Part shown: piece after piece, positions 1 through 64,000 of the stretch
Layout of the letters: each line of letters begins with the position of its first letter
Numbering within the stretch: the stretch's first letter is position 1
Assembly: GCA_944388075.1 (NCBI GenBank)
Contig: CALXHI010000012.1
Location: 1-64,000, forward strand
Reading direction: 5' to 3'
Origin: an uncultured Clostridia bacterium
Lineage (GTDB): Bacteria; Bacillota; Clostridia; Oscillospirales; Ruminococcaceae
Length of the DNA stretch: 64,000 nt
The notes under the pieces: model-generated
Databases searched by the model: none
What the model saw: only the letters and a program-made list of their open reading frames with translations
What the model was told of the DNA's origin: nothing
Position numbers and translations under genes: made by a program

Positions 1-108
1 GAGGACGGGCAGCTTTCCCCATTCCACCAGCTTCCGCATGGTATTCCTGCCGATACCCGTACATTCTGCGGCTTCCTCTATGGTAAGTCCCATTTTGACT
101 GCGCTCAT
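1..108 (-). CDS. Excisionase-like helix-turn-helix protein (5' part only)
   Basis: The first 36 codons of a gene that runs off the window edge. The N-terminus begins MSAVKMGLTIEEAA and continues with a pattern (GIGRNTMRKLVEWGKLPVL) typical of the small HTH_17/excisionase proteins of Tn916- and Tn1549-type integrative elements. These bind DNA near the attachment sites and help the tyrosine recombinase excise the element. A strong ribosome binding site (AAGGAGG) lies about 8 bases before the ATG at 108, and a near-consensus promoter is found upstream. The gene is divergent from a truncated regulator at 291-398, and the space between them carries a repeated operator. The family call rests on the visible helix-turn-helix only; the rest of the protein is outside the window. 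Confidence 0.6.
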   Translation of the reverse strand, partial: MSAVKMGLTIEEAAECTGIGRNTMRKLVEWGKLPVL

Positions 109-134
109 TCTATCAACCTCCTTTTTAGAATACT

Positions 135-246
135 CATTTTGCAACTGATGCTTTATTATTATACTTATTCTGCTATATCTTGTAAACCTATTTTGCAACT
201 ATTCATAGTTTATTTACAACTTTTCTTGAGATAAAGGTTGCAAAAT
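135..246. promoter_or_regulatory. Threefold operator repeat (TTTTGCAAC) between divergent genes
   Basis: The core ATTTTGCAAC occurs three times in the divergent intergenic region: at 136-145 and 190-199 on the plus strand and inverted at 237-246. Copies one and three share a longer match (ATACTyATTTTGCAACy on one strand). The inverted copy overlaps the -35 box of the plus-strand promoter (238-243) and the other two flank the minus-strand promoter. The layout is that of a repressor operator controlling both transcripts; the likely binder would be the regulator whose truncated gene starts at 291. Confidence 0.55.
158..186 (-). promoter_or_regulatory. Promoter of the excisionase-like gene
   Basis: On the minus strand a -35 box TTTACA (181-186) and a -10 box TATAAT (158-163) are 17 bases apart, followed by the Shine-Dalgarno sequence of the excisionase-like gene. 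Operator copies lie on both sides. Confidence 0.6.
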
Positions 247-266
247 AAGTATCGGCGTGTTATACT
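238..266 (+). promoter_or_regulatory. Promoter of the truncated regulator
   Basis: TTGCAA (238-243), a 17-base spacer and TATACT (261-266) precede an AGGAGGTG ribosome binding site and the TTG start at 291. The -35 box is part of operator copy three, which would suit autorepression. Confidence 0.6.
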
Positions 267-290
267 GATACCAGTCAGGAGGTGAACACC

Positions 291-398
291 TTGAAAAAAG
301 AAACCACATTCACCGCAAAACAGGTCGGTGGGCGGATTAAGGAACGCCGCACAGAGTTAAACATTACCATACCGACACAAAAACGCTATCGCCCTTAA
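291..398 (+). pseudogene. Truncated XRE-type regulator
   Basis: A 35-codon reading frame starts at TTG 291 with an excellent ribosome binding site (AGGAGGTGAACACC). The segment GGRIKERRTELNIT resembles the first helix of an XRE/Cro helix-turn-helix domain, but the frame then ends at a TAA at 396-398, well before a full domain of about 60 residues. It has its own promoter and operator and faces away from the excisionase-like gene, the usual position of an element's control repressor. I read it as the 5' remnant of that repressor, cut off by the event that joined this element to the sequence carrying the acetyltransferase. A functional micropeptide cannot be excluded. Confidence 0.45.
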
Positions 399-416
399 AT
401 GTTCACAATTTCTATA

Positions 417-445
417 TTGTATTCATTACTTTACTACAGTATAAT
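417..445 (+). promoter_or_regulatory. Probable promoter upstream of the GNAT gene
   Basis: TTGTAT (417-422), a 17-base spacer and TATAAT (440-445). The start codon of the acetyltransferase is about 105 bases further on, leaving a leader that holds a weak terminator-like hairpin. Confidence 0.4.
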
Positions 446-483
446 AATTAATATCTGTTTATAAGACAGCGGAAAACTGACGA

Positions 484-508
484 AGCGTCAAAATACCGAT
501 GCTTTTTT
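484..508 (+). terminator. Weak terminator-like hairpin in the GNAT leader
   Basis: AGCGTC (484-489) pairs with GATGCT (498-503), including one G-U pair, and a run of six T residues follows. It lies between the promoter at 417-445 and the acetyltransferase, so it may end the truncated regulator transcript or attenuate the next gene. Confidence 0.35.
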
Positions 509-551
509 AAGATGGACAGTCATGTAAAAAGTAAAAATTTGGGAGGATTTT

Positions 552-992
552 ATGGAAATACGAAAAATGATTATAGATGATTATCTCGCAGTATATGAAT
601 TATGGATGTCTTGTAAAGGTATGGGATTAAATAACATAGATGATTCGAGGGAAGGAATAGAAATCTTTTTGAAAAGAAATCCAGAAACTTGCTTTGTGGC
701 GACAGAGCGAGGAGGAATTATAGGTGTTATAATGGCCGGTCACGATGGCAGACGAGGATATATTTATCATACTGCCGTGTTACCTACTAACAGAAAAAAA
801 GGTGTTGGCAGAAAATTAGTCGATACTGTTACAAAAGCGTTGTCTGGTTTGGGGGTTATAAAAGTTGCATTAGTTGTTTTCGATAGAAATGAAACCGGAA
901 AAGCTTTTTGGGAACAACAAGGATTTACTGTACGTAACGATTTAATATATATGAATAAATCCTTGACGGAAATAGAAAGGATAGACACCTAA
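552..992 (+). CDS. GNAT family N-acetyltransferase
   Basis: A complete 146-residue GNAT-fold acetyltransferase of normal family length. Such enzymes transfer the acetyl group of acetyl-CoA to an amine; the substrate cannot be read from sequence. The conserved acetyl-CoA pocket is visible around residues 75-95 (AVLPTNRKKGVGRKLV, the Q/R-x-x-G-x-G/A region), followed by the beta-bulge segment KVALVVFDRNETGKAFWEQQGF that is typical of the YpeA/RimI-like branch. The start at 552 is supported by GGGAGGA eight bases upstream. Base composition is clearly more AT-rich than in the genes after 3100, in line with an acquired gene. It is the only intact gene seen in the accessory strip. Confidence 0.85.
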   Translation: MEIRKMIIDDYLAVYELWMSCKGMGLNNIDDSREGIEIFLKRNPETCFVATERGGIIGVIMAGHDGRRGYIYHTAVLPTNRKKGVGRKLVDTVTKALSGLGVIKVALVVFDRNETGKAFWEQQGFTVRNDLIYMNKSLTEIERIDT

Positions 993-1215
993 AAATTCCA
1001 GTTTACGAAGAAGATACAATGCTTGAAAACATTCCCACTCAATCAGCTTTAACGGAATTGCTCGGACAATCCTTGTTTGAGGTTTGGCAGGAGTTGTGTG
1101 CGGCTGGTGATGAAAAATACGATATGGAAAAGTTATGGAACACAGGCGGAGAACTGGACTTACGAATACAAGTACCGCAGAGGCGATAAAACACTTTTCT
1201 CCCATATCGAGGATT
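993..1215 (+). pseudogene. DUF3788 protein remnant, frameshifted
   Basis: Directly after the acetyltransferase stop, one frame reads KIPVYEEDTMLENIPTQSA and then LLGQSLFEVWQELC...KYDMEKLWNTGG. The next part of the same family pattern (WTYEYKYRRGDKTL) continues in a different frame from about position 1150. Together they match, from memory, the N-terminal half of DUF3788 proteins (about 140 residues, function unknown). The piece lacks a clear start and its C-terminal half, and it is broken by a frameshift, so it is a decayed gene. The match is from memory and should be confirmed by a profile search. Confidence 0.5.
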
Positions 1216-1268
1216 GCAGCGAAATGAATGTATCTGCTTACAAATTCTGTCAACTTGTGATTTGCACC

Positions 1269-1775
1269 TTAACTCTGAAGAATGTCAGAGATTCCCGACA
1301 TTACTTGGTCGATCAGATGACTGAAATTCACTTTGGCTTTTACCAGAATACCGGTCATCTGATAATACTGTCTGGCAAGAAAACGCAGCTCGTTATATGT
1401 ATCGGGAGCATCATATGCCTGGGTAAGTTCTGACCAGTAGGTGATACCAAATGGTGCAATCCTTACTGCATCAATCTTGTCAGTCTTGGCACGACGAATG
1501 CTCTGGGCACAAGATTTCTTCATTCGGAGCGCATTGACACAGCAGACAAAAATGCCGTGTGATGACAAATACGAAGCGACAGGCAGATGATAATGCCCTG
1601 TATCTTCTAAAACAACACGGATTTCCTCATCAAACGAATGGATCAGAGAAACCATAGAATCCAGTTCATCGGCAGTGTGATTGATTTCAAAAGGCGGCTT
1701 GATAACTTCTCCACCAGGTTTTAAGACGCAAACCGTACTCTTTCCTTTTGAAACATCAATGCCTACACTAATCAT
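1269..1775 (-). pseudogene. IS110-family transposase, C-terminally truncated
   Basis: 168 residues of an IS110-type DEDD transposase, which recombines DNA under the guidance of an RNA made from the element's own end. The RuvC-like part is recognisable: MISVGIDVSKGK (first Asp at residue 7), VVLEDTGHYH near residue 60 and RRAKTDKIDA near residue 100. Full-length members have about 400 residues and a second domain (Transposase_20) with the catalytic serine; here the frame stops at residue 168 and no continuation is seen below 1268. The element is therefore dead in cis, although its upstream end (about 1776-1960) looks intact. Confidence 0.8.
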
Positions 1776-1867
1776 AAAAATACCTGCTTTCTGAAAAATC
1801 TGTAATGTTTCCGCTCAGGAGCATATTAAAATTCATTTTGGTTTGTGACGCAAACGCTAAGTTCTAA

Positions 1868-1951
1868 GGACTGACCGTCAGTCCATTACCTTCTCATTAT
1901 ACCAAAATAAGCATAGCCTGTCACCACTGCTTCAGCAGTTTGGACTATGCT
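1868..1951 (-). promoter_or_regulatory. IS110 left end: promoter and stem-loops (candidate bridge-RNA region)
   Basis: Reading the minus strand, AGCATAG (1945-1951) and CTATGCT (1910-1916) form an outer inverted repeat around an inner ACTGCT/AGCAGT pair (1926-1939). A promoter GTGACA (1919-1924), 17 bases, TATAAT (1896-1901) follows, and just downstream a perfect 8-bp hairpin GGACTGAC/GTCAGTCC (1868-1884). The transposase fragment begins at 1775. In IS110 elements the non-coding end next to the transposase start encodes the bridge RNA. The structures are read directly; the bridge-RNA assignment is an inference. Confidence 0.45.
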
Positions 1952-2040
1952 AATATTGTACCAAAGGGGCAAATATCCTACAAAACCGATACAGTTTCTT
2001 CCACTTACCGACAATTCGTTATAAAATTTGTTAGAATTAC

Positions 2041-2253
2041 ATGGTTTCATTTATAATGAAGGTAAGCCGGAATATCAATATGTATGCGCAATTATGGAGA
2101 TGGCACTACTATGACGACAATTTTACAGAAGAGTTTTTATGGGCAGTGGTTAATGAAGGTCAGCTATATGCAGGAGATTCTCGTTTTGCGCTTATTCCAA
2201 CAGATGAATTTGGAAATTCATTAAATAAAGCGTTGACAGATTTGAAAGCATAA
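2041..2253 (+). pseudogene. Unrecognised gene fragment
   Basis: A 70-codon open frame follows the IS110 end. Its second half (DDNFTEEFLWAVVNEGQLYAG, then DSRFALIPTDEFGNSLNKAL) reads like real, AT-rich coding sequence. The matching upstream part seems to lie in another frame (HGFIYNEGKPEYQYVCAIME starting near 2037, ended by a stop about 70 bases later). That suggests the 3' end of a frameshifted gene whose 5' part was lost at the IS110 junction. No ribosome binding site fits the ATG at 2041. I do not recognise the family. Confidence 0.3.
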
Positions 2254-2452
2254 AATAAGGAGGCCCTTGTCAAAAGGCAGTCATCTGAATGACCGTCTGA
2301 AATAAACCACCCCATGCAGATGGGTGTTTCTGCGTTATTTATGCAATTGACAAATCCATTTCGATTCAACCGTGCAATACGGCAAAAGAATCTATCACCA
2401 TACAGCAAAAATTTGCATATTTAGATTGTTCATGAAAGGAGAAGCAGTAGCC

Positions 2453-3099
2453 ATGGAAAAGCTTGACTACAAAAAAAGTAAAAGGAGCTGTATCAGCCAA
2501 AACGGAAGCCGTCCATTATCGATGTCCCTGAAATGGTTTTTATTGCCATCGACGGACAGGGCGATCCCAATACCTGCAACGAATACAAAGAAGCTATGGA
2601 AATTCTCTACGGCTTGTCATTCACCATCAAGATGTCCAAGATGAACGGTACACAGCCCGATGGTTATTTTGAATATGTCGTACCACCTTTGGAGGGACTC
2701 TGGTACGGGGACGGGATAGCGTTTGACGGAACCAATATGACGGATAAATCCAAATTTCAATGGATTTCCATGATTCGTCAGCCGGAATTTGTGACAGAGG
2801 CTGTCTTTGAAGCCGCAAAGCTGACTCTGCAAAAGAAAAAGCCTCACCTTGATATATCCAAGGCAAGGCTGATGAAAATGACTGAGGGATTATGCATTCA
2901 GATCATGCATGTTGGCACTTATGATAACGAACCGGAAAGCATTTCACAGATGCAACAATATGCGTTGGAACAGGGCTATGCAGAAGATTTTTCCGAACAC
3001 CGTATGCACCACGAAATCTATTTATCCGACCCGAGAAAATGTGTGCCTGAAAAGCTGAAAACTGTGATTCGGCATCCGATTCAGAAGCTATCGTCTTGA
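2453..3099 (+). pseudogene. GyrI-like small-molecule-binding protein, frameshifted near its start
   Basis: The natural start is ATG 2453, with AAAGGAGA upstream, giving MEKLDYKK. One base appears to be missing in the A-run at 2471-2484, and the rest of the protein continues in another frame (KELYQPKRKPSIIDVPEMVFIAIDG and onward to the stop at 3099). From codon 2533 on, 188 residues are intact and match the GyrI-like/COG4832 family: single-domain proteins of about 210 residues related to the effector domain of AraC-type regulators, with the PEMVFIAIDGQGDPN opening and a C-terminal HEIYLSDPRK. The ATG at 2533 has no ribosome binding site, so I call the gene a pseudogene. A sequencing slip in the A-run could also explain it. 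Confidence 0.65.
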
Positions 3100-3140
3100 T
3101 TGCATATTCGCCTTCTTCAATTGAGCGCAGTTCTTTGGAC

Positions 3141-3183
3141 AAACAACACCCCCTCCCCATTCCACTCGGAACAGGGAAGGGGG
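3141..3183 (-). terminator. Intrinsic terminator of pnp
   Basis: On the minus strand a G/C-rich stem (3174-3183 with 3149-3158, one bulge) is followed by the T-rich tail TGTTGTTTGT, directly after the pnp stop codon. Confidence 0.75.
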
Positions 3184-3195
3184 TTCACTTGTCGA

Positions 3196-5325
3196 TTACT
3201 CCTGCGGAATGTGACGCTTTGCCTCAAGCTCTGCGAGCGCATCCTTGCGGGAGAGCGAAATCTTACCCTTGACATCATCGATTTCCATAACCTTGACAAC
3301 GATTTCATCGCCCAAAGAAACAACATCTTCAGTACGCTCAACCTTGTGCTTGTCCAGCTTGGAGATATGCACCAAGCCTTCCTTGCCCGGAACAATCTCC
3401 ACAAACGCACCAAAGGCTTGAATGCCGGTCACCTTGCCCTTATAGATGGCACCAATTTCCGGACCATTGGCAATCGTATCGATAATCTGGATGGCCTTCT
3501 GTGCATTTGCCAGATCAACACCGGATACAAAGACGCTGCCGTCCTCGTTAATATCAATTTTGACCTCGCACTCAGCGGAAATTTTCTGGATAACCTTACC
3601 GCCGGAACCGATGACCTCACGAATCTTGTCCACCGGTACACGGATCTGGAGCATTTTCGGTGCATAGGTGCTGACGGTGTCACGAGGCTGCGGAATCGCC
3701 TTCAGCATAATCTCATCGAGAATATACAGACGAGCCTTGCGTGTCTTTTCAAATGCTTCCTTGATGATAGCAGGCGTCAGACCGTCTACCTTGATATCCA
3801 CCTGAATGGCGGTGATACCCTTATGCGTACCGCCGACCTTGAAGTCCATATCGCCAAAGAAGTCCTCAAGGCCTTGAATATCGACCATGGTCATGAACGC
3901 ATCGGAATCGGGCTTCGTAATCAAGCCGCAGGAAATACCGGCAACCGGTGCCTTGATCGGCACACCGGCATCCATCAATGCCAGCGTCGAACCGCAGATC
4001 GAACCTTGGGAGGTCGAACCGTTGGAGCTGAGCACCTCGGAAACCAGACGCATGGCGTACGGGAATTCCTCCACCGACGGCAGAACCGGCACGAGCGCAC
4101 GCTCTGCCAAAGCACCATGACCAATCTCACGGCGACCCGGTCCACGGCTTGGCTTGGTTTCACCAACCGAGTAGGATGGGAAGTTGTACTGGTGCATATA
4201 ACGCTTGGATTCCTCGTTCTCATCGAGACCATCCACACGCTGTGCATCAGAAATCGGGCCCAGCGTTGCAATCGTCAGCACCTGTGTCTGACCACGGGTG
4301 AACAGACCCGAACCATGCACTCTCGGCAGTATGCCAACCTCGGCAGCCAACGGACGAATCTCATCGATCTGTCTGCCGTCTACACGCTTGCCCTGATAGA
4401 GCCACTCCCGCACGATGGTCTTTTGCAGCTTGTAAATGCACTCGTCAATCATCGGAATGCGGCTCTCGTTTTCGGCATCAAACTTCTCGTGAATTGCATT
4501 CTTAATCGGCAGCAATCTTGCCTCTCGCACGTTTTTGTCATTGGTATCCAGTGCGTATTCCACGTCCTTGCGTGCAAATGCAGCAATCGCATCGAATAGG
4601 TCGTGGTCAACCTCCATCGACTCGAATGTGAACTTCGGCTTGCCGATTTCCTTGCGAATCTCATCGATGAACGCAACCAGCTTTTTGATCTCCTCATGAC
4701 CCTTCAGAATGCACTCGAGCATCAGGTCATCCGGCACTTCATTGGCACCGGCTTCGATCATGACGATCTTCTCTGCCGTACCGGCGAGTGTCAGGTTCAG
4801 GTCGCTGACCGCTCTCTGCTCTTTGGTCGGCATAAGAATAATTTCGCCGTCAATCAAGCCAACAGAAATGCCGCCAATCGGGCCATTCCACGGAATATCC
4901 GAAATGGAGATAGCAACAGAAGTACCGATCATACCGCAGATTTCCGGCTGGCAATCCTGATCAACTGCCAAAACCGTCATCACAACTGCAACATCATTGC
5001 GCATGTCCTTCGGAAACAGCGGACGAATCGGACGATCCACACAGCGAGAAGTCAGAATTGCGTGCTCACTGGGCTTGCCCTCACGCTTCATGAAGCTGCC
5101 GGGAATTCGGCCGACAGCATACAGACGCTCCTCATAGTCCACGGACAGCGGAAAGAAATCCACGCCTTCGCGCGGCTTTTCGCTTGCGGTCACATTCGCC
5201 ATGACAACGGTATCGCCATAGCGCACCCAGCACGAACCATTGGACAGCTCGCAGGTCTTGCCGGTTTCAATGGTCAGCTCACGACCACAGAAGGTCGTCT
5301 TGAAAATCTTGTGATTGTCAAACAC
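3196..5325 (-). CDS. pnp: Polynucleotide phosphorylase
   Basis: A 709-residue PNPase of normal length. It is a trimeric cytoplasmic 3'-5' exoribonuclease that degrades RNA with phosphate and releases nucleoside diphosphates. The order is the usual one: two RNase PH-like core domains with a helical linker (about residues 1-540; the second core has RRFxxHxG-like ETKPSRGPGRREIGHG and SNGSTSQGSICG), a KH domain around residues 560-620 (IGSGGKVIQKI) and an S1 domain at about 625-695 (GAIYKGKVTGIQAFGAFVEIVPGKEGLVHISKL). The start is GTG 5325, preceded by AAGGAGGATATTACA. It lies downstream of rpsO in the same direction, the common bacterial arrangement. A stable hairpin in the leader may serve in self-control, as known for pnp leaders elsewhere. 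Confidence 0.97.
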   Translation of the reverse strand: MFDNHKIFKTTFCGRELTIETGKTCELSNGSCWVRYGDTVVMANVTASEKPREGVDFFPLSVDYEERLYAVGRIPGSFMKREGKPSEHAILTSRCVDRPIRPLFPKDMRNDVAVVMTVLAVDQDCQPEICGMIGTSVAISISDIPWNGPIGGISVGLIDGEIILMPTKEQRAVSDLNLTLAGTAEKIVMIEAGANEVPDDLMLECILKGHEEIKKLVAFIDEIRKEIGKPKFTFESMEVDHDLFDAIAAFARKDVEYALDTNDKNVREARLLPIKNAIHEKFDAENESRIPMIDECIYKLQKTIVREWLYQGKRVDGRQIDEIRPLAAEVGILPRVHGSGLFTRGQTQVLTIATLGPISDAQRVDGLDENEESKRYMHQYNFPSYSVGETKPSRGPGRREIGHGALAERALVPVLPSVEEFPYAMRLVSEVLSSNGSTSQGSICGSTLALMDAGVPIKAPVAGISCGLITKPDSDAFMTMVDIQGLEDFFGDMDFKVGGTHKGITAIQVDIKVDGLTPAIIKEAFEKTRKARLYILDEIMLKAIPQPRDTVSTYAPKMLQIRVPVDKIREVIGSGGKVIQKISAECEVKIDINEDGSVFVSGVDLANAQKAIQIIDTIANGPEIGAIYKGKVTGIQAFGAFVEIVPGKEGLVHISKLDKHKVERTEDVVSLGDEIVVKVMEIDDVKGKISLSRKDALAELEAKRHIPQE

Positions 5326-5360
5326 TGTAATATCCTCCTTATATCATTGTAACACGTGTG

Positions 5361-5389
5361 ATCCCAAATGCCGCAGCCCGATTTGGGAT
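5361..5389 (-). other. Hairpin in the pnp leader
   Basis: A 9-bp inverted repeat ATCCCAAAT/ATTTGGGAT around an 11-base loop sits about 35 bases upstream of the pnp start. A second imperfect stem (CGATTT...AAATCG) lies further upstream near 5430-5450. PNPase commonly controls its own mRNA through a leader stem; whether that holds here is an inference. Confidence 0.4.
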
Positions 5390-5473
5390 TAGCATAAAAT
5401 CCTATCCTGTATCACGCACAGCATACGATTTCATGCTAAAATCGAATCGGTATCGGCATTGCGTTTTCATGTG

Positions 5474-5504
5474 GAAAAGGCAGAGGGAAGGATTTCCCCC
5501 TGCC
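5474..5504 (-). terminator. Intrinsic terminator after rpsO
   Basis: An 11-bp stem with one mismatch (GGCAGGGGGAA pairs with TTCCCTCTGCC on the minus strand) and a 4-base loop, followed by TTTT. It is 20 bases beyond the rpsO stop and would partly separate rpsO from pnp transcription. Confidence 0.7.
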
Positions 5505-5525
5505 CTTACCTTGAGCGTTCTCTGA

Positions 5526-5792
5526 TTACTTACGCAGACCCAGACGCTCGATCGTTGCACGATAACGCTCGATATCCTTCTTCTTCAGGTATGCGAGCAG
5601 GTTACGGCGACGGCCAACCATCTTCAGCAGACCACGGTAGGAGTGATAGTCCTTCTTGTGCTCCTTCAGATGGGCGTTCAGGTCGTTGATGCGACGGGTC
5701 AGAATGGCGATCTGCACCTCAGGGGAACCGGTGTCGCCCTCGTGGGTTGCATTTGCCAGAATAACCTCAGTCTTTTCTTCCTTACGCAGCAT
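5526..5792 (-). CDS. rpsO: 30S ribosomal protein S15
   Basis: 88 residues, the standard S15 length. S15 binds the central domain of 16S rRNA early in 30S assembly. The sequence shows the family core, with [21 protein letters not shown] near residue 15 and the conserved HxxDxxSxRGL-type segment [24 protein letters not shown]. The ATG at 5792 is preceded by AGTGAGGTGA. It precedes pnp as in many bacteria. The roughly 120-base leader between the predicted -10 box (5917-5922) and the start may contain an S15-binding site, since rpsO is autoregulated in several phyla; the site itself was not identified. Confidence 0.97.
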
Positions 5793-6148
5793 TGTGTTTC
5801 ACCTCACTATATCATAATACGCCGGCAAACCAAGATATGGGTCATCGGTGATGCCGTGCGGTACCGCTTGCGCCGTTCCGCCGTCAGAATCCCACATCTG
5901 AGTAAACGGTCTATTTATTATACCATATTTCCCATATTTATGATGTGAATTTTTATTGTGTATATTATGAATATTCTGTGAACGGCAAGATCTGCAGACA
6001 ACTTCACCACTTTAACACTTTTAAGCGATGAAGCGGTTGTGCATTTGTCGCAAACTACAGCAAAGAACTAGACAAAATCTGAAATTTGTGCTATAATACA
6101 GAACAGAGAAGATGTCCAAAGTTTGATGCGATCAAAGGAGTGTTGCAC
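5793..6148. other. Divergent intergenic region rpsO / aroF
   Basis: These 356 bases hold no gene that I can support. On the minus side a TATAAT box for rpsO lies at 5917-5922 without a good -35 box, followed by a GC-rich leader with a GCGGTACCGC palindrome near 5861. On the plus side the aroF promoter lies at 6069-6097. Confidence 0.5.
6069..6097 (+). promoter_or_regulatory. aroF promoter
   Basis: TAGACA (6069-6074), a 17-base spacer and TATAAT (6092-6097), about 50 bases upstream of the aroF start codon. Confidence 0.7.
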
Positions 6149-7177
6149 ATGAATATGCGTTTTGAACGTAAGCTGACCATCCCGATGGAAGTCAAGGAGA
6201 TGTACCCCCTGACGGAACCGATGCGTGCGGTTGTCGCACAGCGAGCTGAGGAAATCCGCAAGGTCTTTACCGGCGAATCGGACAGGCTGATTCTGATCAT
6301 CGGTCCGTGCTCCGCCGACAATCCCGACAGCGTACTGGACTATATCAGCCGTCTGCGCAAGGTGCAGGAAAAGGTTGACGAGAAGATTCTGATTATCCCT
6401 CGTATCTATACCGGAAAGCCCCGTACCACCGGCGATGGCTACAAGGGTCTGCTCCACCAGCCCGACCCCAACGAAAAGCCGGATATGTTCAAGGGTATTA
6501 TTGCCACCCGCAGCTTGCATATGCGCGCCTTGCAGGAAACCGGCTTCTCCTGCGCAGACGAAATGCTCTATCCGGAGAATTACCGCTATCTGGACGATCT
6601 GCTCGCCTATGTTGCCATCGGCGCTCGTTCCGTCGAGAACCAGCAGCACCGTCTGACCGCCAGCGGCATTGATGTTCCGGTTGGCATGAAGAACCCGACC
6701 GGCGGCGATCTTTCCGTCATGATGAATGCCATCACTGCCGCACAGCACAGCCATACCTTTATTTATCGTGGTTGGGAGGTCCAGAGCACCGGTAACCCGT
6801 TGGCACACGCCATTCTGCGTGGCTATATGAACAAGCACGGGCAGTCGATGCCGAACTACCACTATGATGACCTGATGCTCCTCTCCGAACTGTATGCTAA
6901 GGGCAACTATCAAAACCCGGCTGTCATCATCGATACCAACCATGCCAACTCCGGCAAAAAGCCGCTCGAACAGCCCCGTATCATCAAGGAAGTGTTGTTC
7001 GGCTGCCGCTATAAATCCGAGCTGAAGCAGCTCGTCAAGGGCTTCATGGTCGAAAGCTATATCGAGGACGGCGCACAGAAAATCGGCGAGGGCTGCTACG
7101 GAAAGTCCATCACCGATCCCTGCCTTGGCTGGGACAAGACCGAACGTCTGATTTACGACATCGCAGAAATCCTGTGA
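6149..7177 (+). CDS. aroF: 3-deoxy-7-phosphoheptulonate synthase (DAHP synthase, class I)
   Basis: 342 residues of the type I alpha (AroF/G/H) DAHP synthase family. It condenses phosphoenolpyruvate with erythrose 4-phosphate, the first step of aromatic amino acid synthesis, in the cytoplasm. Visible family signatures are IIGPCSADNPDSVLDY (the PEP/metal region with its Cys), PRIYTGKPRTTGDGYKGL, the QxxHRLTASGIDVPVGMKNPTGG segment and the metal ligand region DTNHANSGKK. The start at 6149 has AAAGGAG eight bases upstream. The N-terminal arm that carries feedback regulation in E. coli isozymes is short, so the effector amino acid cannot be told. The choice between the F, G and H symbols is arbitrary. 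A small permease gene follows on the same strand. Confidence 0.93.
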   Translation: MNMRFERKLTIPMEVKEMYPLTEPMRAVVAQRAEEIRKVFTGESDRLILIIGPCSADNPDSVLDYISRLRKVQEKVDEKILIIPRIYTGKPRTTGDGYKGLLHQPDPNEKPDMFKGIIATRSLHMRALQETGFSCADEMLYPENYRYLDDLLAYVAIGARSVENQQHRLTASGIDVPVGMKNPTGGDLSVMMNAITAAQHSHTFIYRGWEVQSTGNPLAHAILRGYMNKHGQSMPNYHYDDLMLLSELYAKGNYQNPAVIIDTNHANSGKKPLEQPRIIKEVLFGCRYKSELKQLVKGFMVESYIEDGAQKIGEGCYGKSITDPCLGWDKTERLIYDIAEIL

Positions 7178-7240
7178 TCCGCATAATCCGTGCAAGCCTG
7201 CACATACTACTTCCAAATTCAAATGGAAAGCGGTGTGTGT

Positions 7241-7687
7241 ATGGTTTGGATCGGGGTATTGATTGCAGTGCTGTCCGGCACATTGATGAGCGTACAGGGT
7301 GTATGCAATGCCGGTCTATCCAAGGCATCGGGCTTATGGATTACCGGCACGTTCGTCTCCTTGACGGCGGCTGTGGTATGCTTTCTGATTTGGCTTTTGA
7401 CCGGCAGAACCGGTGATTGGCTGGCTCTGCTTCACATACAGCCTCGCTATTTGCTGCTTGGCGGCGTATTCGGTGCCGGCATTACCGGTACGGTGGTCTA
7501 TGCCATTCAGCAGCTCGGAACAGCCCGTGCGGAGCTGATTATCGTCATTGCACAGCTGGCAGCAGCCTATCTGATTTCGCTGTTTGGCTGGCTGCAATCC
7601 AATCAAGAGCCCTTCGCCTGGCATAAGCTGTTGGCATTGCTCGTATCGCTTGCCGGTGTCCTGTGGTTCAGTTATCATCCATCCTAA
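7241..7687 (+). CDS. Small DMT-superfamily membrane protein (YdcZ/DUF606 type)
   Basis: 148 residues with four to five hydrophobic segments (about 1-22, 35-55, 65-88, 92-115 and 125-145) and few charged residues. It fits the YdcZ/DUF606 branch of the drug/metabolite transporter superfamily, whose single five-helix units usually act as dimers. The opening MVWIGVLIAVLSGTLMSVQGVCNAGL is characteristic. The substrate is unknown. I chose ATG 7241, where hydrophobic sequence begins; an in-frame ATG at 7223 is possible. It follows aroF by 63 bases and is closed by a strong terminator, so co-transcription with aroF is likely, but a role with aromatic compounds is only a guess. Confidence 0.75.
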   Translation: MVWIGVLIAVLSGTLMSVQGVCNAGLSKASGLWITGTFVSLTAAVVCFLIWLLTGRTGDWLALLHIQPRYLLLGGVFGAGITGTVVYAIQQLGTARAELIIVIAQLAAAYLISLFGWLQSNQEPFAWHKLLALLVSLAGVLWFSYHPS

Positions 7688-7689
7688 AC

Positions 7690-7727
7690 AAATGCTCCTG
7701 TGACTGATGTTTCACAGGAGCATTTTT
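7690..7727. terminator. Bidirectional intrinsic terminator
   Basis: A 14-bp perfect stem (AAATGCTCCTGTGA with its complement) with a 7-base loop, flanked by A and T runs, between converging genes. It would stop aroF-side transcripts on the plus strand and folD-side transcripts on the minus strand. Confidence 0.85.
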
Positions 7728-7731
7728 CATT

Positions 7732-8589
7732 TCAGGAACGCTTTGTAAAAGCAATCTTTGCAGCCGTCAGCGTATTGTGCATGAGAATCGCACGGGTCAT
7801 CGGACCAACGCCACCCGGCACAGGCGTAATCGCAGAGGCAATCTGCTCAACCTCGTCATATGCCACATCGCCAACCAGTTTTCCCTCTGCATTTCGGTTC
7901 ATGCCAACATCAATGACCACCGCACCCGGCTTGACCATATCTGCCGTGACAAAATTTGCCTTGCCGACTGCCGCCACGAGAATATCTGCCTGACGAGTCT
8001 GCTCTGCCAAATTCTTGGTACGGGAATGGCAGATGGTGACCGTTGCATTGCGGTGCAGCAGGAGCATTGCCATCGGTTTTCCGACGATATTGCTTCTGCC
8101 GATGACCACGCAATGCTTGCCCTGTAGCTCGATCCCCGCACGGTCGATCATCTCGATGACACCGGCCGGTGTGCAGGGCAGGAATGCGTAGTCGCCAATC
8201 ATGATATGCCCGACATTCTCCGGATGAAACGCATCCACATCTTTCTCCGGTGCAATCGCACGCAGAATTGTCTGCTCACAGATTTGATCCGGCAGCGGAA
8301 GCTGTACGAGAATGCCCTGCACGGTATCATCTCGATTCAGCTGCTCGACCAGTTCCAGCAATTCTGCCTCTGTCGTTTCCTCCGGCAAAGTGTACTCATA
8401 AGACGCAAAACCGACCTCGGCGCAGTCCTTCTTCTTGTTGGTCACATAGACACGGGACGCAGGATTGTTGCCAACCAACACAACCGCCAAGCCGGGATTC
8501 ATACCCTCCGCTTTCAACTGATCGACCTCGGCACGCACCTCTGCCTTGATCTGTGCCGCAATTTCTTTTCCATTGATGATCGTTGCCAT
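7732..8589 (-). CDS. folD: Bifunctional methylenetetrahydrofolate dehydrogenase/cyclohydrolase
   Basis: 285 residues, standard for FolD. It oxidises 5,10-methylene-tetrahydrofolate with NADP and hydrolyses the methenyl form to 10-formyl-tetrahydrofolate, feeding purine synthesis and formyl-Met. Landmarks are the catalytic Lys in SRVYVTNKKKDCAEVG (the YxxxK motif), GILVQLPLPDQI, DVDAFHPENVG, the Rossmann segment VVIGRSNIVGKPMAMLL and the C-terminal PVPGGVGPMTRAILMHNT. It starts three bases after lgt and is the last gene of the ymfF-ymfH-lgt-folD run. Confidence 0.96.
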   Translation of the reverse strand: MATIINGKEIAAQIKAEVRAEVDQLKAEGMNPGLAVVLVGNNPASRVYVTNKKKDCAEVGFASYEYTLPEETTEAELLELVEQLNRDDTVQGILVQLPLPDQICEQTILRAIAPEKDVDAFHPENVGHIMIGDYAFLPCTPAGVIEMIDRAGIELQGKHCVVIGRSNIVGKPMAMLLLHRNATVTICHSRTKNLAEQTRQADILVAAVGKANFVTADMVKPGAVVIDVGMNRNAEGKLVGDVAYDEVEQIASAITPVPGGVGPMTRAILMHNTLTAAKIAFTKRS

Positions 8590-8592
8590 GGA

Positions 8593-9699
8593 TTATTCCT
8601 CCTCCGATGCCGATGATTCCTCGGCGTGTGTTTCCGACTCGGTTTCCTCGGTATGTTCTGTCACTTCCGACGCATCCAGAATGACATGGGTTGTCTCTTC
8701 TTCCGATGCAATGGTCTGCTTCTTCGACTTTTTCTCTGCACGGCGTTTCTGCCACGCCTCTTCCTTGGCGGCTGTTTCGGCAATCAACGCTGCGGATTCC
8801 TTGCTGTTGACATAAAGCACATAGTCACTGCCCATGCGCTTGATGCGGCTGAAGCTCACGCACAGCAGGATGATGCCGACCGCCACTGACAGCAATGCCA
8901 CCAGCTGCGAAATCTTGATCGTACCCTGATAAAGACTGTCTGTACGCAGCCCTTCAATCCAGAATCTGCCCATGCCGTACCAGACCATGTACATCAGGAA
9001 TATCTGCCCGTCAAACTTGCGCCATCTCTTTGCCACGAAATGCAGAATGACAAATCCCGTCAAGCACCAGATTGACTCATACAAGAAACAGGGATGCACC
9101 GGCAAATACGGATCTACCGAACCATCCGAATAGTTTGCGGCAATCCATGCCTGAATCTTGCCGCCGGTCATGCCGAACAAGCTATCGGTGTTATCACCGA
9201 ATGCTTCCTGATTGGTAAAGTTGCCCCAACGGCCGATACCCTGCCCAATCAGGAATCCCAAAGACGCAATGTCAAACATCGGCAACAAGCGTACCTTGCG
9301 GATTTTACAGACAATCGAGCCGACCAGCAAGGCGCCGATGATACCGCCGTAAATCGCCAAACCGCCGCTGCGAATATTGAACATGGATTTCCAATCACCG
9401 GCAAATTCTTCCCAGCGGAAGATGACATAGTACGCTCTTGCGCCAATCACGCCGCCCAGTACACCCCCGATTACTGCATCAATCGCTCTGTCGGGGTCAA
9501 TGCCGTATTGCTTCTGCATTCTCGAAAAGCCGTATACCATCGCAAGCAGCATACCAACCGTAATCAGAATGCCATACCATGTCACTTGCATACCGCCAAT
9601 GGAAAAAGCTTCGCTGGAAACGGTCAGGTCAATGCCGAGCTTCGGAAATTGAATTTGATCCGATTGCAGCTGTTCTACTGTCGCCATCAAAGAAATCAT
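8593..9699 (-). CDS. lgt: Prolipoprotein diacylglyceryl transferase
   Basis: An integral membrane enzyme that moves diacylglyceryl from phosphatidylglycerol to the lipobox Cys of prelipoproteins. The core of about 290 residues holds seven hydrophobic segments and the Lgt signature GQGIGRWGNFTNQEAFGDNTD (Arg and Asn of the active site). I chose the ATG at 9699 because GGGAGG lies seven bases before it; ATG 9705 is an alternative. The protein is 368 residues long because of a C-terminal cytoplasmic tail of about 75 residues. The tail is first basic (KRRAEKKSKKQ) and then strongly acidic and Ser/Thr/Glu-rich (TEETESETHAEESSASEEE). The gene lies between ymfH and folD in the same operon. Confidence 0.93.
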   Translation of the reverse strand: MISLMATVEQLQSDQIQFPKLGIDLTVSSEAFSIGGMQVTWYGILITVGMLLAMVYGFSRMQKQYGIDPDRAIDAVIGGVLGGVIGARAYYVIFRWEEFAGDWKSMFNIRSGGLAIYGGIIGALLVGSIVCKIRKVRLLPMFDIASLGFLIGQGIGRWGNFTNQEAFGDNTDSLFGMTGGKIQAWIAANYSDGSVDPYLPVHPCFLYESIWCLTGFVILHFVAKRWRKFDGQIFLMYMVWYGMGRFWIEGLRTDSLYQGTIKISQLVALLSVAVGIILLCVSFSRIKRMGSDYVLYVNSKESAALIAETAAKEEAWQKRRAEKKSKKQTIASEEETTHVILDASEVTEHTEETESETHAEESSASEEE

Positions 9700-9713
9700 A
9701 TCCATACCTCCCA

Positions 9714-10991
9714 TCATTCCGGTTCTACCACGGACAAGCACACCTTATCCGCCTGCAAACGTTCACAAAGACAAGCCTGTACATCCTTGAGCGTCAGCTC
9801 TGCCAAAATCCTGCTCTCTGCAAACGGAGAATCGATCCCAACGATAAACGCACCGAGCAAATTCATAGCAGCCGGTTCGGGCTTATTGCTGTTCCGCACC
9901 CGTTCGCCGTAGCTTGCACGCTTTAAAATCGAAAAATGATCCGCATCAAAGCCATGGGTCTTACAATGCTCGATCTCTGCCAAAATCGCATCCAGCACCG
10001 CCTGCGGATTGTCGGATTCACCCTCAAAAACGAGCGTAAAGTAGCCATCACCGGCAAAGGGATAGACCGCAAATGCTTCATTGACCAAGCCCTCCGCCGT
10101 CAAGTGCTGATAGAGCGCCGACGAACGGCCTGCCAGCAGTTGGAGCATCAGCTGTGCGACCAAACCGGCACGGCAGAGTTCCATACCCTTTTCGGGTTTG
10201 CTCTTGAAGCCAATGGAGAACATCGGCTTGCCGACCGCCATTTTTCGACTGACAAATGAACGGACAATTTCTACCGGCTCCGGCAAAAATGCCGATTCGA
10301 GCATCGAAGGCTTTGCCGGTTTCAGCACCCGATCTGCCACCGCAAGCACCTGTTCCATCGTCACATTGCCGGCAACACACAGCACCATGTTGTGCAGGTT
10401 GTAGAACACGTCATAGCAGCGATAGAGCAGCTCGGGCGTGATTTTGGCAATGCTCTCCACACTGCCTGCCACGTCAATCTTGACCGGATGGTGATGATAC
10501 AGCCCCTCGAGCATCTGATAAAACAGCCGATCGGACGGCTCATCGAGATACATTTGAATTTCCTGTGCGATAATACCCTGCTCCTTGGCAACGGTCTGCT
10601 CGGTAAAATAAGGCTGCTGCACGAAATCCAGCAGAATTTCCAACGCCTCGTCAAAGGCTCGGGAGGCTTGGAACAGGTATGCCGTGCGGTCAAAGGAGGT
10701 AAACGCATTGGCGTAAGCACCCAAAGCATTGAACTTGCTGAACACATCGCAATCCTCATTCTCGAACAGCTTATGCTCGAGGAAATGTGCAATGCCCTCC
10801 GGTACCTCCGTAAACGCATCGGTCGGAGAAAGGCGGAATCGGGTATTGATCGAGCCATAACGTGTGCCGAACAGTGCATATGCTGTTTGATAGCCCTTGC
10901 ACTCCATTACACGGATTTCCAACCCCGACGGATGGAACACTTGCGTATATTGATCCCCGGTTTTGGCATCGGTATGCACCGTTGTTCTCAT
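9714..10991 (-). CDS. ymfH: M16-family zinc peptidase, YmfH type
   Basis: 425 residues with the inverted zinc motif HxxEH in GIAHFLEHKLFE near residue 70 and the downstream Glu region (about residue 145), so a catalytically competent pitrilysin-like subunit. Paired with the preceding M16 protein, which lacks the motif, it matches the YmfF/YmfH pair of Firmicutes, which genome annotation links to EF-P aminopentanol modification; that link is from family knowledge only. The start is ATG 10991 with AGGAGGGAGCAG upstream, overlapping the ymfF stop as ATGA. Symbols follow Bacillus usage. Confidence 0.85.
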   Translation of the reverse strand: MRTTVHTDAKTGDQYTQVFHPSGLEIRVMECKGYQTAYALFGTRYGSINTRFRLSPTDAFTEVPEGIAHFLEHKLFENEDCDVFSKFNALGAYANAFTSFDRTAYLFQASRAFDEALEILLDFVQQPYFTEQTVAKEQGIIAQEIQMYLDEPSDRLFYQMLEGLYHHHPVKIDVAGSVESIAKITPELLYRCYDVFYNLHNMVLCVAGNVTMEQVLAVADRVLKPAKPSMLESAFLPEPVEIVRSFVSRKMAVGKPMFSIGFKSKPEKGMELCRAGLVAQLMLQLLAGRSSALYQHLTAEGLVNEAFAVYPFAGDGYFTLVFEGESDNPQAVLDAILAEIEHCKTHGFDADHFSILKRASYGERVRNSNKPEPAAMNLLGAFIVGIDSPFAESRILAELTLKDVQACLCERLQADKVCLSVVEPE

Positions 10992-12277
10992 TCTGCTCCC
11001 TCCTGTTCGTTCGAGGGCTCTGCCGTACGCAGCACCCATACGCTATCGAGCTGCAATGCCGCAGCCGCTTCCATAATCTGTTCTCTGGTCACGGCACGCC
11101 GTGCGGCAAGGATCTCCTCTACACTGCGTTCTTTGCCCGCTTCATGCTGTGTAAACACATAGGATGCTGTGCCTTTGGGACTTTCAAACATGGTTCGGAA
11201 TGCGTGCTCAAGCATCAGACAGCATTCTGTCATCTGTTCATTCGTGAATGTGCCGGCTCGCAGAATATCGATCTGTTCGAGAATCGCCGCCTTGGCTTCT
11301 TCCAATTGTTCGGTCTTGACACCGCTGTCAATCACAATGGTATGCTTCATCCAGTTGTTCCGAGAGGCGCAGTAATAGCAAAGACTCCGCTTTTCTCGCA
11401 CATTGGAGAAAAACAGCGAACTCGTCGTGCCGCTCAACAGGAAATTGAGCATCCAGATCACATCATAGTCCACAGTCGGGTACTTCATCGCCATGCAGAG
11501 CTTGCACTGCTCCACCGGCATCTGTTCTTCCGCTTCGGCAGTGATTTCCTTGCAGGGACTGGGCTGCTCAAAGGTGAGCGTAATCGGTCTGCGTGCCAAG
11601 CCGGAAAACGCTTCGGTCAAACGCACTTGCAGCTGCGGCTTTTGCTCGGGCAGCACCGCAACGATATCAATGTCGGCAGTGCGCAGCATCTCCTGCCAAA
11701 CCGCATACACAGATTCCGGCGTCAGCTGTTCTGCGGTTTCCTTCGTGCCCAAAAGAGATACGGCAGACGGCTCACCGGCATAGGTCAGCTCTGCCAGCTT
11801 GCGCAACGCATAACCACGCTTGTCATTGATTTCGCAATCAATGTCATCGAGCAAATTCTGCTTGCAGTAACGGAACAGCTTCTCTTCAAATGCGCCGTTC
11901 TCGGCATTCGGGTTCAGCAAACAGCCAAGGATTACATCGAGTGTCGCATTGGTAATGGATTCCCCTTCCAATGTGTAGCGGTCATCAAGCCAGTTTCCGG
12001 TTAGGCTAAACACCAGATAATCGCCGCAAGCACTGATACCGGCACTGACACCGGACGCATAGAGCGACTCCAACCGCAGGGACAATGCCGCCTGTGTCGG
12101 ATATGCTTTGGATGCAAGGGAGAGCAAATCCTTCAGCATCGAGTACGCAGAAACGGTTTCCGCACTGCGTGGCACATAGAACTGCAAATACACAGAGCAG
12201 TTCCGGAATTTTGGGTCGATGACCTCCGTATAGCGAATGCCGGAGCCGATCGTCACCGTAGGACAAAATTGTGGCAT
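10988..12277 (-). CDS. ymfF: M16-family protein lacking the zinc motif, YmfF type
   Basis: 429 residues of M16 fold. No HxxEH is present in the N-terminal half, so this is the non-catalytic partner, probably forming a clam-shell heterodimer with the YmfH-type peptidase encoded next. The ATG at 12277 has GGAGG eight bases upstream and is preferred to the ATG at 12292. Its stop overlaps the ymfH start by four bases (ATGA), indicating coupled translation and equal stoichiometry. It heads a four-gene run (ymfF-ymfH-lgt-folD). A TATAAT box on the minus strand near 12352-12357 could be its promoter, but no convincing -35 box was found. Confidence 0.82.
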   Translation of the reverse strand: MPQFCPTVTIGSGIRYTEVIDPKFRNCSVYLQFYVPRSAETVSAYSMLKDLLSLASKAYPTQAALSLRLESLYASGVSAGISACGDYLVFSLTGNWLDDRYTLEGESITNATLDVILGCLLNPNAENGAFEEKLFRYCKQNLLDDIDCEINDKRGYALRKLAELTYAGEPSAVSLLGTKETAEQLTPESVYAVWQEMLRTADIDIVAVLPEQKPQLQVRLTEAFSGLARRPITLTFEQPSPCKEITAEAEEQMPVEQCKLCMAMKYPTVDYDVIWMLNFLLSGTTSSLFFSNVREKRSLCYYCASRNNWMKHTIVIDSGVKTEQLEEAKAAILEQIDILRAGTFTNEQMTECCLMLEHAFRTMFESPKGTASYVFTQHEAGKERSVEEILAARRAVTREQIMEAAAALQLDSVWVLRTAEPSNEQEGAE

Positions 12278-12390
12278 GGTTTCAACCTCCATAACACGGT
12301 TCGTTCATGTATCTTGTGGTTTCAGACCGTATCAAAACGGTATTGCTTTTATTATACCACAAATGTGCAAAAAAAGCGATAGGTTTTGCG

Positions 12391-12439
12391 AAAAAAACAG
12401 CAAAACACCGTACACAGGATCGAATCACTGTATACGGTG
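12391..12439 (-). terminator. Intrinsic terminator after plsY
   Basis: CACCGTATACAG pairs with CTGTGTACGGTG (12 bp with one wobble) around a 10-base loop, followed by TTTTGC and seven T residues on the minus strand. It starts right behind the plsY stop. Confidence 0.8.
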
Positions 12440-12445
12440 CTGCAT

Positions 12446-13069
12446 TTATTGGTGTTCGGATACACGATGGGAATGATCTCCGAAGCGAATCTCGGTTTTG
12501 TTGGCGATCCGACGAATATTCGGAATATGCTTCCACAAAATCAGTGCAGCCAGACACAGCAGCAAAATCCCCTCCGGCACAGTATGCTGCCAAAAGCCGA
12601 ATGCCGGTGTCAGAAATGCCGCTGTCAGCGTGGCAATGGCGATATACCGCAGAATCAGCACAATGCAGACAGTCGCCGCCAGACAGACCAAAAAGCAACG
12701 CCAATCCCATGCCAGCAGCATACCGAGAAAGGATGCAAAGCCCTTACCGCCTCGAAAGCGCATCCAGAACGGAAAAATATGCCCCAAAATCACCGCAATG
12801 CCGACCGCCGCCGCCAGCCAAGAGAATTTGCCGCCAATCGACAGATGTCGAATTAACCAAACCGGAATAAACGCCTTTGATATGTCCACAAAGCCGGTAC
12901 AGACCGCAGCCGTTTTCCCCATCGTCACCAACGCATTGGACGCACCGGCATTGCCGGAGCCTTGCTTGCGGATATCAAAGCCCCGCTGCTCAGCGATCAG
13001 TGCCGCCATATTCACACAGCCGAGCAGATAGCCTACCGCCAGACTGCACACAACCCACAAAATATTCAT
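12446..13069 (-). CDS. plsY: Glycerol-3-phosphate acyltransferase PlsY
   Basis: 207 residues with five hydrophobic segments. PlsY moves an acyl group from acyl-phosphate to glycerol 3-phosphate at the inner membrane, the first step of phospholipid synthesis. The three conserved cytoplasmic motifs are visible: GSGNAGASNAL near residue 38, GHIFPFWMRFRGGKGFAS near 100 and a weaker third loop near 185. The start codon overlaps the stop of the upstream EAL-domain gene as ATGA, so translation is probably coupled to that large regulator, which is unusual. A terminator follows. The transcript would come from the strong promoter at 16888-16916. Confidence 0.95.
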   Translation of the reverse strand: MNILWVVCSLAVGYLLGCVNMAALIAEQRGFDIRKQGSGNAGASNALVTMGKTAAVCTGFVDISKAFIPVWLIRHLSIGGKFSWLAAAVGIAVILGHIFPFWMRFRGGKGFASFLGMLLAWDWRCFLVCLAATVCIVLILRYIAIATLTAAFLTPAFGFWQHTVPEGILLLCLAALILWKHIPNIRRIANKTEIRFGDHSHRVSEHQ

Positions 13070-16000
13070 ACATTTAACTCCATGCGTTCCGTGCCGCCGT
13101 TGCGCAGCAGCTTGCCGGTTGCAGCAGCCAAATGGAAGAAATTGCCGCTGCGGATGTTCAAGGTCAGATCGGCATCCGTCAATGTCACCTCTGCATCTCT
13201 CTCACAGCTGCCGATATCCAATACCCGATTGCCTTCGCAATGCAGGTTCAGCATGGTATTTTTCAGCGTAATCTGCGGTGCGCCGTCCATCGAGCCAATG
13301 ACGGTAATTTCCCGTCCGGTCTGCTCTGTATGCACAGCTGAATCCATCAACACGATTTCCGCACCGCCGGTTTGCGAACCGATACCGGTCAAGGACGCAC
13401 CGGCCGCCAATACCGTCACATCAACAGTATTCAGGCGGATATTCGGTCGTCCGGTTTGACAGCCAATGCCGACGATCGAGGTGACCTTGCCCTCGCACAT
13501 AACCGAACAGCCCGACAGTGTAATCTCACAGTCCCCGTTTGTCGCACCAATGCCGATGCTCGACACACCGGTCAGGCGCAGAAAGACTTTCGTGCCGCAA
13601 ATCCGAATAGACTGCTGCTTGCAAGTGCCGCCGCCAATCGCATTACAAAAATCGCCGTTAAGCATAATCTGCAAACAGCCTGCCAAATCAATCTCAATGC
13701 TGCCGAACGACGAATCCCCATCATTGCCAATGCCATATGCGGTATAGTAATCGCTGCTGATGATCAGATTGCCTCGTCCGGTCAGATGGAATTGCGCCCC
13801 GTCGGGCACATAAATACCACCATTATCCATGCGGTTATCCCCACAGCATTCAAGGGTCAGCTTTGCATGCCGTCCCAAAATCACACGGGGCGATACCTGC
13901 GTACCGGTCAGGTGGGCATCCCGCAAAACGATATGCGTTTCGCAGTCCTCCTTCACGCGAATCGAGAGATTGACCATGGTATGGAAATCGCCGTTCAGCT
14001 CCAGATAAGGCTGTGCAACAAAAATATCGGTATAGTTTTCGTTGGCAAGGCGCAGCAAATCCAGTGATTGCTCCCCCGATGCCATATAAATTTTCCGCTG
14101 CAGCCGCTTTTCCGCCATCGCATTGCATTTGCAGATGGCGGCGATGCTCTCACAGTCGATCGTATCCACAGGAACTTCTCTCGGCTCTGCCACATAGTTA
14201 CCCTGTACCAAATCCACACCAAATCGAATGACCGCACGCAATTCCTCATAGGTTTCCACACCCTCTGCCAACGCCAAAAAGCCGTTGACATGGGCAAATT
14301 CAATGACATTGGAAACGAAATGCTGTTTCTTCGGTTCTTCGTGGATATTGGCAATCAGGCTGCGGTCAATCTTGACATACTGGGGCGAATACCGCAGCAG
14401 ATTCGCAATATTGGAATAGCCTGTACCGTAGTCGTCAATGGCGATGTCCATGTGATTCTCCGTACAGCGTGTCTGCACCTGCCGCAGCTGGTCGCCATCG
14501 GTTTCCGACTGCTCGATAAATTCCACCACGACCTGCGAGAACAGGTCGCCATACTGTTCTTTCAGCAGCTGGAAATCCGAATCGGAGAGAAAATGTCCGG
14601 GAATGCTGTTGAGGAACACTTTTTTCTTGAGGAAAATATGCTCCATCTGCCGCATGGCAAACAGCACATTGGAATAGGTCAGCCATTCAATTTCATAGAG
14701 CCGTCCGGTTCTCTGCGCATACTGGATCACCATCATCGGAGTCAGCATCGGGTTGGCAGGACGCATCAACGCCTCATAGGCAAAAATCTGCCCCTGCTTT
14801 GTACTGACGATCGGCTGGAAATGATACGACAGGCGGTTCTCATTGAGCGTCTGCTCGATCAGCTGATCATTGGCGTCTTGATGTGTTGCAGCACTATGCT
14901 CTGCATCATCACCGTTCTTGGCATCATCCATATTGGCTGCCGCTTCATCAATGAGCGTTTCCACCGAAAGTGCTGCCGTTGCCTGCGCAGCGGATTTGCC
15001 AAACACAAGCTCAATCGCATAGTCTTTGCCGGAAATGTCATTGTAACTGCGCATTCTGCTGCTGAGCAATTCGATGAATGCCGGAGACATATCCTTGCGC
15101 TCCTGCTCCGTCAGCATCGCCACGAGAAAGACATCGCCCCCGACTCTTGCCGCAATCATGCCCGGCTCTACGCAATCCTGAATCGCATGGGCAATGCTCA
15201 GCAGGGCTTGGTCACCCTCAAAATGGCCGTACATGGTATTGATTTTCCGCAATCGCCTCAGTCCGATGGCAACGAGTGTCAGCTTCTGCGACAACCCATG
15301 TTTGACATGAAGACGGTTTCCGATGGCTTGGATGACGCCGCTCAAATTCAGCATACCTGTCAACGGATCTCTCGAACGAGCATCGGTCAGCTTTTCATTG
15401 ATGGCATGCAGCCGTGCAGTAATCAAGCTGGCACTGACCACAGACCCTGCCGTATGTACGAGCTTGGGCAGCTTGATGCTCTCCTCCCGCAGCGCATTGC
15501 CGTAATAGGCGTAATAGCCATAGATTTCATTAGACTGGTAGATGGTCGTGATCACAACCACTCTGCCATGCAAAAATACGGTTTCCAGATTGGGAATCAA
15601 CTGCGTGCGAGGAATCACGGCAAACTGTTTCTCCCGTTTGCGCACCACAACCGAAAACATCAATTCATGGCTATCCCCAAATTGCTGCAAGTCCTCATCC
15701 CGCAAATCAATCGACAGATTATCTCGCAAACATAGGCACGAATCTTCCGGCAGATGTCCGGCTATCACATCGAGATAGTCCACAACCGTCACATCATTGC
15801 GTTCGAGCAGAATATTCTGTACGCCGTATTCATTGGCTTCCTGAAACGCATGGATCTTCAGACAGCGATAGAGAAACTGAATCGCATCGTTCTGGTCACG
15901 CTGCTCGATCGCCTTGCAGCCGCAGGATTCCGAAATTTGGAGAATCGGCGGAATCTCGGTCGAAAGCTCTGCCGGCTCGCCGTCCAACAACAGCTCAATC

Positions 16001-16782
16001 ATATCAAATGCTGTCTCGCACATTTGCGTAAAATCCTTGGCACAGGTGGTCAGACGGGGCGTATGATGCCGTTCCCGCACGATAGCGTCCGAACCCGTGA
16101 CAATCACATCCTCCGGCACACGCAGTCCCCATCGGCGCAATACCGAACAGCAGGCAATTGCCATTGCATCGTTGACGCAGACCATGGCTTCCGGGATATC
16201 ATAATGCAGCAGCTGCTCAACTGCCGACACAGCAGGATCTTCCCAATATTCGCCATATGCCACACGCTGCTCATCAAATGGAATCCCGTAGCGTTCCAAT
16301 GCCGCTTTGTAGGCATCGATCATACATTCAGAGCCGTAATGCCCCCTGATACCTGTCAGCAAATCTACCTTCTTGCAGCCATGTGCACCGAACACATGCG
16401 ACAGCAAATCCGAAAACGCCTGATTGGCATAGGAATAGACCGACGGAATGTCGTCAATCATACCATCATATGCCATCACCGGACAGTGATGTGCCTTTGC
16501 CGCCTTGCAAAGCTCCCGAACAGCACACATATTCCCAATTGCCTCAGGCATCATCACGACCACATCGACCATGTCATAGGGAATCAAATCAAATACGCGA
16601 TAGCAGTTATCCTCATTGGCAGCTTTGGGCGTTTTCACCTGAATATTGCGATTGGCATTGAACAGCAGAACATAGTACCCCCGCTCCTTTGCCTCTCGCA
16701 AAAAAGCGTAGATACTCTCCAATACATCTTGATTTTGAATTGACGCCGTGCAAAGCGCAATCACCGGTACTTCATGCACCAT
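13066..16782 (-). CDS. Soluble multidomain c-di-GMP phosphodiesterase: sugar-binding-like sensor, GGDEF-like, EAL, beta-helix
   Basis: 1238 residues without signal peptide or membrane segments. Residues 4-280 resemble a LacI/periplasmic-binding-type sensor domain without a DNA-binding headpiece. Residues 290-460 are an unassigned alpha/beta linker. Residues 470-600 form a degenerate GGDEF domain (DPLTGMLN; the signature reads GGDVF at about 549). Residues 640-880 form an EAL domain whose catalytic set looks complete: E670 in EAL, N725, E754, D783-D784 in IDDYGTGYS, K804, E840 and the Gln of VQGNY. Residues 985-1215 hold seven repeats of 26-29 residues (IG-x3-G-x3-I-x-L), a parallel beta-helix like DUF4353 carbohydrate-binding proteins. 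It probably degrades c-di-GMP in response to a bound ligand. The ATG at 16782 has AGAGGA six bases upstream; 16809 is an alternative. Its stop overlaps plsY. Confidence 0.8.
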   Translation of the reverse strand: MVHEVPVIALCTASIQNQDVLESIYAFLREAKERGYYVLLFNANRNIQVKTPKAANEDNCYRVFDLIPYDMVDVVVMMPEAIGNMCAVRELCKAAKAHHCPVMAYDGMIDDIPSVYSYANQAFSDLLSHVFGAHGCKKVDLLTGIRGHYGSECMIDAYKAALERYGIPFDEQRVAYGEYWEDPAVSAVEQLLHYDIPEAMVCVNDAMAIACCSVLRRWGLRVPEDVIVTGSDAIVRERHHTPRLTTCAKDFTQMCETAFDMIELLLDGEPAELSTEIPPILQISESCGCKAIEQRDQNDAIQFLYRCLKIHAFQEANEYGVQNILLERNDVTVVDYLDVIAGHLPEDSCLCLRDNLSIDLRDEDLQQFGDSHELMFSVVVRKREKQFAVIPRTQLIPNLETVFLHGRVVVITTIYQSNEIYGYYAYYGNALREESIKLPKLVHTAGSVVSASLITARLHAINEKLTDARSRDPLTGMLNLSGVIQAIGNRLHVKHGLSQKLTLVAIGLRRLRKINTMYGHFEGDQALLSIAHAIQDCVEPGMIAARVGGDVFLVAMLTEQERKDMSPAFIELLSSRMRSYNDISGKDYAIELVFGKSAAQATAALSVETLIDEAAANMDDAKNGDDAEHSAATHQDANDQLIEQTLNENRLSYHFQPIVSTKQGQIFAYEALMRPANPMLTPMMVIQYAQRTGRLYEIEWLTYSNVLFAMRQMEHIFLKKKVFLNSIPGHFLSDSDFQLLKEQYGDLFSQVVVEFIEQSETDGDQLRQVQTRCTENHMDIAIDDYGTGYSNIANLLRYSPQYVKIDRSLIANIHEEPKKQHFVSNVIEFAHVNGFLALAEGVETYEELRAVIRFGVDLVQGNYVAEPREVPVDTIDCESIAAICKCNAMAEKRLQRKIYMASGEQSLDLLRLANENYTDIFVAQPYLELNGDFHTMVNLSIRVKEDCETHIVLRDAHLTGTQVSPRVILGRHAKLTLECCGDNRMDNGGIYVPDGAQFHLTGRGNLIISSDYYTAYGIGNDGDSSFGSIEIDLAGCLQIMLNGDFCNAIGGGTCKQQSIRICGTKVFLRLTGVSSIGIGATNGDCEITLSGCSVMCEGKVTSIVGIGCQTGRPNIRLNTVDVTVLAAGASLTGIGSQTGGAEIVLMDSAVHTEQTGREITVIGSMDGAPQITLKNTMLNLHCEGNRVLDIGSCERDAEVTLTDADLTLNIRSGNFFHLAAATGKLLRNGGTERMELNV

Positions 16783-16887
16783 AGGACATCCTCTTTTCCG
16801 ATGCAGCAAACTCCTGCATCTCGTTCAAACGCTCCTGCCGCACACCGAACCCATACGATGCCCCGGCATTCATGATATGTTACCTTT

Positions 16888-16916
16888 ATTGTATCATGTT
16901 ACCGCCCAATTGTCAA
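16888..16916 (-). promoter_or_regulatory. Promoter of the EAL-domain gene and plsY
   Basis: TTGACA (16911-16916), a 17-base spacer and TACAAT (16888-16893) on the minus strand, about 106 bases before the start codon at 16782. It is nearly a consensus housekeeping promoter. Confidence 0.8.
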
Positions 16917-16984
16917 GTCATTTTTGGTGTTCATTATTTCTTCGTACATTTCATGCTGCCAGGTATCCGCAAAACCATTCGTAT

Positions 16985-17019
16985 ATACAAAAATACCCAA
17001 ATGCCATGCATTTGGGTAT
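16985..17019 (-). terminator. Intrinsic terminator after ftsH
   Basis: A perfect 12-bp stem ATACCCAAATGC with its complement, a 3-base loop and a T-run on the minus strand, eight bases behind the ftsH stop. Confidence 0.85.
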
Positions 17020-17027
17020 CTTCTGTA

Positions 17028-18935
17028 TTATGCTTCGCTCTGTGCACCCGCAGCCTCATCGGTGGGCTTGGGATCAGCGGACTCCTTTGCCATGCGAATG
17101 GCAACGGTCAGTTCCCCCTTCATGAGCTGCTCGAACTCGGTTTCATCTGCCTTTTCGTATTCCATCAGGTATTCAGCCAAAGCATCCAGACCAGCACGAT
17201 GTTCCGTTACCAGATTGACCGCAGACTCATAGCTCTGTTCAATCAGAGAACGCACCTCGATATCAATCTGCGAGGCAACCTCCTCGGAATAATCACGCAC
17301 ATGACCGTAATCTCTGCCGATAAAGACCTCGTCATTATCCGAACCATATACGATCGGACCGAGTGTTTCGGAGAAGCCCCATTTCGTCACCATGTTGCGT
17401 GCAAGCTTGGTGGCTCGTTCCATGTCGTTGGAAGCGCCGGTGCAGATATCCTCAAGGGCAACCGACTCTGCCGCACGCCCACCCAGCAGAATGATGATCT
17501 TCTCTTTGAGAAAGGTTCGTGTCATGTGGCTATCCTCCGTATCCGGACGATGCCAAGTCAAGCCGGCTGCCATGCCGCGGGGAATCACACTCACTTGCTG
17601 TACCTTTTCGGACGAACCAAGGAAATAGGTCACAACGGCATGACCTGCCTCATGATAGGCGGTAATGCGCTTATCCCGCTCGGTAATGCGGCGAGATTTC
17701 TTTTCAGGACCTGCCAAAACCTTCATGGTTGCCTCTTCAATATCGCACTGCATGATGGCTTTGCGTCCTGCGCGCACGGCGAGAATCGCAGCCTCATTCA
17801 ACAGGTTTTCAAGGTCAGCACCCGTAAAGCCCTGCGTATCCTTTGCAATTTGACGAAAATCCACATCCGGTCCAATCGGCTTTTTGCCCTTGTGCACCTT
17901 GAGAATTTCCTCTCTGCCCTTGACATCCGGATAGTTGACCGTAATCTGACGATCAAAACGTCCCGGACGCAGCAGAGCCGGGTCAAGGATATCACGACGA
18001 TTCGTTGCCGCAATGACAATGACGCTTTCCTTATCGGTAAAGCCGTCCATCTCAACCAGCAACTGGTTCAGGGTTTGCTCACGCTCGTCATGACCGCCGC
18101 CCAAACCGGAACCTCTGTGGCGACCAACCGCATCGATCTCATCGATGAAAATAATCGAAGGTGCATTCTTTTTCGCCTGCTCAAACAGGTCACGCACGCG
18201 GCTTGCACCGACACCGACAAACATTTCCACGAAATCCGAACCGGAAATCGGGAAGAACGGCACGCCGGCTTCACCGGCAACCGCACGCGCCAGCAGGGTC
18301 TTACCGGTTCCGGGAGGTCCCATCAGCAGCACGCCTCTCGGAATGCGTGCACCGATTTCCTCGAACAGCTTGGGATTTTTCAGGAAGTCCACAAGCTCTG
18401 CCAGCTCTGCCTTTTCTTCATCTGCACCGGCAACATCGGCAAAAGTCGCTTTCTTGGCAGACTGTGTTGCTGCTTTGATATTCGCCTTGCCGAAAGAATT
18501 GATCTTACCGCCGCCGTTTGCCTGACGGAACATTGCCACAAACAGTACAATCGCCATGATCATCATCAATGCCGTCGGAATCACCGTCAGCAGCCACGAA
18601 TTATCATTGACCTCAAAATAGTCCTGCTCGAGCGGTGCACTCGGGTGACGCGCATTGTATTCGGTGCGGTAATCCTTGGTTTCCTCCAGGAACAGCGAAA
18701 CATAGGGTACCTGATAGGTATGTGTTTTCTCATCGCCTTCCAGCTGATACTTTAGTTCACCGCTGCCCAAATCCAGTGTATAGTTCGTCACCTGATAGTT
18801 GTCAAAGTAGGAGATAACTTCCGAATATTTGACCGAATGGTTGTCGCCGAACATCGACGGCAGGAAGAACCAAATCGCTAAGATAAAGATTGCTGCAACA
18901 ACGAGATAGGTCATAAACCCACGATTTTTTCCCAA
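17028..18935 (-). CDS. ftsH: ATP-dependent zinc metalloprotease FtsH
   Basis: About 635 residues. FtsH is a hexameric membrane-anchored AAA+ protease that degrades misfolded membrane proteins and short-lived regulators. Two transmembrane helices (about residues 8-25 and 120-140) flank an extracytoplasmic segment. The AAA module shows Walker A GPPGTGKT, Walker [12 protein letters not shown] and the second region of homology ([20 protein letters not shown]); the pore motif [10 protein letters not shown] is also present. The zinc protease domain has HEAGH near residue 425. The C-terminus is short and acidic. I prefer the TTG at 18935, with AAGGAG eight bases upstream, to the GTG at 18944, which would overlap that site. 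A 230-base leader with several weak stems separates it from dnaB. Confidence 0.95.
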
Positions 18936-19174
18936 TCTATTCACTCCTTTTCTAATGGTGATGCCGAATCACAGCCATCGGCGGCATCGCCCGATTGTGT
19001 TACGGATTCGCAGCACTGTATCCGAAATGCGAACAGAGCCTACGTCCGAATCGCCCTTGCTGTCATACAAAATTACACGGTATCTTGATTATTTTACCAC
19101 AATCAAGTGTCTGATATGTGGAGAGGAGGTGACGGCAAAATGAATCAGCATTGCTGCTTCCTCCTGAACTCGCC

Positions 19175-20551
19175 TCATACCGGCGGTGCTTCTTCCTTTG
19201 CCGGTGCAGAGAAGCGTGTGAATTGCGAATCCCAGATCAGCTTAACCGTCTGACATTCGCCGTGACGGTTCTTGGCAACAATGCACTCGGTGATATTCGG
19301 CGTTTTGCTGTCCTTGTTGTAATAGTAATCGTTGTACAGGAACATGATGATATCGGCGTCCTGCTCGATTGCGCCCGATTCTCGCAAGTCCGACATCATC
19401 GGACGTTTATCGGTACGGTTCTCCACCGCACGGCTGAGCTGTGACAGCAGCAGCACCGGAACATTCAGCTCCTTTGCCATCAGCTTCAACCCACGGGTGA
19501 TTTCCGCAATCACCTGCACACGGTTATCGCTTTTCGAGTTGCCCTCCATCAGCTGGAGATAATCGATCACAACCATGCCGACATTTTTGAGCCGCCGCAG
19601 CTGTGCTTTCATTTGAGAAACCGTAATGCCGGTGGCTTCGGACAGATAGATATCCAATTCCGACAGTACATCCGCACTGGTCGCAAGCCGTGTCCATTCC
19701 TTGGCATCGAGCTTGCCAGTGCGCAGCTTATGCGAATCGACCAACGCCTCTGTCGACAGCATACGAGACACCAACTGCTCCATGCTCATTTCCAGAGAAT
19801 AAACCGCAACCGTGCGCTTGGCTCGGCGGCTGACATTCGTTGCCAGATTGAGTGCAAACGAAGTCTTACCCATACCCGGACGGGCTGCCAATATCACAAG
19901 GTCGGAATTATTCATACCACCTGTAATGGCATCCAGTTCCGGATAGCCCGTTTTCGCACCAATGAACTGCTCCCGATTCGGACCGGTCAATTCACCCAAG
20001 TGATGGTAGGTCGAAACCATAACATCCTGAATCGAAATCAGACCCCGAACATCTCGTCCCTGCCGAATGTCATAGATGCGCTGCTCCGCAGAATCCAGCA
20101 AATCCTTTGCCGTTTCCGTGCCGGACGCAATCTCTCGCAACAGATCCTTCGCAATGATGGCAAGCCGCCGTGCACAATAGCGTTCCTCTACAATGTCACA
20201 ATAGCTTTCCATGTTATCGACCGACGGCACATTCTCCGCTAAGGCGACAAGATAGCGTTTGCCCTCCGCCTCGGTTTCAAAGATCTGCGCCTGCATCGCC
20301 GCATCCAGCACAACGACGATATCGACCTTATCAGCCTGCGGACTTGTAAACAGCGAACTCAGCAGCCGAAACAATGCCTGATGCTGCTCCAAATAGAACG
20401 ATTCCGGTTTTAGTTTTTCCAAAGCAATGGAAATCGTTTCCGGCCGCCGTAAAATCGCACCCAGCACCGATTGCTCTGCATCAATGCGATGCGGCATTTG
20501 GGTATCGGAAAGGAAGTCCGATGAGAAATCGGTACGCCGTTCCTCAGCCAT
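19175..20551 (-). CDS. dnaB: Replicative DNA helicase
   Basis: 458 residues, normal for DnaB. It is the hexameric 5'-3' helicase of the replication fork. The N-terminal domain (about 20-120, with [15 protein letters not shown]) binds primase. The RecA-like motor follows with Walker [17 protein letters not shown] near residue 220, Walker [11 protein letters not shown] near 330 and the sensor segments [37 protein letters not shown]. The start codon lies inside the last codons of rplI (8-base overlap), and gdpP-rplI-dnaB is a common Firmicute gene order. Confidence 0.97.
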
Positions 20552-20996
20552 TTTCCAGCACCACCGAGACTGTAAACTTCGCCGTTACACCATTGAACAG
20601 CTTCGCCTCCGCCTCATAGGTGCCGACATTTTTCATCTCGACTTTGGTCGAAAGCTTCCGCTTATCGATTGCAAACCCAAACTGCGCCTCAATGGCTTCT
20701 GCCACATGAGAAAGCGTCACCGCACCGAACAGCTTGCCGTTCTGCCCTGCTTTTGCACGCACGGTGACGGTCTTGCCGTTCAGGACGGCAGCCTGATCCT
20801 TAGCTTCCTGTGTCGCAACATCAATCTTATGCTGCTCGGAATCCTTCTTGCCCTGCAATTCATTGAGTGCCTTCGGCGTTGCTTCGACTGCCAAGCCCTT
20901 GCCGATCAAAAAATTTCTGGCATAGCCATCCGCTACATTTTTGATCTCACCCTGCTTGCCGGTACCTTTCACGTCTTTCAGCAAAATTACTTTCAT
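20544..20996 (-). CDS. rplI: 50S ribosomal protein L9
   Basis: 150 residues. The N-terminal rRNA-binding domain reads [31 protein letters not shown], the L9 signature, followed by the long connecting helix and the C-terminal domain. L9 reaches out from the ribosome near the L1 stalk and helps keep the reading frame. I placed the start at ATG 20996, 20 bases after the gdpP stop, because the family begins exactly there. It is the middle gene of gdpP-rplI-dnaB. Confidence 0.97.
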
Positions 20997-21016
20997 ATCC
21001 ACACAACCTTTCAATC

Positions 21017-23026
21017 TCAAGTTTCGGATTTCTCCCCGCCTGTGGGAAACATTTCCATGCCGGACGGGTCGTCCCAGTCCAGCATATCCAATGTATTGAT
21101 CAGGAGTTGCCGCAGCTCTCTTGGGGAACAATCCGTGCGCTGTACAGCCGCCATTGTCTGGTGACCGCCGCCGCCCATCTGCTCCATCACGACCTGCACA
21201 TTCAATGCGCCAAACGAGCGTGCGGAAATACAGGTGTATGGACCGGACGGATAAATGACAAACGACGCATCTACGCCCTCAATGCCGAGCAAATCATCTG
21301 CGGTTTGTCCAGCAATGATTTGCAGTTCCGGTGCCGGCTCACATGCCACCGCAATGGCACTGCGCCCATGCAGCTCCGCATTGGCGACCAGCTGTGAACG
21401 CTGGCGATATGCCGACATCGTTGCCGCAAAAAAGAGCTTAACCTCGATCGGGTCTGCACCCATCTGCCGCAGGAATGCTGCCGCCTCAAAGGTCTGCACG
21501 CCGGTCTGCATGACGAAATTCTTCGTATCGAGCATGATGCCCGCAAGCAGTGCCTCCGCATAGAACTGTGGGCAGGGTTCACTGAATTCCAGATAGCGAA
21601 TCAATTCTGTGACCAATTCCGCTGCCGAGGATGCCGATGGATCATGGAGTGTCAATGCTGTCCGTTCCAGATAGTTGACCATCTTGCGGTGGTGGTCAAT
21701 GACGATAACCTGACTTGCACATTGATACACGCCATCGTCCTCCAGAATCTCCTTGCTGAAGGTATCGACGATAATCAGCAAATCCTCCGACCCGATCTGC
21801 TCTCTTGCCTGCTGCGGACGCATCAGCAATTCCGGACATTCCTGTTGGATACGGGCAACCAACGGCTTTGCGAGTGTTGCGTCGGGATTGAGGATGATAT
21901 GCGCCGGCCGTTCCAGCTGCTGTGCAATATACGCCACGCCAACCGCCGCACCGACTGCATCCAAATCGCTGTACCGATGCCCCATGATATACACCTGCTG
22001 GTGCTGGCGAATCATCGTTTTCAGCGAATTGGCAATGGCTCTGTGCTTAGTACGGGAACGCCGTTCCACGCCCTTCGACACACCGCCGTAAAACGCATAT
22101 CCATCCGCTTTCTTGACGGCAACCTGATCGCCGCCTCGTCCGAGTGCCATATCCAATGACTGCTTGGCATACGTCTCGTTGGCGGCAATCGAATTGCCCA
22201 TACAGCCTACGCCGACCGATAGGGTCACCGGTGTTTTGCCGTTTACCACAATCTTGCGTGCCGCATCCAGCATCGGAAACCGTGCATGCTGCATTTTAAT
22301 ATAGTACTGTGCTTCCGTCACGACCATGAAGCGATCCTCATCAAGACGGCAAAACAGACTCTCTGTCCCTTCCAGCGTATGTTCAAACAGGGTTTCCAAT
22401 GCAGCAACCACCGTTGCCTTTTCACTTTGCTTGGCGCCGTTGAACAAATCTTCGTAGTTATCCACCACAATCAGCAGAACACAGGGTCTGGTATCCCGAT
22501 ACTGCTGCCGCAGCAGCTGATAGCGTGTGATGTCCTGAAACCAAAGCAGCGTGGTAGACTGGTTTTCATAGGTTTCTGTCGTATGGTGCATCCGGTAGTA
22601 ACGCTCTTGCAAACAAACCTCAATCGGATCCGGAGAGTCCAATTCCTCCTTGTCAAGTTGTACAATGGCATGGATGGACTGCCCGTAATAGTCTCCGTCC
22701 AACAATATCTTCTGACGAAAGCTGTCATTGTACCAGACTATCACATACTGCGCATCGATCAGCACTGCCGGAATCGTCATTCGCTCCGGAATGGTTTTCG
22801 CACCCTCGCCGATGACCGTATTCATCTCGGAGATATAGCGTCGTTGATGCCGAATCAACAGATAGAATTCCAGTCCCAACCAGATTGCTTCCATGCCGAG
22901 CAGAATCCCCGGCACAAGCCGCATATTGCTCGAATCTGACGGTGCAGCAACAAACAATGTCCCTACAGCTGTCAGCAGCAGCATACAGACAGCACATAAC
23001 AATCGCCACAACGGTTTGATTCGCAT
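21017..23026 (-). CDS. gdpP: Cyclic-di-AMP phosphodiesterase GdpP (DHH family)
   Basis: 669 residues. Two transmembrane helices at about 8-28 and 38-58 anchor a cytoplasmic part with a PAS-like domain (about 80-165), a degenerate GGDEF domain (175-300, [10 protein letters not shown] in place of GGDEF) and a DHH/DHHA1 phosphodiesterase (about 340-650). The metal-binding motifs are visible as [28 protein letters not shown] and the C-terminal [10 protein letters not shown]. The enzyme lowers c-di-AMP, which controls osmolyte uptake and wall stress. It heads the gdpP-rplI-dnaB run. Confidence 0.95.
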
Positions 23027-23066
23027 CGGGTCATCGCCTGCCTTTCACCTGTATGATTTGTGTTTC

Positions 23067-24953
23067 TTACACTTCCATAATAATCGGGAGAATCATCGGG
23101 GTGCGCTTGGTCTGTGCGAAGATATAATCCGACAACACGTCCCGCAGCTTGCCCTTAAGCGCATTCCAGTCACGCAAATCATGCGCACTGCAATGTGACA
23201 ACGCCTCCTCGAGCTTTACTTTGGCAGCATCCATCAGCTGCTCCGATTCCCGAACATAGACAAATCCTCTCGAAATCAGCTCCGGTCCGGATACCACCGT
23301 ATTGCCGGCACGCTCGATGCCGACCACAATGATGATCAGTCCATCCTGTGCCAAATGTCTGCGATCTCGCAGTACCACCGAGCCGACATCGCCGACGCCC
23401 AAACCGTCAACCAATACAGCACCTGCCGGCACTTGCGACACGACCTTCATCTCAAGGCCGTTGGTTTCAATAACATTGCCGATTTCCGGTATCAGCACAC
23501 GGTCATTCTCCATGCCCATTTCCAGTGCCAATTCCGCATGCTTTATCAAATGCTTATACTCACCATGCACCGGGATGAAAAATTTTGGTTTGGTCAAAGC
23601 CAGCATCAGCTTCAGCTCTTCTTGGCAGGCATGGCCGGATACATGCACCTCATACATCCGCTCATAAACCACCGTTGCACCGGATTTCATCAGTTCGTTG
23701 ACCACACGGGTCACATACTTCTCGTTGCCGGGAATCGGCGTGGCAGAGATGATAATAAAATCCTGCGGCGTGATGACAACCTTCTTGTGATCCTTCATCG
23801 CCATACGGGTCAATGCCGACATCGGCTCACCTTGGCTGCCCGTTGTAATCAGCACGATGCGCTCGCTCTCGTAACGATTCATCATATCGATATCAATAAT
23901 GGTATCGTCCCGTACTTGCAGATATCCCAGTTCTCGTGCTATCGAAATGACATTGATCATACTCCTACCGAATACGGCAACCTTTCTGCCATATCGCTCC
24001 GCACAGTTGATAATCTGCTGCACACGATGAATATTCGAGGAGAAGGTTGCAATGATGATGCGGCGGCCCTCTGCCGTTGCGAACAGCTTGTCAAAGGACT
24101 CGCCCACCTTGCGCTCCGACGGTGTAAAGCCCGGGCGTTCCGCATTGGTCGAATCCGCCATTAGTGCCAGCACGCCGCGAGTACCCAATTCCCCAAAGCG
24201 TGCCAGATCAATCGTACCGCCGTTGATGGGCGAATAATCGACCTTGAAGTCGCCGGTATGCACGATGACGCCGGCAGGGGTATGAATCGCCAAACCAACC
24301 GCATCGGGAATGGAGTGATTGACCTGAATAAACTCTACTGCCATGCAGCCCATACGAGCCGTCTTTCGAGGCTTGACCGGATTCAGATTGACCCTGCCAT
24401 TGAGTTGATGCTCTTTCAGCTTCGATTCCACCAACGCAAGCGTAAGACGTGTACCGTAAACAGACGTATTCACCTTTTTCAGCAGGTAAGCCAGACTGCC
24501 GATATGATCCTCGTGGCCATGCGTCAATACCACGCCGCGCAATCGTTCGGCATTACGTTCAATATAGGTAAAGTCCGGAATCACGAGGTCTACGCCAAGC
24601 ATTTCCGCATCCGGAAACGCCAGACCGCAGTCAATGATAAACATATCGTTAGCACATTCGATGACCGTCATGTTCTTGCCGACCTCGCCCAGACCACCCA
24701 GCGGAATGATCCGCACCGGTGTTTTCGGTCTGGGTGCTTTGACGGCATCGGGATTGGAAGCCTTTTTTGCCTGAATGGGCTGCGGTTCGGGCTTTCGCTC
24801 GGGCTTTTCCGGTATCGGTGCCTGTGTCAGCTCCGCCGGCAGCATACTCCGTCCGACCTTGGAAATCGGCATACCGCCCTTTGCGGACTTTCCCCGTCCG
24901 CCATGGGGAACGAATTTTCCTCTGTGACCACTTCGATTTGTGTTTCTGTTCAA
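23067..24953 (-). CDS. rnj: Ribonuclease J
   Basis: About 628 residues. RNase J is a metallo-beta-lactamase/beta-CASP nuclease with endo- and 5'-3' exonuclease activity that matures and decays RNA in Firmicutes. The core (from about residue 80) shows RIIPLGGLGEVGKNM, the zinc motif LTHGHEDHIGSL, HTGDFKVD, the beta-CASP segment TFSSNIHRVQQI, and HVSGHACQEEL and IPVHGEYKHL near the end. A basic and proline-rich N-terminal extension of about 75 residues (PEKPERKPEPQPIQ) is longer than in Bacillus. The start is TTG 24953 with GAGAGG seven bases upstream, preferred to the in-frame ATG at 25007. It has its own near-consensus promoter. J1 and J2 cannot be told apart here. Confidence 0.93.
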   Translation of the reverse strand: MNRNTNRSGHRGKFVPHGGRGKSAKGGMPISKVGRSMLPAELTQAPIPEKPERKPEPQPIQAKKASNPDAVKAPRPKTPVRIIPLGGLGEVGKNMTVIECANDMFIIDCGLAFPDAEMLGVDLVIPDFTYIERNAERLRGVVLTHGHEDHIGSLAYLLKKVNTSVYGTRLTLALVESKLKEHQLNGRVNLNPVKPRKTARMGCMAVEFIQVNHSIPDAVGLAIHTPAGVIVHTGDFKVDYSPINGGTIDLARFGELGTRGVLALMADSTNAERPGFTPSERKVGESFDKLFATAEGRRIIIATFSSNIHRVQQIINCAERYGRKVAVFGRSMINVISIARELGYLQVRDDTIIDIDMMNRYESERIVLITTGSQGEPMSALTRMAMKDHKKVVITPQDFIIISATPIPGNEKYVTRVVNELMKSGATVVYERMYEVHVSGHACQEELKLMLALTKPKFFIPVHGEYKHLIKHAELALEMGMENDRVLIPEIGNVIETNGLEMKVVSQVPAGAVLVDGLGVGDVGSVVLRDRRHLAQDGLIIIVVGIERAGNTVVSGPELISRGFVYVRESEQLMDAAKVKLEEALSHCSAHDLRDWNALKGKLRDVLSDYIFAQTKRTPMILPIIMEV

Positions 24954-25021
24954 ATGAATTCCTCTCTTTCTGTACAGCCTTGCCAAGCCGTACGGGTTTT
25001 CACGCATAATGATACAGATTA

Positions 25022-25050
25022 AGTATACGCCAATTGGGACAAAAAGTCAA
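25022..25050 (-). promoter_or_regulatory. rnj promoter
   Basis: TTGACT (25045-25050), 17 bases, TATACT (25022-25027) on the minus strand, about 70 bases upstream of the TTG start at 24953. Confidence 0.75.
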
Positions 25051-25130
25051 GGAATTTTTTGAAAACCGCAATTTCTGTTGCATTTGTCTGTCGGCAAAAG
25101 GAATTTTTTCGGTAATACCGCACAGTGCAA

Positions 25131-25164
25131 AACGCTGTACGGAAATTTCTCTCCGTACAGCGTT
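25131..25164 (-). terminator. Intrinsic terminator of the adhE-hydrogenase operon
   Basis: A 12-bp perfect stem AACGCTGTACGG with its complement and a short T-rich tail on the minus strand, six bases behind the hydA2 stop. Confidence 0.75.
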
Positions 25165-25169
25165 CAATA

Positions 25170-26594
25170 TCATTTCAGCACACTAATGGCATCTGAAATC
25201 GTTTTCTCATACGCCTCTTTGCCGTAGCGATCGACTTCAGCTTTATCCTTGACGCCATGGGTCAGGCAGCCGGCACCGCCGATACAACCGCCCTTACACG
25301 CCATACCCTCGATGAAGTTGACATCGAGCACGCCTTTGCTGTATTTGAGCAAGGCAAGCTTGCACTCTTCAATGCCGTCGCAGGACGTCGCTTTCAGCTC
25401 AAAATCGTCGTAGCCATGTTCTTTCAGACCCTCTGCCACCGCATCGGCAAGACCGCCGCAGCGTGCAAAGATTCTGCCGTAATACGAAGCATTGTCCAAC
25501 ACGCCCTCGGCAAGCGTGGTAATATCCAAATCTCTGCTGTCAAAGAGGGCTTGCAGCTCCTCGAATGTGATGACCGCATCAATATAGGGCTTGACACGCT
25601 CTTTGCGTGCCTCTGCCTTTTTCGCCGTACACGGACCGATAAAGACGATCTTCGCCTTGGGATCGCTCTGCTTGATATAGCGGGCGATGGTCGCCATCGG
25701 GGAGAGATTGTGCGAGACATACGGCTCCAAATCCGGATGGGCATTGTGGACATACTGCACGAATGCCGGACAGCAAGAGCTTGTGAGGAAGCCCTTTTCT
25801 GCCAGCTCCTGCGATTCCGCATATGCCACCATATCCGCCCCCAATGCCGCTTCGACCACGGTATGGAAGCCGATCTCCTTCAGACCGGTAATGACCTGTC
25901 CGAGCTTGGCATAGGTGAACTGACTGGACACCGACGGTGCCACCACCGCATAGACCTGATATTTGGTATTTCGTTCGCTCTGCTTGAGCAGGTCAATCAC
26001 ATCAAGCAAAAATGATTTGTCCATGATTGCGCCGAACGGGCACTGATAGACGCAAGCACCGCAGGCAATGCATTTGTCATTGTTGATGACGGCAACCTGC
26101 TCCTCATTCATGCTGATTGCTTTCACCTTGCAGGCATTCTGGCACGGCCGCATACGGTTGACAATTGCCGTATACGGACAGACCTTCGCACAGGCACCGC
26201 AGCCCACACATTTGGATTTATCGATATGTGCCACATGGTTGTGGTCAAAGGTGATTGCGCCTTTCTTGCAAACATCCTCGCAGCGATGCGCCAGACAGCC
26301 GCGGCAGGCATTTGTCACCTCGTAGCCACCCATCGGACATTCATCACAGGCAGTCTCGATCACCTCAATGACATTGGGGTTATTCGGGTCACCGCCCATC
26401 GCCAGATGCACACGATCTGCCACAATCGCCCGTTCCTTATAGACACAGCAGCGCATGGTCGAATGCTTGCCGGGAATGATGGTTTTCGGAATATCAAGAA
26501 TGTTATCCAGCAATGTATCATCCCATGCAAGCCGTGCAACCTCACGCAGCACTTTATATTTCAGATATTGTACCTTGGTATCAAATTTTCTCAC
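25170..26594 (-). CDS. hydA2: Monomeric [FeFe]-hydrogenase (HydA2-like)
   Basis: 474 residues. A Cys-rich N-terminal part binds iron-sulfur clusters, with CRGCLAHRCEDVC near 97-109, CVGCGACAKVCP at 129-139 and CIACGACVYQCP at 175-185. The H-cluster domain runs from about 215 to 470. The three H-cluster signatures are TSSCCPAF (Cys274-275), GPCTAKKAE (Cys322, with Gly where active enzymes often have Met) and EGMACKGGCIGG (Cys433 and Cys437). It should pass electrons from ferredoxin to protons, or the reverse. It is the last gene of the operon starting at adhE and lies 42 bases after the phosphatase gene. From memory, Ruminococcus albus has a similar cluster in which this enzyme is called HydA2. 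The exact hydrogenase group needs a phylogeny. Confidence 0.8.
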   Translation of the reverse strand: MRKFDTKVQYLKYKVLREVARLAWDDTLLDNILDIPKTIIPGKHSTMRCCVYKERAIVADRVHLAMGGDPNNPNVIEVIETACDECPMGGYEVTNACRGCLAHRCEDVCKKGAITFDHNHVAHIDKSKCVGCGACAKVCPYTAIVNRMRPCQNACKVKAISMNEEQVAVINNDKCIACGACVYQCPFGAIMDKSFLLDVIDLLKQSERNTKYQVYAVVAPSVSSQFTYAKLGQVITGLKEIGFHTVVEAALGADMVAYAESQELAEKGFLTSSCCPAFVQYVHNAHPDLEPYVSHNLSPMATIARYIKQSDPKAKIVFIGPCTAKKAEARKERVKPYIDAVITFEELQALFDSRDLDITTLAEGVLDNASYYGRIFARCGGLADAVAEGLKEHGYDDFELKATSCDGIEECKLALLKYSKGVLDVNFIEGMACKGGCIGGAGCLTHGVKDKAEVDRYGKEAYEKTISDAISVLK

Positions 26595-26636
26595 AATGCA
26601 CCTCCGTAAACAGGGAACACCATTACTGTAAAGCCC

Positions 26637-27833
26637 TCAGAAATAGAGCAGCTTCACACGCTTTCCCATGGTCGTCAGGCATTCTGCCAACTCCTTTACC
26701 AGATTCATCTTAATGGTAAAGTTGATCGGCAATCCGGGATTCTGATGCGCCGGATTGACCGCTTTGCCCACGAAAAAGTTAATATCGGTGGCCTCCTCAA
26801 ACAGCAGTCGGCAGATCTTCGATGCGCCGTCCTGCTGATAGCCCCAAAGCTCGTATTGTTCGTTGTCCGCCAAGGCATCCTTTGCGTATTCCAGCACCTT
26901 GCTAACCGTGATCATACCCTCCGTCACGAGATCGACGCCGTCAATTTCTGCTGTTGGGGGGATATCACTATTGTGGTATTGTATGCTTGGACGAATCGGT
27001 TTCCGCAGATATTTTGCTGCAATGGATGCAGTCGTACCACCGCATATGATATGCTTGCCCTCTTTGGAAAAGAACAGCGACATCATGCGGTCGCAGTCAT
27101 CTCGGCGAGACGGCGGTCCGAACAGCAGATTCATCGGCGCACGCTTCCGAATCTTGATCACACATGCCGTTGCATCGTCGCCGGGATGGTTGTCATAGAG
27201 TCGGTTGCAAGTATCCACCAACATCGTCGAGAGCGTTTTTGCGTTATAATCGAGGTTGGCGAAATCCTCCATAAAGGCGGCGATATCGTCAAGCTTCCAA
27301 CCGAAATTGTACGCCGTACCGATTCCGGCATGCGGACAACCATCGCTCATGGCAATGATCAAATCGTTCTCACAAAGCGTAACGGTAGACTGATAGATGG
27401 TCTTGCCGCCGATGGTGGTTTCGGTTTTGGGATAGTCATAGCGTTTGCCGTCCCGAATCCAGATAATCTGCGGATTGTCGTATTGAATCAGCTCTGCCAC
27501 ATGCTCCTGTTTCAGATGGATAATGGTAAAGGTTGAGTATGCCACACCCCGCACCGAGCAAATCGGCAAGGTTGCCGCCATCGTCGAAACGCAGTCCTCC
27601 AGAGAAAGCCCCGCCGCCATCATCGTCGAGATGATCTTCGATGTCAGCGTAGACAAGATACTTGCCTTTACGCCACTGCCCAAACCATCTGCCAACACCA
27701 CAATCGTAGAGCCATCGTCATTGCTGACAATGTCCACATGATCACCGCAGAGCAGTTCGCCGTCATGGTTGATGCTCTTGTAGCCGATATCCGCACAGAG
27801 ATGCGAGAGACTCTGAATCCGCTGGTTATTCAT
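26637..27833 (-). CDS. SpoIIE-type (PP2C-like) protein phosphatase
   Basis: 398 residues. Residues 15-220 carry the PP2C/SpoIIE phosphatase motifs: GDHVDIV near 30, the metal-binding VVLADGLGSGVKAS near 45, IIAMSDGCPHAGIG near 160 and the final PGDDATACVIKI near 217. The enzyme would remove phosphate from Ser or Thr of a partner protein. Residues 225-398 (starting MNLLFGPPSRRDD) form a second domain that I do not recognise. The gene overlaps hydS by eight bases and precedes hydA2, so it most likely acts downstream of the H2 sensor HydS. An APH-fold kinase in the same operon is a candidate for the opposing activity. Confidence 0.82.
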   Translation of the reverse strand: MNNQRIQSLSHLCADIGYKSINHDGELLCGDHVDIVSNDDGSTIVVLADGLGSGVKASILSTLTSKIISTMMAAGLSLEDCVSTMAATLPICSVRGVAYSTFTIIHLKQEHVAELIQYDNPQIIWIRDGKRYDYPKTETTIGGKTIYQSTVTLCENDLIIAMSDGCPHAGIGTAYNFGWKLDDIAAFMEDFANLDYNAKTLSTMLVDTCNRLYDNHPGDDATACVIKIRKRAPMNLLFGPPSRRDDCDRMMSLFFSKEGKHIICGGTTASIAAKYLRKPIRPSIQYHNSDIPPTAEIDGVDLVTEGMITVSKVLEYAKDALADNEQYELWGYQQDGASKICRLLFEEATDINFFVGKAVNPAHQNPGLPINFTIKMNLVKELAECLTTMGKRVKLLYF

Positions 27834-29508
27834 CGTTGATCGACTCCTTCAGCTTGGTCAAAGCAATCTTCGTTTCTGCGGCTGTTTCGCCGAGCAGCGA
27901 AGCAATCTCCTGTACGATGCGCATTTGCTTCTCGACCACCTTGTCGGCGGTTTCGATGGTTTGTCTGCTGATGATCTCTTTCTTGGCACGGGATGCTTCC
28001 TCCTCGGTCACATCACGCATAATGCAAACCAGCAGACGATATTCCTTATCATAGATAATCGTAAACTCAATATAACAGTCATACTCTGCCAAAAACACCT
28101 TATGGTCATGCAGATTTTTGCCGGTTTGCAGCACATCGAGGAACAGAATCGGGTCAAGCACACGCACGACCTGATCTCCCAAAATATCGGACGCATAGCG
28201 AATATGCAGCATCTTGCGTGCTGCATCATTGATCTGCTGCACCTCAAGCTTTTCGTTGAGTACGAGCAAGCCATTGGGGTTGTTCTTGGTAATGGTGTCG
28301 GAAAAACTCTCCGCCTTATCTTTCAAATATGGCAGACACATCGAAGGATCTGCTTTACCCTGATAAATGGCGACTGCCTTCTCCCGACAGGTATTGTAGC
28401 CGCAAGAGCCGCAGTTCAGCTCATCGGACGGCTTGGTTTTGCCCATTTGCCGGAGAATATCGGTAATCTCCGCCTCACTCGGCATCATGCTGCTGCGCGG
28501 CAGAACCGCAAACGGCTTTCGCATTTGCTCACCATCGGGCTGCACGACCGGAAAGTCCTCCTTGCCGGCAAAGCCCGATACGGTCATATAATCCTTGAGC
28601 GGTGTGCGGTGGTATTTTTCCATGACCGGACCGCCGATACAACTGCCGACACACGCCGACATCTCAACAAAACAATGATGGATGCCGCCATTCTCGATAT
28701 CCTTCAGCATTGCCATGCAGTTCTCCACACCGTCAACTGCCAGATAGGTATAGTCGGGGTGATCTTTTGCCATGGTTTTGAGGATACCTCCCGTGGTCGG
28801 GAAAAACCGTGCCAAGCTCTGCTCATCACGGTCGGTTTCTTTTGCAAGGGTAATGCCGGAATCCTTGAGCCATTGGGTCAGCTCATCGAAGGTCAATACC
28901 GCATCGACAATGCCCTCATACCGCTGTGCCTCATCTTTTTTGGCAACGCAAGGACCAATGAATACGGTTTTCGCATTGGGATAGCGTTTCTTGATATCCG
29001 CACAATGCGCCTGCATCGGTGAGAGCGTATCTGCCAGATAGGGCAAAGCAGACGGGTAATATTTTTGAATCAAAAGATTGATGGAATGACAGCACGACGA
29101 GATCAGCACATCGTGCCCTCCATCCCGAATCATGCGGTCATACTCATTTTTGACCATTGTGGCACCGATTGCGGTTTCCTCCACATCGTAGAAACCGAGC
29201 TTTTTGATGGCATCGCGCATCGCACCGATACCAACACCGTCATAATTCGCAACGAACGACGGCGCCAGACTGATGATGACAGGATCTCCGCTTTGCAGTA
29301 GAATCATGACCTTCTCGGTTTCATCCACGATTTCTTTTGCATTCTGCGGGCAAATGACAAAGCATTGCCCGCAGAGAATACATTCATTTCCAATGATATA
29401 CGCCTGATTGCCCGAAAACCGAATGGATTTCACCGGACAGTGACGAATACATTTGTAACAATTTTTGCAATTGGACTTTTTAAGCGTGAGGCAATCAGCC
29501 ATGGTCAT
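27826..29508 (-). CDS. hydS: Sensory [FeFe]-hydrogenase with PAS domain (HydS, group C type)
   Basis: 560 residues. The order is: two [4Fe-4S] motifs (Cys14, 17, 20, 24 and Cys43, 46, 49, 53), an H-cluster domain at about 65-300, a further Cys set (366, 369, 374, 391; CGSCGYNTC), a PAS domain at about 405-510 and a helical end. The H-cluster motifs deviate from productive enzymes: SSCCHSIN in place of TSC-x-PxW, GPCVAKKDE, and MSACVGSCIGG. This combination is that of group C sensory hydrogenases, thought to detect H2 and signal through the PAS domain. It overlaps the ferredoxin gene upstream by 14 bases and the phosphatase gene downstream by 8, so all three are translated together. Confidence 0.85.
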   Translation of the reverse strand: MTMADCLTLKKSNCKNCYKCIRHCPVKSIRFSGNQAYIIGNECILCGQCFVICPQNAKEIVDETEKVMILLQSGDPVIISLAPSFVANYDGVGIGAMRDAIKKLGFYDVEETAIGATMVKNEYDRMIRDGGHDVLISSCCHSINLLIQKYYPSALPYLADTLSPMQAHCADIKKRYPNAKTVFIGPCVAKKDEAQRYEGIVDAVLTFDELTQWLKDSGITLAKETDRDEQSLARFFPTTGGILKTMAKDHPDYTYLAVDGVENCMAMLKDIENGGIHHCFVEMSACVGSCIGGPVMEKYHRTPLKDYMTVSGFAGKEDFPVVQPDGEQMRKPFAVLPRSSMMPSEAEITDILRQMGKTKPSDELNCGSCGYNTCREKAVAIYQGKADPSMCLPYLKDKAESFSDTITKNNPNGLLVLNEKLEVQQINDAARKMLHIRYASDILGDQVVRVLDPILFLDVLQTGKNLHDHKVFLAEYDCYIEFTIIYDKEYRLLVCIMRDVTEEEASRAKKEIISRQTIETADKVVEKQMRIVQEIASLLGETAAETKIALTKLKESINDE

Positions 29509-29761
29509 CCACTTCCTCCCTCAAAATTACGTCAAGCACATTCTCTTGGAAGAATGCGTCCACGGTTTCGGGACTGACGGAGAAGAGCTTCTTGTCAACG
29601 GTTACGCAAACGCCCTGTTGGCAATTACCCATGCAGAATGCGCCGGAAAGTGTCACTGTCTCACCAACGTTATGCTCGGCAATCAGAGCCTGCAAACGTT
29701 CTACGACTTGACGAGAGCCTTTGATATGGCAAGAACTGCCGATACATACCGTAATGTTCAT
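29495..29761 (-). CDS. Thioredoxin-like [2Fe-2S] ferredoxin
   Basis: 88 residues, the size of the C-terminal [2Fe-2S] domain of NuoE/HymA. The four cluster cysteines have the expected spacing: Cys6 and Cys11 (C-x4-C, CIGSSC) and Cys43 and Cys47 (C-x3-C, CMGNC); Cys52 is extra. Such proteins carry single electrons between hydrogenase-type partners. The gene lies between the APH-fold kinase (18 bases) and hydS (14-base overlap), so it probably serves HydS or HydA2. No membrane or export signal is seen. Confidence 0.8.
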   Translation of the reverse strand: MNITVCIGSSCHIKGSRQVVERLQALIAEHNVGETVTLSGAFCMGNCQQGVCVTVDKKLFSVSPETVDAFFQENVLDVILREEVDDHG

Positions 29762-29779
29762 GGTCCAACTTCCTTTCTG

Positions 29780-30529
29780 TTACTCGTAATCGACGACGTC
29801 TACCCAAGACAGGAGCAGTGCACGTTCTTTTTCGTTGCCCTTGACGGACTGCGAAGCCGCAACGATCGGCAGCCACTTCCAGACATACTGCATCGCCGTG
29901 TTGCTCTTATCGCAGAACAGCTTGAGGTACTTCTTTGCGGAATCCTCATCGCCGTTCAGCATGAACAGCAGGTAGGTGCGGGCAGCATCGGCAGAGGCAT
30001 TACCCTGTGTTGCATGGGACCAATCGATGATATAGGGCGTACCGTCCTCGGCGATGATGATGTTTGAAGGATTGAAGTCACCATGGCAAAGCTTTGCATG
30101 ACGAGGCATGGACTCCAGACGGGTGTGCAGGTCATAACGAGTCGTTGCATTCAGCTCGGTCTGCGTGATCTTACGGTTCATCTTATCCTTGAGCTTGGTC
30201 AGCAGCGGACAGGTCTTGGCATGGACCTCGAGCTGCAAATCGACAAACTGCTCGAAATACGCATCTCTCTTGTCCGGCTGCTCTTCCATGAGAGCAGCCA
30301 GCGTTTTGCCTTTGATATAGTCGGACACAATCGCCCATTTGCCGTCAATCATGCAGACTTCCCGAACAACCGGAATGTGCAAACCGGTTTCCTCAACACG
30401 AGCCTGATTGAGTGCCTCCTGAAGGACATCTGCCTTGGAGAATTCAGCGTGGAATACTTTGATGCAGCGGTCGCCATCACGATAGATGGTCTTATTGTTC
30501 CGGACTGCGATAATACGATCGGGTTGCAT
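29780..30529 (-). CDS. Aminoglycoside-phosphotransferase-fold kinase
   Basis: 249 residues of APH/choline-kinase-like fold. The Brenner motif appears as LCHGDFNPSNIII (Asp151 and Asn156) and the DFG-equivalent as YIIDWSHA (Asp169); the N-lobe is short, with Lys24 (RCIKVFHAEF) as the likely ATP-binding lysine. Family members phosphorylate small molecules or proteins; the substrate cannot be read. Its place, 23 bases after adhE and directly before ferredoxin, hydS and a PP2C-type phosphatase, makes it a candidate kinase in a phosphorylation switch controlled by the sensory hydrogenase. That link is inference. It could equally be a stand-alone metabolite kinase of the TIGR02172-like group. Confidence 0.75.
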   Translation of the reverse strand: MQPDRIIAVRNNKTIYRDGDRCIKVFHAEFSKADVLQEALNQARVEETGLHIPVVREVCMIDGKWAIVSDYIKGKTLAALMEEQPDKRDAYFEQFVDLQLEVHAKTCPLLTKLKDKMNRKITQTELNATTRYDLHTRLESMPRHAKLCHGDFNPSNIIIAEDGTPYIIDWSHATQGNASADAARTYLLFMLNGDEDSAKKYLKLFCDKSNTAMQYVWKWLPIVAASQSVKGNEKERALLLSWVDVVDYE

Positions 30530-30552
30530 AACGTTACCTCCTTATATCCTTC

Positions 30553-33264
30553 TTATGCCTTCTTGGTTGCCTTCTTGCCCTTGCGGTAAGCCTGCTTGAA
30601 GTCCTGCTCCTTGAGGACATCATCGCGCTTCAGAACGGGCATTTCCTGCTCGACAAAGTGCTTGCCGTAATAGGCATTGAGATACATCTGCTTGATTTCG
30701 CTCATCAGCGGATATCTCGGGTTTGCGCCGGTACACTGGTCATCGAAGGCCTGCTCGGTCATGTCATCAAGACGATCGAGGAAGTTCCGCTCATCAATGT
30801 TGTAGTCGGCGATGGTCGCATGAATGCCGACCTTTGCCTTCAAATCATTGATGGCGGCAATCAAGCACTCGAGCTTATCCTGATCGGTTTCACCCTGCAA
30901 GCCAAGCAAATCGGCGATTTCGGCATAGCGTGCCAGTGTATGCGGATGATCATACTGCGAGAACGTACCCATCTTGACAGGCTGTTCACAAGCGTTGAAG
31001 CGCAATACCTCTTCGATCATGAGGGCATTGGCAATGCCGTGCGGCAGGTGATGGAACGCACCCAGCTTGTGTGCCATCGAGTGGCAGACGCCGAGGAACG
31101 CATTGGCAAATGCCATACCGGCAATCGTTGCCGCATTCGCCATCTTCTCACGAGCCTCCACATCGACCTGACCGTTCTCATAGGCACGGGGCAGGTACTC
31201 GAAGATGCTCACGATCGCCTGCTTTGCCAAACCGTCGGTATAGTCGGTTGCCATCATGGATGCGTATGCTTCCAGTGCGTGGGTCAACGCATCGATACCG
31301 GATGCGGCAGTCAGACCCTTCGGGGCGCTCATGTGGAAGTCAGCATCGACAATTGCCATATTCGGCAGCAACTCGTAATCGGCAAGCGGATACTTGATAC
31401 CGGTTGCCTCATCGGTGATAACGGCAAACGGGGTAACCTCAGAACCGGTACCGGCAGAGGTCGGAATGGCGATGAAGTATGCCTTTTCGCCCATCTTCGG
31501 GAAGGTGTAAACACGCTTGCGAATATCAATAAAGCGCATTGCCATATCCATGAAGTCTGCTTCCGGATGCTCGTACATCACCCACATAATCTTAGCGGCG
31601 TCCATTGCAGAACCGCCGCCCAGTGCGATAATGCAGTCGGGCTGGAAGGCTCTCATCTGCTCTGCACCGGCCTTGGCACAGGCAAGGGTCGGATCCGGCT
31701 CGACATCGAAGAAGCAAGTGTGAGCGATGCCCAGCTCATCGAGCTTATCAGTGATCGGCTTAGTATAGCCGTTCCGGTAGAGGAAGCTGTCGGTTACAAT
31801 AAAGGCACGCTTCTTGCCCATGACTGCCTTCAACTCATTGAGTGCAACCGGCAGACATCCCTTCTTGATATAGATTTTCTCAGGCGCACGGAACCACAGC
31901 ATATTCTCTCTCCTCTCGGCAACGGTCTTGATATTGAGCAAGTGCTTGACACCAACATTTTCGGAGACGGAGTTGCCGCCCCAAGAGCCGCAGCCCAACG
32001 TCAGCGAAGGAGCGAGCTTGAAGTTGTAGAGGTCACCGATACCGCCGTGCGAGGACGGCGTGTTGACGAGAATACGGCAGGTCTTCATGCGTGCAGTGAA
32101 AGCATCGAGCTTTGCCTTCTCGGTCTTTTCGTTGAGGTAAATCGAAGAGGTATGACCGTAACCGCCATCGGCAATCAGCTGCTCAGCCTTTGCGAAAGCA
32201 TCCTCGATATCCTCGGCACGGTACATCGCCAGTACCGGCGAAAGCTTTTCGTGTGCAAATTCCTCGGAAAGATCGACGCTCTCAACCTCACCGATCAAAA
32301 TCTTCGTGCCAACCGGCACTTCCACACCGGCAAGCTGTGCAATCTTGTATGCCGACTGACCAACGATCTTGGCATTCAGAGCTTGGTTAATCAGGATAGT
32401 CTTTCTGACCTTGTCCAGCTCCTCGCCCTTAAGGAAATAGCAGCCTCTGCTGATGAATTCGTACTTAACATCCTCGTAGACATTCTTGTGTACGATGACG
32501 GACTGTTCGGATGCGCAAATCATACCGTTATCGAAGGTCTTGGAGTGGATGATCGAGCTGACGGCGAGAATGAGGTCAGCGGTATCATCAATGATCGCAG
32601 GCGTATTACCGGCACCGACACCCAGAGCCGGCTTGCCGCTCGAGTAAGCGGCCTTCACCATGCCCGGACCACCGGTTGCAAGAATGGTATCTGCCTCACG
32701 CATAACGGTGTTGGTCAGTTCGAGGCTCGGCACATCGATCCAGTCGATGATACCCTCGGGTGCGCCTGCCTTGACGGCTGCATCCAGCACGATCTTTGCA
32801 GCAGCGATCGTGCTCTGCTTTGCTCTCGGGTGGGGCGAAATGATGATGGCATTGCGGGTCTTGAGTGCAATCAGGCACTTGAAGATAGCGGTCGAGGTCG
32901 GGTTCGTGGTCGGGATAACCGCAGCAATGACGCCGATCGGCTCTGCGATCTTCTTCGTGCCGTATGCAGTATCTTCTTCAATCACGCCGCAGGTCTTGAC
33001 GTCCTTGTAGGCGTTGTAGATATATTCGGATGCGTAGTGGTTCTTGATCACCTTATCCTCGACAACGCCCATGCCGGTCTCCTCCACTGCCTGCTTGGCA
33101 AGCGGGATTCTGGCACGGTTGGCAGCCGATGCAGCTGCGAAGAAAATCGCATCTACCTGCTCCTGCGTGTAGGTTGCGAAGATGGCCTGTGCCTTCCGCA
33201 CTCTGACAAACGCATCCTCCAGCGCAGCCACGTTGTCGATGATCGCTCTGTTTTGTGTTTCCAT
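30553..33264 (-). CDS. adhE: Bifunctional acetaldehyde-CoA/alcohol dehydrogenase
   Basis: 903 residues, the usual AdhE size. The N-terminal aldehyde dehydrogenase half (about 1-440) reduces acetyl-CoA to acetaldehyde, with the catalytic Cys in NGMICASEQS near residue 245. The C-terminal iron-dependent alcohol dehydrogenase half (about 455-870) makes ethanol and shows GGGSAMDAAK, PTSAGTGSEVTPF and the iron ligands in HSMAHKLGAFHHLPHG. The enzyme forms cytoplasmic filaments (spirosomes). The ATG at 33264 is preceded by AGGAGGGCAATT. It is the first gene of the six-gene hydrogenase operon, so ethanol formation and hydrogen sensing are expressed together. A promoter with a Rex-like site is upstream. 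Confidence 0.96.
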   Translation of the reverse strand: METQNRAIIDNVAALEDAFVRVRKAQAIFATYTQEQVDAIFFAAASAANRARIPLAKQAVEETGMGVVEDKVIKNHYASEYIYNAYKDVKTCGVIEEDTAYGTKKIAEPIGVIAAVIPTTNPTSTAIFKCLIALKTRNAIIISPHPRAKQSTIAAAKIVLDAAVKAGAPEGIIDWIDVPSLELTNTVMREADTILATGGPGMVKAAYSSGKPALGVGAGNTPAIIDDTADLILAVSSIIHSKTFDNGMICASEQSVIVHKNVYEDVKYEFISRGCYFLKGEELDKVRKTILINQALNAKIVGQSAYKIAQLAGVEVPVGTKILIGEVESVDLSEEFAHEKLSPVLAMYRAEDIEDAFAKAEQLIADGGYGHTSSIYLNEKTEKAKLDAFTARMKTCRILVNTPSSHGGIGDLYNFKLAPSLTLGCGSWGGNSVSENVGVKHLLNIKTVAERRENMLWFRAPEKIYIKKGCLPVALNELKAVMGKKRAFIVTDSFLYRNGYTKPITDKLDELGIAHTCFFDVEPDPTLACAKAGAEQMRAFQPDCIIALGGGSAMDAAKIMWVMYEHPEADFMDMAMRFIDIRKRVYTFPKMGEKAYFIAIPTSAGTGSEVTPFAVITDEATGIKYPLADYELLPNMAIVDADFHMSAPKGLTAASGIDALTHALEAYASMMATDYTDGLAKQAIVSIFEYLPRAYENGQVDVEAREKMANAATIAGMAFANAFLGVCHSMAHKLGAFHHLPHGIANALMIEEVLRFNACEQPVKMGTFSQYDHPHTLARYAEIADLLGLQGETDQDKLECLIAAINDLKAKVGIHATIADYNIDERNFLDRLDDMTEQAFDDQCTGANPRYPLMSEIKQMYLNAYYGKHFVEQEMPVLKRDDVLKEQDFKQAYRKGKKATKKA

Positions 33265-33335
33265 AATTGCCCTCCTGTAATTTTTCAAGCCCCATGGATT
33301 CGGGGTAGTCGGATTCGGATTACATTCTTGACATA

Positions 33336-33375
33336 ATTATAACAATCTTTTCGCAGTTTGTGAAATGCTTAATTT
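33336..33375 (-). promoter_or_regulatory. adhE operon promoter with candidate Rex site
   Basis: On the minus strand TTCACA (33359-33364), 17 bases, TATAAT (33336-33341). The -35 box lies within TTGTGAA-ATGC-TTAATTT (33358-33375, plus strand), an imperfect version of the clostridial Rex operator TTGTTAA-n4-TTAACAA. The left half fits well and the right half poorly, so the promoter is well supported and the Rex site only suggested. Confidence 0.6.
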
Positions 33376-33473
33376 GCATAGGGGTATGCTGTTTCTGCAT
33401 AAACGAAAAAAACACGCATTTACGATGAATTCTAAATTCACGCTGATGAGATGCCCTGGCAGGCACACCGGCG

Positions 33474-34412
33474 TCAGTCGTATTCCCGTGGGAAAATTCT
33501 GCGTCTTGCCTCGCAAAGCTCCGAAATAAATCGCTTATCGAGCGTGGAAAGGCGGTAATCCTTCTGTCGAATCAGCATATCCCGATACACGGTTTTGTGT
33601 CCCGCATAGCTGCGCTGCACCAAATCATATCGCTTGAGTGTCTGCTCGGGGATCGGGGATACCCACATAAACGCCTGTGGATTTTCGGCAAGCAAATCAA
33701 ATTGCACCGCTCGCTCGAATACATAGATTTTCCGTGCCATGTCGCCCGACCATTCCGACTGACGGAAATCAATGTACGGCAATGCCGATGTCATCTGATT
33801 GGCATGCACGATTTCAATATGGTTTTGCAAATCCGCTTCCGTGATGGAGTCTAGCTCGGCGAGGCGGCTGCTTTTGTGTACAATCAGCCAATAGCGAAAC
33901 TCTGCGACCAGCTCATACGCAAGCCCCTTTTCCTCCAGCATGGAGCGATAGTAGGCATGCTGTGTTTCCGGATAGCGGATAATCGCCAATTTGTAGTTGC
34001 CCTGCGTGATATTTTTGATAGCTTGCATCGAGGTTGTTTCCTGATAAAACACCTCTGCACCCGGCGCATCATTGAGCGAATTGGAAAAATGTGCAAAGGC
34101 ATCGGCAATATAAGTGGCTCTCGGCACGGAGATCGAGAATTGTAGTTTCTGCTCGCCATCTTTCTTGAACAGATCTTCCAGTGCATCGACCTTCGCTAAA
34201 ATCGCCTTGGCATAGAGCAAAAACATTTCGCCATCAGCCGTCGGCACCATGCCTTTGGAGGAGCGTTCAAAAATCGTGATGTCGAGCGAAGACTCCAACT
34301 CCTTGATGGCACGGCTGATATTCGGCTGACCGACAAACAGCGTTTCCGCCGCACGGTTGACCGAACCGGTATTGGCAACCTCAATGGCATATTTCAAATG
34401 AAGCAGGTTCAT
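33474..34412 (-). CDS. LysR-family transcriptional regulator
   Basis: 312 residues. Residues 1-62 are the LysR winged helix-turn-helix (NLLHLKYAIEVANTGSVNRAAETL, then NISRAIKELESSL), followed by the linker helix and a periplasmic-binding-like effector domain (about 90-300). It sits directly upstream of the adhE operon in the same direction and divergent from a PHP phosphatase gene. LysR proteins usually control a divergent neighbour, so the PHP gene is one candidate target and adhE another. The effector is unknown. It is transcribed from the promoter at 34522-34550, with a leader of about 105 bases. Confidence 0.9.
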   Translation of the reverse strand: MNLLHLKYAIEVANTGSVNRAAETLFVGQPNISRAIKELESSLDITIFERSSKGMVPTADGEMFLLYAKAILAKVDALEDLFKKDGEQKLQFSISVPRATYIADAFAHFSNSLNDAPGAEVFYQETTSMQAIKNITQGNYKLAIIRYPETQHAYYRSMLEEKGLAYELVAEFRYWLIVHKSSRLAELDSITEADLQNHIEIVHANQMTSALPYIDFRQSEWSGDMARKIYVFERAVQFDLLAENPQAFMWVSPIPEQTLKRYDLVQRSYAGHKTVYRDMLIRQKDYRLSTLDKRFISELCEARRRIFPREYD

Positions 34413-34521
34413 AGACTCTCCTTATCGGAACTTGGGCTTTCCATGCTGTCAAGCGCATTTTTATCCGCTCAAACAATTATCTGTCGAATTTCATGGAAAT
34501 TTTATGCGATATGTTTCTTAC

Positions 34522-34550
34522 ATTATAACACAGAAAATCAAAAAAAGCAA
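34522..34550 (-). promoter_or_regulatory. Promoter of the LysR gene
   Basis: TTGCTT (34545-34550), 17 bases, TATAAT (34522-34527) on the minus strand. Confidence 0.6.
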
Positions 34551-34610
34551 TGACCGTTCATCAAAAAATACACGCCGCATTGAAAATAGGAGTATGCTTG
34601 CAATTTCGGC

Positions 34611-34639
34611 TTGCAAAACGGTGCAGTTTGTGCTATACT
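34611..34639 (+). promoter_or_regulatory. Promoter of the PHP phosphatase gene
   Basis: TTGCAA (34611-34616), 17 bases, TATACT (34634-34639), 24 bases before the start codon at 34664, so a very short leader. It is divergent from the LysR promoter about 60 bases away. Confidence 0.7.
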
Positions 34640-34663
34640 GGGGAAGCAAAGGAGGATCTCAAC

Positions 34664-35494
34664 ATGATCATGAATTTACATACGCACACGCATCACTCCC
34701 CCGACGGCGGATCGGAGAGCGTAGCAGATCGTTTGGCACTGGCGGAATCCATCGGCTTGCAGATCATGGCAGTCACCGATCACTGTGAGGTCAACCGCTA
34801 CTATCCTGCCGAACACTATCACGCCGTCGCATCGCAGGTGTTCGATTACGACAGCCAGGCGGTCATGGAGGGTTCGCTTGCGGAAACCACTGCCTGCAAA
34901 GGCACGAATCCGAACGTGAAGTTGCTCTGCGGTGTGGAGCTGGGGCAGATTCCGCAAGAACCAGAGCTTTCGCAACGGCTGTACAATGACCCTCGTCTGG
35001 ATTTGGTCATCGGCTCGGTACACGAGCTGCCCGACATGGCAGATTTTTACTTCCTCGATTACACCAATCCGGACATGAAACCCCTGATCAACGCCTATTT
35101 CGATGAGGTGCTGGCACTGGCACAAACAGATGCTTGGGACATTCTCGGTCATCTGACCTATGGCATGCGCTATATGCCAAACCGTGCCGATTACGATATC
35201 ACACCCCATCTGCCCATCATCGATGAGATTTTCCGCACAGTCATTGCCAAGGGCAAAGCCATCGAACTGAACGGCTCCATGCTCAAGTCTCCGGCACCGT
35301 TCACCGATCCGGACTTGACCTTGCTCAAACGATATCGCAGTCTGGGCGGACAATACCTGACCATCAGCACCGATGCCCATCACGGCGCATATCTCGACTA
35401 CCGCATGAACGAGCTCGAACAAATGGCAGCCGATGCCGGATTCACTCACCTGACCTATTTTGAACGGCATCAGCCGATGTTGGTTTCGCTGTAA
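34664..35494 (+). CDS. PHP-domain phosphatase (histidinol-phosphatase HisJ-like)
   Basis: 276 residues of the PHP superfamily. The metal-binding signatures are NLHTHTHHSPDGG at the N-terminus, MAVTDHCEVNRY near residue 40, LLCGVELGQ near 85, VIGSVHELPD near 112, ILGHLTYGMRY near 160 and ISTDAHHGAYL near 240. The family hydrolyses phosphate monoesters; the closest named group is HisJ-type histidinol-phosphatase, which completes the penultimate step of histidine synthesis. No other his genes are in the window, so the substrate is uncertain. The ATG at 34664 has AAAGGAGG upstream, and a strong terminator follows. It is transcribed alone, divergent from a LysR gene. Confidence 0.85.
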   Translation: MIMNLHTHTHHSPDGGSESVADRLALAESIGLQIMAVTDHCEVNRYYPAEHYHAVASQVFDYDSQAVMEGSLAETTACKGTNPNVKLLCGVELGQIPQEPELSQRLYNDPRLDLVIGSVHELPDMADFYFLDYTNPDMKPLINAYFDEVLALAQTDAWDILGHLTYGMRYMPNRADYDITPHLPIIDEIFRTVIAKGKAIELNGSMLKSPAPFTDPDLTLLKRYRSLGGQYLTISTDAHHGAYLDYRMNELEQMAADAGFTHLTYFERHQPMLVSL

Positions 35495-35500
35495 CAATGC

Positions 35501-35534
35501 AAAAGCACCGATGTATCTCTGCATCGGTGCTTTC
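35501..35534. terminator. Bidirectional intrinsic terminator
   Basis: A 12-bp perfect stem AAAGCACCGATG with its complement and an 8-base loop, flanked by A and T runs, between the converging PHP phosphatase and lyase genes. Confidence 0.8.
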
Positions 35535-35540
35535 TGTGTA

Positions 35541-38525
35541 TCAGAGTTCCGGCAGCAGCTTGGCCAGGAATTGCATCAGCCTTCCGGCATCGTTCGCAGT
35601 CAAGCCGATATTGCCGTCACATTCGGCATTCGCCAAGCTTTGATTGCTCAAGGTCACTGCCTGATCCTCGCCGATATAACGGTTCAACAAAACGCAGTCT
35701 GCAACGTTCACAATGCCATTGCAATCCACATCGCCCTTCAACGTGACTGTTGCTTCATTGGTGGAAGTGGTAATGGTTGTCGTTGTGGTTGTCATGATTT
35801 CCGAAGCATCAGCGGTTACCATCGCCACATAGTTCATGCAGGTTGCCGATTGCCCGTTTGTACCAAGCGTTACAGTTTCGCCAGCTGCAACATTCTTGGC
35901 ATAGAACGCAAACACAACAGCATTGTCGGCATTGGCAGTCATGCCGGTATTGGCATAGTCGCTCATCCATGCCGGAACCGTCGCCACACGGGTATCCAGA
36001 CCCACATACAGCGTCAAATCCGCAGCAGCGGTCACGGTTGCCAAATCGGTAGTGAGATTCTTGGAATCGCAGGCAGTCAGAATCACCTCTGCACCAATCA
36101 GTGCATCCGGCAAAGACGTATACAGCACGGTACGATCGCCGAATACCGGCTGACCGACAGCCGCATTATCGCCCATTCGCCAATCTGCACCGTTGTCAAA
36201 GTCCACCACTTCCAGTGTGTCAACCAGCGTACCATGATAGGTAATGCCTTGATTCAGTGCGAATACCGTATAGCCAACCACACCGGCTGCGGTTTCATTC
36301 GAGCCGAGCATCACAGCCGATCCGGCTGCAAATGCCTTGGAATAGACCACATAACTCACACCATTGCTTGCGGTCAAGGTCAGATCCGTCAGAGTCCAAT
36401 CGGCAAGCCAAGCGGGAACGGTCGTCATGCGGGAATCCATCGCCACATACAATGTCGCCACATCGCTGAGCGTACAGACACCCAGATTCGAGCCGTAATT
36501 CTTGGAGTCACAAGCCGTGCGCACATATTCTGCGCCCACGAGTTCCTGGGGTACGGAAGTATAGGTCACATCACGGTCGCCATAGATCTGACTGCCGACA
36601 TTCAGAGCCTGCTGAATTGACCAATCTGCACCATTTTCCCGATCCATCACTGTGATGGACTGCATCAGATTGCCCGTACAGACAATCGGTTCGGTGGAAT
36701 TGACCACAACATTCGGCTGCGACGGCACCGCCTTATCAGAGCCAAGGTAGAAGCTTGCATGCGGCGGCTGGTTGTAGGCGATATTCTGACCGGCAACCTG
36801 CGCACGGTACTGCGGATCGTGCATCAAGGTTGTCACACGATAATCGGTTTCATAGGGTGTGCAGTAGATACGCAGCGATTTGCTGTCAGCACCACGCACA
36901 ATCAGCTCCTCTCGCCAGTCACCGAACAGGTCGGCAGACAGGCAAGGTGTGCCCTTCGTGGTATTGCAGGTATAGTAACCATCGGTGGAGAGCAAGGTTT
37001 CAAGCTTACCGCTCTGGTTAAGCTTTTTGATGGTAGCGGGCGAATCGGTATAGCCATCGAGGATTTCACGCTCCAAATCGCCATCCCAGTAGCTGAGGAA
37101 GTTCAGTGCCGGACGGCTGCAGGAAAGCGTATTGCCGGAACCGTCATATACCACATTTCCCCAAAATTCGCTGCCGTCATTGCCTGCCCACACGTTGCCG
37201 GCACAGCAGCGACCGGTATCCTTATCGTTGTCGAAATGGAAGATGACCGATCCGGTTGCGGCATCAATCAAGGTATAGCCATACGGCGAAACCTCATGGC
37301 AAACCCACAGCTCCAGACCATTGCGATCCGGCAGGAAATCGCCCAGGTGCATCGCATCTCCATGCCCGAGATTCGTGCACCACAGCGTTGTGCCGTCATC
37401 GTCGATACAGGTTGCGCCGAGCACCAATTCTTGTCTGCCGTCACCATCGACATCGGCAGGCATACAATTATGGTTGCCGTTGCCGTAGCCTTCATTTTTG
37501 TCGCTGCCGGAATCGTGGAACCAACGCTGCACGAGTTTTTTGTTGACCACATCATAGGCGCAGACCGTCATGCGGGTGTAGTAGCCGCGCACGGTGACAG
37601 GACTCGGATGGTCGGGGTCAAGCCACATGACCGCACCGAGGAAACGGTCGACACGGTTGCCGTAGGAGTCGCCCCAGCTCTTGACCGTGCCACGCTGCGG
37701 ATTGTAGTCGATGGTATCGAGTGCCGCACCAGTTCTGCCGTCAAAAAGCGTCAGATATTCCGGTCCGGAGAGAATATAACCGGAGGAATTGCGGTAATCG
37801 GCAGAAGCATCGCCAATGGTCGTGCCTTGACCGTCTACCGTGCCATCTGCGGTCTTGCAGACAAGCTCCGCAGAGCCATCGCTGTCGAAATCGCCAACCA
37901 GCATCTGCGTATAGTGCGCACCGGCACGGATATTGCGTCCCAGATCAATGCGCCAGAGTCTGGTACCGTCCAGCTTGATGCAGTCGATATACACATTGCC
38001 GGTCGTACCGCTCTTGGAATTGTCCTGCGAGTTGGACGGATCCCATTTGAGGAAAATCTCATATTGCCCGTCGCCGTCTACATCACCGGTCGAGCAGTCA
38101 TTCGGCGAATAGGTGCAGCCGCCGGCAGTTGGCGGATCGAGCGGCAGCTGAAAATAGGTGTCGGCACTGGTCAATTGGCTGACATCCGAAGCGGTGACCT
38201 GCCCATTCGAGAGCGTGTCCACACGGTAAATCGAATTGGCATTGCCCCCTGCATCGAGAAAACAGGTCGCCTCACCGGCATTGCTCGTCGCAATCAAGGT
38301 ATTATCCCGATACAGCTGAAAGACGGCATCTGCGGCATCATTCGCCAGATACCGCCAACTGACCAGCATACCCGAACCGGTCCGTACGGCAGAAATCCCT
38401 CTGTCAAGCGATTCAACCCAAATCGGGTCGGCAGCTTGTACCATCATGGGTTGTGCAACCCATTGGCCGGTGGCGGCGGACTGTAAGCAGAGCAGAGCCG
38501 CCAGCGCAAATGCTTTTTTTTTCAT
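35541..38525 (-). CDS. Secreted rhamnogalacturonan lyase (PL11) with type I dockerin
   Basis: 994 residues. A signal peptide (MKKKAFALAALLC...) starts at ATG 38525, with AAGGGGAATGG upstream. Residues about 35-600 match family 11 rhamnogalacturonan lyases, which cut the rhamnose-galacturonate backbone of pectin by beta-elimination. Calcium-binding loops such as GDVDGDGQYEIFLKWD, GDFDSDGSAELVCK and ADVDGDGRQELVLG mark the propeller. Two related modules of about 140 residues follow (about 619-766 and 767-908, both with NGADW, GDR-x-V, TACDSKN and VPAW). A Thr-rich linker then leads to a type I dockerin (930-994; GDVDCNGIVNVADCVLLNRYI and a second divergent EF-hand repeat). The dockerin would attach the enzyme to a cohesin scaffold, so the cell likely makes a cellulosome. 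Confidence 0.92.
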   Translation of the reverse strand: MKKKAFALAALLCLQSAATGQWVAQPMMVQAADPIWVESLDRGISAVRTGSGMLVSWRYLANDAADAVFQLYRDNTLIATSNAGEATCFLDAGGNANSIYRVDTLSNGQVTASDVSQLTSADTYFQLPLDPPTAGGCTYSPNDCSTGDVDGDGQYEIFLKWDPSNSQDNSKSGTTGNVYIDCIKLDGTRLWRIDLGRNIRAGAHYTQMLVGDFDSDGSAELVCKTADGTVDGQGTTIGDASADYRNSSGYILSGPEYLTLFDGRTGAALDTIDYNPQRGTVKSWGDSYGNRVDRFLGAVMWLDPDHPSPVTVRGYYTRMTVCAYDVVNKKLVQRWFHDSGSDKNEGYGNGNHNCMPADVDGDGRQELVLGATCIDDDGTTLWCTNLGHGDAMHLGDFLPDRNGLELWVCHEVSPYGYTLIDAATGSVIFHFDNDKDTGRCCAGNVWAGNDGSEFWGNVVYDGSGNTLSCSRPALNFLSYWDGDLEREILDGYTDSPATIKKLNQSGKLETLLSTDGYYTCNTTKGTPCLSADLFGDWREELIVRGADSKSLRIYCTPYETDYRVTTLMHDPQYRAQVAGQNIAYNQPPHASFYLGSDKAVPSQPNVVVNSTEPIVCTGNLMQSITVMDRENGADWSIQQALNVGSQIYGDRDVTYTSVPQELVGAEYVRTACDSKNYGSNLGVCTLSDVATLYVAMDSRMTTVPAWLADWTLTDLTLTASNGVSYVVYSKAFAAGSAVMLGSNETAAGVVGYTVFALNQGITYHGTLVDTLEVVDFDNGADWRMGDNAAVGQPVFGDRTVLYTSLPDALIGAEVILTACDSKNLTTDLATVTAAADLTLYVGLDTRVATVPAWMSDYANTGMTANADNAVVFAFYAKNVAAGETVTLGTNGQSATCMNYVAMVTADASEIMTTTTTTITTSTNEATVTLKGDVDCNGIVNVADCVLLNRYIGEDQAVTLSNQSLANAECDGNIGLTANDAGRLMQFLAKLLPEL

Positions 38526-38607
38526 GTTCCATTCCCCTTCCAAATCATGTGACATATCATTGCATCGGCAATGACGGTTCGATATTCTCTCTCACCACAC
38601 AGCATTG

Positions 38608-38634
38608 CCATATGATGATAGCTTATCATATCAT
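38608..38634. promoter_or_regulatory. Palindrome upstream of the PL11 lyase
   Basis: ATATGAT and ATCATAT flank GATAGCTT in a 22-base imperfect palindrome, about 85 bases before the lyase start. It also holds TATGAT, a possible -10 box on the minus strand. A second inverted repeat, CATTGC/GCAATG (38558-38573), lies in the leader. These are candidates for an operator and an mRNA hairpin controlling lyase expression. Confidence 0.35.
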
Positions 38635-38705
38635 GAAACGCCCTGCCTTTGCAATGATATAATGTCGCATACTTCTGTATTTTTGTGCAATCTCACTGAT
38701 TCTTA

Positions 38706-40178
38706 TCACAAAATAAAGCAAATCAGTCCACTGCAGCCTTCATTGATCACCCGTTCGAGTGTTTCTTGCAGCTTGAGCCGGGCTTCGGTCGGCATTTTCG
38801 CCAGTTTGGTATGCAGTCCCTCATTGACCAGCTCGTGCAGCGATTTGCCGAAAATATTGGACTCCCAAATCTTTGCCGGATTCTCCTCAAATTCTCGCAG
38901 CAGATAGAGTACCAGTTCTTCGCTCTGCTTTTCGCTGCCGACAATCGGACAGACAGTTGTTTGAATGCCGGCTCGCAGAATGTGCAGCGATGGTGCAGAG
39001 GCTTGCAGCCGCACGCCATACCGCCCGCCCTGCTTGATCATTTCGGGTTCTTCGAGCGTCAATTCTTCCGCTTCGGGCATGATGATGCCATAGCCGGTCG
39101 CTTCCGCTTCCTCCAAAGCCGGACGCACCCGTTCATAGGCTCGTCGAATCCGTGTCAATTCCAGCAGAATCGGGAACAGCTCATTTTCGCCGTGAATCTC
39201 AATACCGGTTTCCTCGCCGAGAATCTGATAAAACAATGCCGGGTCGAGTGCCAGCCGCAGAATGATGGTTCCCGTGCCCAATTCCATTTTGCGGATACCT
39301 GCTTCTTGGATATACGGGCAATCGGCAAGCGACTGCGCCATCTGTGCCGCATCTCGCATCACACGCATCCCCTTTGCCGCATTGCGCACCGCATCGAATA
39401 CCGCTGTTTTCAGCCAATGCCCAGTTTCCAATGCCGGCAGCCAATGTGCCGTTTCCACGCAGACTTCCCGAATTGGGAACATATCCAAGAGCCGCTCGAG
39501 CATCTGCTGAATCTCCGCTTCGCCGATCTCCAGACAGTTTACCGCAAGCACCGGTGCACCATAGGTCTGTTCCAATTCCGCAGCAAGGCTCTGTGCCGCC
39601 TGCTGTTCGGGATGGACGCAGTTCAAGAGAATCACAAACGGCTTCCCAAGCGACTGCAATTCCTCAATGACCCTCGATTCCGCCGCCGCATACTCCTGCC
39701 GTGGAATATCCGTCACCGAACCATCGGTCGTGACAACCAAACCAACAGTCGAATGCTCGGTAATGACCTTCTGCGTTCCCAATTCCGCCGCCATGTTGAA
39801 CGGTACGGCATCGGCAAACCACGGTGTTTTGACCATACGGGGCGCTTCATCCTCGATATAGCCCAAGCTGCTCGGCACGATATAGCCCACACAATCAATC
39901 AGACGCACAGAGCATTCCGCACCGCCCGGCAAGGCAATTTTCACCGCCTCTTCCGGCACAAATTTGGGTTCGGTGGTCATGATGGTTTTGCCGCCGGCAC
40001 TCTGGGGCAATTCATCGGTTGCCCGTTCCCGTTTGGCATCCTGCTCAATATTCGGGATCACCAACGCCTCCATAAACCGTTTGATGAATGTCGATTTTCC
40101 GGTACGTACCGGACCTACTACGCCGATATAGATATCACCGCCGGTTCGCTGCGCAATATCTCGATACAAGTCTCTCAT
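38706..40178 (-). CDS. spoIVA: Stage IV sporulation protein A
   Basis: 490 residues, the normal SpoIVA length. SpoIVA is an ATPase that polymerises on the outer forespore membrane and forms the base of the spore coat. The N-terminal TRAFAC-type P-loop reads GVVGPVRTGKSTFI near residue 25, with the Walker B-like region RLIDCVGYIVPSS near 95. The middle and C-terminal domains follow the family to the conserved end (INEGCSGLICFIL), where the last residues bind SpoVM. The start at 40178 has AAGGAGG six bases upstream. It is encoded 11 bases after a DUF3794/LysM protein. With this gene the organism is very likely a spore-former. Confidence 0.95.
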   Translation of the reverse strand: MRDLYRDIAQRTGGDIYIGVVGPVRTGKSTFIKRFMEALVIPNIEQDAKRERATDELPQSAGGKTIMTTEPKFVPEEAVKIALPGGAECSVRLIDCVGYIVPSSLGYIEDEAPRMVKTPWFADAVPFNMAAELGTQKVITEHSTVGLVVTTDGSVTDIPRQEYAAAESRVIEELQSLGKPFVILLNCVHPEQQAAQSLAAELEQTYGAPVLAVNCLEIGEAEIQQMLERLLDMFPIREVCVETAHWLPALETGHWLKTAVFDAVRNAAKGMRVMRDAAQMAQSLADCPYIQEAGIRKMELGTGTIILRLALDPALFYQILGEETGIEIHGENELFPILLELTRIRRAYERVRPALEEAEATGYGIIMPEAEELTLEEPEMIKQGGRYGVRLQASAPSLHILRAGIQTTVCPIVGSEKQSEELVLYLLREFEENPAKIWESNIFGKSLHELVNEGLHTKLAKMPTEARLKLQETLERVINEGCSGLICFIL

Positions 40179-40189
40179 GTCTGCCTCCT

Positions 40190-41734
40190 TCACTGCACCA
40201 TCGGAATCAACAGCATTTGCGCCTGCGTCAGCGGATCACAGCAATCCTCATTTTCCGCTTGAATGGCAGCTACCGTGGTATGGAATCGTCTTGCAATATC
40301 CCAAAGCGCCTCCTGCGGCTGCCCAAAATATAGCCGCAGTGCATATGTCTCCGCCAGCGACAGGCGGGTATCGGCATCGGGCTGTGCATCGGTCAACAGC
40401 GTTCGCCGACACATCCGCATGCCATAGCCCTTCAGCAAAAGCATCACCTGTACCGTTACGGTTTCGGCATCGGTTAAGGTATAGCTGCAAGTCTGCACAG
40501 TCACACGAGGCAGGCGCATATCGCCGGGGATATCGTGCAGCGGCAGCGTGACCGGCTCGGTATGCTCAATCAAAATCGGCGCATTGTCCATATCAGCCGC
40601 CATCATCTTACAGCGCAGACTGCCGACCAATTGTGAACCGCTCTCCCCTTCCTCCATATGCAAATCGCACGGTTCTACCCATACCGCATAGACTCTTGCA
40701 AGGCTCTGTTCGGGATGAGGCAGTGCAAACTGCGTTTGCAGATGCTCGCAAATCGGCACGGGGCATTCGAGCAGCTCGACCGTTTCGCTTTGCAGCGTGC
40801 AGGGATGCACCGTCGAATACAAATCCGTCACCAAATCTGCCGACACCGTACAAACCGCCTCGCAGAGCAAGCGCACCTGCAAATCACAATGCACCAGCCG
40901 AATATCGCCGTTGCCGTCCGCTTCGGTGGTGAACAAATAGTCGGCAAGCTCCGCTTCGACCATACAGGGCATATCGTCCCGCAAGCCATCCTGCTCCACG
41001 ATTTGATGGAACGGAAAGACCGATTGCAGGGTTTCGATGCCGCTTGCGGAGGTATACAGAATTGTGACGGCTGCTTCGCCCTTGACCATCAGCTTGCCGG
41101 CAACAATGCGAGTATCGTTAACGGTCAACGCAATTTGCTCCCGCAGAATCGAGAGCAATGCCGGCTGTGCCTCATTGAGCTTGAGTGCCTCCGAAATCAC
41201 ACAACGTTTGCTTGTGCGGAGCATCTGCGATACATAGTTGACCGTTTCCTTTTTGCATTGGCAGTGCAGACCGCACGCATCGGCAATGACCTGTTGTTCC
41301 CGTTCGCCGGACAGGTGAATATCCAGACGAATCGCCCCGCGCAAATCCATGCGCCGATGATTGACCGCACGGCAGTTCATATACGATGTGGTCGGATGCA
41401 GGCGCACCTGCAAATTGCGTACCGCTGCATCGGCAGGCAGGTTCAGCTGTTTTTGGTAATCGAGCTGTTGCGTTACAGCCTGCACGGTACCGCCCTGCTC
41501 CGGCACATACAGCACCCGAATCCGTACCGCACAGCTGTATTGCAGCAAGCCGTCCCGAATGTCCCAGCTGACTACGGTTGGCTCTGCCGTACAGGACAGC
41601 AACCGGAAGAAGTCCGGATAGTAGTCCGGCAGCACATAATCCAGTTCGACACTCTGTTCCTGTACGGTATCGAGAATCCGTGCCGGTGCGCAAACCGATT
41701 CCCGTTCCAGTCTCCATTCATTTGTGTTGCTCAT
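40190..41734 (-). CDS. DUF3794 (SPOCS) and LysM domain protein, probably sporulation-related
   Basis: 514 residues. Two or three copies of the DUF3794/SPOCS domain can be followed: about 25-130 (VELDYVLPDYYPDFFRLL), 165-270 (RCVISEALKLN...ALLSILREQIALTVNDTRIV) and a weaker one around 310-420. The C-terminal end is a LysM-type peptidoglycan-binding motif (ETYALRLYFGQPQEALWDIARRFHTTVAAIQAEN). Proteins with this build are associated with the clostridial spore envelope. There is no signal peptide, as expected for a mother-cell protein. Its close spacing to spoIVA indicates one transcription unit. The exact role is unknown. Confidence 0.85.
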   Translation of the reverse strand: MSNTNEWRLERESVCAPARILDTVQEQSVELDYVLPDYYPDFFRLLSCTAEPTVVSWDIRDGLLQYSCAVRIRVLYVPEQGGTVQAVTQQLDYQKQLNLPADAAVRNLQVRLHPTTSYMNCRAVNHRRMDLRGAIRLDIHLSGEREQQVIADACGLHCQCKKETVNYVSQMLRTSKRCVISEALKLNEAQPALLSILREQIALTVNDTRIVAGKLMVKGEAAVTILYTSASGIETLQSVFPFHQIVEQDGLRDDMPCMVEAELADYLFTTEADGNGDIRLVHCDLQVRLLCEAVCTVSADLVTDLYSTVHPCTLQSETVELLECPVPICEHLQTQFALPHPEQSLARVYAVWVEPCDLHMEEGESGSQLVGSLRCKMMAADMDNAPILIEHTEPVTLPLHDIPGDMRLPRVTVQTCSYTLTDAETVTVQVMLLLKGYGMRMCRRTLLTDAQPDADTRLSLAETYALRLYFGQPQEALWDIARRFHTTVAAIQAENEDCCDPLTQAQMLLIPMVQ

Positions 41735-41877
41735 AGTAACCTCCAGCGCACAGCCGAAATCTTTTCCTTGTATCCGCCGTGCATTTGTGATATTCTATGC
41801 CTGTCTGGAATGGTTTAGAACAGCATTCAAGAATGCCATGGGCTGCGAATATCCCCACAGATTTGTCATAATTCCAT

Positions 41878-41914
41878 ACAAAAAGCAGTCCCCACGGTTT
41901 TCCGTGAGGACTGC
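41878..41914 (-). terminator. Intrinsic terminator of the fatty acid operon
   Basis: GCAGTCCTCACGG pairs with CCGTGGGGACTGC (13 bp, one wobble) with a 4-base loop, followed by TTTTTGT on the minus strand, behind the accA stop. Confidence 0.85.
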
Positions 41915-41926
41915 CCATTATTATGT

Positions 41927-42703
41927 TTATGCACCGATGGAGCGGAATTTCTGATACCGTGCCGCCAGCAGTGCATCCACCGACATGGCGGATTTCTGTG
42001 CCAGCTCATCGAGAATCAGCTGCTTCAATTCTGCACCGATTTCTTTTTCGGTACGGTTCTGCTCTTTGATGACATGCTCGACCACACCGAACTTGTGGAG
42101 GTCATAGGAGGTCAGGTGCAAGGCTTCCGCCGCCTCCGGTGCTTTCGAGGCATCCTTCCAGAGAATGCTGGCACACCCCTCCGGCGAAATAACCGAATAC
42201 ACCGAATTTTCGAGCATAATTGCCGTATCGCAGACACCCAGTGCCAATGCTCCGCCGCTGCCGCCTTCGCCGATAACTACCGAGATAATCGGCACACGCA
42301 GTCCCATCATCTCAAAGAGGTTTTCGGCAATGGCTTCGCCCTGTCCGCGCTGTTCTGCCTGAATGCCGCAGTACGCACCCGAACTGCCGATCAAACAGAT
42401 AATCGGTCTGCCGAATTTCTCCGACAGCTTCATCAGACGCAGTGCCTTACGATAGCCCTCCGGTGACGGACAGCCGAAATGCCGCCGCATACGATCTTCG
42501 ATCGAATCGCCACGCTCCATCGCAATCACCGTCACAGCCTGACCGTTCATCCAGCCAATACCACCGATGATGGCAGGGTCATCGCCATACCGCCGGTCGC
42601 CGTGCAATTCCACAAAGCCGTCAACCATACGGTCAATATAATATCCGCCGGACGGACGCTTTCCGCTTCGGGCCGCTTGTACCCGTTCATAGGCTGTTGC
42701 CAT
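41927..42703 (-). CDS. accA: Acetyl-CoA carboxylase carboxyltransferase, alpha subunit
   Basis: 258 residues, the compact Firmicute form. With AccD it moves the carboxyl group from biotin to acetyl-CoA, giving malonyl-CoA. The family core is seen in YYIDRMVDGFVELHGDRRYGDD, PSPEGYRKALRLMKLSEKFGRPIICLIGSSGAYCG and VVIGEGGSGGALALGVCDTAIML, then SVISPEGCASILWKD. It starts two bases after accD, so translation is coupled. It is the last gene of the fab operon and is followed by a terminator. The partners AccB and AccC are not encoded in this operon. Confidence 0.95.
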   Translation of the reverse strand: MATAYERVQAARSGKRPSGGYYIDRMVDGFVELHGDRRYGDDPAIIGGIGWMNGQAVTVIAMERGDSIEDRMRRHFGCPSPEGYRKALRLMKLSEKFGRPIICLIGSSGAYCGIQAEQRGQGEAIAENLFEMMGLRVPIISVVIGEGGSGGALALGVCDTAIMLENSVYSVISPEGCASILWKDASKAPEAAEALHLTSYDLHKFGVVEHVIKEQNRTEKEIGAELKQLILDELAQKSAMSVDALLAARYQKFRSIGA

Positions 42704-42705
42704 CG

Positions 42706-43590
42706 TTATCGTCTCCTTTCCGGCATCAAAGACCTAAAGGGTTTGGTCATTTTCGGAGTTTCCGGCTTTTGGTGGAGCTTCAGCAGATTGGCCAGCATAA
42801 ACCGCAGTCTCGGCCGCTCCTCAATCAGATCAACAAAGCCGTGTTCGAGCAAAAACTCCGCTCTTTGGAAGCCCTGCGGCAGCTTCTCACCTGTCGTCTG
42901 CTCGATGACACGCTGTCCGGCAAAGCCAATCAGCGCATGCGGCTCTGCCAGAATGATATCACCCTGCATGGCAAAGCTCGCTGTGATACCGCCGGTTGTC
43001 GGGTCGGTCAGCACCGGCAGATACAAACCGCCGTTATCGCTGTGCTTGCGCACCGCACCGCTGACCTTCGCCATCTGCATAAGGGAGAGAATACCCTCCT
43101 GCATTCTCGCACCGCCGGAGGTCAGAAAACCGACCACCGGTAATTTCTGTGCGGTTGCTTTCTCGAACAGTCTGGTGATTTTTTCGCCAACAATCGTACC
43201 CATACTGCCCATCATGAATGCCGAATCCATCACGAATACTGCACAGCGCACACCCTCGATTTTGCCGATGCCGCAAACCACAGCTTCCTGCAAGCCACTC
43301 GCCTGCTTGGCTTGTGCCAGCTTTTGCGGATAATTCGGGAAGGAAATCGGATCGCTGCTCTGCATCGCCTTATCCAGTTCGGTAAAGCTGCCCTCATCGA
43401 GGATATCGGCAATCCGCTCCCATGCGTGCATCCGGTAATATGCACCGCAGGACGGGCAGATCATATGATTTTTCCGCAATTCCTCATAGGCAGTGGTTGT
43501 CCCGCACTGCTTGCAGGTTCTCGGCTCTTGCGCCGGTGCCGCCGGTGTGCTGTGAGGCAGAATCGAACTGATCGTATCTTTCAAGCTCAT
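42706..43590 (-). CDS. accD: Acetyl-CoA carboxylase carboxyltransferase, beta subunit
   Basis: 294 residues with the AccD zinc ribbon near the N-terminus (Cys26, Cys29, Cys45, Cys48; CKQCG and CPSCG) and the crotonase-like carboxyltransferase core (about 100-275), including VVGFLTSGGARMQEGILSLMQMAK and GGITASFAMQGDIILAEPHALIGFAGQRVIE. It partners with AccA in making malonyl-CoA. Its start overlaps the fabZ stop by four bases and accA follows after two. In many clostridia accB and accC stand between fabF and accD; here only fabZ does. Confidence 0.95.
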   Translation of the reverse strand: MSLKDTISSILPHSTPAAPAQEPRTCKQCGTTTAYEELRKNHMICPSCGAYYRMHAWERIADILDEGSFTELDKAMQSSDPISFPNYPQKLAQAKQASGLQEAVVCGIGKIEGVRCAVFVMDSAFMMGSMGTIVGEKITRLFEKATAQKLPVVGFLTSGGARMQEGILSLMQMAKVSGAVRKHSDNGGLYLPVLTDPTTGGITASFAMQGDIILAEPHALIGFAGQRVIEQTTGEKLPQGFQRAEFLLEHGFVDLIEERPRLRFMLANLLKLHQKPETPKMTKPFRSLMPERRR

Positions 43591-44021
43591 ACTTGCTCCT
43601 CCGCAGGTTTCTTCATCAGCGCAAACGAAAATTCCGCCGTCACACAGCGTTTGCCGTTGACATATCCCTCGCCCTTGGCAAAATAGAACGGCGCTTTCTG
43701 CTTGACGATTTCGCTGCGCATTTCAAAGGTATCGCCCGGACGCACCGGCTGACGGAACTTGACCTTCTCCAATCCGGTGAGCAAGGTCAGCATATCCGGT
43801 GTTGCACTGCCCTGCAAGCAAACGCAGACCGACTGCACCAGCATCTCGCAAAGCACGACACCCGGTACAACAGGATTGTCCGGAAAATGACCGTCCAGAA
43901 ACCACTCATCGCCGCAAATTTTGCGCTTGGCATAGGACACGCCGTCCTTGACCTCCGCCTCATCCAGCAGCAGCATGGAATTTCGATGCGGCAGAATTTG
44001 CATCAATTCTTCTCGATTCAT
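43587..44021 (-). CDS. fabZ: 3-hydroxyacyl-ACP dehydratase FabZ
   Basis: 144 residues with the hot-dog fold signature DGHFPDNPVVPGVVLCEML, catalytic His45 and Glu59. It removes water from beta-hydroxyacyl-ACP in chain elongation. MLLLDEAEV near residue 16 is also typical. The gene is between fabF (10 bases) and accD (4-base overlap). Confidence 0.96.
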   Translation of the reverse strand: MNREELMQILPHRNSMLLLDEAEVKDGVSYAKRKICGDEWFLDGHFPDNPVVPGVVLCEMLVQSVCVCLQGSATPDMLTLLTGLEKVKFRQPVRPGDTFEMRSEIVKQKAPFYFAKGEGYVNGKRCVTAEFSFALMKKPAEEQV

Positions 44022-44031
44022 AACCCGCTCC

Positions 44032-45261
44032 TTATACTTTTACAAAACCAATGCAGGCATTGTGACCGCCAAAGCCCAAAGAAATCGACAGCGAAGCATC
44101 GAGCGGTGTTTCCAATGCCGTATTGGGGGTGTAGTTGAGATCGCAGTCCGAATCCGGCTCCTGATAGTGAATGGTTGGCGGAACGGTATTCTCCCGCAGT
44201 GCCATCACAGCCGCAATTGCCTCAATCGCACCGGCAGCACCGAGCAAGTGACCGGTCATAGACTTGGTCGAGCTGATGTGTACCCGATACGCATCCGCAC
44301 CAAATGCCAGCTTGATGGCCTTGGTTTCGGTCTTGTCGTTGAGAGGAGTACTGGTACCGTGGGCATTGATATAGATGCGGTCGGCATCGATGTCCTCTCC
44401 CATCGTCGACAGGCAGTCCTTAATCGCACGAGCCGGTGTTTCCGCACCCTCTTCAATGGCTGTGACATGATAGGCATCGCAGGTTGTGCCATAGCCACAG
44501 AGCTCTGCATAGATTTCTGCACCTCTTGCAACGGCGTGCTCATACTCCTCCAGCACCACCGCACCGGCGCCCTCACCCATGACAAAACCATTTCTGCGGC
44601 GGTCAAACGGAATCGAGCCTGCATTCGGATCATCGGATTCGGTCAATGCCATGCAGTTGGTAAAGCCTGCAATGGCAAGGGGGGTAATGGCTGCATCGAC
44701 ACCGCCGGCAATGACAGCATCGAGATAGCCGCCGCGAATCATGCGATAGGCCTCACCGATGCAGTTCGTACCGGTTGCACATGCAGTCGTCAGCGAAAGA
44801 CAAGATCCCTTTGCACCAAAGCGAATGGCAATATTGCCTGCCGCCATATTGGAAATCATTTTCGTAATGAAGAGCGGCGACACTCTCGACGGGCCCTTCT
44901 GATTGAATTTGTTATGCTCATCCAAAAACGTTTCGAAGCCGCCGATACCCGAGCCAAAGCATACGCCAAAACGCTCTGCATCGATTTTGCCTGCCAGCTG
45001 AGCCGCATTCATAGCCTGCGTTGCAGCTGCCAGTGCGTACTGCACAAAGCGATCGTTGCGGCGCACATCTGCCTTTTCCATATATTGGAGCGGGTCAAAC
45101 TCCTTGACCTCGGCTGCCAGCTTGGCCTTAAAGCCTTCCGTATCGAACCGTGTAATCGGTGTGATACCGCATACGCCCTGCTTCAATCCGTTCCAATAGG
45201 ATGCAAGGTCACATCCGATGGGCGTAATGCTGCCCATACCTGTTACCACTACTCTTTTCAT
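44032..45261 (-). CDS. fabF: Beta-ketoacyl-ACP synthase II
   Basis: 409 residues, the normal FabF size. It condenses malonyl-ACP with the growing acyl-ACP. The thiolase-fold signatures are MGSITPIG at the start, the active-site Cys in LSLTTACATGTNCIGEAYRMI near residue 160, the His in YINAHGTSTPLNDKTETKAIK near 300 and STKSMTGHLLGAAGAIEAIA near 335, then SLGFGGHNACIGF. It lies between fabG and fabZ. Confidence 0.97.
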   Translation of the reverse strand: MKRVVVTGMGSITPIGCDLASYWNGLKQGVCGITPITRFDTEGFKAKLAAEVKEFDPLQYMEKADVRRNDRFVQYALAAATQAMNAAQLAGKIDAERFGVCFGSGIGGFETFLDEHNKFNQKGPSRVSPLFITKMISNMAAGNIAIRFGAKGSCLSLTTACATGTNCIGEAYRMIRGGYLDAVIAGGVDAAITPLAIAGFTNCMALTESDDPNAGSIPFDRRRNGFVMGEGAGAVVLEEYEHAVARGAEIYAELCGYGTTCDAYHVTAIEEGAETPARAIKDCLSTMGEDIDADRIYINAHGTSTPLNDKTETKAIKLAFGADAYRVHISSTKSMTGHLLGAAGAIEAIAAVMALRENTVPPTIHYQEPDSDCDLNYTPNTALETPLDASLSISLGFGGHNACIGFVKV

Positions 45262-45284
45262 CAGCTTCTACTCCGTTTCTACGC

Positions 45285-46022
45285 TTAAATTGCCAATCCG
45301 CCGTCGCAGCGAATGACGGTTCCCGTAATATACGACGCTGCATCGCTCGCCAGGAATGCCACCAACTCGGCAACCTCCTCCGGCTGACCCGCACGTTTCA
45401 GCGGAATGCTTTCCAGATACTGCTCTCTGTTTTTCAAGTCTTTGGTCATATCCGTTTCGATGAAGCCCGGTGCAACCGCATTGCAGCGAATGCCCTTGGG
45501 GGCATATTCTCTTGCGGTTGTCTTGGTCATCGCAATCACACCGGCCTTCGAGGCGGCATAGTTCGCCTGACCTGCCGTACCCATCAATGCGGATACTGAT
45601 GCAATATTGATGATGCTGCCGGACTTTTGGCGCAGCATGGTCTTGCTGCAGCTCTGCATCATATGGAAGCAGCCCTTCAGATTGGTGTTGATCACAGCAT
45701 CGAATTCTGCTTCTCGCATAGTCAGCAGCAGATTATCTCTGGTAATGCCGGCATTGTTGACCAGCACATCAATGCGGCCGAATGCGGCAGCAATCTCCTT
45801 GACAACCGCCTTGCAGACAGCGGCATCTGCCACATCGCAGGCATAGCATTCTGCCTTAACACTGTTTTGTGAGACAATCTCATCTCGCAGCTGCTCGGCA
45901 CGAGCCTGATTGCCGCCATAGAGAATTGCCACATCATAGCCCTCGAATGCCAACTTCCGCACGATGGCAGCACCGATACCGCCGGAACCGCCGGTGACGA
46001 TCGCAACCTTACCGTTTTGCAT
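45285..46022 (-). CDS. fabG: 3-oxoacyl-ACP reductase FabG
   Basis: 245 residues of the short-chain dehydrogenase family. It reduces 3-oxoacyl-ACP with NADPH. The cofactor motif TGGSGGIGAAI is at residue 10, NNAGITRDNLLLTM near 90, the catalytic Ser in INIASVSALMG near 138 and YAASKAGV near 152, with the SDR end (SDAASYITGTVIRCDGGLAI). Its start (GAGGAGGTG upstream) lies 14 bases inside the 3' end of fabD. Confidence 0.97.
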   Translation of the reverse strand: MQNGKVAIVTGGSGGIGAAIVRKLAFEGYDVAILYGGNQARAEQLRDEIVSQNSVKAECYACDVADAAVCKAVVKEIAAAFGRIDVLVNNAGITRDNLLLTMREAEFDAVINTNLKGCFHMMQSCSKTMLRQKSGSIINIASVSALMGTAGQANYAASKAGVIAMTKTTAREYAPKGIRCNAVAPGFIETDMTKDLKNREQYLESIPLKRAGQPEEVAELVAFLASDAASYITGTVIRCDGGLAI

Positions 46023-46935
46023 AGATGTGCACCTCCTCGAGCGTTTTGTTCAGTGTTTCAGCATTCTCGACCGAATACACATGTACTTCCTTTGAGATTT
46101 TCCGAATCAGACCACAAAGTGTTTTGCCTGCACCAACCTCGATGAAGTCGGTAAATCCATCTGCCGCCATATGCTCAATCGTATCCTGCCAGCGAACCGG
46201 ACGCTGCATCTGCATCGCCAGTGTATCCCGTACCGCCATGCCATAGGGTTCAGCGGTCAAGTTTGCATACACCGGAATGTGAGGCGCAGAAATGCGATAC
46301 TGCTCCAGCACCTGACGGAACTGCTCCGATGCACCCTGCATAAACGGCGAATGAAAGGCTGCGGAAACCGCCAGCGGCACACATTTGCCACCCAGCTCTG
46401 CAATCTTCTCCTTGAAGGCATCGACGCTCGTCTTCAGACCCGATACCACCGTCTGACCGGGGCAGTTGAAGTTCACCGCATACAGTTCCGGAAACTCCTT
46501 GACAGCCTCGAGAATTACGCTGCGCTCGGTACGCAGTACCGCACACATTGCCGTATCGGCAGCCTTTGCCGCCACGTCCATCAGCTTGCCGCGCTCTGTC
46601 ACGATACGGAAACCATCCGTGTGGGAATATGCACCTGCATATGCCAGTGCTGCCACCTCGCCGAGCGAGAAACCGGCAACCGCATCTGCGGTGATACCGT
46701 TCTCCTTCAGAGCCAGTGCAGCCGACAGGTCAACCAGATACAGACAGGGCTGTGTATGACAGGTCTGCTTGAGTTCCTCCTCCGTACCGGAAAAGGATTG
46801 TGCCATCGTCCCCGGGCGGACAGCCTCTGCCGCATCATAGAGTGCCTTCGCTGCCGGAGAAATCTCGTACAGCGATGCGCCCATGCCGACATATTGTGCG
46901 CCCTGACCGGAGAATACCAATGCTAATTTACCCAT
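46009..46935 (-). CDS. fabD: Malonyl-CoA:ACP transacylase
   Basis: 308 residues. It loads malonate onto ACP. Landmarks are FSGQGAQYVGMG at the N-terminus, the nucleophile in GFSLGEVAALAYAGA near residue 92 (GFSLGE where GHSLGE is common), the active-site His in SAAFHSPFMQGASEQF near 200 and the VEVGAGKTL segment near 285 (IEVGAGKTLCGL). I prefer the ATG at 46935, because the family begins at MGKLALVFSGQG and GAGG stands six bases before it; the frame is open further upstream inside fabK. It overlaps fabK by 13 bases and fabG by 14. Confidence 0.95.
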   Translation of the reverse strand: MGKLALVFSGQGAQYVGMGASLYEISPAAKALYDAAEAVRPGTMAQSFSGTEEELKQTCHTQPCLYLVDLSAALALKENGITADAVAGFSLGEVAALAYAGAYSHTDGFRIVTERGKLMDVAAKAADTAMCAVLRTERSVILEAVKEFPELYAVNFNCPGQTVVSGLKTSVDAFKEKIAELGGKCVPLAVSAAFHSPFMQGASEQFRQVLEQYRISAPHIPVYANLTAEPYGMAVRDTLAMQMQRPVRWQDTIEHMAADGFTDFIEVGAGKTLCGLIRKISKEVHVYSVENAETLNKTLEEVHIYAKR

Positions 46936-47867
46936 GTTATGCCTCGCTTCAACAGTACTTCCGCTTCCGTGCAAATCTCCTGCACGATTTCAGCGGCCGG
47001 CTGTTCCTTTGTTACCATACCGGAAATCTGACCTGCCAAAAAGCTGCCGTGCTTTTCGTCACCGTCTACGACGGCTGCTCGCAGCGAGCCTTTCGCAAAG
47101 GCTTCCAGATCTTCATCGGAGATGGTCGTATACTCGAGCTTTGCATACTCTCGAGAGAATTTCGTTTTCAGGCTGCGTACCGGATGCCCCAGACGACGGC
47201 CTGTAACGATGGTGGAAATATCGTTTGCTTTCAGCACCTTTTCCTTATAGGTCGGGTGAATATGGCATTCCGGAGCGGTCAGGAACCGTGTACCGATCTG
47301 CACACCGCAGGCTCCGAGCATCAAAGCCGCTGCCATACCTCTGCCATCGGCGATACCGCCTGCTGCGATCACCGGAATGGAAACCGCATCACACACCTGC
47401 GGAATCAGCGCCATGGTAGTCAGCTCACCGACATGACCGCCGGATTCGCCGCCCTCAGCAATTACGGCTGTCACTCCGGCACGCTCCATCATCTTTGCCA
47501 AAGCGGTCGATGCGACCACCGGAATCACTTTCACGCCCGCTTCCTTCCACATCGGAACAAACGAACCGGGATTGCCAGCACCTGTCGTTACCACCGGTAC
47601 ACGCTTTTCGGCTATTACCTGTGCCACTTCCTGAACCCGTTCGCCACGCAGCATCACATTGACACCAAACGGACGATCGGTCTTGGCACGAATTGCATCA
47701 ATTTCTTGAGCCAGCTGAACAGGGTCGCCGGCAGCGGCTGAGATGATACCCAGTCCGCCGCCCTCCGAAACCGCTGCTGCCAGATCCGCATCGGAGATAT
47801 GCGCCATACCGCCTTGCAAAAGCGGATAGCGAATCCCGAGCAACTCACAGATTGGCGATTGGATCAT
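46923..47867 (-). CDS. fabK: Enoyl-ACP reductase II (FMN-dependent)
   Basis: 314 residues of the FabK/nitronate monooxygenase TIM-barrel family, which reduces the enoyl-ACP double bond with NAD(P)H through FMN. Signatures are PLLQGGMAHISDADLAAAVSEGGGLGII, GVNVMLRG, VVTTGAGNPG, AEGGESGGHVG near residue 138 and IAAGGIADGRGMAAALMLGACGVQIGTRFL. Its start overlaps the acpP stop by four bases. Its presence means FabI is not needed. FabK organisms are naturally insensitive to triclosan, an established property of the family. Confidence 0.95.
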   Translation of the reverse strand: MIQSPICELLGIRYPLLQGGMAHISDADLAAAVSEGGGLGIISAAAGDPVQLAQEIDAIRAKTDRPFGVNVMLRGERVQEVAQVIAEKRVPVVTTGAGNPGSFVPMWKEAGVKVIPVVASTALAKMMERAGVTAVIAEGGESGGHVGELTTMALIPQVCDAVSIPVIAAGGIADGRGMAAALMLGACGVQIGTRFLTAPECHIHPTYKEKVLKANDISTIVTGRRLGHPVRSLKTKFSREYAKLEYTTISDEDLEAFAKGSLRAAVVDGDEKHGSFLAGQISGMVTKEQPAAEIVQEICTEAEVLLKRGITWVN

Positions 47868-48094
47868 GCGTTCACCTTGCCATCGATGTAGGCTGCCACT
47901 TCCTTGACGGACTTGCCGACCTTCTCGGTCTCGATCTCGATATCGAACACATCCTGCATCTCCATGACGATCTCAGCGACGTCCAGAGAATCGACACCCA
48001 GATCCTCAAATGTGGTCTCTGTGGTCATCTCGGATGCATCCATATCCAGATGCTCAGCCAAAACTTCGATTACCTTTGCTTCCGTGTTAGTCAT
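47864..48094 (-). CDS. acpP: Acyl carrier protein
   Basis: 76 residues, acidic. The phosphopantetheine attachment site is Ser36 in GVDSLDVAEIVM. The start at 48094 is fixed by GGAGG upstream and by family length. An open frame extends much further upstream through fabH but is not family-like. It lies 46 bases after fabH and overlaps fabK by four bases. ACP carries all intermediates of the pathway and serves PlsX/PlsY in phospholipid synthesis. Confidence 0.96.
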   Translation of the reverse strand: MTNTEAKVIEVLAEHLDMDASEMTTETTFEDLGVDSLDVAEIVMEMQDVFDIEIETEKVGKSVKEVAAYIDGKVNA

Positions 48095-48140
48095 AGTGGT
48101 TTCCTCCAAAACATGATTTTTCAGCAATCTTGTGATCGCC

Positions 48141-49097
48141 TTAATATTTGATGATGCAAACAGCACCGGACAAGCCGCCGCCGAATGCAGACATCGCAAA
48201 CAAATCCCCACGCTTGAGCTGTCCGCTCCGTACAAGCTCGTCAAGCGCAATGGGCACACTCGCTGCGGAGGTATTGCCGACATGCTCGATGTTGACGAAA
48301 AACTTCTCCTTCGGGACATGCAGCCGCTTCGACGCAAAGTCAATGATGCGCCGATTGGCTTGATGGGGTACGATCCAGGCGAGGTCATCCAGCGTGATGC
48401 CTGCCTGCTCTGCCGCATACTTGATATCTTCCGTCATGCGGCTGACAGCAAACTTAAAGGTTTCCTGTCCGTTCATATGGACATAGGGCGTACCCTCCGG
48501 TTCGTTCTTGTAGAACGGAGATTCACCCAGATGATTCGGGATTAACAGCACCTGATCTTCACCGGCAGTAAACAGGCGGGAGGCAAGCAAGCCATCGCCC
48601 GGCTCAACCACTGCCGCACCGGCACCGTCACCGAAAATGACACAGGTCGAGCGGTCTTTCCAGTCGAGAATCCGACTCATGCGCTCTGCACCGAATACCA
48701 ACACCTTCTTCATGCCTCCCCGTACCAGATACGAGGCTGCGATATCCAATGCAAAAAGAAATCCGCTGCACGCCGAATTGATATCAAATGCCGGACAGGT
48801 CGCACCAATCGCAGCCTGTACCATGCCGGCAACCGTCGGGCAGGCACGATCCGAGGTCAGCGACGCACCGATAATCAAATCGAGATCTGCTGCCGTACAA
48901 CCAGCTGCCTCCAAAGCTCGCTGTGCCGCATGTACCGCCATATCGGCAGCGGTTTCATGCTCGGAAACATGGCGTTCCCGAATACCGACACGCTGCTGAA
49001 TCCATTCATCGCTCGTTTCCACCAGCGTAGAAAGCTCCTCATTGGTGACAATGCGCTCCGGCAAATACGAACCGGTACCGCAAATATGAATACTCAT
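48141..49097 (-). CDS. fabH: Beta-ketoacyl-ACP synthase III
   Basis: 318 residues. It starts fatty acid synthesis by condensing acetyl-CoA with malonyl-ACP. The catalytic Cys is in FDINSACSGFLFALD near residue 110, His in WIVPHQANRRIIDF near 245 and Asn in EHVGNTSAASVPIAL near 275. The N-terminal GTGSYLPERIVTNEEL is typical. It is the first enzyme gene of the operon, 33 bases after tetR. Confidence 0.97.
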   Translation of the reverse strand: MSIHICGTGSYLPERIVTNEELSTLVETSDEWIQQRVGIRERHVSEHETAADMAVHAAQRALEAAGCTAADLDLIIGASLTSDRACPTVAGMVQAAIGATCPAFDINSACSGFLFALDIAASYLVRGGMKKVLVFGAERMSRILDWKDRSTCVIFGDGAGAAVVEPGDGLLASRLFTAGEDQVLLIPNHLGESPFYKNEPEGTPYVHMNGQETFKFAVSRMTEDIKYAAEQAGITLDDLAWIVPHQANRRIIDFASKRLHVPKEKFFVNIEHVGNTSAASVPIALDELVRSGQLKRGDLFAMSAFGGGLSGAVCIIKY

Positions 49098-49130
49098 TCC
49101 GTTATTCCTTTCAGCATCACTGCGTTATTT

Positions 49131-49718
49131 TTATGCAAGTTTCAACATGCCTGCAAGCAGATATCCGAATTCCGTTTTCAGCAATGCAATGGCATCTTCC
49201 TTCTCATAGCGTCCGCCGACGACATCTGCATTGAATCCTCGGCAGAAGCACCAGACCGCATGGCAAATGGCATCCAGTTCGAGCTTCTCATTGAGATAGC
49301 CTCGTGCCTGTGCCCGTTCCAGCACCGTGCGGATGGACTGCATCCACCACTGCCGATTGCGCTCCGACATGGAGTCATGCTCAAACATATAATGGCTGAA
49401 CTGCTGCTTGATATCATAGGTATCCGTCAGCACGCCGATCGCCAATTCCATCGCCGACCGCGAGAGTGCCTCCGGCGTATCGGTTTCCACAGCAAAACGG
49501 GAACGCATCCGCAATACGATGGACTCATACACACAGTGCAGCACCTCATCGCAGTTGTGGAAACGGTTATAGAACACACGATTGCTCTTTCCCATCTTTT
49601 CCATGATTTTCCGCACCGTTACGGTATGTGCGCCTTCTTGCAGCACGATTTGTTCAGCAATTTGAAGTATTTCCTCCGACCATTGATCACGAATCAATTT
49701 TTTTTCTTGGGCTTCCAT
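49131..49718 (-). CDS. TetR-family regulator heading the fab operon
   Basis: 195 residues. Residues 10-60 form the TetR helix-turn-helix (EEILQIAEQIVLQEGAHTVTVRKIMEKMGKSNRVFYNRF), followed by an all-helical ligand domain. It is the first gene of the tetR-fabH-...-accA run. The region upstream has a consensus promoter and nested palindromes just downstream of the -10 box, a good place for repression by its own product. A role as fatty acid synthesis regulator, sensing acyl-CoA or acyl-ACP, is inferred from position. It is not FabT, which is a MarR protein. The ribosome binding site is weak, and an 8-bp hairpin lies 10-32 bases upstream of the start. Confidence 0.88.
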   Translation of the reverse strand: MEAQEKKLIRDQWSEEILQIAEQIVLQEGAHTVTVRKIMEKMGKSNRVFYNRFHNCDEVLHCVYESIVLRMRSRFAVETDTPEALSRSAMELAIGVLTDTYDIKQQFSHYMFEHDSMSERNRQWWMQSIRTVLERAQARGYLNEKLELDAICHAVWCFCRGFNADVVGGRYEKEDAIALLKTEFGYLLAGMLKLA

Positions 49719-49904
49719 AGGCGCATCTCGCTTTGCCGGCTTGCAAAGCGCATTTCCTCCTTGCTGTATGGCGTATTGTTCGGCACATCACAGGCTTTCT
49801 TCGCCACATGTGTTACGGCACATGCTCGTTTTCACCCATGATTTTTGCCACAAAATCGCCGTTTCATTCGGCACAGAGTGGTCAAATCCCCCGGTTTGTG
49901 CGTT
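49719..49904 (-). other. Structured leader of the tetR-fab operon
   Basis: This stretch holds no gene that I can support. Two perfect inverted repeats are visible: CGCTTTGC/GCAAAGCG (49729-49736 with 49743-49750) right before the tetR start, and CATGTG/CACATG (49807-49812 with 49819-49824). The first may fold over the initiation region of tetR mRNA. Confidence 0.4.
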
Positions 49905-49945
49905 AGCACGGTTCGAGCACATTGTGTGCTGGCACACACCGTGCT
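49905..49945. promoter_or_regulatory. Nested palindromic operator of the tetR-fab operon
   Basis: Outer arms AGCACGGT (49905-49912) and ACCGTGCT (49938-49945) enclose two overlapping palindromes, AGCACA-TTG-TGTGCT (49916-49930) and GTGTGC-TG-GCACAC (49924-49937). The block starts eight bases downstream of the -10 box, covering the start of transcription, so a bound TetR protein would block the promoter. Confidence 0.65.
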
Positions 49946-49952
49946 GAGAAGC

Positions 49953-49981
49953 ATTATATCACAGTTTCCGAATTTTGTCAA
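49953..49981 (-). promoter_or_regulatory. Promoter of the tetR-fab operon
   Basis: On the minus strand TTGACA (49976-49981), 17 bases, TATAAT (49953-49958): a full consensus promoter, about 235 bases before the tetR start codon. Confidence 0.85.
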
Positions 49982-50164
49982 TAGCAAATGACATCCATAT
50001 TTGTTCTAACAATGCGAAATCGGTCGTTTTTCAGCTGTATCCCACTGCGTGATCGAGATTCTTTGGAATGCACGTTTGATTTGCCTGTCTTCCTTCAACC
50101 GCACTCTGCAAGACAGCAAGCGGAGAAACTGTTTCTTACCTCTCCACACATCGCACAATGGTAT

Positions 50165-50212
50165 GCCAAACGCAAACGGCGTTCCTGCCCCTGCAAAGGA
50201 CACGAACGCCGT
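50165..50212 (-). terminator. Terminator-like hairpin after the nitrogen operon
   Basis: ACGGCGTTC and GAACGCCGT (9 bp) are separated by 19 bases; on the minus strand TTTGCGTTTGG follows. It lies about 60 bases behind the ANTAR gene. The long loop and the poor T-run make it a moderate candidate. The rest of 50213-50273 and 49982-50164 shows no gene. Confidence 0.5.
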
Positions 50213-50273
50213 CTGTACACACAATTATTTTTTGGTTTTACTTCTGCCTGCTCGCACTGTGGGACAGCCCTTT

Positions 50274-50885
50274 TCAAAACTTCGGTGGTTCGCCGCAGAT
50301 CTCGTTCTCGAGAATCTGATGTGCGATGGCGCTGCGAGTCATGCAGTTGTCCATCGCCTGCTTTTCGATATAGCGATGTGCCTCCTCCTCGGTCATGCCT
50401 CGCTGCGAGATCAATGCCCATTTCGCACGATTCACCAAACGAATCTCCTGAATCTTTTCCTCAACAGAAAGCGTCTTCTTCTCCATTTTCCGCAGACGTT
50501 CTCGAATCGCACACATATTGTCCAGCGACTGCGAAACAATCGCCGGTGTTACGGGCTTGCGCAAAGTCATGACACCATGGCGCACGATCTGATAATAGAC
50601 ACCGGTATAGACATCGGTGCGTGCGAGCAGCAAAGCCACACGGGTACTGTTCGTCACCACGTCAATCGCCAGCTTTGTGCCGAAATCATCGGGCAGCGGT
50701 GCATTGATGATGACAAAATCATAATCTCGTTCGAGCAGCATCTGTCTTGCCTGGCTGTTCGATTTTGCATACGCAATCGGTACATACTGCGTGGTCGGCA
50801 GCAGATTGGCAAGAAATTGATCAAAGCGTGAGTCGGCAGAAACGACCAACACGCTGTATGTCAATTGTTGTTGCGCCGGTGTCAC
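50274..50885 (-). CDS. ANTAR-domain response regulator (transcription antiterminator, NitR-like)
   Basis: 203 residues. The N-terminal receiver-like domain (about 8-125) lacks a clear phosphoacceptor pocket: the acidic pair of a true receiver is replaced by VVSADSRF near residue 15. A coiled region follows and the C-terminal ANTAR RNA-binding domain (about 140-198) reads EEKIQEIRLVNRAKWALISQRGMTEEEAHRYIEKQAMDNC, with the conserved Ala-Lys and RGMTEEEAH elements. ANTAR proteins bind paired hexaloop hairpins in nascent mRNA and prevent termination. Located right after glnA, it resembles NitR of clostridia, which controls glutamine and glutamate synthase genes (from memory). The leader at 57276-57349 of the same operon carries a fitting hexaloop. 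It is the last gene of the operon. Confidence 0.88.
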   Translation of the reverse strand: MTPAQQQLTYSVLVVSADSRFDQFLANLLPTTQYVPIAYAKSNSQARQMLLERDYDFVIINAPLPDDFGTKLAIDVVTNSTRVALLLARTDVYTGVYYQIVRHGVMTLRKPVTPAIVSQSLDNMCAIRERLRKMEKKTLSVEEKIQEIRLVNRAKWALISQRGMTEEEAHRYIEKQAMDNCMTRSAIAHQILENEICGEPPKF

Positions 50886-50912
50886 AAGCCGCCTCCTTTC
50901 GCTTGGCAGGGA

Positions 50913-52127
50913 TTATCGTTGACGATACTCCATCAGCATGGCTTCGGGCAGGCAACGCTGAATGAACGCACTCTCTTTTGCACATTGCTTTGCCTCATTC
51001 AGCGAACGAGGCAGCATTTGCAGATGCGACAGCAGCGAGGCATCCGCCGTATAGAGATTCTCATCCACAGCCTGCGGCGGCTGCATATTCCCGCGAATGC
51101 CCTCCATCGCCGCATGAATCATCAAAGCATAGGCGAGATAGGGATTGGCAGTCGAATCCGGCGAACGCAGTTCCAGACGGCGATGCTTGCTGCCGGCAGC
51201 CGGAATCCGAATCAACTGGGAGCGGTTCTCATGCGACCATGAAATATAGATCGGTGCTTTATCCTGACCAAACCGCTTATAGGATTCTTCAGACGGATTG
51301 AGGAAAAGCGTCATCTCTCGAATATGAGCCAACACGCCGGCAATGACCGGTTGAAGCGACGCTTCTTCCCGATCGATCGGGTGAACCGAAAGATTGATGT
51401 GCAGGCCGTTGCCCGGATTGCCGGCAAACGGACGGGGCGAAAAGTCCGCCCAAACGCCGTTACGCTCTGCAACCGTGCGCACAACCGTACGCAATGTCAT
51501 GGTATTATCGGCGGCAGAAAGCGGATCGGAATGACGGAAGTCGATCTCATTTTGACCGGGACCTTCCTCATGATGCGAGCTTTCCGGCGTGATCCCCATC
51601 TGCGAAAGCGTCAGACAAATTTCACGGCGTACATTTTCCCCCTTGTCATCGGGTGCAATATCGAGATAACCGGCAAGGTCATAGGGCTTACGGGTCGGCT
51701 GTCCTTCGTTATCCCGCTCAAAGAGATAGAATTCCGATTCCGAACCGAATTGGAACCGATACCCCTCCTGCGCTGCCGCCCGAATGGCATTGCAGAGCAG
51801 ATAACGGGTATCCATCTCATAGGGCGTACCGTCAAACTCATAGATATTGCAGTACATCCGCACCACTCTGCCATGTTCGGGCCGCCAAGGCAGAATCGAG
51901 AGCGTAGACGGATCGGGACGCAAAAACAAATCCGAATGCACCACGCTGCGGAATCCCGCAATCGCAGAGCCGTCAAAGGCAATACCCTGCTCAAAGGCAC
52001 GGGGCAGCTCTTGGGGCATGATCGAAATATTCTTGGGTCTGCCGTAAATATCGCAGAATGCCAGTCGAATGAATTGTACATCCTCCTCGGCAATGAATTG
52101 CATAATCTCCTGCGGAGAATAATTCAT
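50913..52127 (-). CDS. glnA: Glutamine synthetase
   Basis: 404 residues, shorter than the usual GSI form of 440-470. It makes glutamine from glutamate, ammonia and ATP. The family signatures are IRLAFCDIYGRPKNISIMP, AFDGSAIAGFRSV near residue 55, GSESEFYLFERD near 125, SSHHEEGPGQNEIDFRHSDPL near 180, NPGNGLHINLS near 235 (a variant of NGSGMHxH) and RLELRSPDSTANPYLAYAL near 320. The ATG at 52127 with GTAGGTGATTCT upstream agrees with the family start; the frame is open for 33 codons upstream but is not family-like. A structured 99-base gap separates it from the GXGXG gene, and the ANTAR gene follows after 27 bases. Confidence 0.93.
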   Translation of the reverse strand: MNYSPQEIMQFIAEEDVQFIRLAFCDIYGRPKNISIMPQELPRAFEQGIAFDGSAIAGFRSVVHSDLFLRPDPSTLSILPWRPEHGRVVRMYCNIYEFDGTPYEMDTRYLLCNAIRAAAQEGYRFQFGSESEFYLFERDNEGQPTRKPYDLAGYLDIAPDDKGENVRREICLTLSQMGITPESSHHEEGPGQNEIDFRHSDPLSAADNTMTLRTVVRTVAERNGVWADFSPRPFAGNPGNGLHINLSVHPIDREEASLQPVIAGVLAHIREMTLFLNPSEESYKRFGQDKAPIYISWSHENRSQLIRIPAAGSKHRRLELRSPDSTANPYLAYALMIHAAMEGIRGNMQPPQAVDENLYTADASLLSHLQMLPRSLNEAKQCAKESAFIQRCLPEAMLMEYRQR

Positions 52128-52153
52128 AGAATCACCTACTTTACCAAATGTTT

Positions 52154-52214
52154 TTTGTCCTTGGACAAAGCAATACCATACAAAGGCACAGAGACGGTCT
52201 GTGTACAGTATTGC
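52154..52214 (-). other. RNA structure between the GXGXG gene and glnA
   Basis: On the minus strand GCAATAC (52208-52214) pairs with GTATTGC (52170-52176), enclosing a CACAGA/TCTGTG hairpin with loop CCGTC (52187-52203). A separate hairpin TTTGTCC/GGACAAA with a 2-base loop follows (52154-52169). No T-run follows, so it is not an intrinsic terminator. It may be a processing or regulatory site for glnA. Confidence 0.45.
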
Positions 52215-52226
52215 CACACATAGCAT

Positions 52227-52949
52227 TCAGTTCTGAACGTACATTTGCTTATACGGATTCTTGCTGTCGGGCGTCACGACTGTGAACGGTGCATCGAGGA
52301 TTTCCTCCACATTATAGCCGAACAGCTCACAGAACCGCTCGATATGCGCTCTCACCTGCTCCAAATCTTCCTTGGTTGCCGATTGCGCAGTCACTTGACC
52401 GGGAAACCGAATATCCTCACAGGTTGAACGAATCAGCATCTTGCCGCCGTGCATACCCGTACCGGGAAAATTGCCGACGATCGGCTCTTGCCCCTCATAC
52501 AGTCCCAGCACGATAATCAAACCACCGGCTTGGTACTCGCCGAGAAAGCTGCCCGTTCTGCCTCCGATCAGCAGGACCGGATATTTTTCGGCATATGCCT
52601 TCATATGGATGCCGGCACGATAGCCTGCATTGCCCTTGACATAAATCTTACCGCCACGCATGGCATAGCCGGTTGCATCGCCGATGTTGCCATGGACGAT
52701 GATTTCGCCTTCGTTCATTGTATCGCCGACGGCATCCTGTGCATTGCCATGCACGGTGATGGTCGCACCGTCCAAATATGCACCGAGTGCATTGCCGGGT
52801 ACGCCGTGAATATCGATATTCCGCCGGCTGAAGCCTGCTGCGATAAAGCGTTGGCCGCAGACATTGCGCAGTTCGACCTCTCCGTTGGAATTCCGCAATT
52901 GTTCATTCAGATCACGAAAATGGACTTGATCCGCATTGATTCGTTTCAT
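52227..52949 (-). CDS. Glutamate synthase GXGXG-domain subunit
   Basis: 240 residues matching the C-terminal GXGXG (COG0070) domain of the GltB large subunit as a separate protein. The right-handed beta-helix is seen as repeated segments GNALGAYLDGATITVHGNAQDAVGDTMNEGEIIVHGN, then GDATGYAMRGGKIYVKGNAGYRAGIHM and GRTGSFLGEYQAGGLIIVLG. In the fused enzyme this domain holds the ammonia tunnel in place. It overlaps the oxidoreductase stop by one base. Confidence 0.9.
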   Translation of the reverse strand: MKRINADQVHFRDLNEQLRNSNGEVELRNVCGQRFIAAGFSRRNIDIHGVPGNALGAYLDGATITVHGNAQDAVGDTMNEGEIIVHGNIGDATGYAMRGGKIYVKGNAGYRAGIHMKAYAEKYPVLLIGGRTGSFLGEYQAGGLIIVLGLYEGQEPIVGNFPGTGMHGGKMLIRSTCEDIRFPGQVTAQSATKEDLEQVRAHIERFCELFGYNVEEILDAPFTVVTPDSKNPYKQMYVQN

Positions 52950-54196
52950 TATACCACACCTCCGAAAATTTGTCCACGCTTTTCAGCAGAAAAAGATGCA
53001 AAACTCGGATCTTTTTGCAGCGCATCATAGGTCACCGAATACAGCGGCGTGCGATTTCGGATCATAGCGGTATAGATACCGGCCTTTTCAACATCACCGA
53101 TCAGCAAAAATCCGGTCATATGGTCATCCTTGGTATAGATGCGCTTGATGTGCTTGTCGTCACACTCCTCATAGCAAACACCGCCCTCCTGCTCGGAAAA
53201 GTAGGTACCTGCAGTCATGGCATGCAGACCGAAGAATCCAATCGAGTTCATCGGGATACCCTTGTCAAAGGCAGCCGCCTTGCCTGCCATGTTCTGACCG
53301 GCACAGTAGCCCTGCATATTGGCATTCGGCAACAGTGCCAGTACACGGTTTGCACCAATCGTCAGGTCATAGCCCTCGGTGCAGTCACCGGCTGCATAGA
53401 CATCGGGCATACTCGTTGCACAGCGGGCATCTACCACAATACCACGATTGCAGTTGCCGCCGGCTGCCTTGACCAAGCCGATATTGGCTCGTACACCCAC
53501 GGCTGCCACGAGAATATCAAAGTCCACCTTTGCACCGCTTTTCATGACTGCGGTCTGACCCTTGAACTCCGTGACCGTATCATTGAGCAGGAAGGAAATG
53601 CCGTGCTGCTCAAGATGCGCCTGCATTCTCGCAGCACACAAATCATCAAAGATACTCGATAAAATACGAGGTGCAAGGTCGCAAACCGTAATCGAGGCAA
53701 CACGGCCGTGAATGCCCTCGGCACACTTTAAGCCAATCAAGCCCGCACCGACGATCAGCACTTTGGCATCCGGCGTGAGAGCCTGTTCCAATGCCAACGC
53801 ATCGTCCAACGTCTGGAAGCGGAACTGCTTCTCGACCTTTTCCAATCCCTTCATCGGCGGTACAAATGGACTTGAACCGGCTGCGATGCAGAGTTTGGTA
53901 TAAGGCACGGACTCGCCGTCCTCGAGGAATACCTCATGGGTATGAATTTCAATCTTGTGGGCGGTCACACCATAGCGCACTGTTACATGGTTTTCCTCAT
54001 AGAAAGATTTCTTGCGGTACACCATGCGCTCGACCGTTGTTTTGCCCTCCAGATAGTAGGAGATCAGCGGACGGCAATAGGTCGGATGCGGCTCAGCCGC
54101 CAACACGGTGATGGGAGATTCGGTATCAACGCTGCGGATACCCTCAATGCAGCTGACTGCCGCAACACCATTTCCGATGATGACATATTGTTCCAT
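52949..54196 (-). CDS. NAD(P)H-dependent FAD oxidoreductase of the glutamate synthase operon
   Basis: 415 residues of the pyridine nucleotide-disulfide oxidoreductase family. The FAD-binding motif is at the N-terminus (YVIIGNGVAAVSCIEGI), the NAD(P) motif near 150 (VLIVGAGLIGLKCAEGI), and VYAAGDCTEGYDL near 280 marks the second FAD contact. It has no thioredoxin-type CxxC. Placed between the ferredoxin and GXGXG genes, it most likely supplies electrons from NAD(P)H to the split glutamate synthase. The ATG at 54196 has GAGGGTG upstream, and the ferredoxin stop is 5 bases away. Confidence 0.88.
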   Translation of the reverse strand: MEQYVIIGNGVAAVSCIEGIRSVDTESPITVLAAEPHPTYCRPLISYYLEGKTTVERMVYRKKSFYEENHVTVRYGVTAHKIEIHTHEVFLEDGESVPYTKLCIAAGSSPFVPPMKGLEKVEKQFRFQTLDDALALEQALTPDAKVLIVGAGLIGLKCAEGIHGRVASITVCDLAPRILSSIFDDLCAARMQAHLEQHGISFLLNDTVTEFKGQTAVMKSGAKVDFDILVAAVGVRANIGLVKAAGGNCNRGIVVDARCATSMPDVYAAGDCTEGYDLTIGANRVLALLPNANMQGYCAGQNMAGKAAAFDKGIPMNSIGFFGLHAMTAGTYFSEQEGGVCYEECDDKHIKRIYTKDDHMTGFLLIGDVEKAGIYTAMIRNRTPLYSVTYDALQKDPSFASFSAEKRGQIFGGVV

Positions 54197-54201
54197 AGCG
54201 T

Positions 54202-54636
54202 TCACCCTCTCTCCTCATATACGATAGCACGGTTCGGACAGCCCTTGACACATGCCGGTTCTCCGCAGCTGTTTTGCAGACACAGTTCACATTTTTGCAT
54301 GACGCCATTCTCATTCGGTGCGACCGCACCATACGGGCAGACCAGTACGCAGGTCATGCAACCGACGCATTTTTCCTGATCGATACGCACGACGCCGTCG
54401 GCATCTTTACTGATAGCACCGGCAATGCAGCTCTTGACGCAAATCGGGTCGGTGCAGTGACGGCAGTTGACCGCATAGGTAATCTGTCCGTCCTGCTCAA
54501 CACGGATGCGGGGGTAAATGATTTTTCCCTTCAGGGCAACCGCCATATCCGGCTTTCCGGAATTGGCAAATGCACAGTTATATTCGCAAAGATGGCATCC
54601 CAGACACCATTGTTCATTCACATAGACTCTTTTCAT
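54202..54636 (-). CDS. 4Fe-4S ferredoxin subunit (HycB/DmsB type)
   Basis: 144 residues with four Cys clusters: CLGCHLCEYNCA near 11, CRHCTDPICVKSC near 60, CVGCMTCVLVCP near 88 and CELCLQNSCGEPACVKGCP near 112. The pattern is that of the electron-transfer subunits of molybdo- and hydrogenase-like complexes. Here it stands between the FMN-binding glutamate synthase gene (gap of one base) and the oxidoreductase, so it is probably the wire between them. I chose ATG 54636 with AGGTGAGTAAG upstream. Confidence 0.88.
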   Translation of the reverse strand: MKRVYVNEQWCLGCHLCEYNCAFANSGKPDMAVALKGKIIYPRIRVEQDGQITYAVNCRHCTDPICVKSCIAGAISKDADGVVRIDQEKCVGCMTCVLVCPYGAVAPNENGVMQKCELCLQNSCGEPACVKGCPNRAIVYEERG

Positions 54637-54637
54637 C

Positions 54638-56143
54638 TTACTCACCTGCATGCGCAATTCCGAGAATTTCCAGTTCCTTCTCAGTCATTCCGACACCACG
54701 CAGCATCAAACGGTTGCCGCGCAGCGCTTCGATCGAATTGATACCCATACCGCCCAGCAATTCCTTGATTTCATGCTTCCAAGCATTCATCAGGTTGACA
54801 AGGCGTTCCGAGCCGACATCCGGATTCAGACGCTTGACGAGATCCGGACGCTGTGTTGCGATGCCCCAGTTGCACTTACCGGTCTGGCAGGTGCGGCAGA
54901 GATGGCAGCCCAAGGCGAGTACGGCAGCCGTTGCGACATAGCAGGCATCTGCACCGAGTGCGATGGCCTTAACCACATCGGAGGCACTGCGGATACTGCC
55001 GCCGACCACGAGCGATACACGATTGCGAATCCCCTCTTCTCTCAAACGGGTATCGACCGCTGCCAACGCAAGCTCAATCGGGATACCGACATTGTCACGA
55101 ATGCGAGTCGGTGCTGCACCCGTACCGCCACGGAAACCGTCAATGGCAATGATATCCGCACCGCTGCGTGCGATACCGCTGGCAATCGCTGCGATATTGT
55201 GTACGGCCGCAACCTTGACGATGATCGGTTTCTTATATTCGGTGGCTTCCTTCAGAGAATAGACCAGCTGACGGAGATCCTCAATCGAATAGATATCGTG
55301 ATGCGGTGCAGGCGAAATGGCATCCGTACCCTCCGGAATCATACGGGTACGGGACACATCGCCGACAATCTTTGTACCGGGCAGGTGACCGCCGATACCG
55401 GGCTTTGCACCCTGACCCATCTTAATTTCCACGGCAGCACCGGCTTCGAGATAGTCCTTATGCACGCCGAAACGACCCGATGCAACCTGAATAATCGTAT
55501 GCGCACCGTAGCGATAGAAATCCTGATGCAGACCGCCCTCACCGGTGTTATAGTAAATGCCAAGCTCTGTGGCTGCTCTGGCAAGGCTAGCGTGTGCGTT
55601 ATAGCTGATCGAGCCATAGCTCATGGCAGAAAACATCACAGGCAAAGAAAGCTGCAGCTGCGGTGCCAGCTTGGTATCGAGAGAACCGTCCTCCTTACGG
55701 GAGATCTGCTCAGGCTTTCTGCCGAGGTAGACACGGGTTTCCATCGGCTCACGCAGCGGATCAATCGGAGGGTTGGTTACCTGCGAGGCATTGATCAGGA
55801 TACGATCCCAGTAAACCGGCAGCGGATTGGGATTGCCCATCGACGACAGCAACACCGCACCGGAGTCCGCCTGCTTGTAGATTTCGAGAATGGTATCCTG
55901 CGACCAGTTGGCATTTTCACGCATCCTGCAGCGGTTCTTCATAATCTTCAAGGCTCGCGTCGGACACAGTGCAACACATCGTTGGCAATTGACACACTTG
56001 CTTTCATCCGACATCATCAAGCCGGTATCCGGATGATAGTAATGCACCAGATTGGCGCATTGGGTTTCACATACACGGCATTGAATGCAGCGTTGCTCGT
56101 TGCGCACTACTTCAAATGTGGAAATCATATCATTCACGCCCAT
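54638..56143 (-). CDS. gltB: FMN-binding glutamate synthase subunit with N-terminal ferredoxin domain
   Basis: 501 residues of the archaeal-type GltB central domain (COG0069). An N-terminal 2[4Fe-4S] ferredoxin (about 10-65; CIQCRVCETQCANLVH and CVNCQRCVALCP) leads into the FMN TIM barrel (about 90-470). The barrel shows FSAMSYGSISYNAHASLARAA, YYNTGEGGLHQDFYRYG, EIKMGQGAKPGIGGHLPG, AIDGFRGGTGAAPTRIRDN, VVGGSIRSASDVVKAIALGADACYV and the cysteines LGCHLCRTCQTGKCNWG of the 3Fe-4S cluster. It turns 2-oxoglutarate and channelled ammonia into glutamate. GGAAGGTG precedes the ATG at 56143, which overlaps the amidotransferase stop by one base. Confidence 0.93.
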   Translation of the reverse strand: MGVNDMISTFEVVRNEQRCIQCRVCETQCANLVHYYHPDTGLMMSDESKCVNCQRCVALCPTRALKIMKNRCRMRENANWSQDTILEIYKQADSGAVLLSSMGNPNPLPVYWDRILINASQVTNPPIDPLREPMETRVYLGRKPEQISRKEDGSLDTKLAPQLQLSLPVMFSAMSYGSISYNAHASLARAATELGIYYNTGEGGLHQDFYRYGAHTIIQVASGRFGVHKDYLEAGAAVEIKMGQGAKPGIGGHLPGTKIVGDVSRTRMIPEGTDAISPAPHHDIYSIEDLRQLVYSLKEATEYKKPIIVKVAAVHNIAAIASGIARSGADIIAIDGFRGGTGAAPTRIRDNVGIPIELALAAVDTRLREEGIRNRVSLVVGGSIRSASDVVKAIALGADACYVATAAVLALGCHLCRTCQTGKCNWGIATQRPDLVKRLNPDVGSERLVNLMNAWKHEIKELLGGMGINSIEALRGNRLMLRGVGMTEKELEILGIAHAGE

Positions 56144-57234
56144 CAGAACGCACCTTCCTTTACTCTCACAATCACCGGTTCTCCACCGACCGGCGCATAG
56201 ATGTCTTCGGCATCCGGCTCCATCACACGAATTGCAGCCTCTTCACTTGCGATAAAGACGAGATCCTCTTTATGACCAACCACCATGCTGCGCAGCTTCA
56301 AACGATCATTCAGTGCCATCAAGCCGCCGTTAAAGCCCAGGACGATCGAGAACGGACCGGTAATCAGAAGGCTCGGAAACACCGTACGCAGATAGGTCAG
56401 CTGTTCCTTGGCGGCTTCATCTTTGCGGCTAATGGTGCTCCAGAACGGTGCAGCCACCACATGCGCCGCCTCCTCCAACGTCAAGCCCTGACGGCGGAGC
56501 AGATAGTCCATGATATAGGTGATAACCTCGGTATCGGTTTGTAGCGTACACTTGTAGCCGAACATCTCGATGAACCGACGGTTGGCATCATAGGACGAGA
56601 TTTCGCCGTTGTGAACGATGGAGTAATCCAGCAACGTGAACGGGTGTGCACCGCCCCACCAGCCGGGAGTATTGGTCGGATAGCGGCCGTGTGCGGTCCA
56701 GCAATAGCCTTCGTATTCCTCAAGACGGTAGAACCGACCGACATCCTCCGGAAAGCCGACCGCCTTGAACGAACCCATATTTTTGCCGCTCGAGAACACA
56801 AAACAGCCGTCAAGCTTCGTATTGATTGTCATAACCAAGCGCAGGATATATTCCCGTTCATCGAGCTGAGAATTCTGCAAGGCAAACCGCCGGGGCAATA
56901 CAAAGTATCTCCAAATCAACGGTTCATCGGTGATTTCCGCAATGATACGGGTCGGAATCCGCTCACTCTTTGCGATATCGAGCTTCTCATTCATGAACGT
57001 TTCGCACTCCATGCGTGCCGCACGGGAGTCGAAAAAGATGTGCAAGGCATAGTAGTCCTTGTGCTCCGGATAAATGCCATATGCTGCAAAGCCGCCGCCC
57101 AATCCGTTGGAGCGATCGTGCATGGGTTTCATGCTCTCGATGATTTTCTCTCCGCTCATCCGTTCGCCGTTTTTGGAGATCATCGCAGAAATTGCACAAC
57201 CGGACGGGATGCGGACTTGACCTTCTGGTTTCAT
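56143..57234 (-). CDS. Class II glutamine amidotransferase subunit of glutamate synthase
   Basis: 363 residues. It releases ammonia from glutamine for the FMN subunit. The nucleophile is expected to be Cys13 in IPSGCAISAMISKNGE, so the first 12 residues must be removed or act as a propeptide. Later signatures are YCWTAHGRYPTNTPGWWGGAHPFTLLDYSIVHNGEISSY near residue 185 (the class II GATase Arg, Asn and Gly contacts) and LQTDTEVITYIMDYL near 235. The C-terminal 100 residues (starting EQLTYLRTVFPSLLITGPFSIVLG) complete the COG0067 fold. It is the first gene of the operon and is preceded by a leader with an attenuator. Confidence 0.9.
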   Translation of the reverse strand: MKPEGQVRIPSGCAISAMISKNGERMSGEKIIESMKPMHDRSNGLGGGFAAYGIYPEHKDYYALHIFFDSRAARMECETFMNEKLDIAKSERIPTRIIAEITDEPLIWRYFVLPRRFALQNSQLDEREYILRLVMTINTKLDGCFVFSSGKNMGSFKAVGFPEDVGRFYRLEEYEGYCWTAHGRYPTNTPGWWGGAHPFTLLDYSIVHNGEISSYDANRRFIEMFGYKCTLQTDTEVITYIMDYLLRRQGLTLEEAAHVVAAPFWSTISRKDEAAKEQLTYLRTVFPSLLITGPFSIVLGFNGGLMALNDRLKLRSMVVGHKEDLVFIASEEAAIRVMEPDAEDIYAPVGGEPVIVRVKEGAF

Positions 57235-57275
57235 AACATAACATTCCTTTCTCTTGGTTTACGTGCCAATGCCGA

Positions 57276-57349
57276 ACAAAAAAGGCGTTCATTCAAAACC
57301 AGACAGGTATAACTACCCTCTGCCTTTGAATGAACGCCTTTGCTCATTC
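57276..57349 (-). promoter_or_regulatory. Attenuator with ANTAR-type hexaloop hairpin in the glutamate synthase leader
   Basis: On the minus strand, hairpin A is GAATGAGC-AAAGGC-GTTCATTC (57328-57349): 8 bp closing a six-base loop with A at position 1 and G at position 4, the known ANTAR recognition pattern. Hairpin B (57300-57322) follows after five bases. The 3' arm of hairpin A is also part of the 5' arm of a 17-bp terminator (57325-57341 with 57281-57297), which ends in six T residues (57276-57283). Hairpin A and the terminator cannot coexist, so binding of an ANTAR protein would allow read-through. Confidence 0.75.
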
Positions 57350-57364
57350 GATATTCTAGATTGT

Positions 57365-57393
57365 ATTATATCACATCGTGAACGTTTTGTCAA
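57365..57393 (-). promoter_or_regulatory. Promoter of the glutamate synthase-glnA operon
   Basis: TTGACA (57388-57393), 17 bases, TATAAT (57365-57370) on the minus strand. Transcription should start near 57358, about ten bases before the hexaloop hairpin. Confidence 0.88.
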
Positions 57394-57403
57394 GCTCTAT
57401 TTT

Positions 57404-57458
57404 AAAAAAATAAGGGCAACACCGTACAAAGCCGTCAGGCGGGCTTTGTGCGGTGTTG
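57404..57458 (-). terminator. Intrinsic terminator after dapL
   Basis: CAACACCGCACAAAGCC pairs with GGCTTTGTACGGTGTTG (17 bp with one C-A mismatch), followed on the minus strand by CCCTTA and a run of T residues. It insulates the nitrogen operon promoter from the purF-carAB-dap transcript. Confidence 0.85.
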
Positions 57459-57539
57459 TCTAAGATTTTCTCTGTATCTGCATCCAAAAACGCTCGGAAC
57501 ACGGCTTGCGTATTCGAGCGTCTTGTACATTTGACAGAA

Positions 57540-58724
57540 TTATTTCGACAGCAAATCGAGAATCCGCTGTGCCGCAACCTTCGTATCCTCCGGATCACCA
57601 AAGGTCGAGAAGCGGAAATAGCCCTCGCCACACGGCCCAAAGCCCTCACCCGGCGTACCGACGACCTGAATCTCATTGAGCAGCAGGTCAAAGATGCTCC
57701 AGCTGTCCATACCATTCGGGCATTGCAGCCAAATGTACGGCGCATTGACACCGCCGAAATAGCGAATGCCCAGTTGGTCAAGAGCCGCCATCAGCACCTT
57801 GGCATTGTTCTTATAAACGGCAATCAACTCGGCAACCTGACGCTGTCCCTCATCCGAAAAGACCGCTGCTGCGCCCTTTTGCAGGATATAGGAAATACCG
57901 TTGGTGGTTGTGGTGCGGTTGCGCACCCACATGGCATGGAGATTCATGCCCTCACGCTCGAGCGTTTTCGGAAGAATCGTGTAGCCGCAGCGAGTTCCGG
58001 TAAACCCTGCCGTCTTGGACAGCGAGCAAATCTCGATGGCGCAGGTGCGAGCCCCTTCAATCTCGAAAATGCTGTGGGGCAGATCCGGATCCTCGATGAA
58101 TGCCTCATACGCCGCATCAAAGAAAATCACCGCACCAATGTCGTTGGCATAGTCCACCCATTCCTTGAGCTGTGCCGCAGAGTAGACCGCACCGGTCGGG
58201 TTATTCGGCGAGCAGATGTAGATGATATCTGCTTTCTGCGAACGGTCGGGCATCGGTAGAAAGCCGTTGTCCAGACCGGCATTGCGGTGAATAATCGTGT
58301 TGCCGCGCATGAGGTTGGCATCGACATAGGCAGGATATGCCGGCTCGAGGATCATGACCGTTTGGTTGGTATCGAAAATACCGAGCAAATCGCCAAGCTC
58401 ATCGCTGGCACCGCTCGATACGAACACCTCATCATCGTTGAGCATCACGCCACGTTTTTGGTAATGCTTGGCGATGGCTTTCCGCAGAAATGCCGCACCG
58501 CATTCCGGCATATAGCCATGGAAATTGGCTTTGGTTGCCTGATCTTCCACACCCTCATGCAATGCCGCAATGACACAGGGTGCCAGCGGCAGCGAAACAT
58601 CGCCAATGCCCATGCGATAGAGCTTTTGATCGGGATGGGCTTCGAGATATGCCTTTGTTTTTTGCGCAATATGATAAAACAGGTACGAATCCTTGACGTT
58701 TTGATAATGTTGATTGGGTTTCAT
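57540..58724 (-). CDS. dapL: LL-diaminopimelate aminotransferase
   Basis: 394 residues of the fold-type I aminotransferases. DapL makes LL-diaminopimelate directly from tetrahydrodipicolinate with glutamate, bypassing the succinyl or acetyl routes of lysine and peptidoglycan synthesis. The specific pattern is seen in YRMGIGDVSLPLAP, FHGYMPECGAAFLRKAIAKHY, SSGASDELGDLLGIF, EPAYPAYVDANLM, CSPNNPTGAVYS and the PLP lysine in EICSLSKTAGFTGTRCGYTILP near residue 245, then GFGPCGEGYFRFSTFG. It overlaps dapF by four bases and is the last gene of the purF-carA-carB-dapF-dapL run. Confidence 0.93.
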   Translation of the reverse strand: MKPNQHYQNVKDSYLFYHIAQKTKAYLEAHPDQKLYRMGIGDVSLPLAPCVIAALHEGVEDQATKANFHGYMPECGAAFLRKAIAKHYQKRGVMLNDDEVFVSSGASDELGDLLGIFDTNQTVMILEPAYPAYVDANLMRGNTIIHRNAGLDNGFLPMPDRSQKADIIYICSPNNPTGAVYSAAQLKEWVDYANDIGAVIFFDAAYEAFIEDPDLPHSIFEIEGARTCAIEICSLSKTAGFTGTRCGYTILPKTLEREGMNLHAMWVRNRTTTTNGISYILQKGAAAVFSDEGQRQVAELIAVYKNNAKVLMAALDQLGIRYFGGVNAPYIWLQCPNGMDSWSIFDLLLNEIQVVGTPGEGFGPCGEGYFRFSTFGDPEDTKVAAQRILDLLSK

Positions 58725-59512
58725 GGTTCTACCTCACATTCACAGACGGTTGCGGCAGGACCCTGCATCAGCACCGTGCCATCCGCCCGACAGAAAATTT
58801 TCAAGTCGCCGCCATCGAGTTTGACGGTAATCCAGACCTCCGGATCACAGCAGCCCTTTTGTACCGCAGCCGCTGCCGAGGCGCAAGCACCGGTACCGCA
58901 TGCCCAAGTCACGCCGCTGCCACGTTCCCAAACTCGCATCCGCAGGGTTTGACGGTCAATCACCTGCACGAACTCTGCATTGACGCCCTCCGGGAAATAG
59001 GGGTGATGTTCGAGCTGTGCGCCGACGGTACGCAAGGGTACGGCCTCGGCATTCTCCACAAATTGCACGGTGTGCGGATTGCCGACCGAAACCGGTGTAC
59101 ACGCAATCGGCTGTGTACCGGCAAGCAGTAATCTCGGCTCGGACACCTCGACCTTGCCCATATCGACCGTTGCAGCGGTTACCTTGCCGTTCTCGACCGC
59201 CAATTGCAGTGTCCGAATGCCGGACAATGTTTCGATGGTCAGGTTGGTTTTCTCGGTCAAGCCCTTGTCATAGACATATTTGCCGACACAGCGAATGCCG
59301 TTTCCGCACATTTTCGCCTCGCTGCCGTCCGCATTGAAAATCCGCATTTTGAAGTCGGCAACCTCAGACGGCGAAATCGTAATGATACCGTCCGAACCGA
59401 CGCCGAAATGGCGATTGGAGAGCCGAATAGCCAAATCCTCCGGCTGTTCCAACATGCCGTAATAATACAAATAGTCGTTTCCCAATCCCTGCATTTTGGT
59501 AAAGTGCAGCAT
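58721..59512 (-). CDS. dapF: Diaminopimelate epimerase
   Basis: 263 residues. It converts LL- to meso-diaminopimelate using two cysteines, one in EAKMCGNGIRCVGKY near residue 72 and the other in VTWACGTGACASAAAA near 205. The opening FTKMQGLGNDYLYY and the segment RHFGVGSDGIITI are typical. Its stop overlaps the dapL start (ATGA), so the two consecutive enzymes are made together. It follows carB by 15 bases. Confidence 0.96.
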   Translation of the reverse strand: MLHFTKMQGLGNDYLYYYGMLEQPEDLAIRLSNRHFGVGSDGIITISPSEVADFKMRIFNADGSEAKMCGNGIRCVGKYVYDKGLTEKTNLTIETLSGIRTLQLAVENGKVTAATVDMGKVEVSEPRLLLAGTQPIACTPVSVGNPHTVQFVENAEAVPLRTVGAQLEHHPYFPEGVNAEFVQVIDRQTLRMRVWERGSGVTWACGTGACASAAAAVQKGCCDPEVWITVKLDGGDLKIFCRADGTVLMQGPAATVCECEVEP

Positions 59513-59527
59513 ATCTGTGTGCTCCTT

Positions 59528-62500
59528 TCAATCTGTTTCATTGATGGTCGATACGCCGATGGTCATTTCATCGAGCACATCGAGCAAAACGCGCACCGTA
59601 TCGAGTGAAGTAAAGGTCGTAACATTGTTCTCGATGGCACAGCGGCGAATCGCTACGCCGTCCTCATAATGTACGCCCGACAAAATCGCACGGGTATTGA
59701 TGACATAGCTGACATAGCCTGTGCGAATCGATTCGAGGATCTCCGTACTGCCCTCACTGAGCTTGCGCCGTACCGTTGCCGGCACACCATGTGCATTGAG
59801 GAAATCTGCCGTACCAACGGTGGCTTCAATGCGAAAACCCATCTCATAGAACCGCTTGACCAACGGGAAGGCCTCTTCCTTGTCCTCATCCGCCAATGTG
59901 ACAATGACCGTGCCGTAGTTGTGCAGGCGGATGCCCGAGGCAATCAATGCCTTATACATCGCACGATGCAATGCCTTGTCATAACCGATTGCTTCACCGG
60001 TCGATTTCATTTCCGGCGATAGATAGGTATCCATGCCCTTGAGCTTCGAGAACGAAAATGCCGGTGCTTTGACATAGAAGCGTTTCTTTTCTGCCGGATA
60101 GAGGGAACGAATGCCCTGCTCCGCAAGCGATGTACCGAACATAACCTTCGTTGCAATATCCGCCAAAGCATAGCCGGTGGCCTTCGAGAGGAACGGCACG
60201 GTACGAGAGGATCTCGGGTTGACCTCGATGATAAAAACCTGATCCTGCTCATCGACGATAAACTGAATGTTGTAGAGTCCCACAATGCCGATGCCTAATC
60301 CCAACCGTTTGGTGCATTCGAGAATCGTGCGCTTGACACGGTTGGAGACGCTGAACGAGGGATACACGCTGATCGAGTCGCCGGAGTGGATACCGGTACG
60401 TTCGACCAATTCCATAATACCGGCAACAAATACATCCCTGCCGTCACAGATGGCATCGACCTCCAGCTCCTTACCACAGATATAATGGTCGATCAGTACC
60501 GGGCTTTCGAGACTGAGCTGCACCGAGTGCATCAGATAATGGCGCAGATGCTCTTCTTTCGCTACAATCTGCATCGCTCTGCCGCCAAGCACATAGCTCG
60601 GACGCACCAGAACCGGATAACCGACTTCCTTTGCCGCACGAATGCCATCCTCGATTTTGGTAATCGCCCTGCCCTTCGGCTGCGGAATGCCAAGCGAAAT
60701 CAGCAGCCGCTCAAACAGGTCACGGTTTTCCGCTCTCGCAATTGCATCGCAGTCCGTACCGACAATCGGAATACCCTCTGCAGCAAGCGGTGCGGCAAGG
60801 TTAATCGCCGTCTGACCGCCCAAGGTCACAATCACGCCTTCCGGCTGCTCCATACGGATGATATTCATCACATCTTCCGGATAGAGCGGCTCGAAATAAA
60901 GCTTGTCGGCGGTGGTATAGTCCGTGGATACGGTTTCGGGGTTATTGTTGATGACGATGGCCTCAAAGCCTGCCGTGCGAATGGTTTTTACGGCATGTAC
61001 GGTCGAATAATCGAACTCCACGCCCTGACCGATACGAATCGGACCGGAACCAAGCACAATAATCTTACGGCGGTCGGAAATGATCGATTCATTCTCCTCC
61101 TCATAGGTCGAGTAGAAATAGGGCACATAGCTTGCAAACTCCGATGCGCAGGTGTCGATCATCTTGTAAACCGGGAAGATATTTGCCTGCTCTCGCAATG
61201 CAAATACGTCCTTTTCGGTGCGTCCGGTCAGCTCTGCAATCGTGATATCCGCAAAGCCCTTTCGCTTTGCCGAACGCAATAGTTCCGGTGTCAGATCTTC
61301 GGTTTGCAGCCGTCTCTCCATCGCCATGATATGCTGCAATTTCGTCAGGAAGAACGGGTCAATGCCGGTCAGACGGTAAAGCGGTTCGACCGCAATGCCA
61401 CGGCGGAATAATGCCGCAATTGCAAAGATGCGCTCATCCGTACCATCCTGTACCAGCTCCATCAGTTCTTCGGTAGTCTTTTCCTCGACGCTCGGCACGG
61501 AGAGGTGGTGAATGCCGATTTCCAATGCACGTACCGATTTGAGCAGGCTTTCCTCAAATGTTCTGCCGATGCTCATGACCTCTCCGGTTGCCTTCATCTG
61601 CGTACCCAGTATACGGGTTGCATCGGAGAATTTGTCGAACGGAAATCGAGGCATTTTCGATACCACATAGTCCAGTGCCGGTTCAAATGCTGCCGAGGTA
61701 TTCGCAAGCGGAATTTCTTCCAAGCGCATGCCAACACAAATTTTCGCCGAAACTCTCGCAATCGGATAGCCGCTCGCCTTCGATGCCAATGCCGAGGAAC
61801 GAGAAACTCTCGGGTTGACCTCAATGACATAATATCGGAACGAATTCGGGTCGAGTGCGAACTGCACATTGCAGCCACCCTCGATTTTCAATGCACGGAT
61901 CAACCGCAGCGCACTGTCACGAAGCATATGATACTCCCGGTTGGTCAATGTCTGCGAGGGGCATACCACAATCGAGTCGCCGGTATGGATACCGACCGGA
62001 TCGAGATTTTCCATGTTGCAAACCGTAATCGCCGTGTCATTGGCATCCCGAATGACCTCGTACTCAATTTCCTTATAGCCCTTGACGCTCTTTTCTACCA
62101 GCACCTGATGCACCGGCGAAAGGGCAAGTGCCTGCTTGAGGATTTCAAGCATCTGCGCCTCATTCTCCGCAAAGCCACCGCCGGTACCGCCCAGAGTGAA
62201 CGCCGGACGCAGCACAAGCGGATAGCCGATCTTCTCAGCCGCCGCCAAACCGCTCTCTATGCTGTCTGCAGTCTCAGATGGCAAAGTCGGTTCGCCGATA
62301 GCATCGCACAGCTCCTTGAACCGCTCACGGTCCTCCGCACAGGCAATCGAATCCGAACCGGTACCGAGCAATTCCGTGCCGCATTCCTGCAAAACACCCT
62401 GTGCTTCCAGCTCCATGGCGAGGTTCAAGCCCGTCTGTCCGCCGATGCCCGGCAAAATCGCATCGGGACGTTCCTTGCGGACAATCTTTGCGACATACTC

Positions 62501-62713
62501 TGCTGTCAGCGGTTCCATATAGACCTTATCGGCGATTTGCGGATCGGTCATAATGGTAGCCGGATTGGAGTTGCAGAGTACAACCTCATAGCCTTCCTCT
62601 TTCAGCGCAAGGCAGGCCTGCGTACCGGCATAGTCAAACTCTGCCGCTTGACCAATCACAATCGGGCCGGAGCCGATGACCAAAATTTTATGTAAATCCG
62701 TGCGTTTAGGCAT
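59528..62713 (-). CDS. carB: Carbamoyl-phosphate synthase, large subunit
   Basis: 1061 residues, standard for CarB. It makes carbamoyl phosphate from bicarbonate, ammonia and two ATP for pyrimidine and arginine synthesis. Two homologous ATP-grasp halves are clear: the first begins LVIGSGPIVIGQAAEFDYAGTQACLAL, with GGTGGGFAENE; the second begins IVLGSGPIRIGQGVEFDYSTVHAV near residue 555, with RPSYVLGGRAMQIV near 710. The C-terminal allosteric MGS-like domain (about 930-1061) contains TVGTADFLNAHGVPATVRRKLSEG. The ATG at 62713 lies inside the end of carA (8-base overlap). Confidence 0.97.
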   Translation of the reverse strand: MPKRTDLHKILVIGSGPIVIGQAAEFDYAGTQACLALKEEGYEVVLCNSNPATIMTDPQIADKVYMEPLTAEYVAKIVRKERPDAILPGIGGQTGLNLAMELEAQGVLQECGTELLGTGSDSIACAEDRERFKELCDAIGEPTLPSETADSIESGLAAAEKIGYPLVLRPAFTLGGTGGGFAENEAQMLEILKQALALSPVHQVLVEKSVKGYKEIEYEVIRDANDTAITVCNMENLDPVGIHTGDSIVVCPSQTLTNREYHMLRDSALRLIRALKIEGGCNVQFALDPNSFRYYVIEVNPRVSRSSALASKASGYPIARVSAKICVGMRLEEIPLANTSAAFEPALDYVVSKMPRFPFDKFSDATRILGTQMKATGEVMSIGRTFEESLLKSVRALEIGIHHLSVPSVEEKTTEELMELVQDGTDERIFAIAALFRRGIAVEPLYRLTGIDPFFLTKLQHIMAMERRLQTEDLTPELLRSAKRKGFADITIAELTGRTEKDVFALREQANIFPVYKMIDTCASEFASYVPYFYSTYEEENESIISDRRKIIVLGSGPIRIGQGVEFDYSTVHAVKTIRTAGFEAIVINNNPETVSTDYTTADKLYFEPLYPEDVMNIIRMEQPEGVIVTLGGQTAINLAAPLAAEGIPIVGTDCDAIARAENRDLFERLLISLGIPQPKGRAITKIEDGIRAAKEVGYPVLVRPSYVLGGRAMQIVAKEEHLRHYLMHSVQLSLESPVLIDHYICGKELEVDAICDGRDVFVAGIMELVERTGIHSGDSISVYPSFSVSNRVKRTILECTKRLGLGIGIVGLYNIQFIVDEQDQVFIIEVNPRSSRTVPFLSKATGYALADIATKVMFGTSLAEQGIRSLYPAEKKRFYVKAPAFSFSKLKGMDTYLSPEMKSTGEAIGYDKALHRAMYKALIASGIRLHNYGTVIVTLADEDKEEAFPLVKRFYEMGFRIEATVGTADFLNAHGVPATVRRKLSEGSTEILESIRTGYVSYVINTRAILSGVHYEDGVAIRRCAIENNVTTFTSLDTVRVLLDVLDEMTIGVSTINETD

Positions 62714-63809
62714 GTTCAGCACCCTCCATCCATTCCAAGAATTGATCGAACAATGCACCGCTGTCCTGCGGGCCGGGGGCGCTTTCCGGATGATATTGTA
62801 CGCTGAACGCCCGCTCTGGAACGCATTCTACACCCTCTACCGTCTGGTCGAGCAGGTTCAAATGCGTCATGGTCAATGCGGTATCCTTGAGACTCTCCGC
62901 ATCGACGGCATAGGAGTGATTCTGCGAGGTGATTTCAATCTTATCGGTTTTGAGGTTCTTGACCGGGTGGTTGCCGCCACGGTGACCGAATTTCAGCTTG
63001 TAGGTCTTTGCGCCGTATGCCAAGCAGAGGACTTGATGTCCCAGACAGATGCCGAACATCGGAATCTCGCCACGGAGCGTCTTGACCAGCTTGATGACCT
63101 CCGGCACATTGGTCGGATCGCCGGGGCCGTTCGAGAGCAGAATACCGTCCGGATGGAGCTTGCGCACGGTTTCCACATCGGTATTCCACGGCACAACCGT
63201 CACCGAGCAGTGCCGCTCGTTCAGGCAGCGCACGATGTTCTGCTTCATGCCGCAGTCCACCGCCACCACATGAAACTTCGGATGCTCAACGGGATATGCG
63301 ATCATCGCCTTGCGGCTGACTCTGGCTACGGCATCGGTCGCCGGACAGTAGCTTTGCAGCAATGCCATGCACACCTCCTGCGGCATATCCGCATCGGTGA
63401 TGATACCATAACGGGTGCCGTAATCCCGAATCGATCGAATCAGCTTTCGGGTATCAATGCCGCTCAAACCGGTAATGTGATAGCGTTCCATGACCGCACC
63501 GAGCGTTTCCGTCGCACGAAAATTCGACGGAATATTGTTATATTCCCGTACAATCAAGCCGCTGATGGTCGGGGTCTGTGTTTCGTAGTCATCGGGGTTG
63601 ATGCCATAGTTGCCAATCAGCGGATACGCCATCACAACCGCCTGATCGGTGTAGGACGGGTCGGAGATCAGCTCCTGATAGCCAACCGGAGAGGTGTTGA
63701 ACACCACTTCGGTCACTCGCACGTCCTTCGCACCGAATCCATATCCGAAATATGCCGTGCCATCCTCCAGCACGAGCTTTTTCCTGCATCTTTGTTGAGC
63801 CTGCGTCAT
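62706..63809 (-). CDS. carA: Carbamoyl-phosphate synthase, small subunit
   Basis: 367 residues. It is the glutaminase that passes ammonia to CarB. The N-terminal domain reads LVLEDGTAYFGYGFG and VVFNTSPVGYQELISDPSYTDQ, then GLSGIDTRKLIRSIRDYGT. The class I amidotransferase half has VVAVDCGMKQNIVRCL, LLSNGPGDPTNV and the nucleophile Cys in FGICLGHQVLCLAYG near residue 250, with FSVQYHPESAPGPQDS holding the His-Glu pair. The start at 63809 has AGGAGGAGCG upstream, nine bases after the purF stop. Confidence 0.97.
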   Translation of the reverse strand: MTQAQQRCRKKLVLEDGTAYFGYGFGAKDVRVTEVVFNTSPVGYQELISDPSYTDQAVVMAYPLIGNYGINPDDYETQTPTISGLIVREYNNIPSNFRATETLGAVMERYHITGLSGIDTRKLIRSIRDYGTRYGIITDADMPQEVCMALLQSYCPATDAVARVSRKAMIAYPVEHPKFHVVAVDCGMKQNIVRCLNERHCSVTVVPWNTDVETVRKLHPDGILLSNGPGDPTNVPEVIKLVKTLRGEIPMFGICLGHQVLCLAYGAKTYKLKFGHRGGNHPVKNLKTDKIEITSQNHSYAVDAESLKDTALTMTHLNLLDQTVEGVECVPERAFSVQYHPESAPGPQDSGALFDQFLEWMEGAEHA

Positions 63810-63818
63810 ACGCTCCTC

Positions 63819-64000
63819 CTATTCCGTTCGTTCAGACAGTTTCCGTTGAAAGCGGTTCTTGTCCATATCGTTCGGCCGTTCGGTCGGATAATCGCCGGTA
63901 AAGCATGCCGCACAGTAATCCGAACCCTCCACCAGTTCTTTCAGCGATGCAATCGGCAGATAGGCCAGTGTATTTACGCCGATCATCTCTGCAATGTCCT
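63819..64000 (-). CDS. purF: Amidophosphoribosyltransferase, C-terminal end
   Basis: The last 60 codons of a gene that continues beyond the window. The minus-strand translation contains DIAEMIGVNTLAYLPI, then KELVEGSDYCAACFTGDYPTE, which is the C-terminal hallmark of PurF (the Cys pair near the end and the FTGDYP motif). The protein ends QRKLSERTE. PurF makes phosphoribosylamine from PRPP and glutamine, the first step of purine synthesis. Its stop codon is nine bases before carA, so purine and carbamoyl phosphate genes seem co-transcribed. Confidence 0.88.
   Translation of the reverse strand, partial: DIAEMIGVNTLAYLPIASLKELVEGSDYCAACFTGDYPTERPNDMDKNRFQRKLSERTE

Follow-up and report, generated by a model that had tools for sequence, protein, structure and literature searches.

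The leader ahead of the split glutamate synthase operon, on the minus strand of the 64,000-nt stretch of uncultured Clostridia DNA that was analysed (the window), is very probably a transcription attenuator under ANTAR control through one hexaloop. The leader carries a small hairpin (hairpin A) whose hexaloop AAAGGC has the A1 and G4 of ANTAR targets and also forms the base of an intrinsic terminator. The operon ends in glnA and an ANTAR gene, the only one in the window's genome. From these features we infer that the ANTAR protein is the reader of hairpin A, that control is by antitermination and that nitrogen is the signal.

The leader and the operon in the window

The promoter of the leader matches the sigma-70-type consensus at every position (Table 1), and the 8-bp hairpin A competes with a 17-bp terminator. 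Both features had been named in a preliminary description of this DNA, and sequence and folding agree with it. Hairpin A and the terminator are mutually exclusive because hairpin A, through its loop and 3' arm, supplies the 5' strand of the terminator. The entire leader folds as the terminator (-39.1 kcal/mol, z = -7.6), and the leader without the terminator 3' arm folds as hairpins A and B (-21.1 kcal/mol, z = -4.7). When the transcription start is placed from the promoter, hairpin A would lie about 8-10 nt or less past it. Hairpin A scores 36.1 bits with our covariance model (CM) R1, and a search of Rfam at gathering and relaxed thresholds returned no family for the element, only chance matches. 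Between an aminotransferase gene and the leader promoter there is a strong 20-bp hairpin (57414-57461) with T-runs after it on the minus strand, where transcription of the upstream gene probably terminates.

Table 1. Features of the leader and operon in the window
Feature	Position	Strand	Details
Sigma-70-type promoter	57365..57393	-	TTGACA-17-TATAAT, 12/12 consensus positions; -35 box TTGACA 57393-57388, spacer 17 nt, -10 box TATAAT 57370-57365
Hairpin A	57328..57349	-	8 bp, GAATGAGC[AAAGGC]GTTCATTC; putative antiterminator, ANTAR-type single hexaloop
Hexaloop AAAGGC (A1, G4)	57336..57341	-	doubles as base of terminator stem
Hairpin B	57300..57322	-	apical part of terminator; sequence and loop not conserved; possible loop AGTTAT at 57314-57309 (A1 only)
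Intrinsic terminator	57278..57341	-	17 bp, 57341-57325 with 57297-57281, around hairpin B; U-tract 3' of the stem extends to 57278
gltB1, amidotransferase part of split glutamate synthase	56143..57234	-	GATase_2; first operon gene
gltB2, FMN/Fe-S synthase part of glutamate synthase	54638..56143	-	PF01645, E = 7e-139
Ferredoxin-like protein	54202-54657	-	Pfam, ORF coordinates
Pyridine nucleotide-disulphide oxidoreductase	52949-54205	-	Pfam, ORF coordinates
gltB3, GXGXG domain	52227-52949	-	Pfam, ORF coordinates
glnA, glutamine synthetase, 404 aa	50913..52127	-	PF00120, E = 3.5e-85
ANTAR protein gene	50274..50885	-	PF03861, E = 8.7e-15; GTG start, 27 nt past glnA

The genes of the operon overlap or almost touch, save for ~100 nt ahead of glnA. 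The glnA start is likely the ATG at 52127, the longest open reading frame beginning too early. The gap between gltB3 and glnA (52127-52226, minus strand) contains a small hairpin (52203-52187) within a longer inverted repeat. Matches to PF00120 and PF03861 bear out the earlier statement that the operon ends in glnA and an ANTAR gene. Downstream of the ANTAR gene, a further promoter with 12/12 consensus positions (49953-49981, minus strand) stands ahead of the ORF 49131-49718, for which Pfam gave no match.

Conservation of the hexaloop element and alternative readings

Orthologs of gltB1 were collected from the genus and, for other Clostridia, from 80 named contigs. This comparison covered 100 leaders with upstream DNA, the window's own included, and used a search anchor that leaves the six loop letters free. 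The hairpin A element was present in 91 of the 100 leaders, and loop positions 1, 2 and 4 were A, A and G in all 91, while positions 3, 5 and 6 varied (AAAGGC 59, AAAGAC 13, AAAGGT 5, AAGGGC 4, AATGGC 4, AACGGC 3 and AAGGGT 3). The promoter too, including its 17-nt spacing, recurs at an equal distance from hairpin A in nearly all ortholog leaders. Two loci (L055 and L060) have variants that fall outside the anchor and still keep A1 and G4, and at L070 the element lies ahead of a gene farther upstream. The element was not seen before gltB1 at L052, and the gltB1 leaders of L054, L081, L091 and L093 are without it; at L054, L081 and L093 a hexaloop stands before amtB though it is absent before gltB1. 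The L048 leader reads GAAC[GATGAT]GTTC, in which G4 and the closing pairs are kept and position 1 is G rather than A; the L048 genome has two ANTAR genes.

The variable loop positions follow the terminator. With the pairing register fixed by the 3' arm alone, changes at positions 3, 5 and 6 track those in the terminator 3' strand in 86 gltB1 leaders (permutation p = 0.0004, 0.0002 and 0.0002, respectively), and the same covariation is found in 81 other leaders (p = 0.0002, 0.03 and 0.0002). Positions 1, 2 and 4 are unchanged even where the terminator partner mismatches. Together, these two patterns suggest that the loop must pair for termination and must also keep A1, A2 and G4 for something other than pairing. 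The preliminary description had named orthologous leaders as the place to check its attenuator, and there both the conserved hexaloop and its covariation with the terminator uphold it. The stem of hairpin A also covaries. Across the whole family 92% of cells are paired, and double-change cells number 80 compared to 29 in shuffles, which ignore relatedness, and 0-16 in slid controls. The closing pair is C-G in 54 of 54 distinct family members, and the pair next to it is G-U in 32, A-U in 20 and G-C in 2. In a scan of the 80 loci and the window, A1/G4 accounted for 157 of the 287 hexaloop hairpins that overlap a terminator, and the other 15 position-1/position-4 classes for 4-17 apiece.

To examine how far the element extends beyond close orthologs, 292 genomes of the same class were surveyed. 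A strong R1 match was found in 25 genomes (27 matches in all), and 20 of the 27 were directly upstream of gltB1. Among gltB1 leaders that R1 missed, 23 of 33 still have a single hexaloop hairpin of the form C[AANGRN]G, such as AGAAC[AATGGC]GTTCT. An ANTAR gene was detected in 22 of the 25 element genomes and in 130 of the 267 others (Fisher p = 9.5e-5), an association that is inflated by operon linkage and shared ancestry; the remaining three element genomes gave no ANTAR match. A close gltB1 homolog occurs in 69 of the class-level genomes, of which 66 also have an ANTAR gene. The ANTAR gene directly follows glnA in 50 of 52 loci.

The preliminary description had proposed that hairpin B is a half-site, making the leader a 'one-and-a-half' version of the two-hairpin motif. 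On this reading the leader is a degenerate dual-hairpin target in which hairpin A provides one site and a weakened second lies in hairpin B, whose possible loop AGTTAT has A1 only. Hairpin B does fold and lies directly 3' of hairpin A, and published targets consist of two hairpins 5-12 nt apart (PMC3369931). However, the sequence, length and loop of hairpin B are not conserved among the ortholog leaders, and its apical position in the terminator would let it form in both states. When hairpins of at least 3 bp were counted from hairpin A to the end of the terminator, a second A1/G4 hexaloop was found in 6 of 88 gltB1 leaders compared to 5.7 in shuffles, and in 5 of 91 other leaders compared to 4.7. 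Hairpin B was rejected as a second hexaloop on this agreement with shuffles, and we consider a degenerate dual target highly improbable. Most of the promoters found place the loop 13-16 nt after the -10 box, and the stem therefore starts at about the first bases of the transcript, with no room for another hairpin upstream. In a few distant leaders (G266, G230) the promoter is farther off, yet no second strong A1/G4 hexaloop lies between it and the element. Judged by these comparisons of leader sequences, the element is a single-hexaloop variant, one that would escape dual-hairpin searches.

Two further readings dispense with the ANTAR protein. The reader of the attenuator could be an sRNA, a small molecule or some other RNA-binding protein, with the ANTAR gene a mere neighbour, as the three element genomes without a detected ANTAR gene and the lack of an Rfam match would allow. 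This is quite improbable: the positions that never vary match the ANTAR signature, closing pairs included, the ANTAR gene keeps its place after glnA and its company with the element in the counts given above, and an aptamer is typically larger than a 22-nt hairpin. A CsrA-type hexaloop was also rejected; CsrA targets have GGA in the loop, which is missing here. The chance that the leader is a plain terminator, with hairpin A as a sequence by-product and no regulation, seems to us negligible. The very stable fold would suit such a terminator, and pairing does explain part of the conservation, but the 5' arm of hairpin A lies outside the window's terminator pairing and is nevertheless conserved and covarying, and A1, A2 and G4 stay fixed opposite mismatched terminator partners. 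ANTAR control through a single hexaloop is thus the reading that we carry forward.

The ANTAR protein, further sites and proposed mechanism

Pfam and an AlphaFold model (pLDDT 93.8) give the ANTAR protein a receiver-like domain, a coiled coil and a C-terminal three-helix ANTAR domain, the receiver falling under Pfam's cut-off. Foldseek matched the model to Rv1626, RNA-bound EutV (6ww6, TM 0.73) and AmiR. Mapped through 6wsh, Lys147, Lys149, Glu160, Tyr164 and Met172 of EutV correspond to Arg153, Lys155, Glu166, His170 and Met178, each of which is present in 72 of 72 orthologs. A His aligns with EutV position 164 in AmiR too, and EutV Arg168, which contacts an RNA ribose, is replaced by Glu174. 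The phospho-acceptor site is Asn61 in 70 of the 72 orthologs and Gln or Ser in the remaining two. Phosphorylation of this pseudo-receiver is therefore unlikely from the sequence, and since the phospho-aspartate is missing, kinase control is not expected. Of the 'ANTAR response regulator' in the preliminary description, the ANTAR domain stands and the phosphorylated receiver does not. Among the ANTAR proteins L191-L210, His at the G4-stacking position accompanies a receiver without the aspartate, and Tyr or Phe mostly occurs with it. Two genomes whose ANTAR protein combines Tyr/Phe with Asp (G048 and G078) are also without a hexaloop before gltB1.

The 157 A1/G4 elements precede genes for GSIII (~698 aa; 62), gltB1 (57), gdhA (14), amtB (3), purC (2), purA (2), glmS (2) and glnA (1), with no assigned gene for 14; gene names were given from recognisable sequence and not from Pfam runs. 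GSIII and gdhA leaders have the common stem AAGGC[AANGGC]GTCTT, and they often contain two tandem attenuators with separate hexaloops and terminators. Such pairs, spaced ~60-120 nt, were seen before GSIII in L080 (11286 and 11350), L085 (12255 and 12316), L067, L084, L094 and L102, all on minus strands. In the window's genome (G000), model R2 found one real site, ~7 kb past the window end (contig C12, 71063-71115; L119 and L212), where a promoter, AAAGGC[AACGGT]GTCTTG and a terminator are followed by GSIII. On the same strand 3' of this GSIII gene are genes for an AmtB-PII fusion, pyrG and purF. The end of this fusion is the sole PII match in the genome. The nitrogen and glutamine gene cluster of G000 is long and runs on into the window. 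Elements outside gltB1 in other genomes also stand before purC, a long glutamate synthase and asnB. Weak R1 matches elsewhere in G000 (L113-L117) lie within coding sequence and were discarded as chance, and most weak R2 matches in other genus members likewise fall in coding sequence; the bare pattern RCAANGNYGY, with 1372 matches, is too common for use. From these sequences, many relatives appear to deploy the one-hairpin switch across nitrogen genes. Of the closed circuit of one operon put forward earlier, the ANTAR-type hexaloop that competes with a terminator before the glnA/ANTAR operon is supported; the putative circuit would be wider, as sites also stand before GSIII and other genes.

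In the mechanism that we propose, transcription would begin a few bases ahead of hairpin A, making the target the first structure of the RNA. With no bound protein, the strand made ~40 nt later would invade hairpin A by pairing with the loop and 3' arm. The terminator, by far the more stable structure, would then form, and RNA polymerase would halt before gltB1. An active ANTAR dimer would instead bind the loop AAAGGC and its closing pairs, with G4 flipped onto His170 and Met178 as a plug. It would thereby keep the bases that otherwise form the foot of the terminator, allowing the split glutamate synthase, glnA and the ANTAR gene to be transcribed. Because the ANTAR protein is encoded within the operon, this arrangement would give positive feedback. 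In trans, the ANTAR protein would control GSIII in the window's genome and, among relatives, gdhA, amtB, purC, purA, glmS, asnB and others.

By analogy with partner-controlled ANTAR proteins, the signal may arrive through a partner of the pseudo-receiver; this is speculative, and glutamine synthetase is the obvious candidate. Glutamine synthetase would then be the glutamine sensor and, when feedback-inhibited, would hold or release the antiterminator, resetting transcription of its own gene and of those for glutamine-making and glutamine-using enzymes. Glutamine synthetase acts on GlnR and TnrA in Bacillus in a like manner. The idea can be extended to a Clostridia-wide glutamine regulon, where an ANTAR protein blind to phosphorylation and signalled by glutamine synthetase itself would read the single-hexaloop attenuators; we put this forward tentatively and think it unlikely as a whole.

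For many uncultured Clostridia, the survey reveals how central nitrogen assimilation is probably controlled, including glutamine synthetase, glutamate synthase, glutamate dehydrogenase, ammonium transport and glutamine-using enzymes, and it yields a short sequence pattern for finding this regulon in their genomes.

Comparison with known ANTAR systems

The element resembles the dual-hexaloop antiterminators, such as EutV/eutP of Enterococcus faecalis, NasR/nasF and AmiR/amiE, in its A1/G4 hexaloop, its C-G closing pair beside A-U or G-U, its exclusion of an intrinsic terminator, an ANTAR protein in the genome and its link to nitrogen genes (PMC3369931, PMC8934654). The published ANTAR signature is a hexaloop with A1 and G4, and EutV requires the closing pairs AC...GU (PMC3369931), which the pairs RC[...]GU found here resemble. 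G4 of the loop flips out onto an aromatic residue (PMC8934654). In contrast to these systems, the window leader has one hexaloop at its extreme 5' end, has no recruitment hairpin P1 and carries hairpin B as a spacer that separates the antiterminator hairpin from the terminator 3' arm. Antitermination in eut, the one well-studied case, requires both hexaloops (PMC3369931, PMC8934654); induction is abolished at eutP when P1 is deleted, and changes to the linker are not tolerated (PMC3369931). Given the eut requirement for both, one hexaloop might not be enough in the window leader, and a second contact may be concealed in hairpin B. Alternatively, the spacer with hairpin B could be the time-buyer in single-hexaloop leaders, giving the time that P1 would give in eut.

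The two kinds of system also differ in their proteins. In AmiR-AmiC, control is exerted by a partner (PMC8934654). Unlike an EutV-type response regulator, the window's ANTAR protein has a receiver without the phospho-acceptor aspartate. The NitR gene adjoins glnA, and the window's ANTAR protein is likewise tied to GS/GOGAT genes and encoded next to glnA. NitR is cited as a clostridial antiterminator tied to ammonia assimilation in PMC4676874, which also reports that an ANTAR gene and a glutamate synthase cluster of Clostridium thermocellum (Clo1313_2030-2036) co-vary in expression. This co-expression is compatible with the proposed mechanism, and for NitR and C. thermocellum alike the text consulted describes no RNA target of the window's kind. 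The published target searches consulted look for two hexaloops. ANTAR control of glutamate synthase, nitrogenase and other nitrogen operons has been predicted in Desulfotomaculum and Pelobacter with a search model that demands two hairpins (PMC3369931), a model that single-hexaloop leaders fail.

The large natural set of single-hexaloop leaders allows a direct test of whether the recruitment hairpin is essential or buys time. A precedent is Walshe et al. 2022, the only work found to pair 'single hexaloop' with ANTAR in the openly searchable full-text literature. There, one dimer binds one hexaloop and two are retained as needed for antitermination; the minimal site is redefined as one hexaloop, and single-hexaloop targets are foreseen (PMC8934654). 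The leaders described here agree with that minimal site. Whereas single targets were expected where transcription sets no time limit (PMC8934654), here they occur in transcription attenuators.
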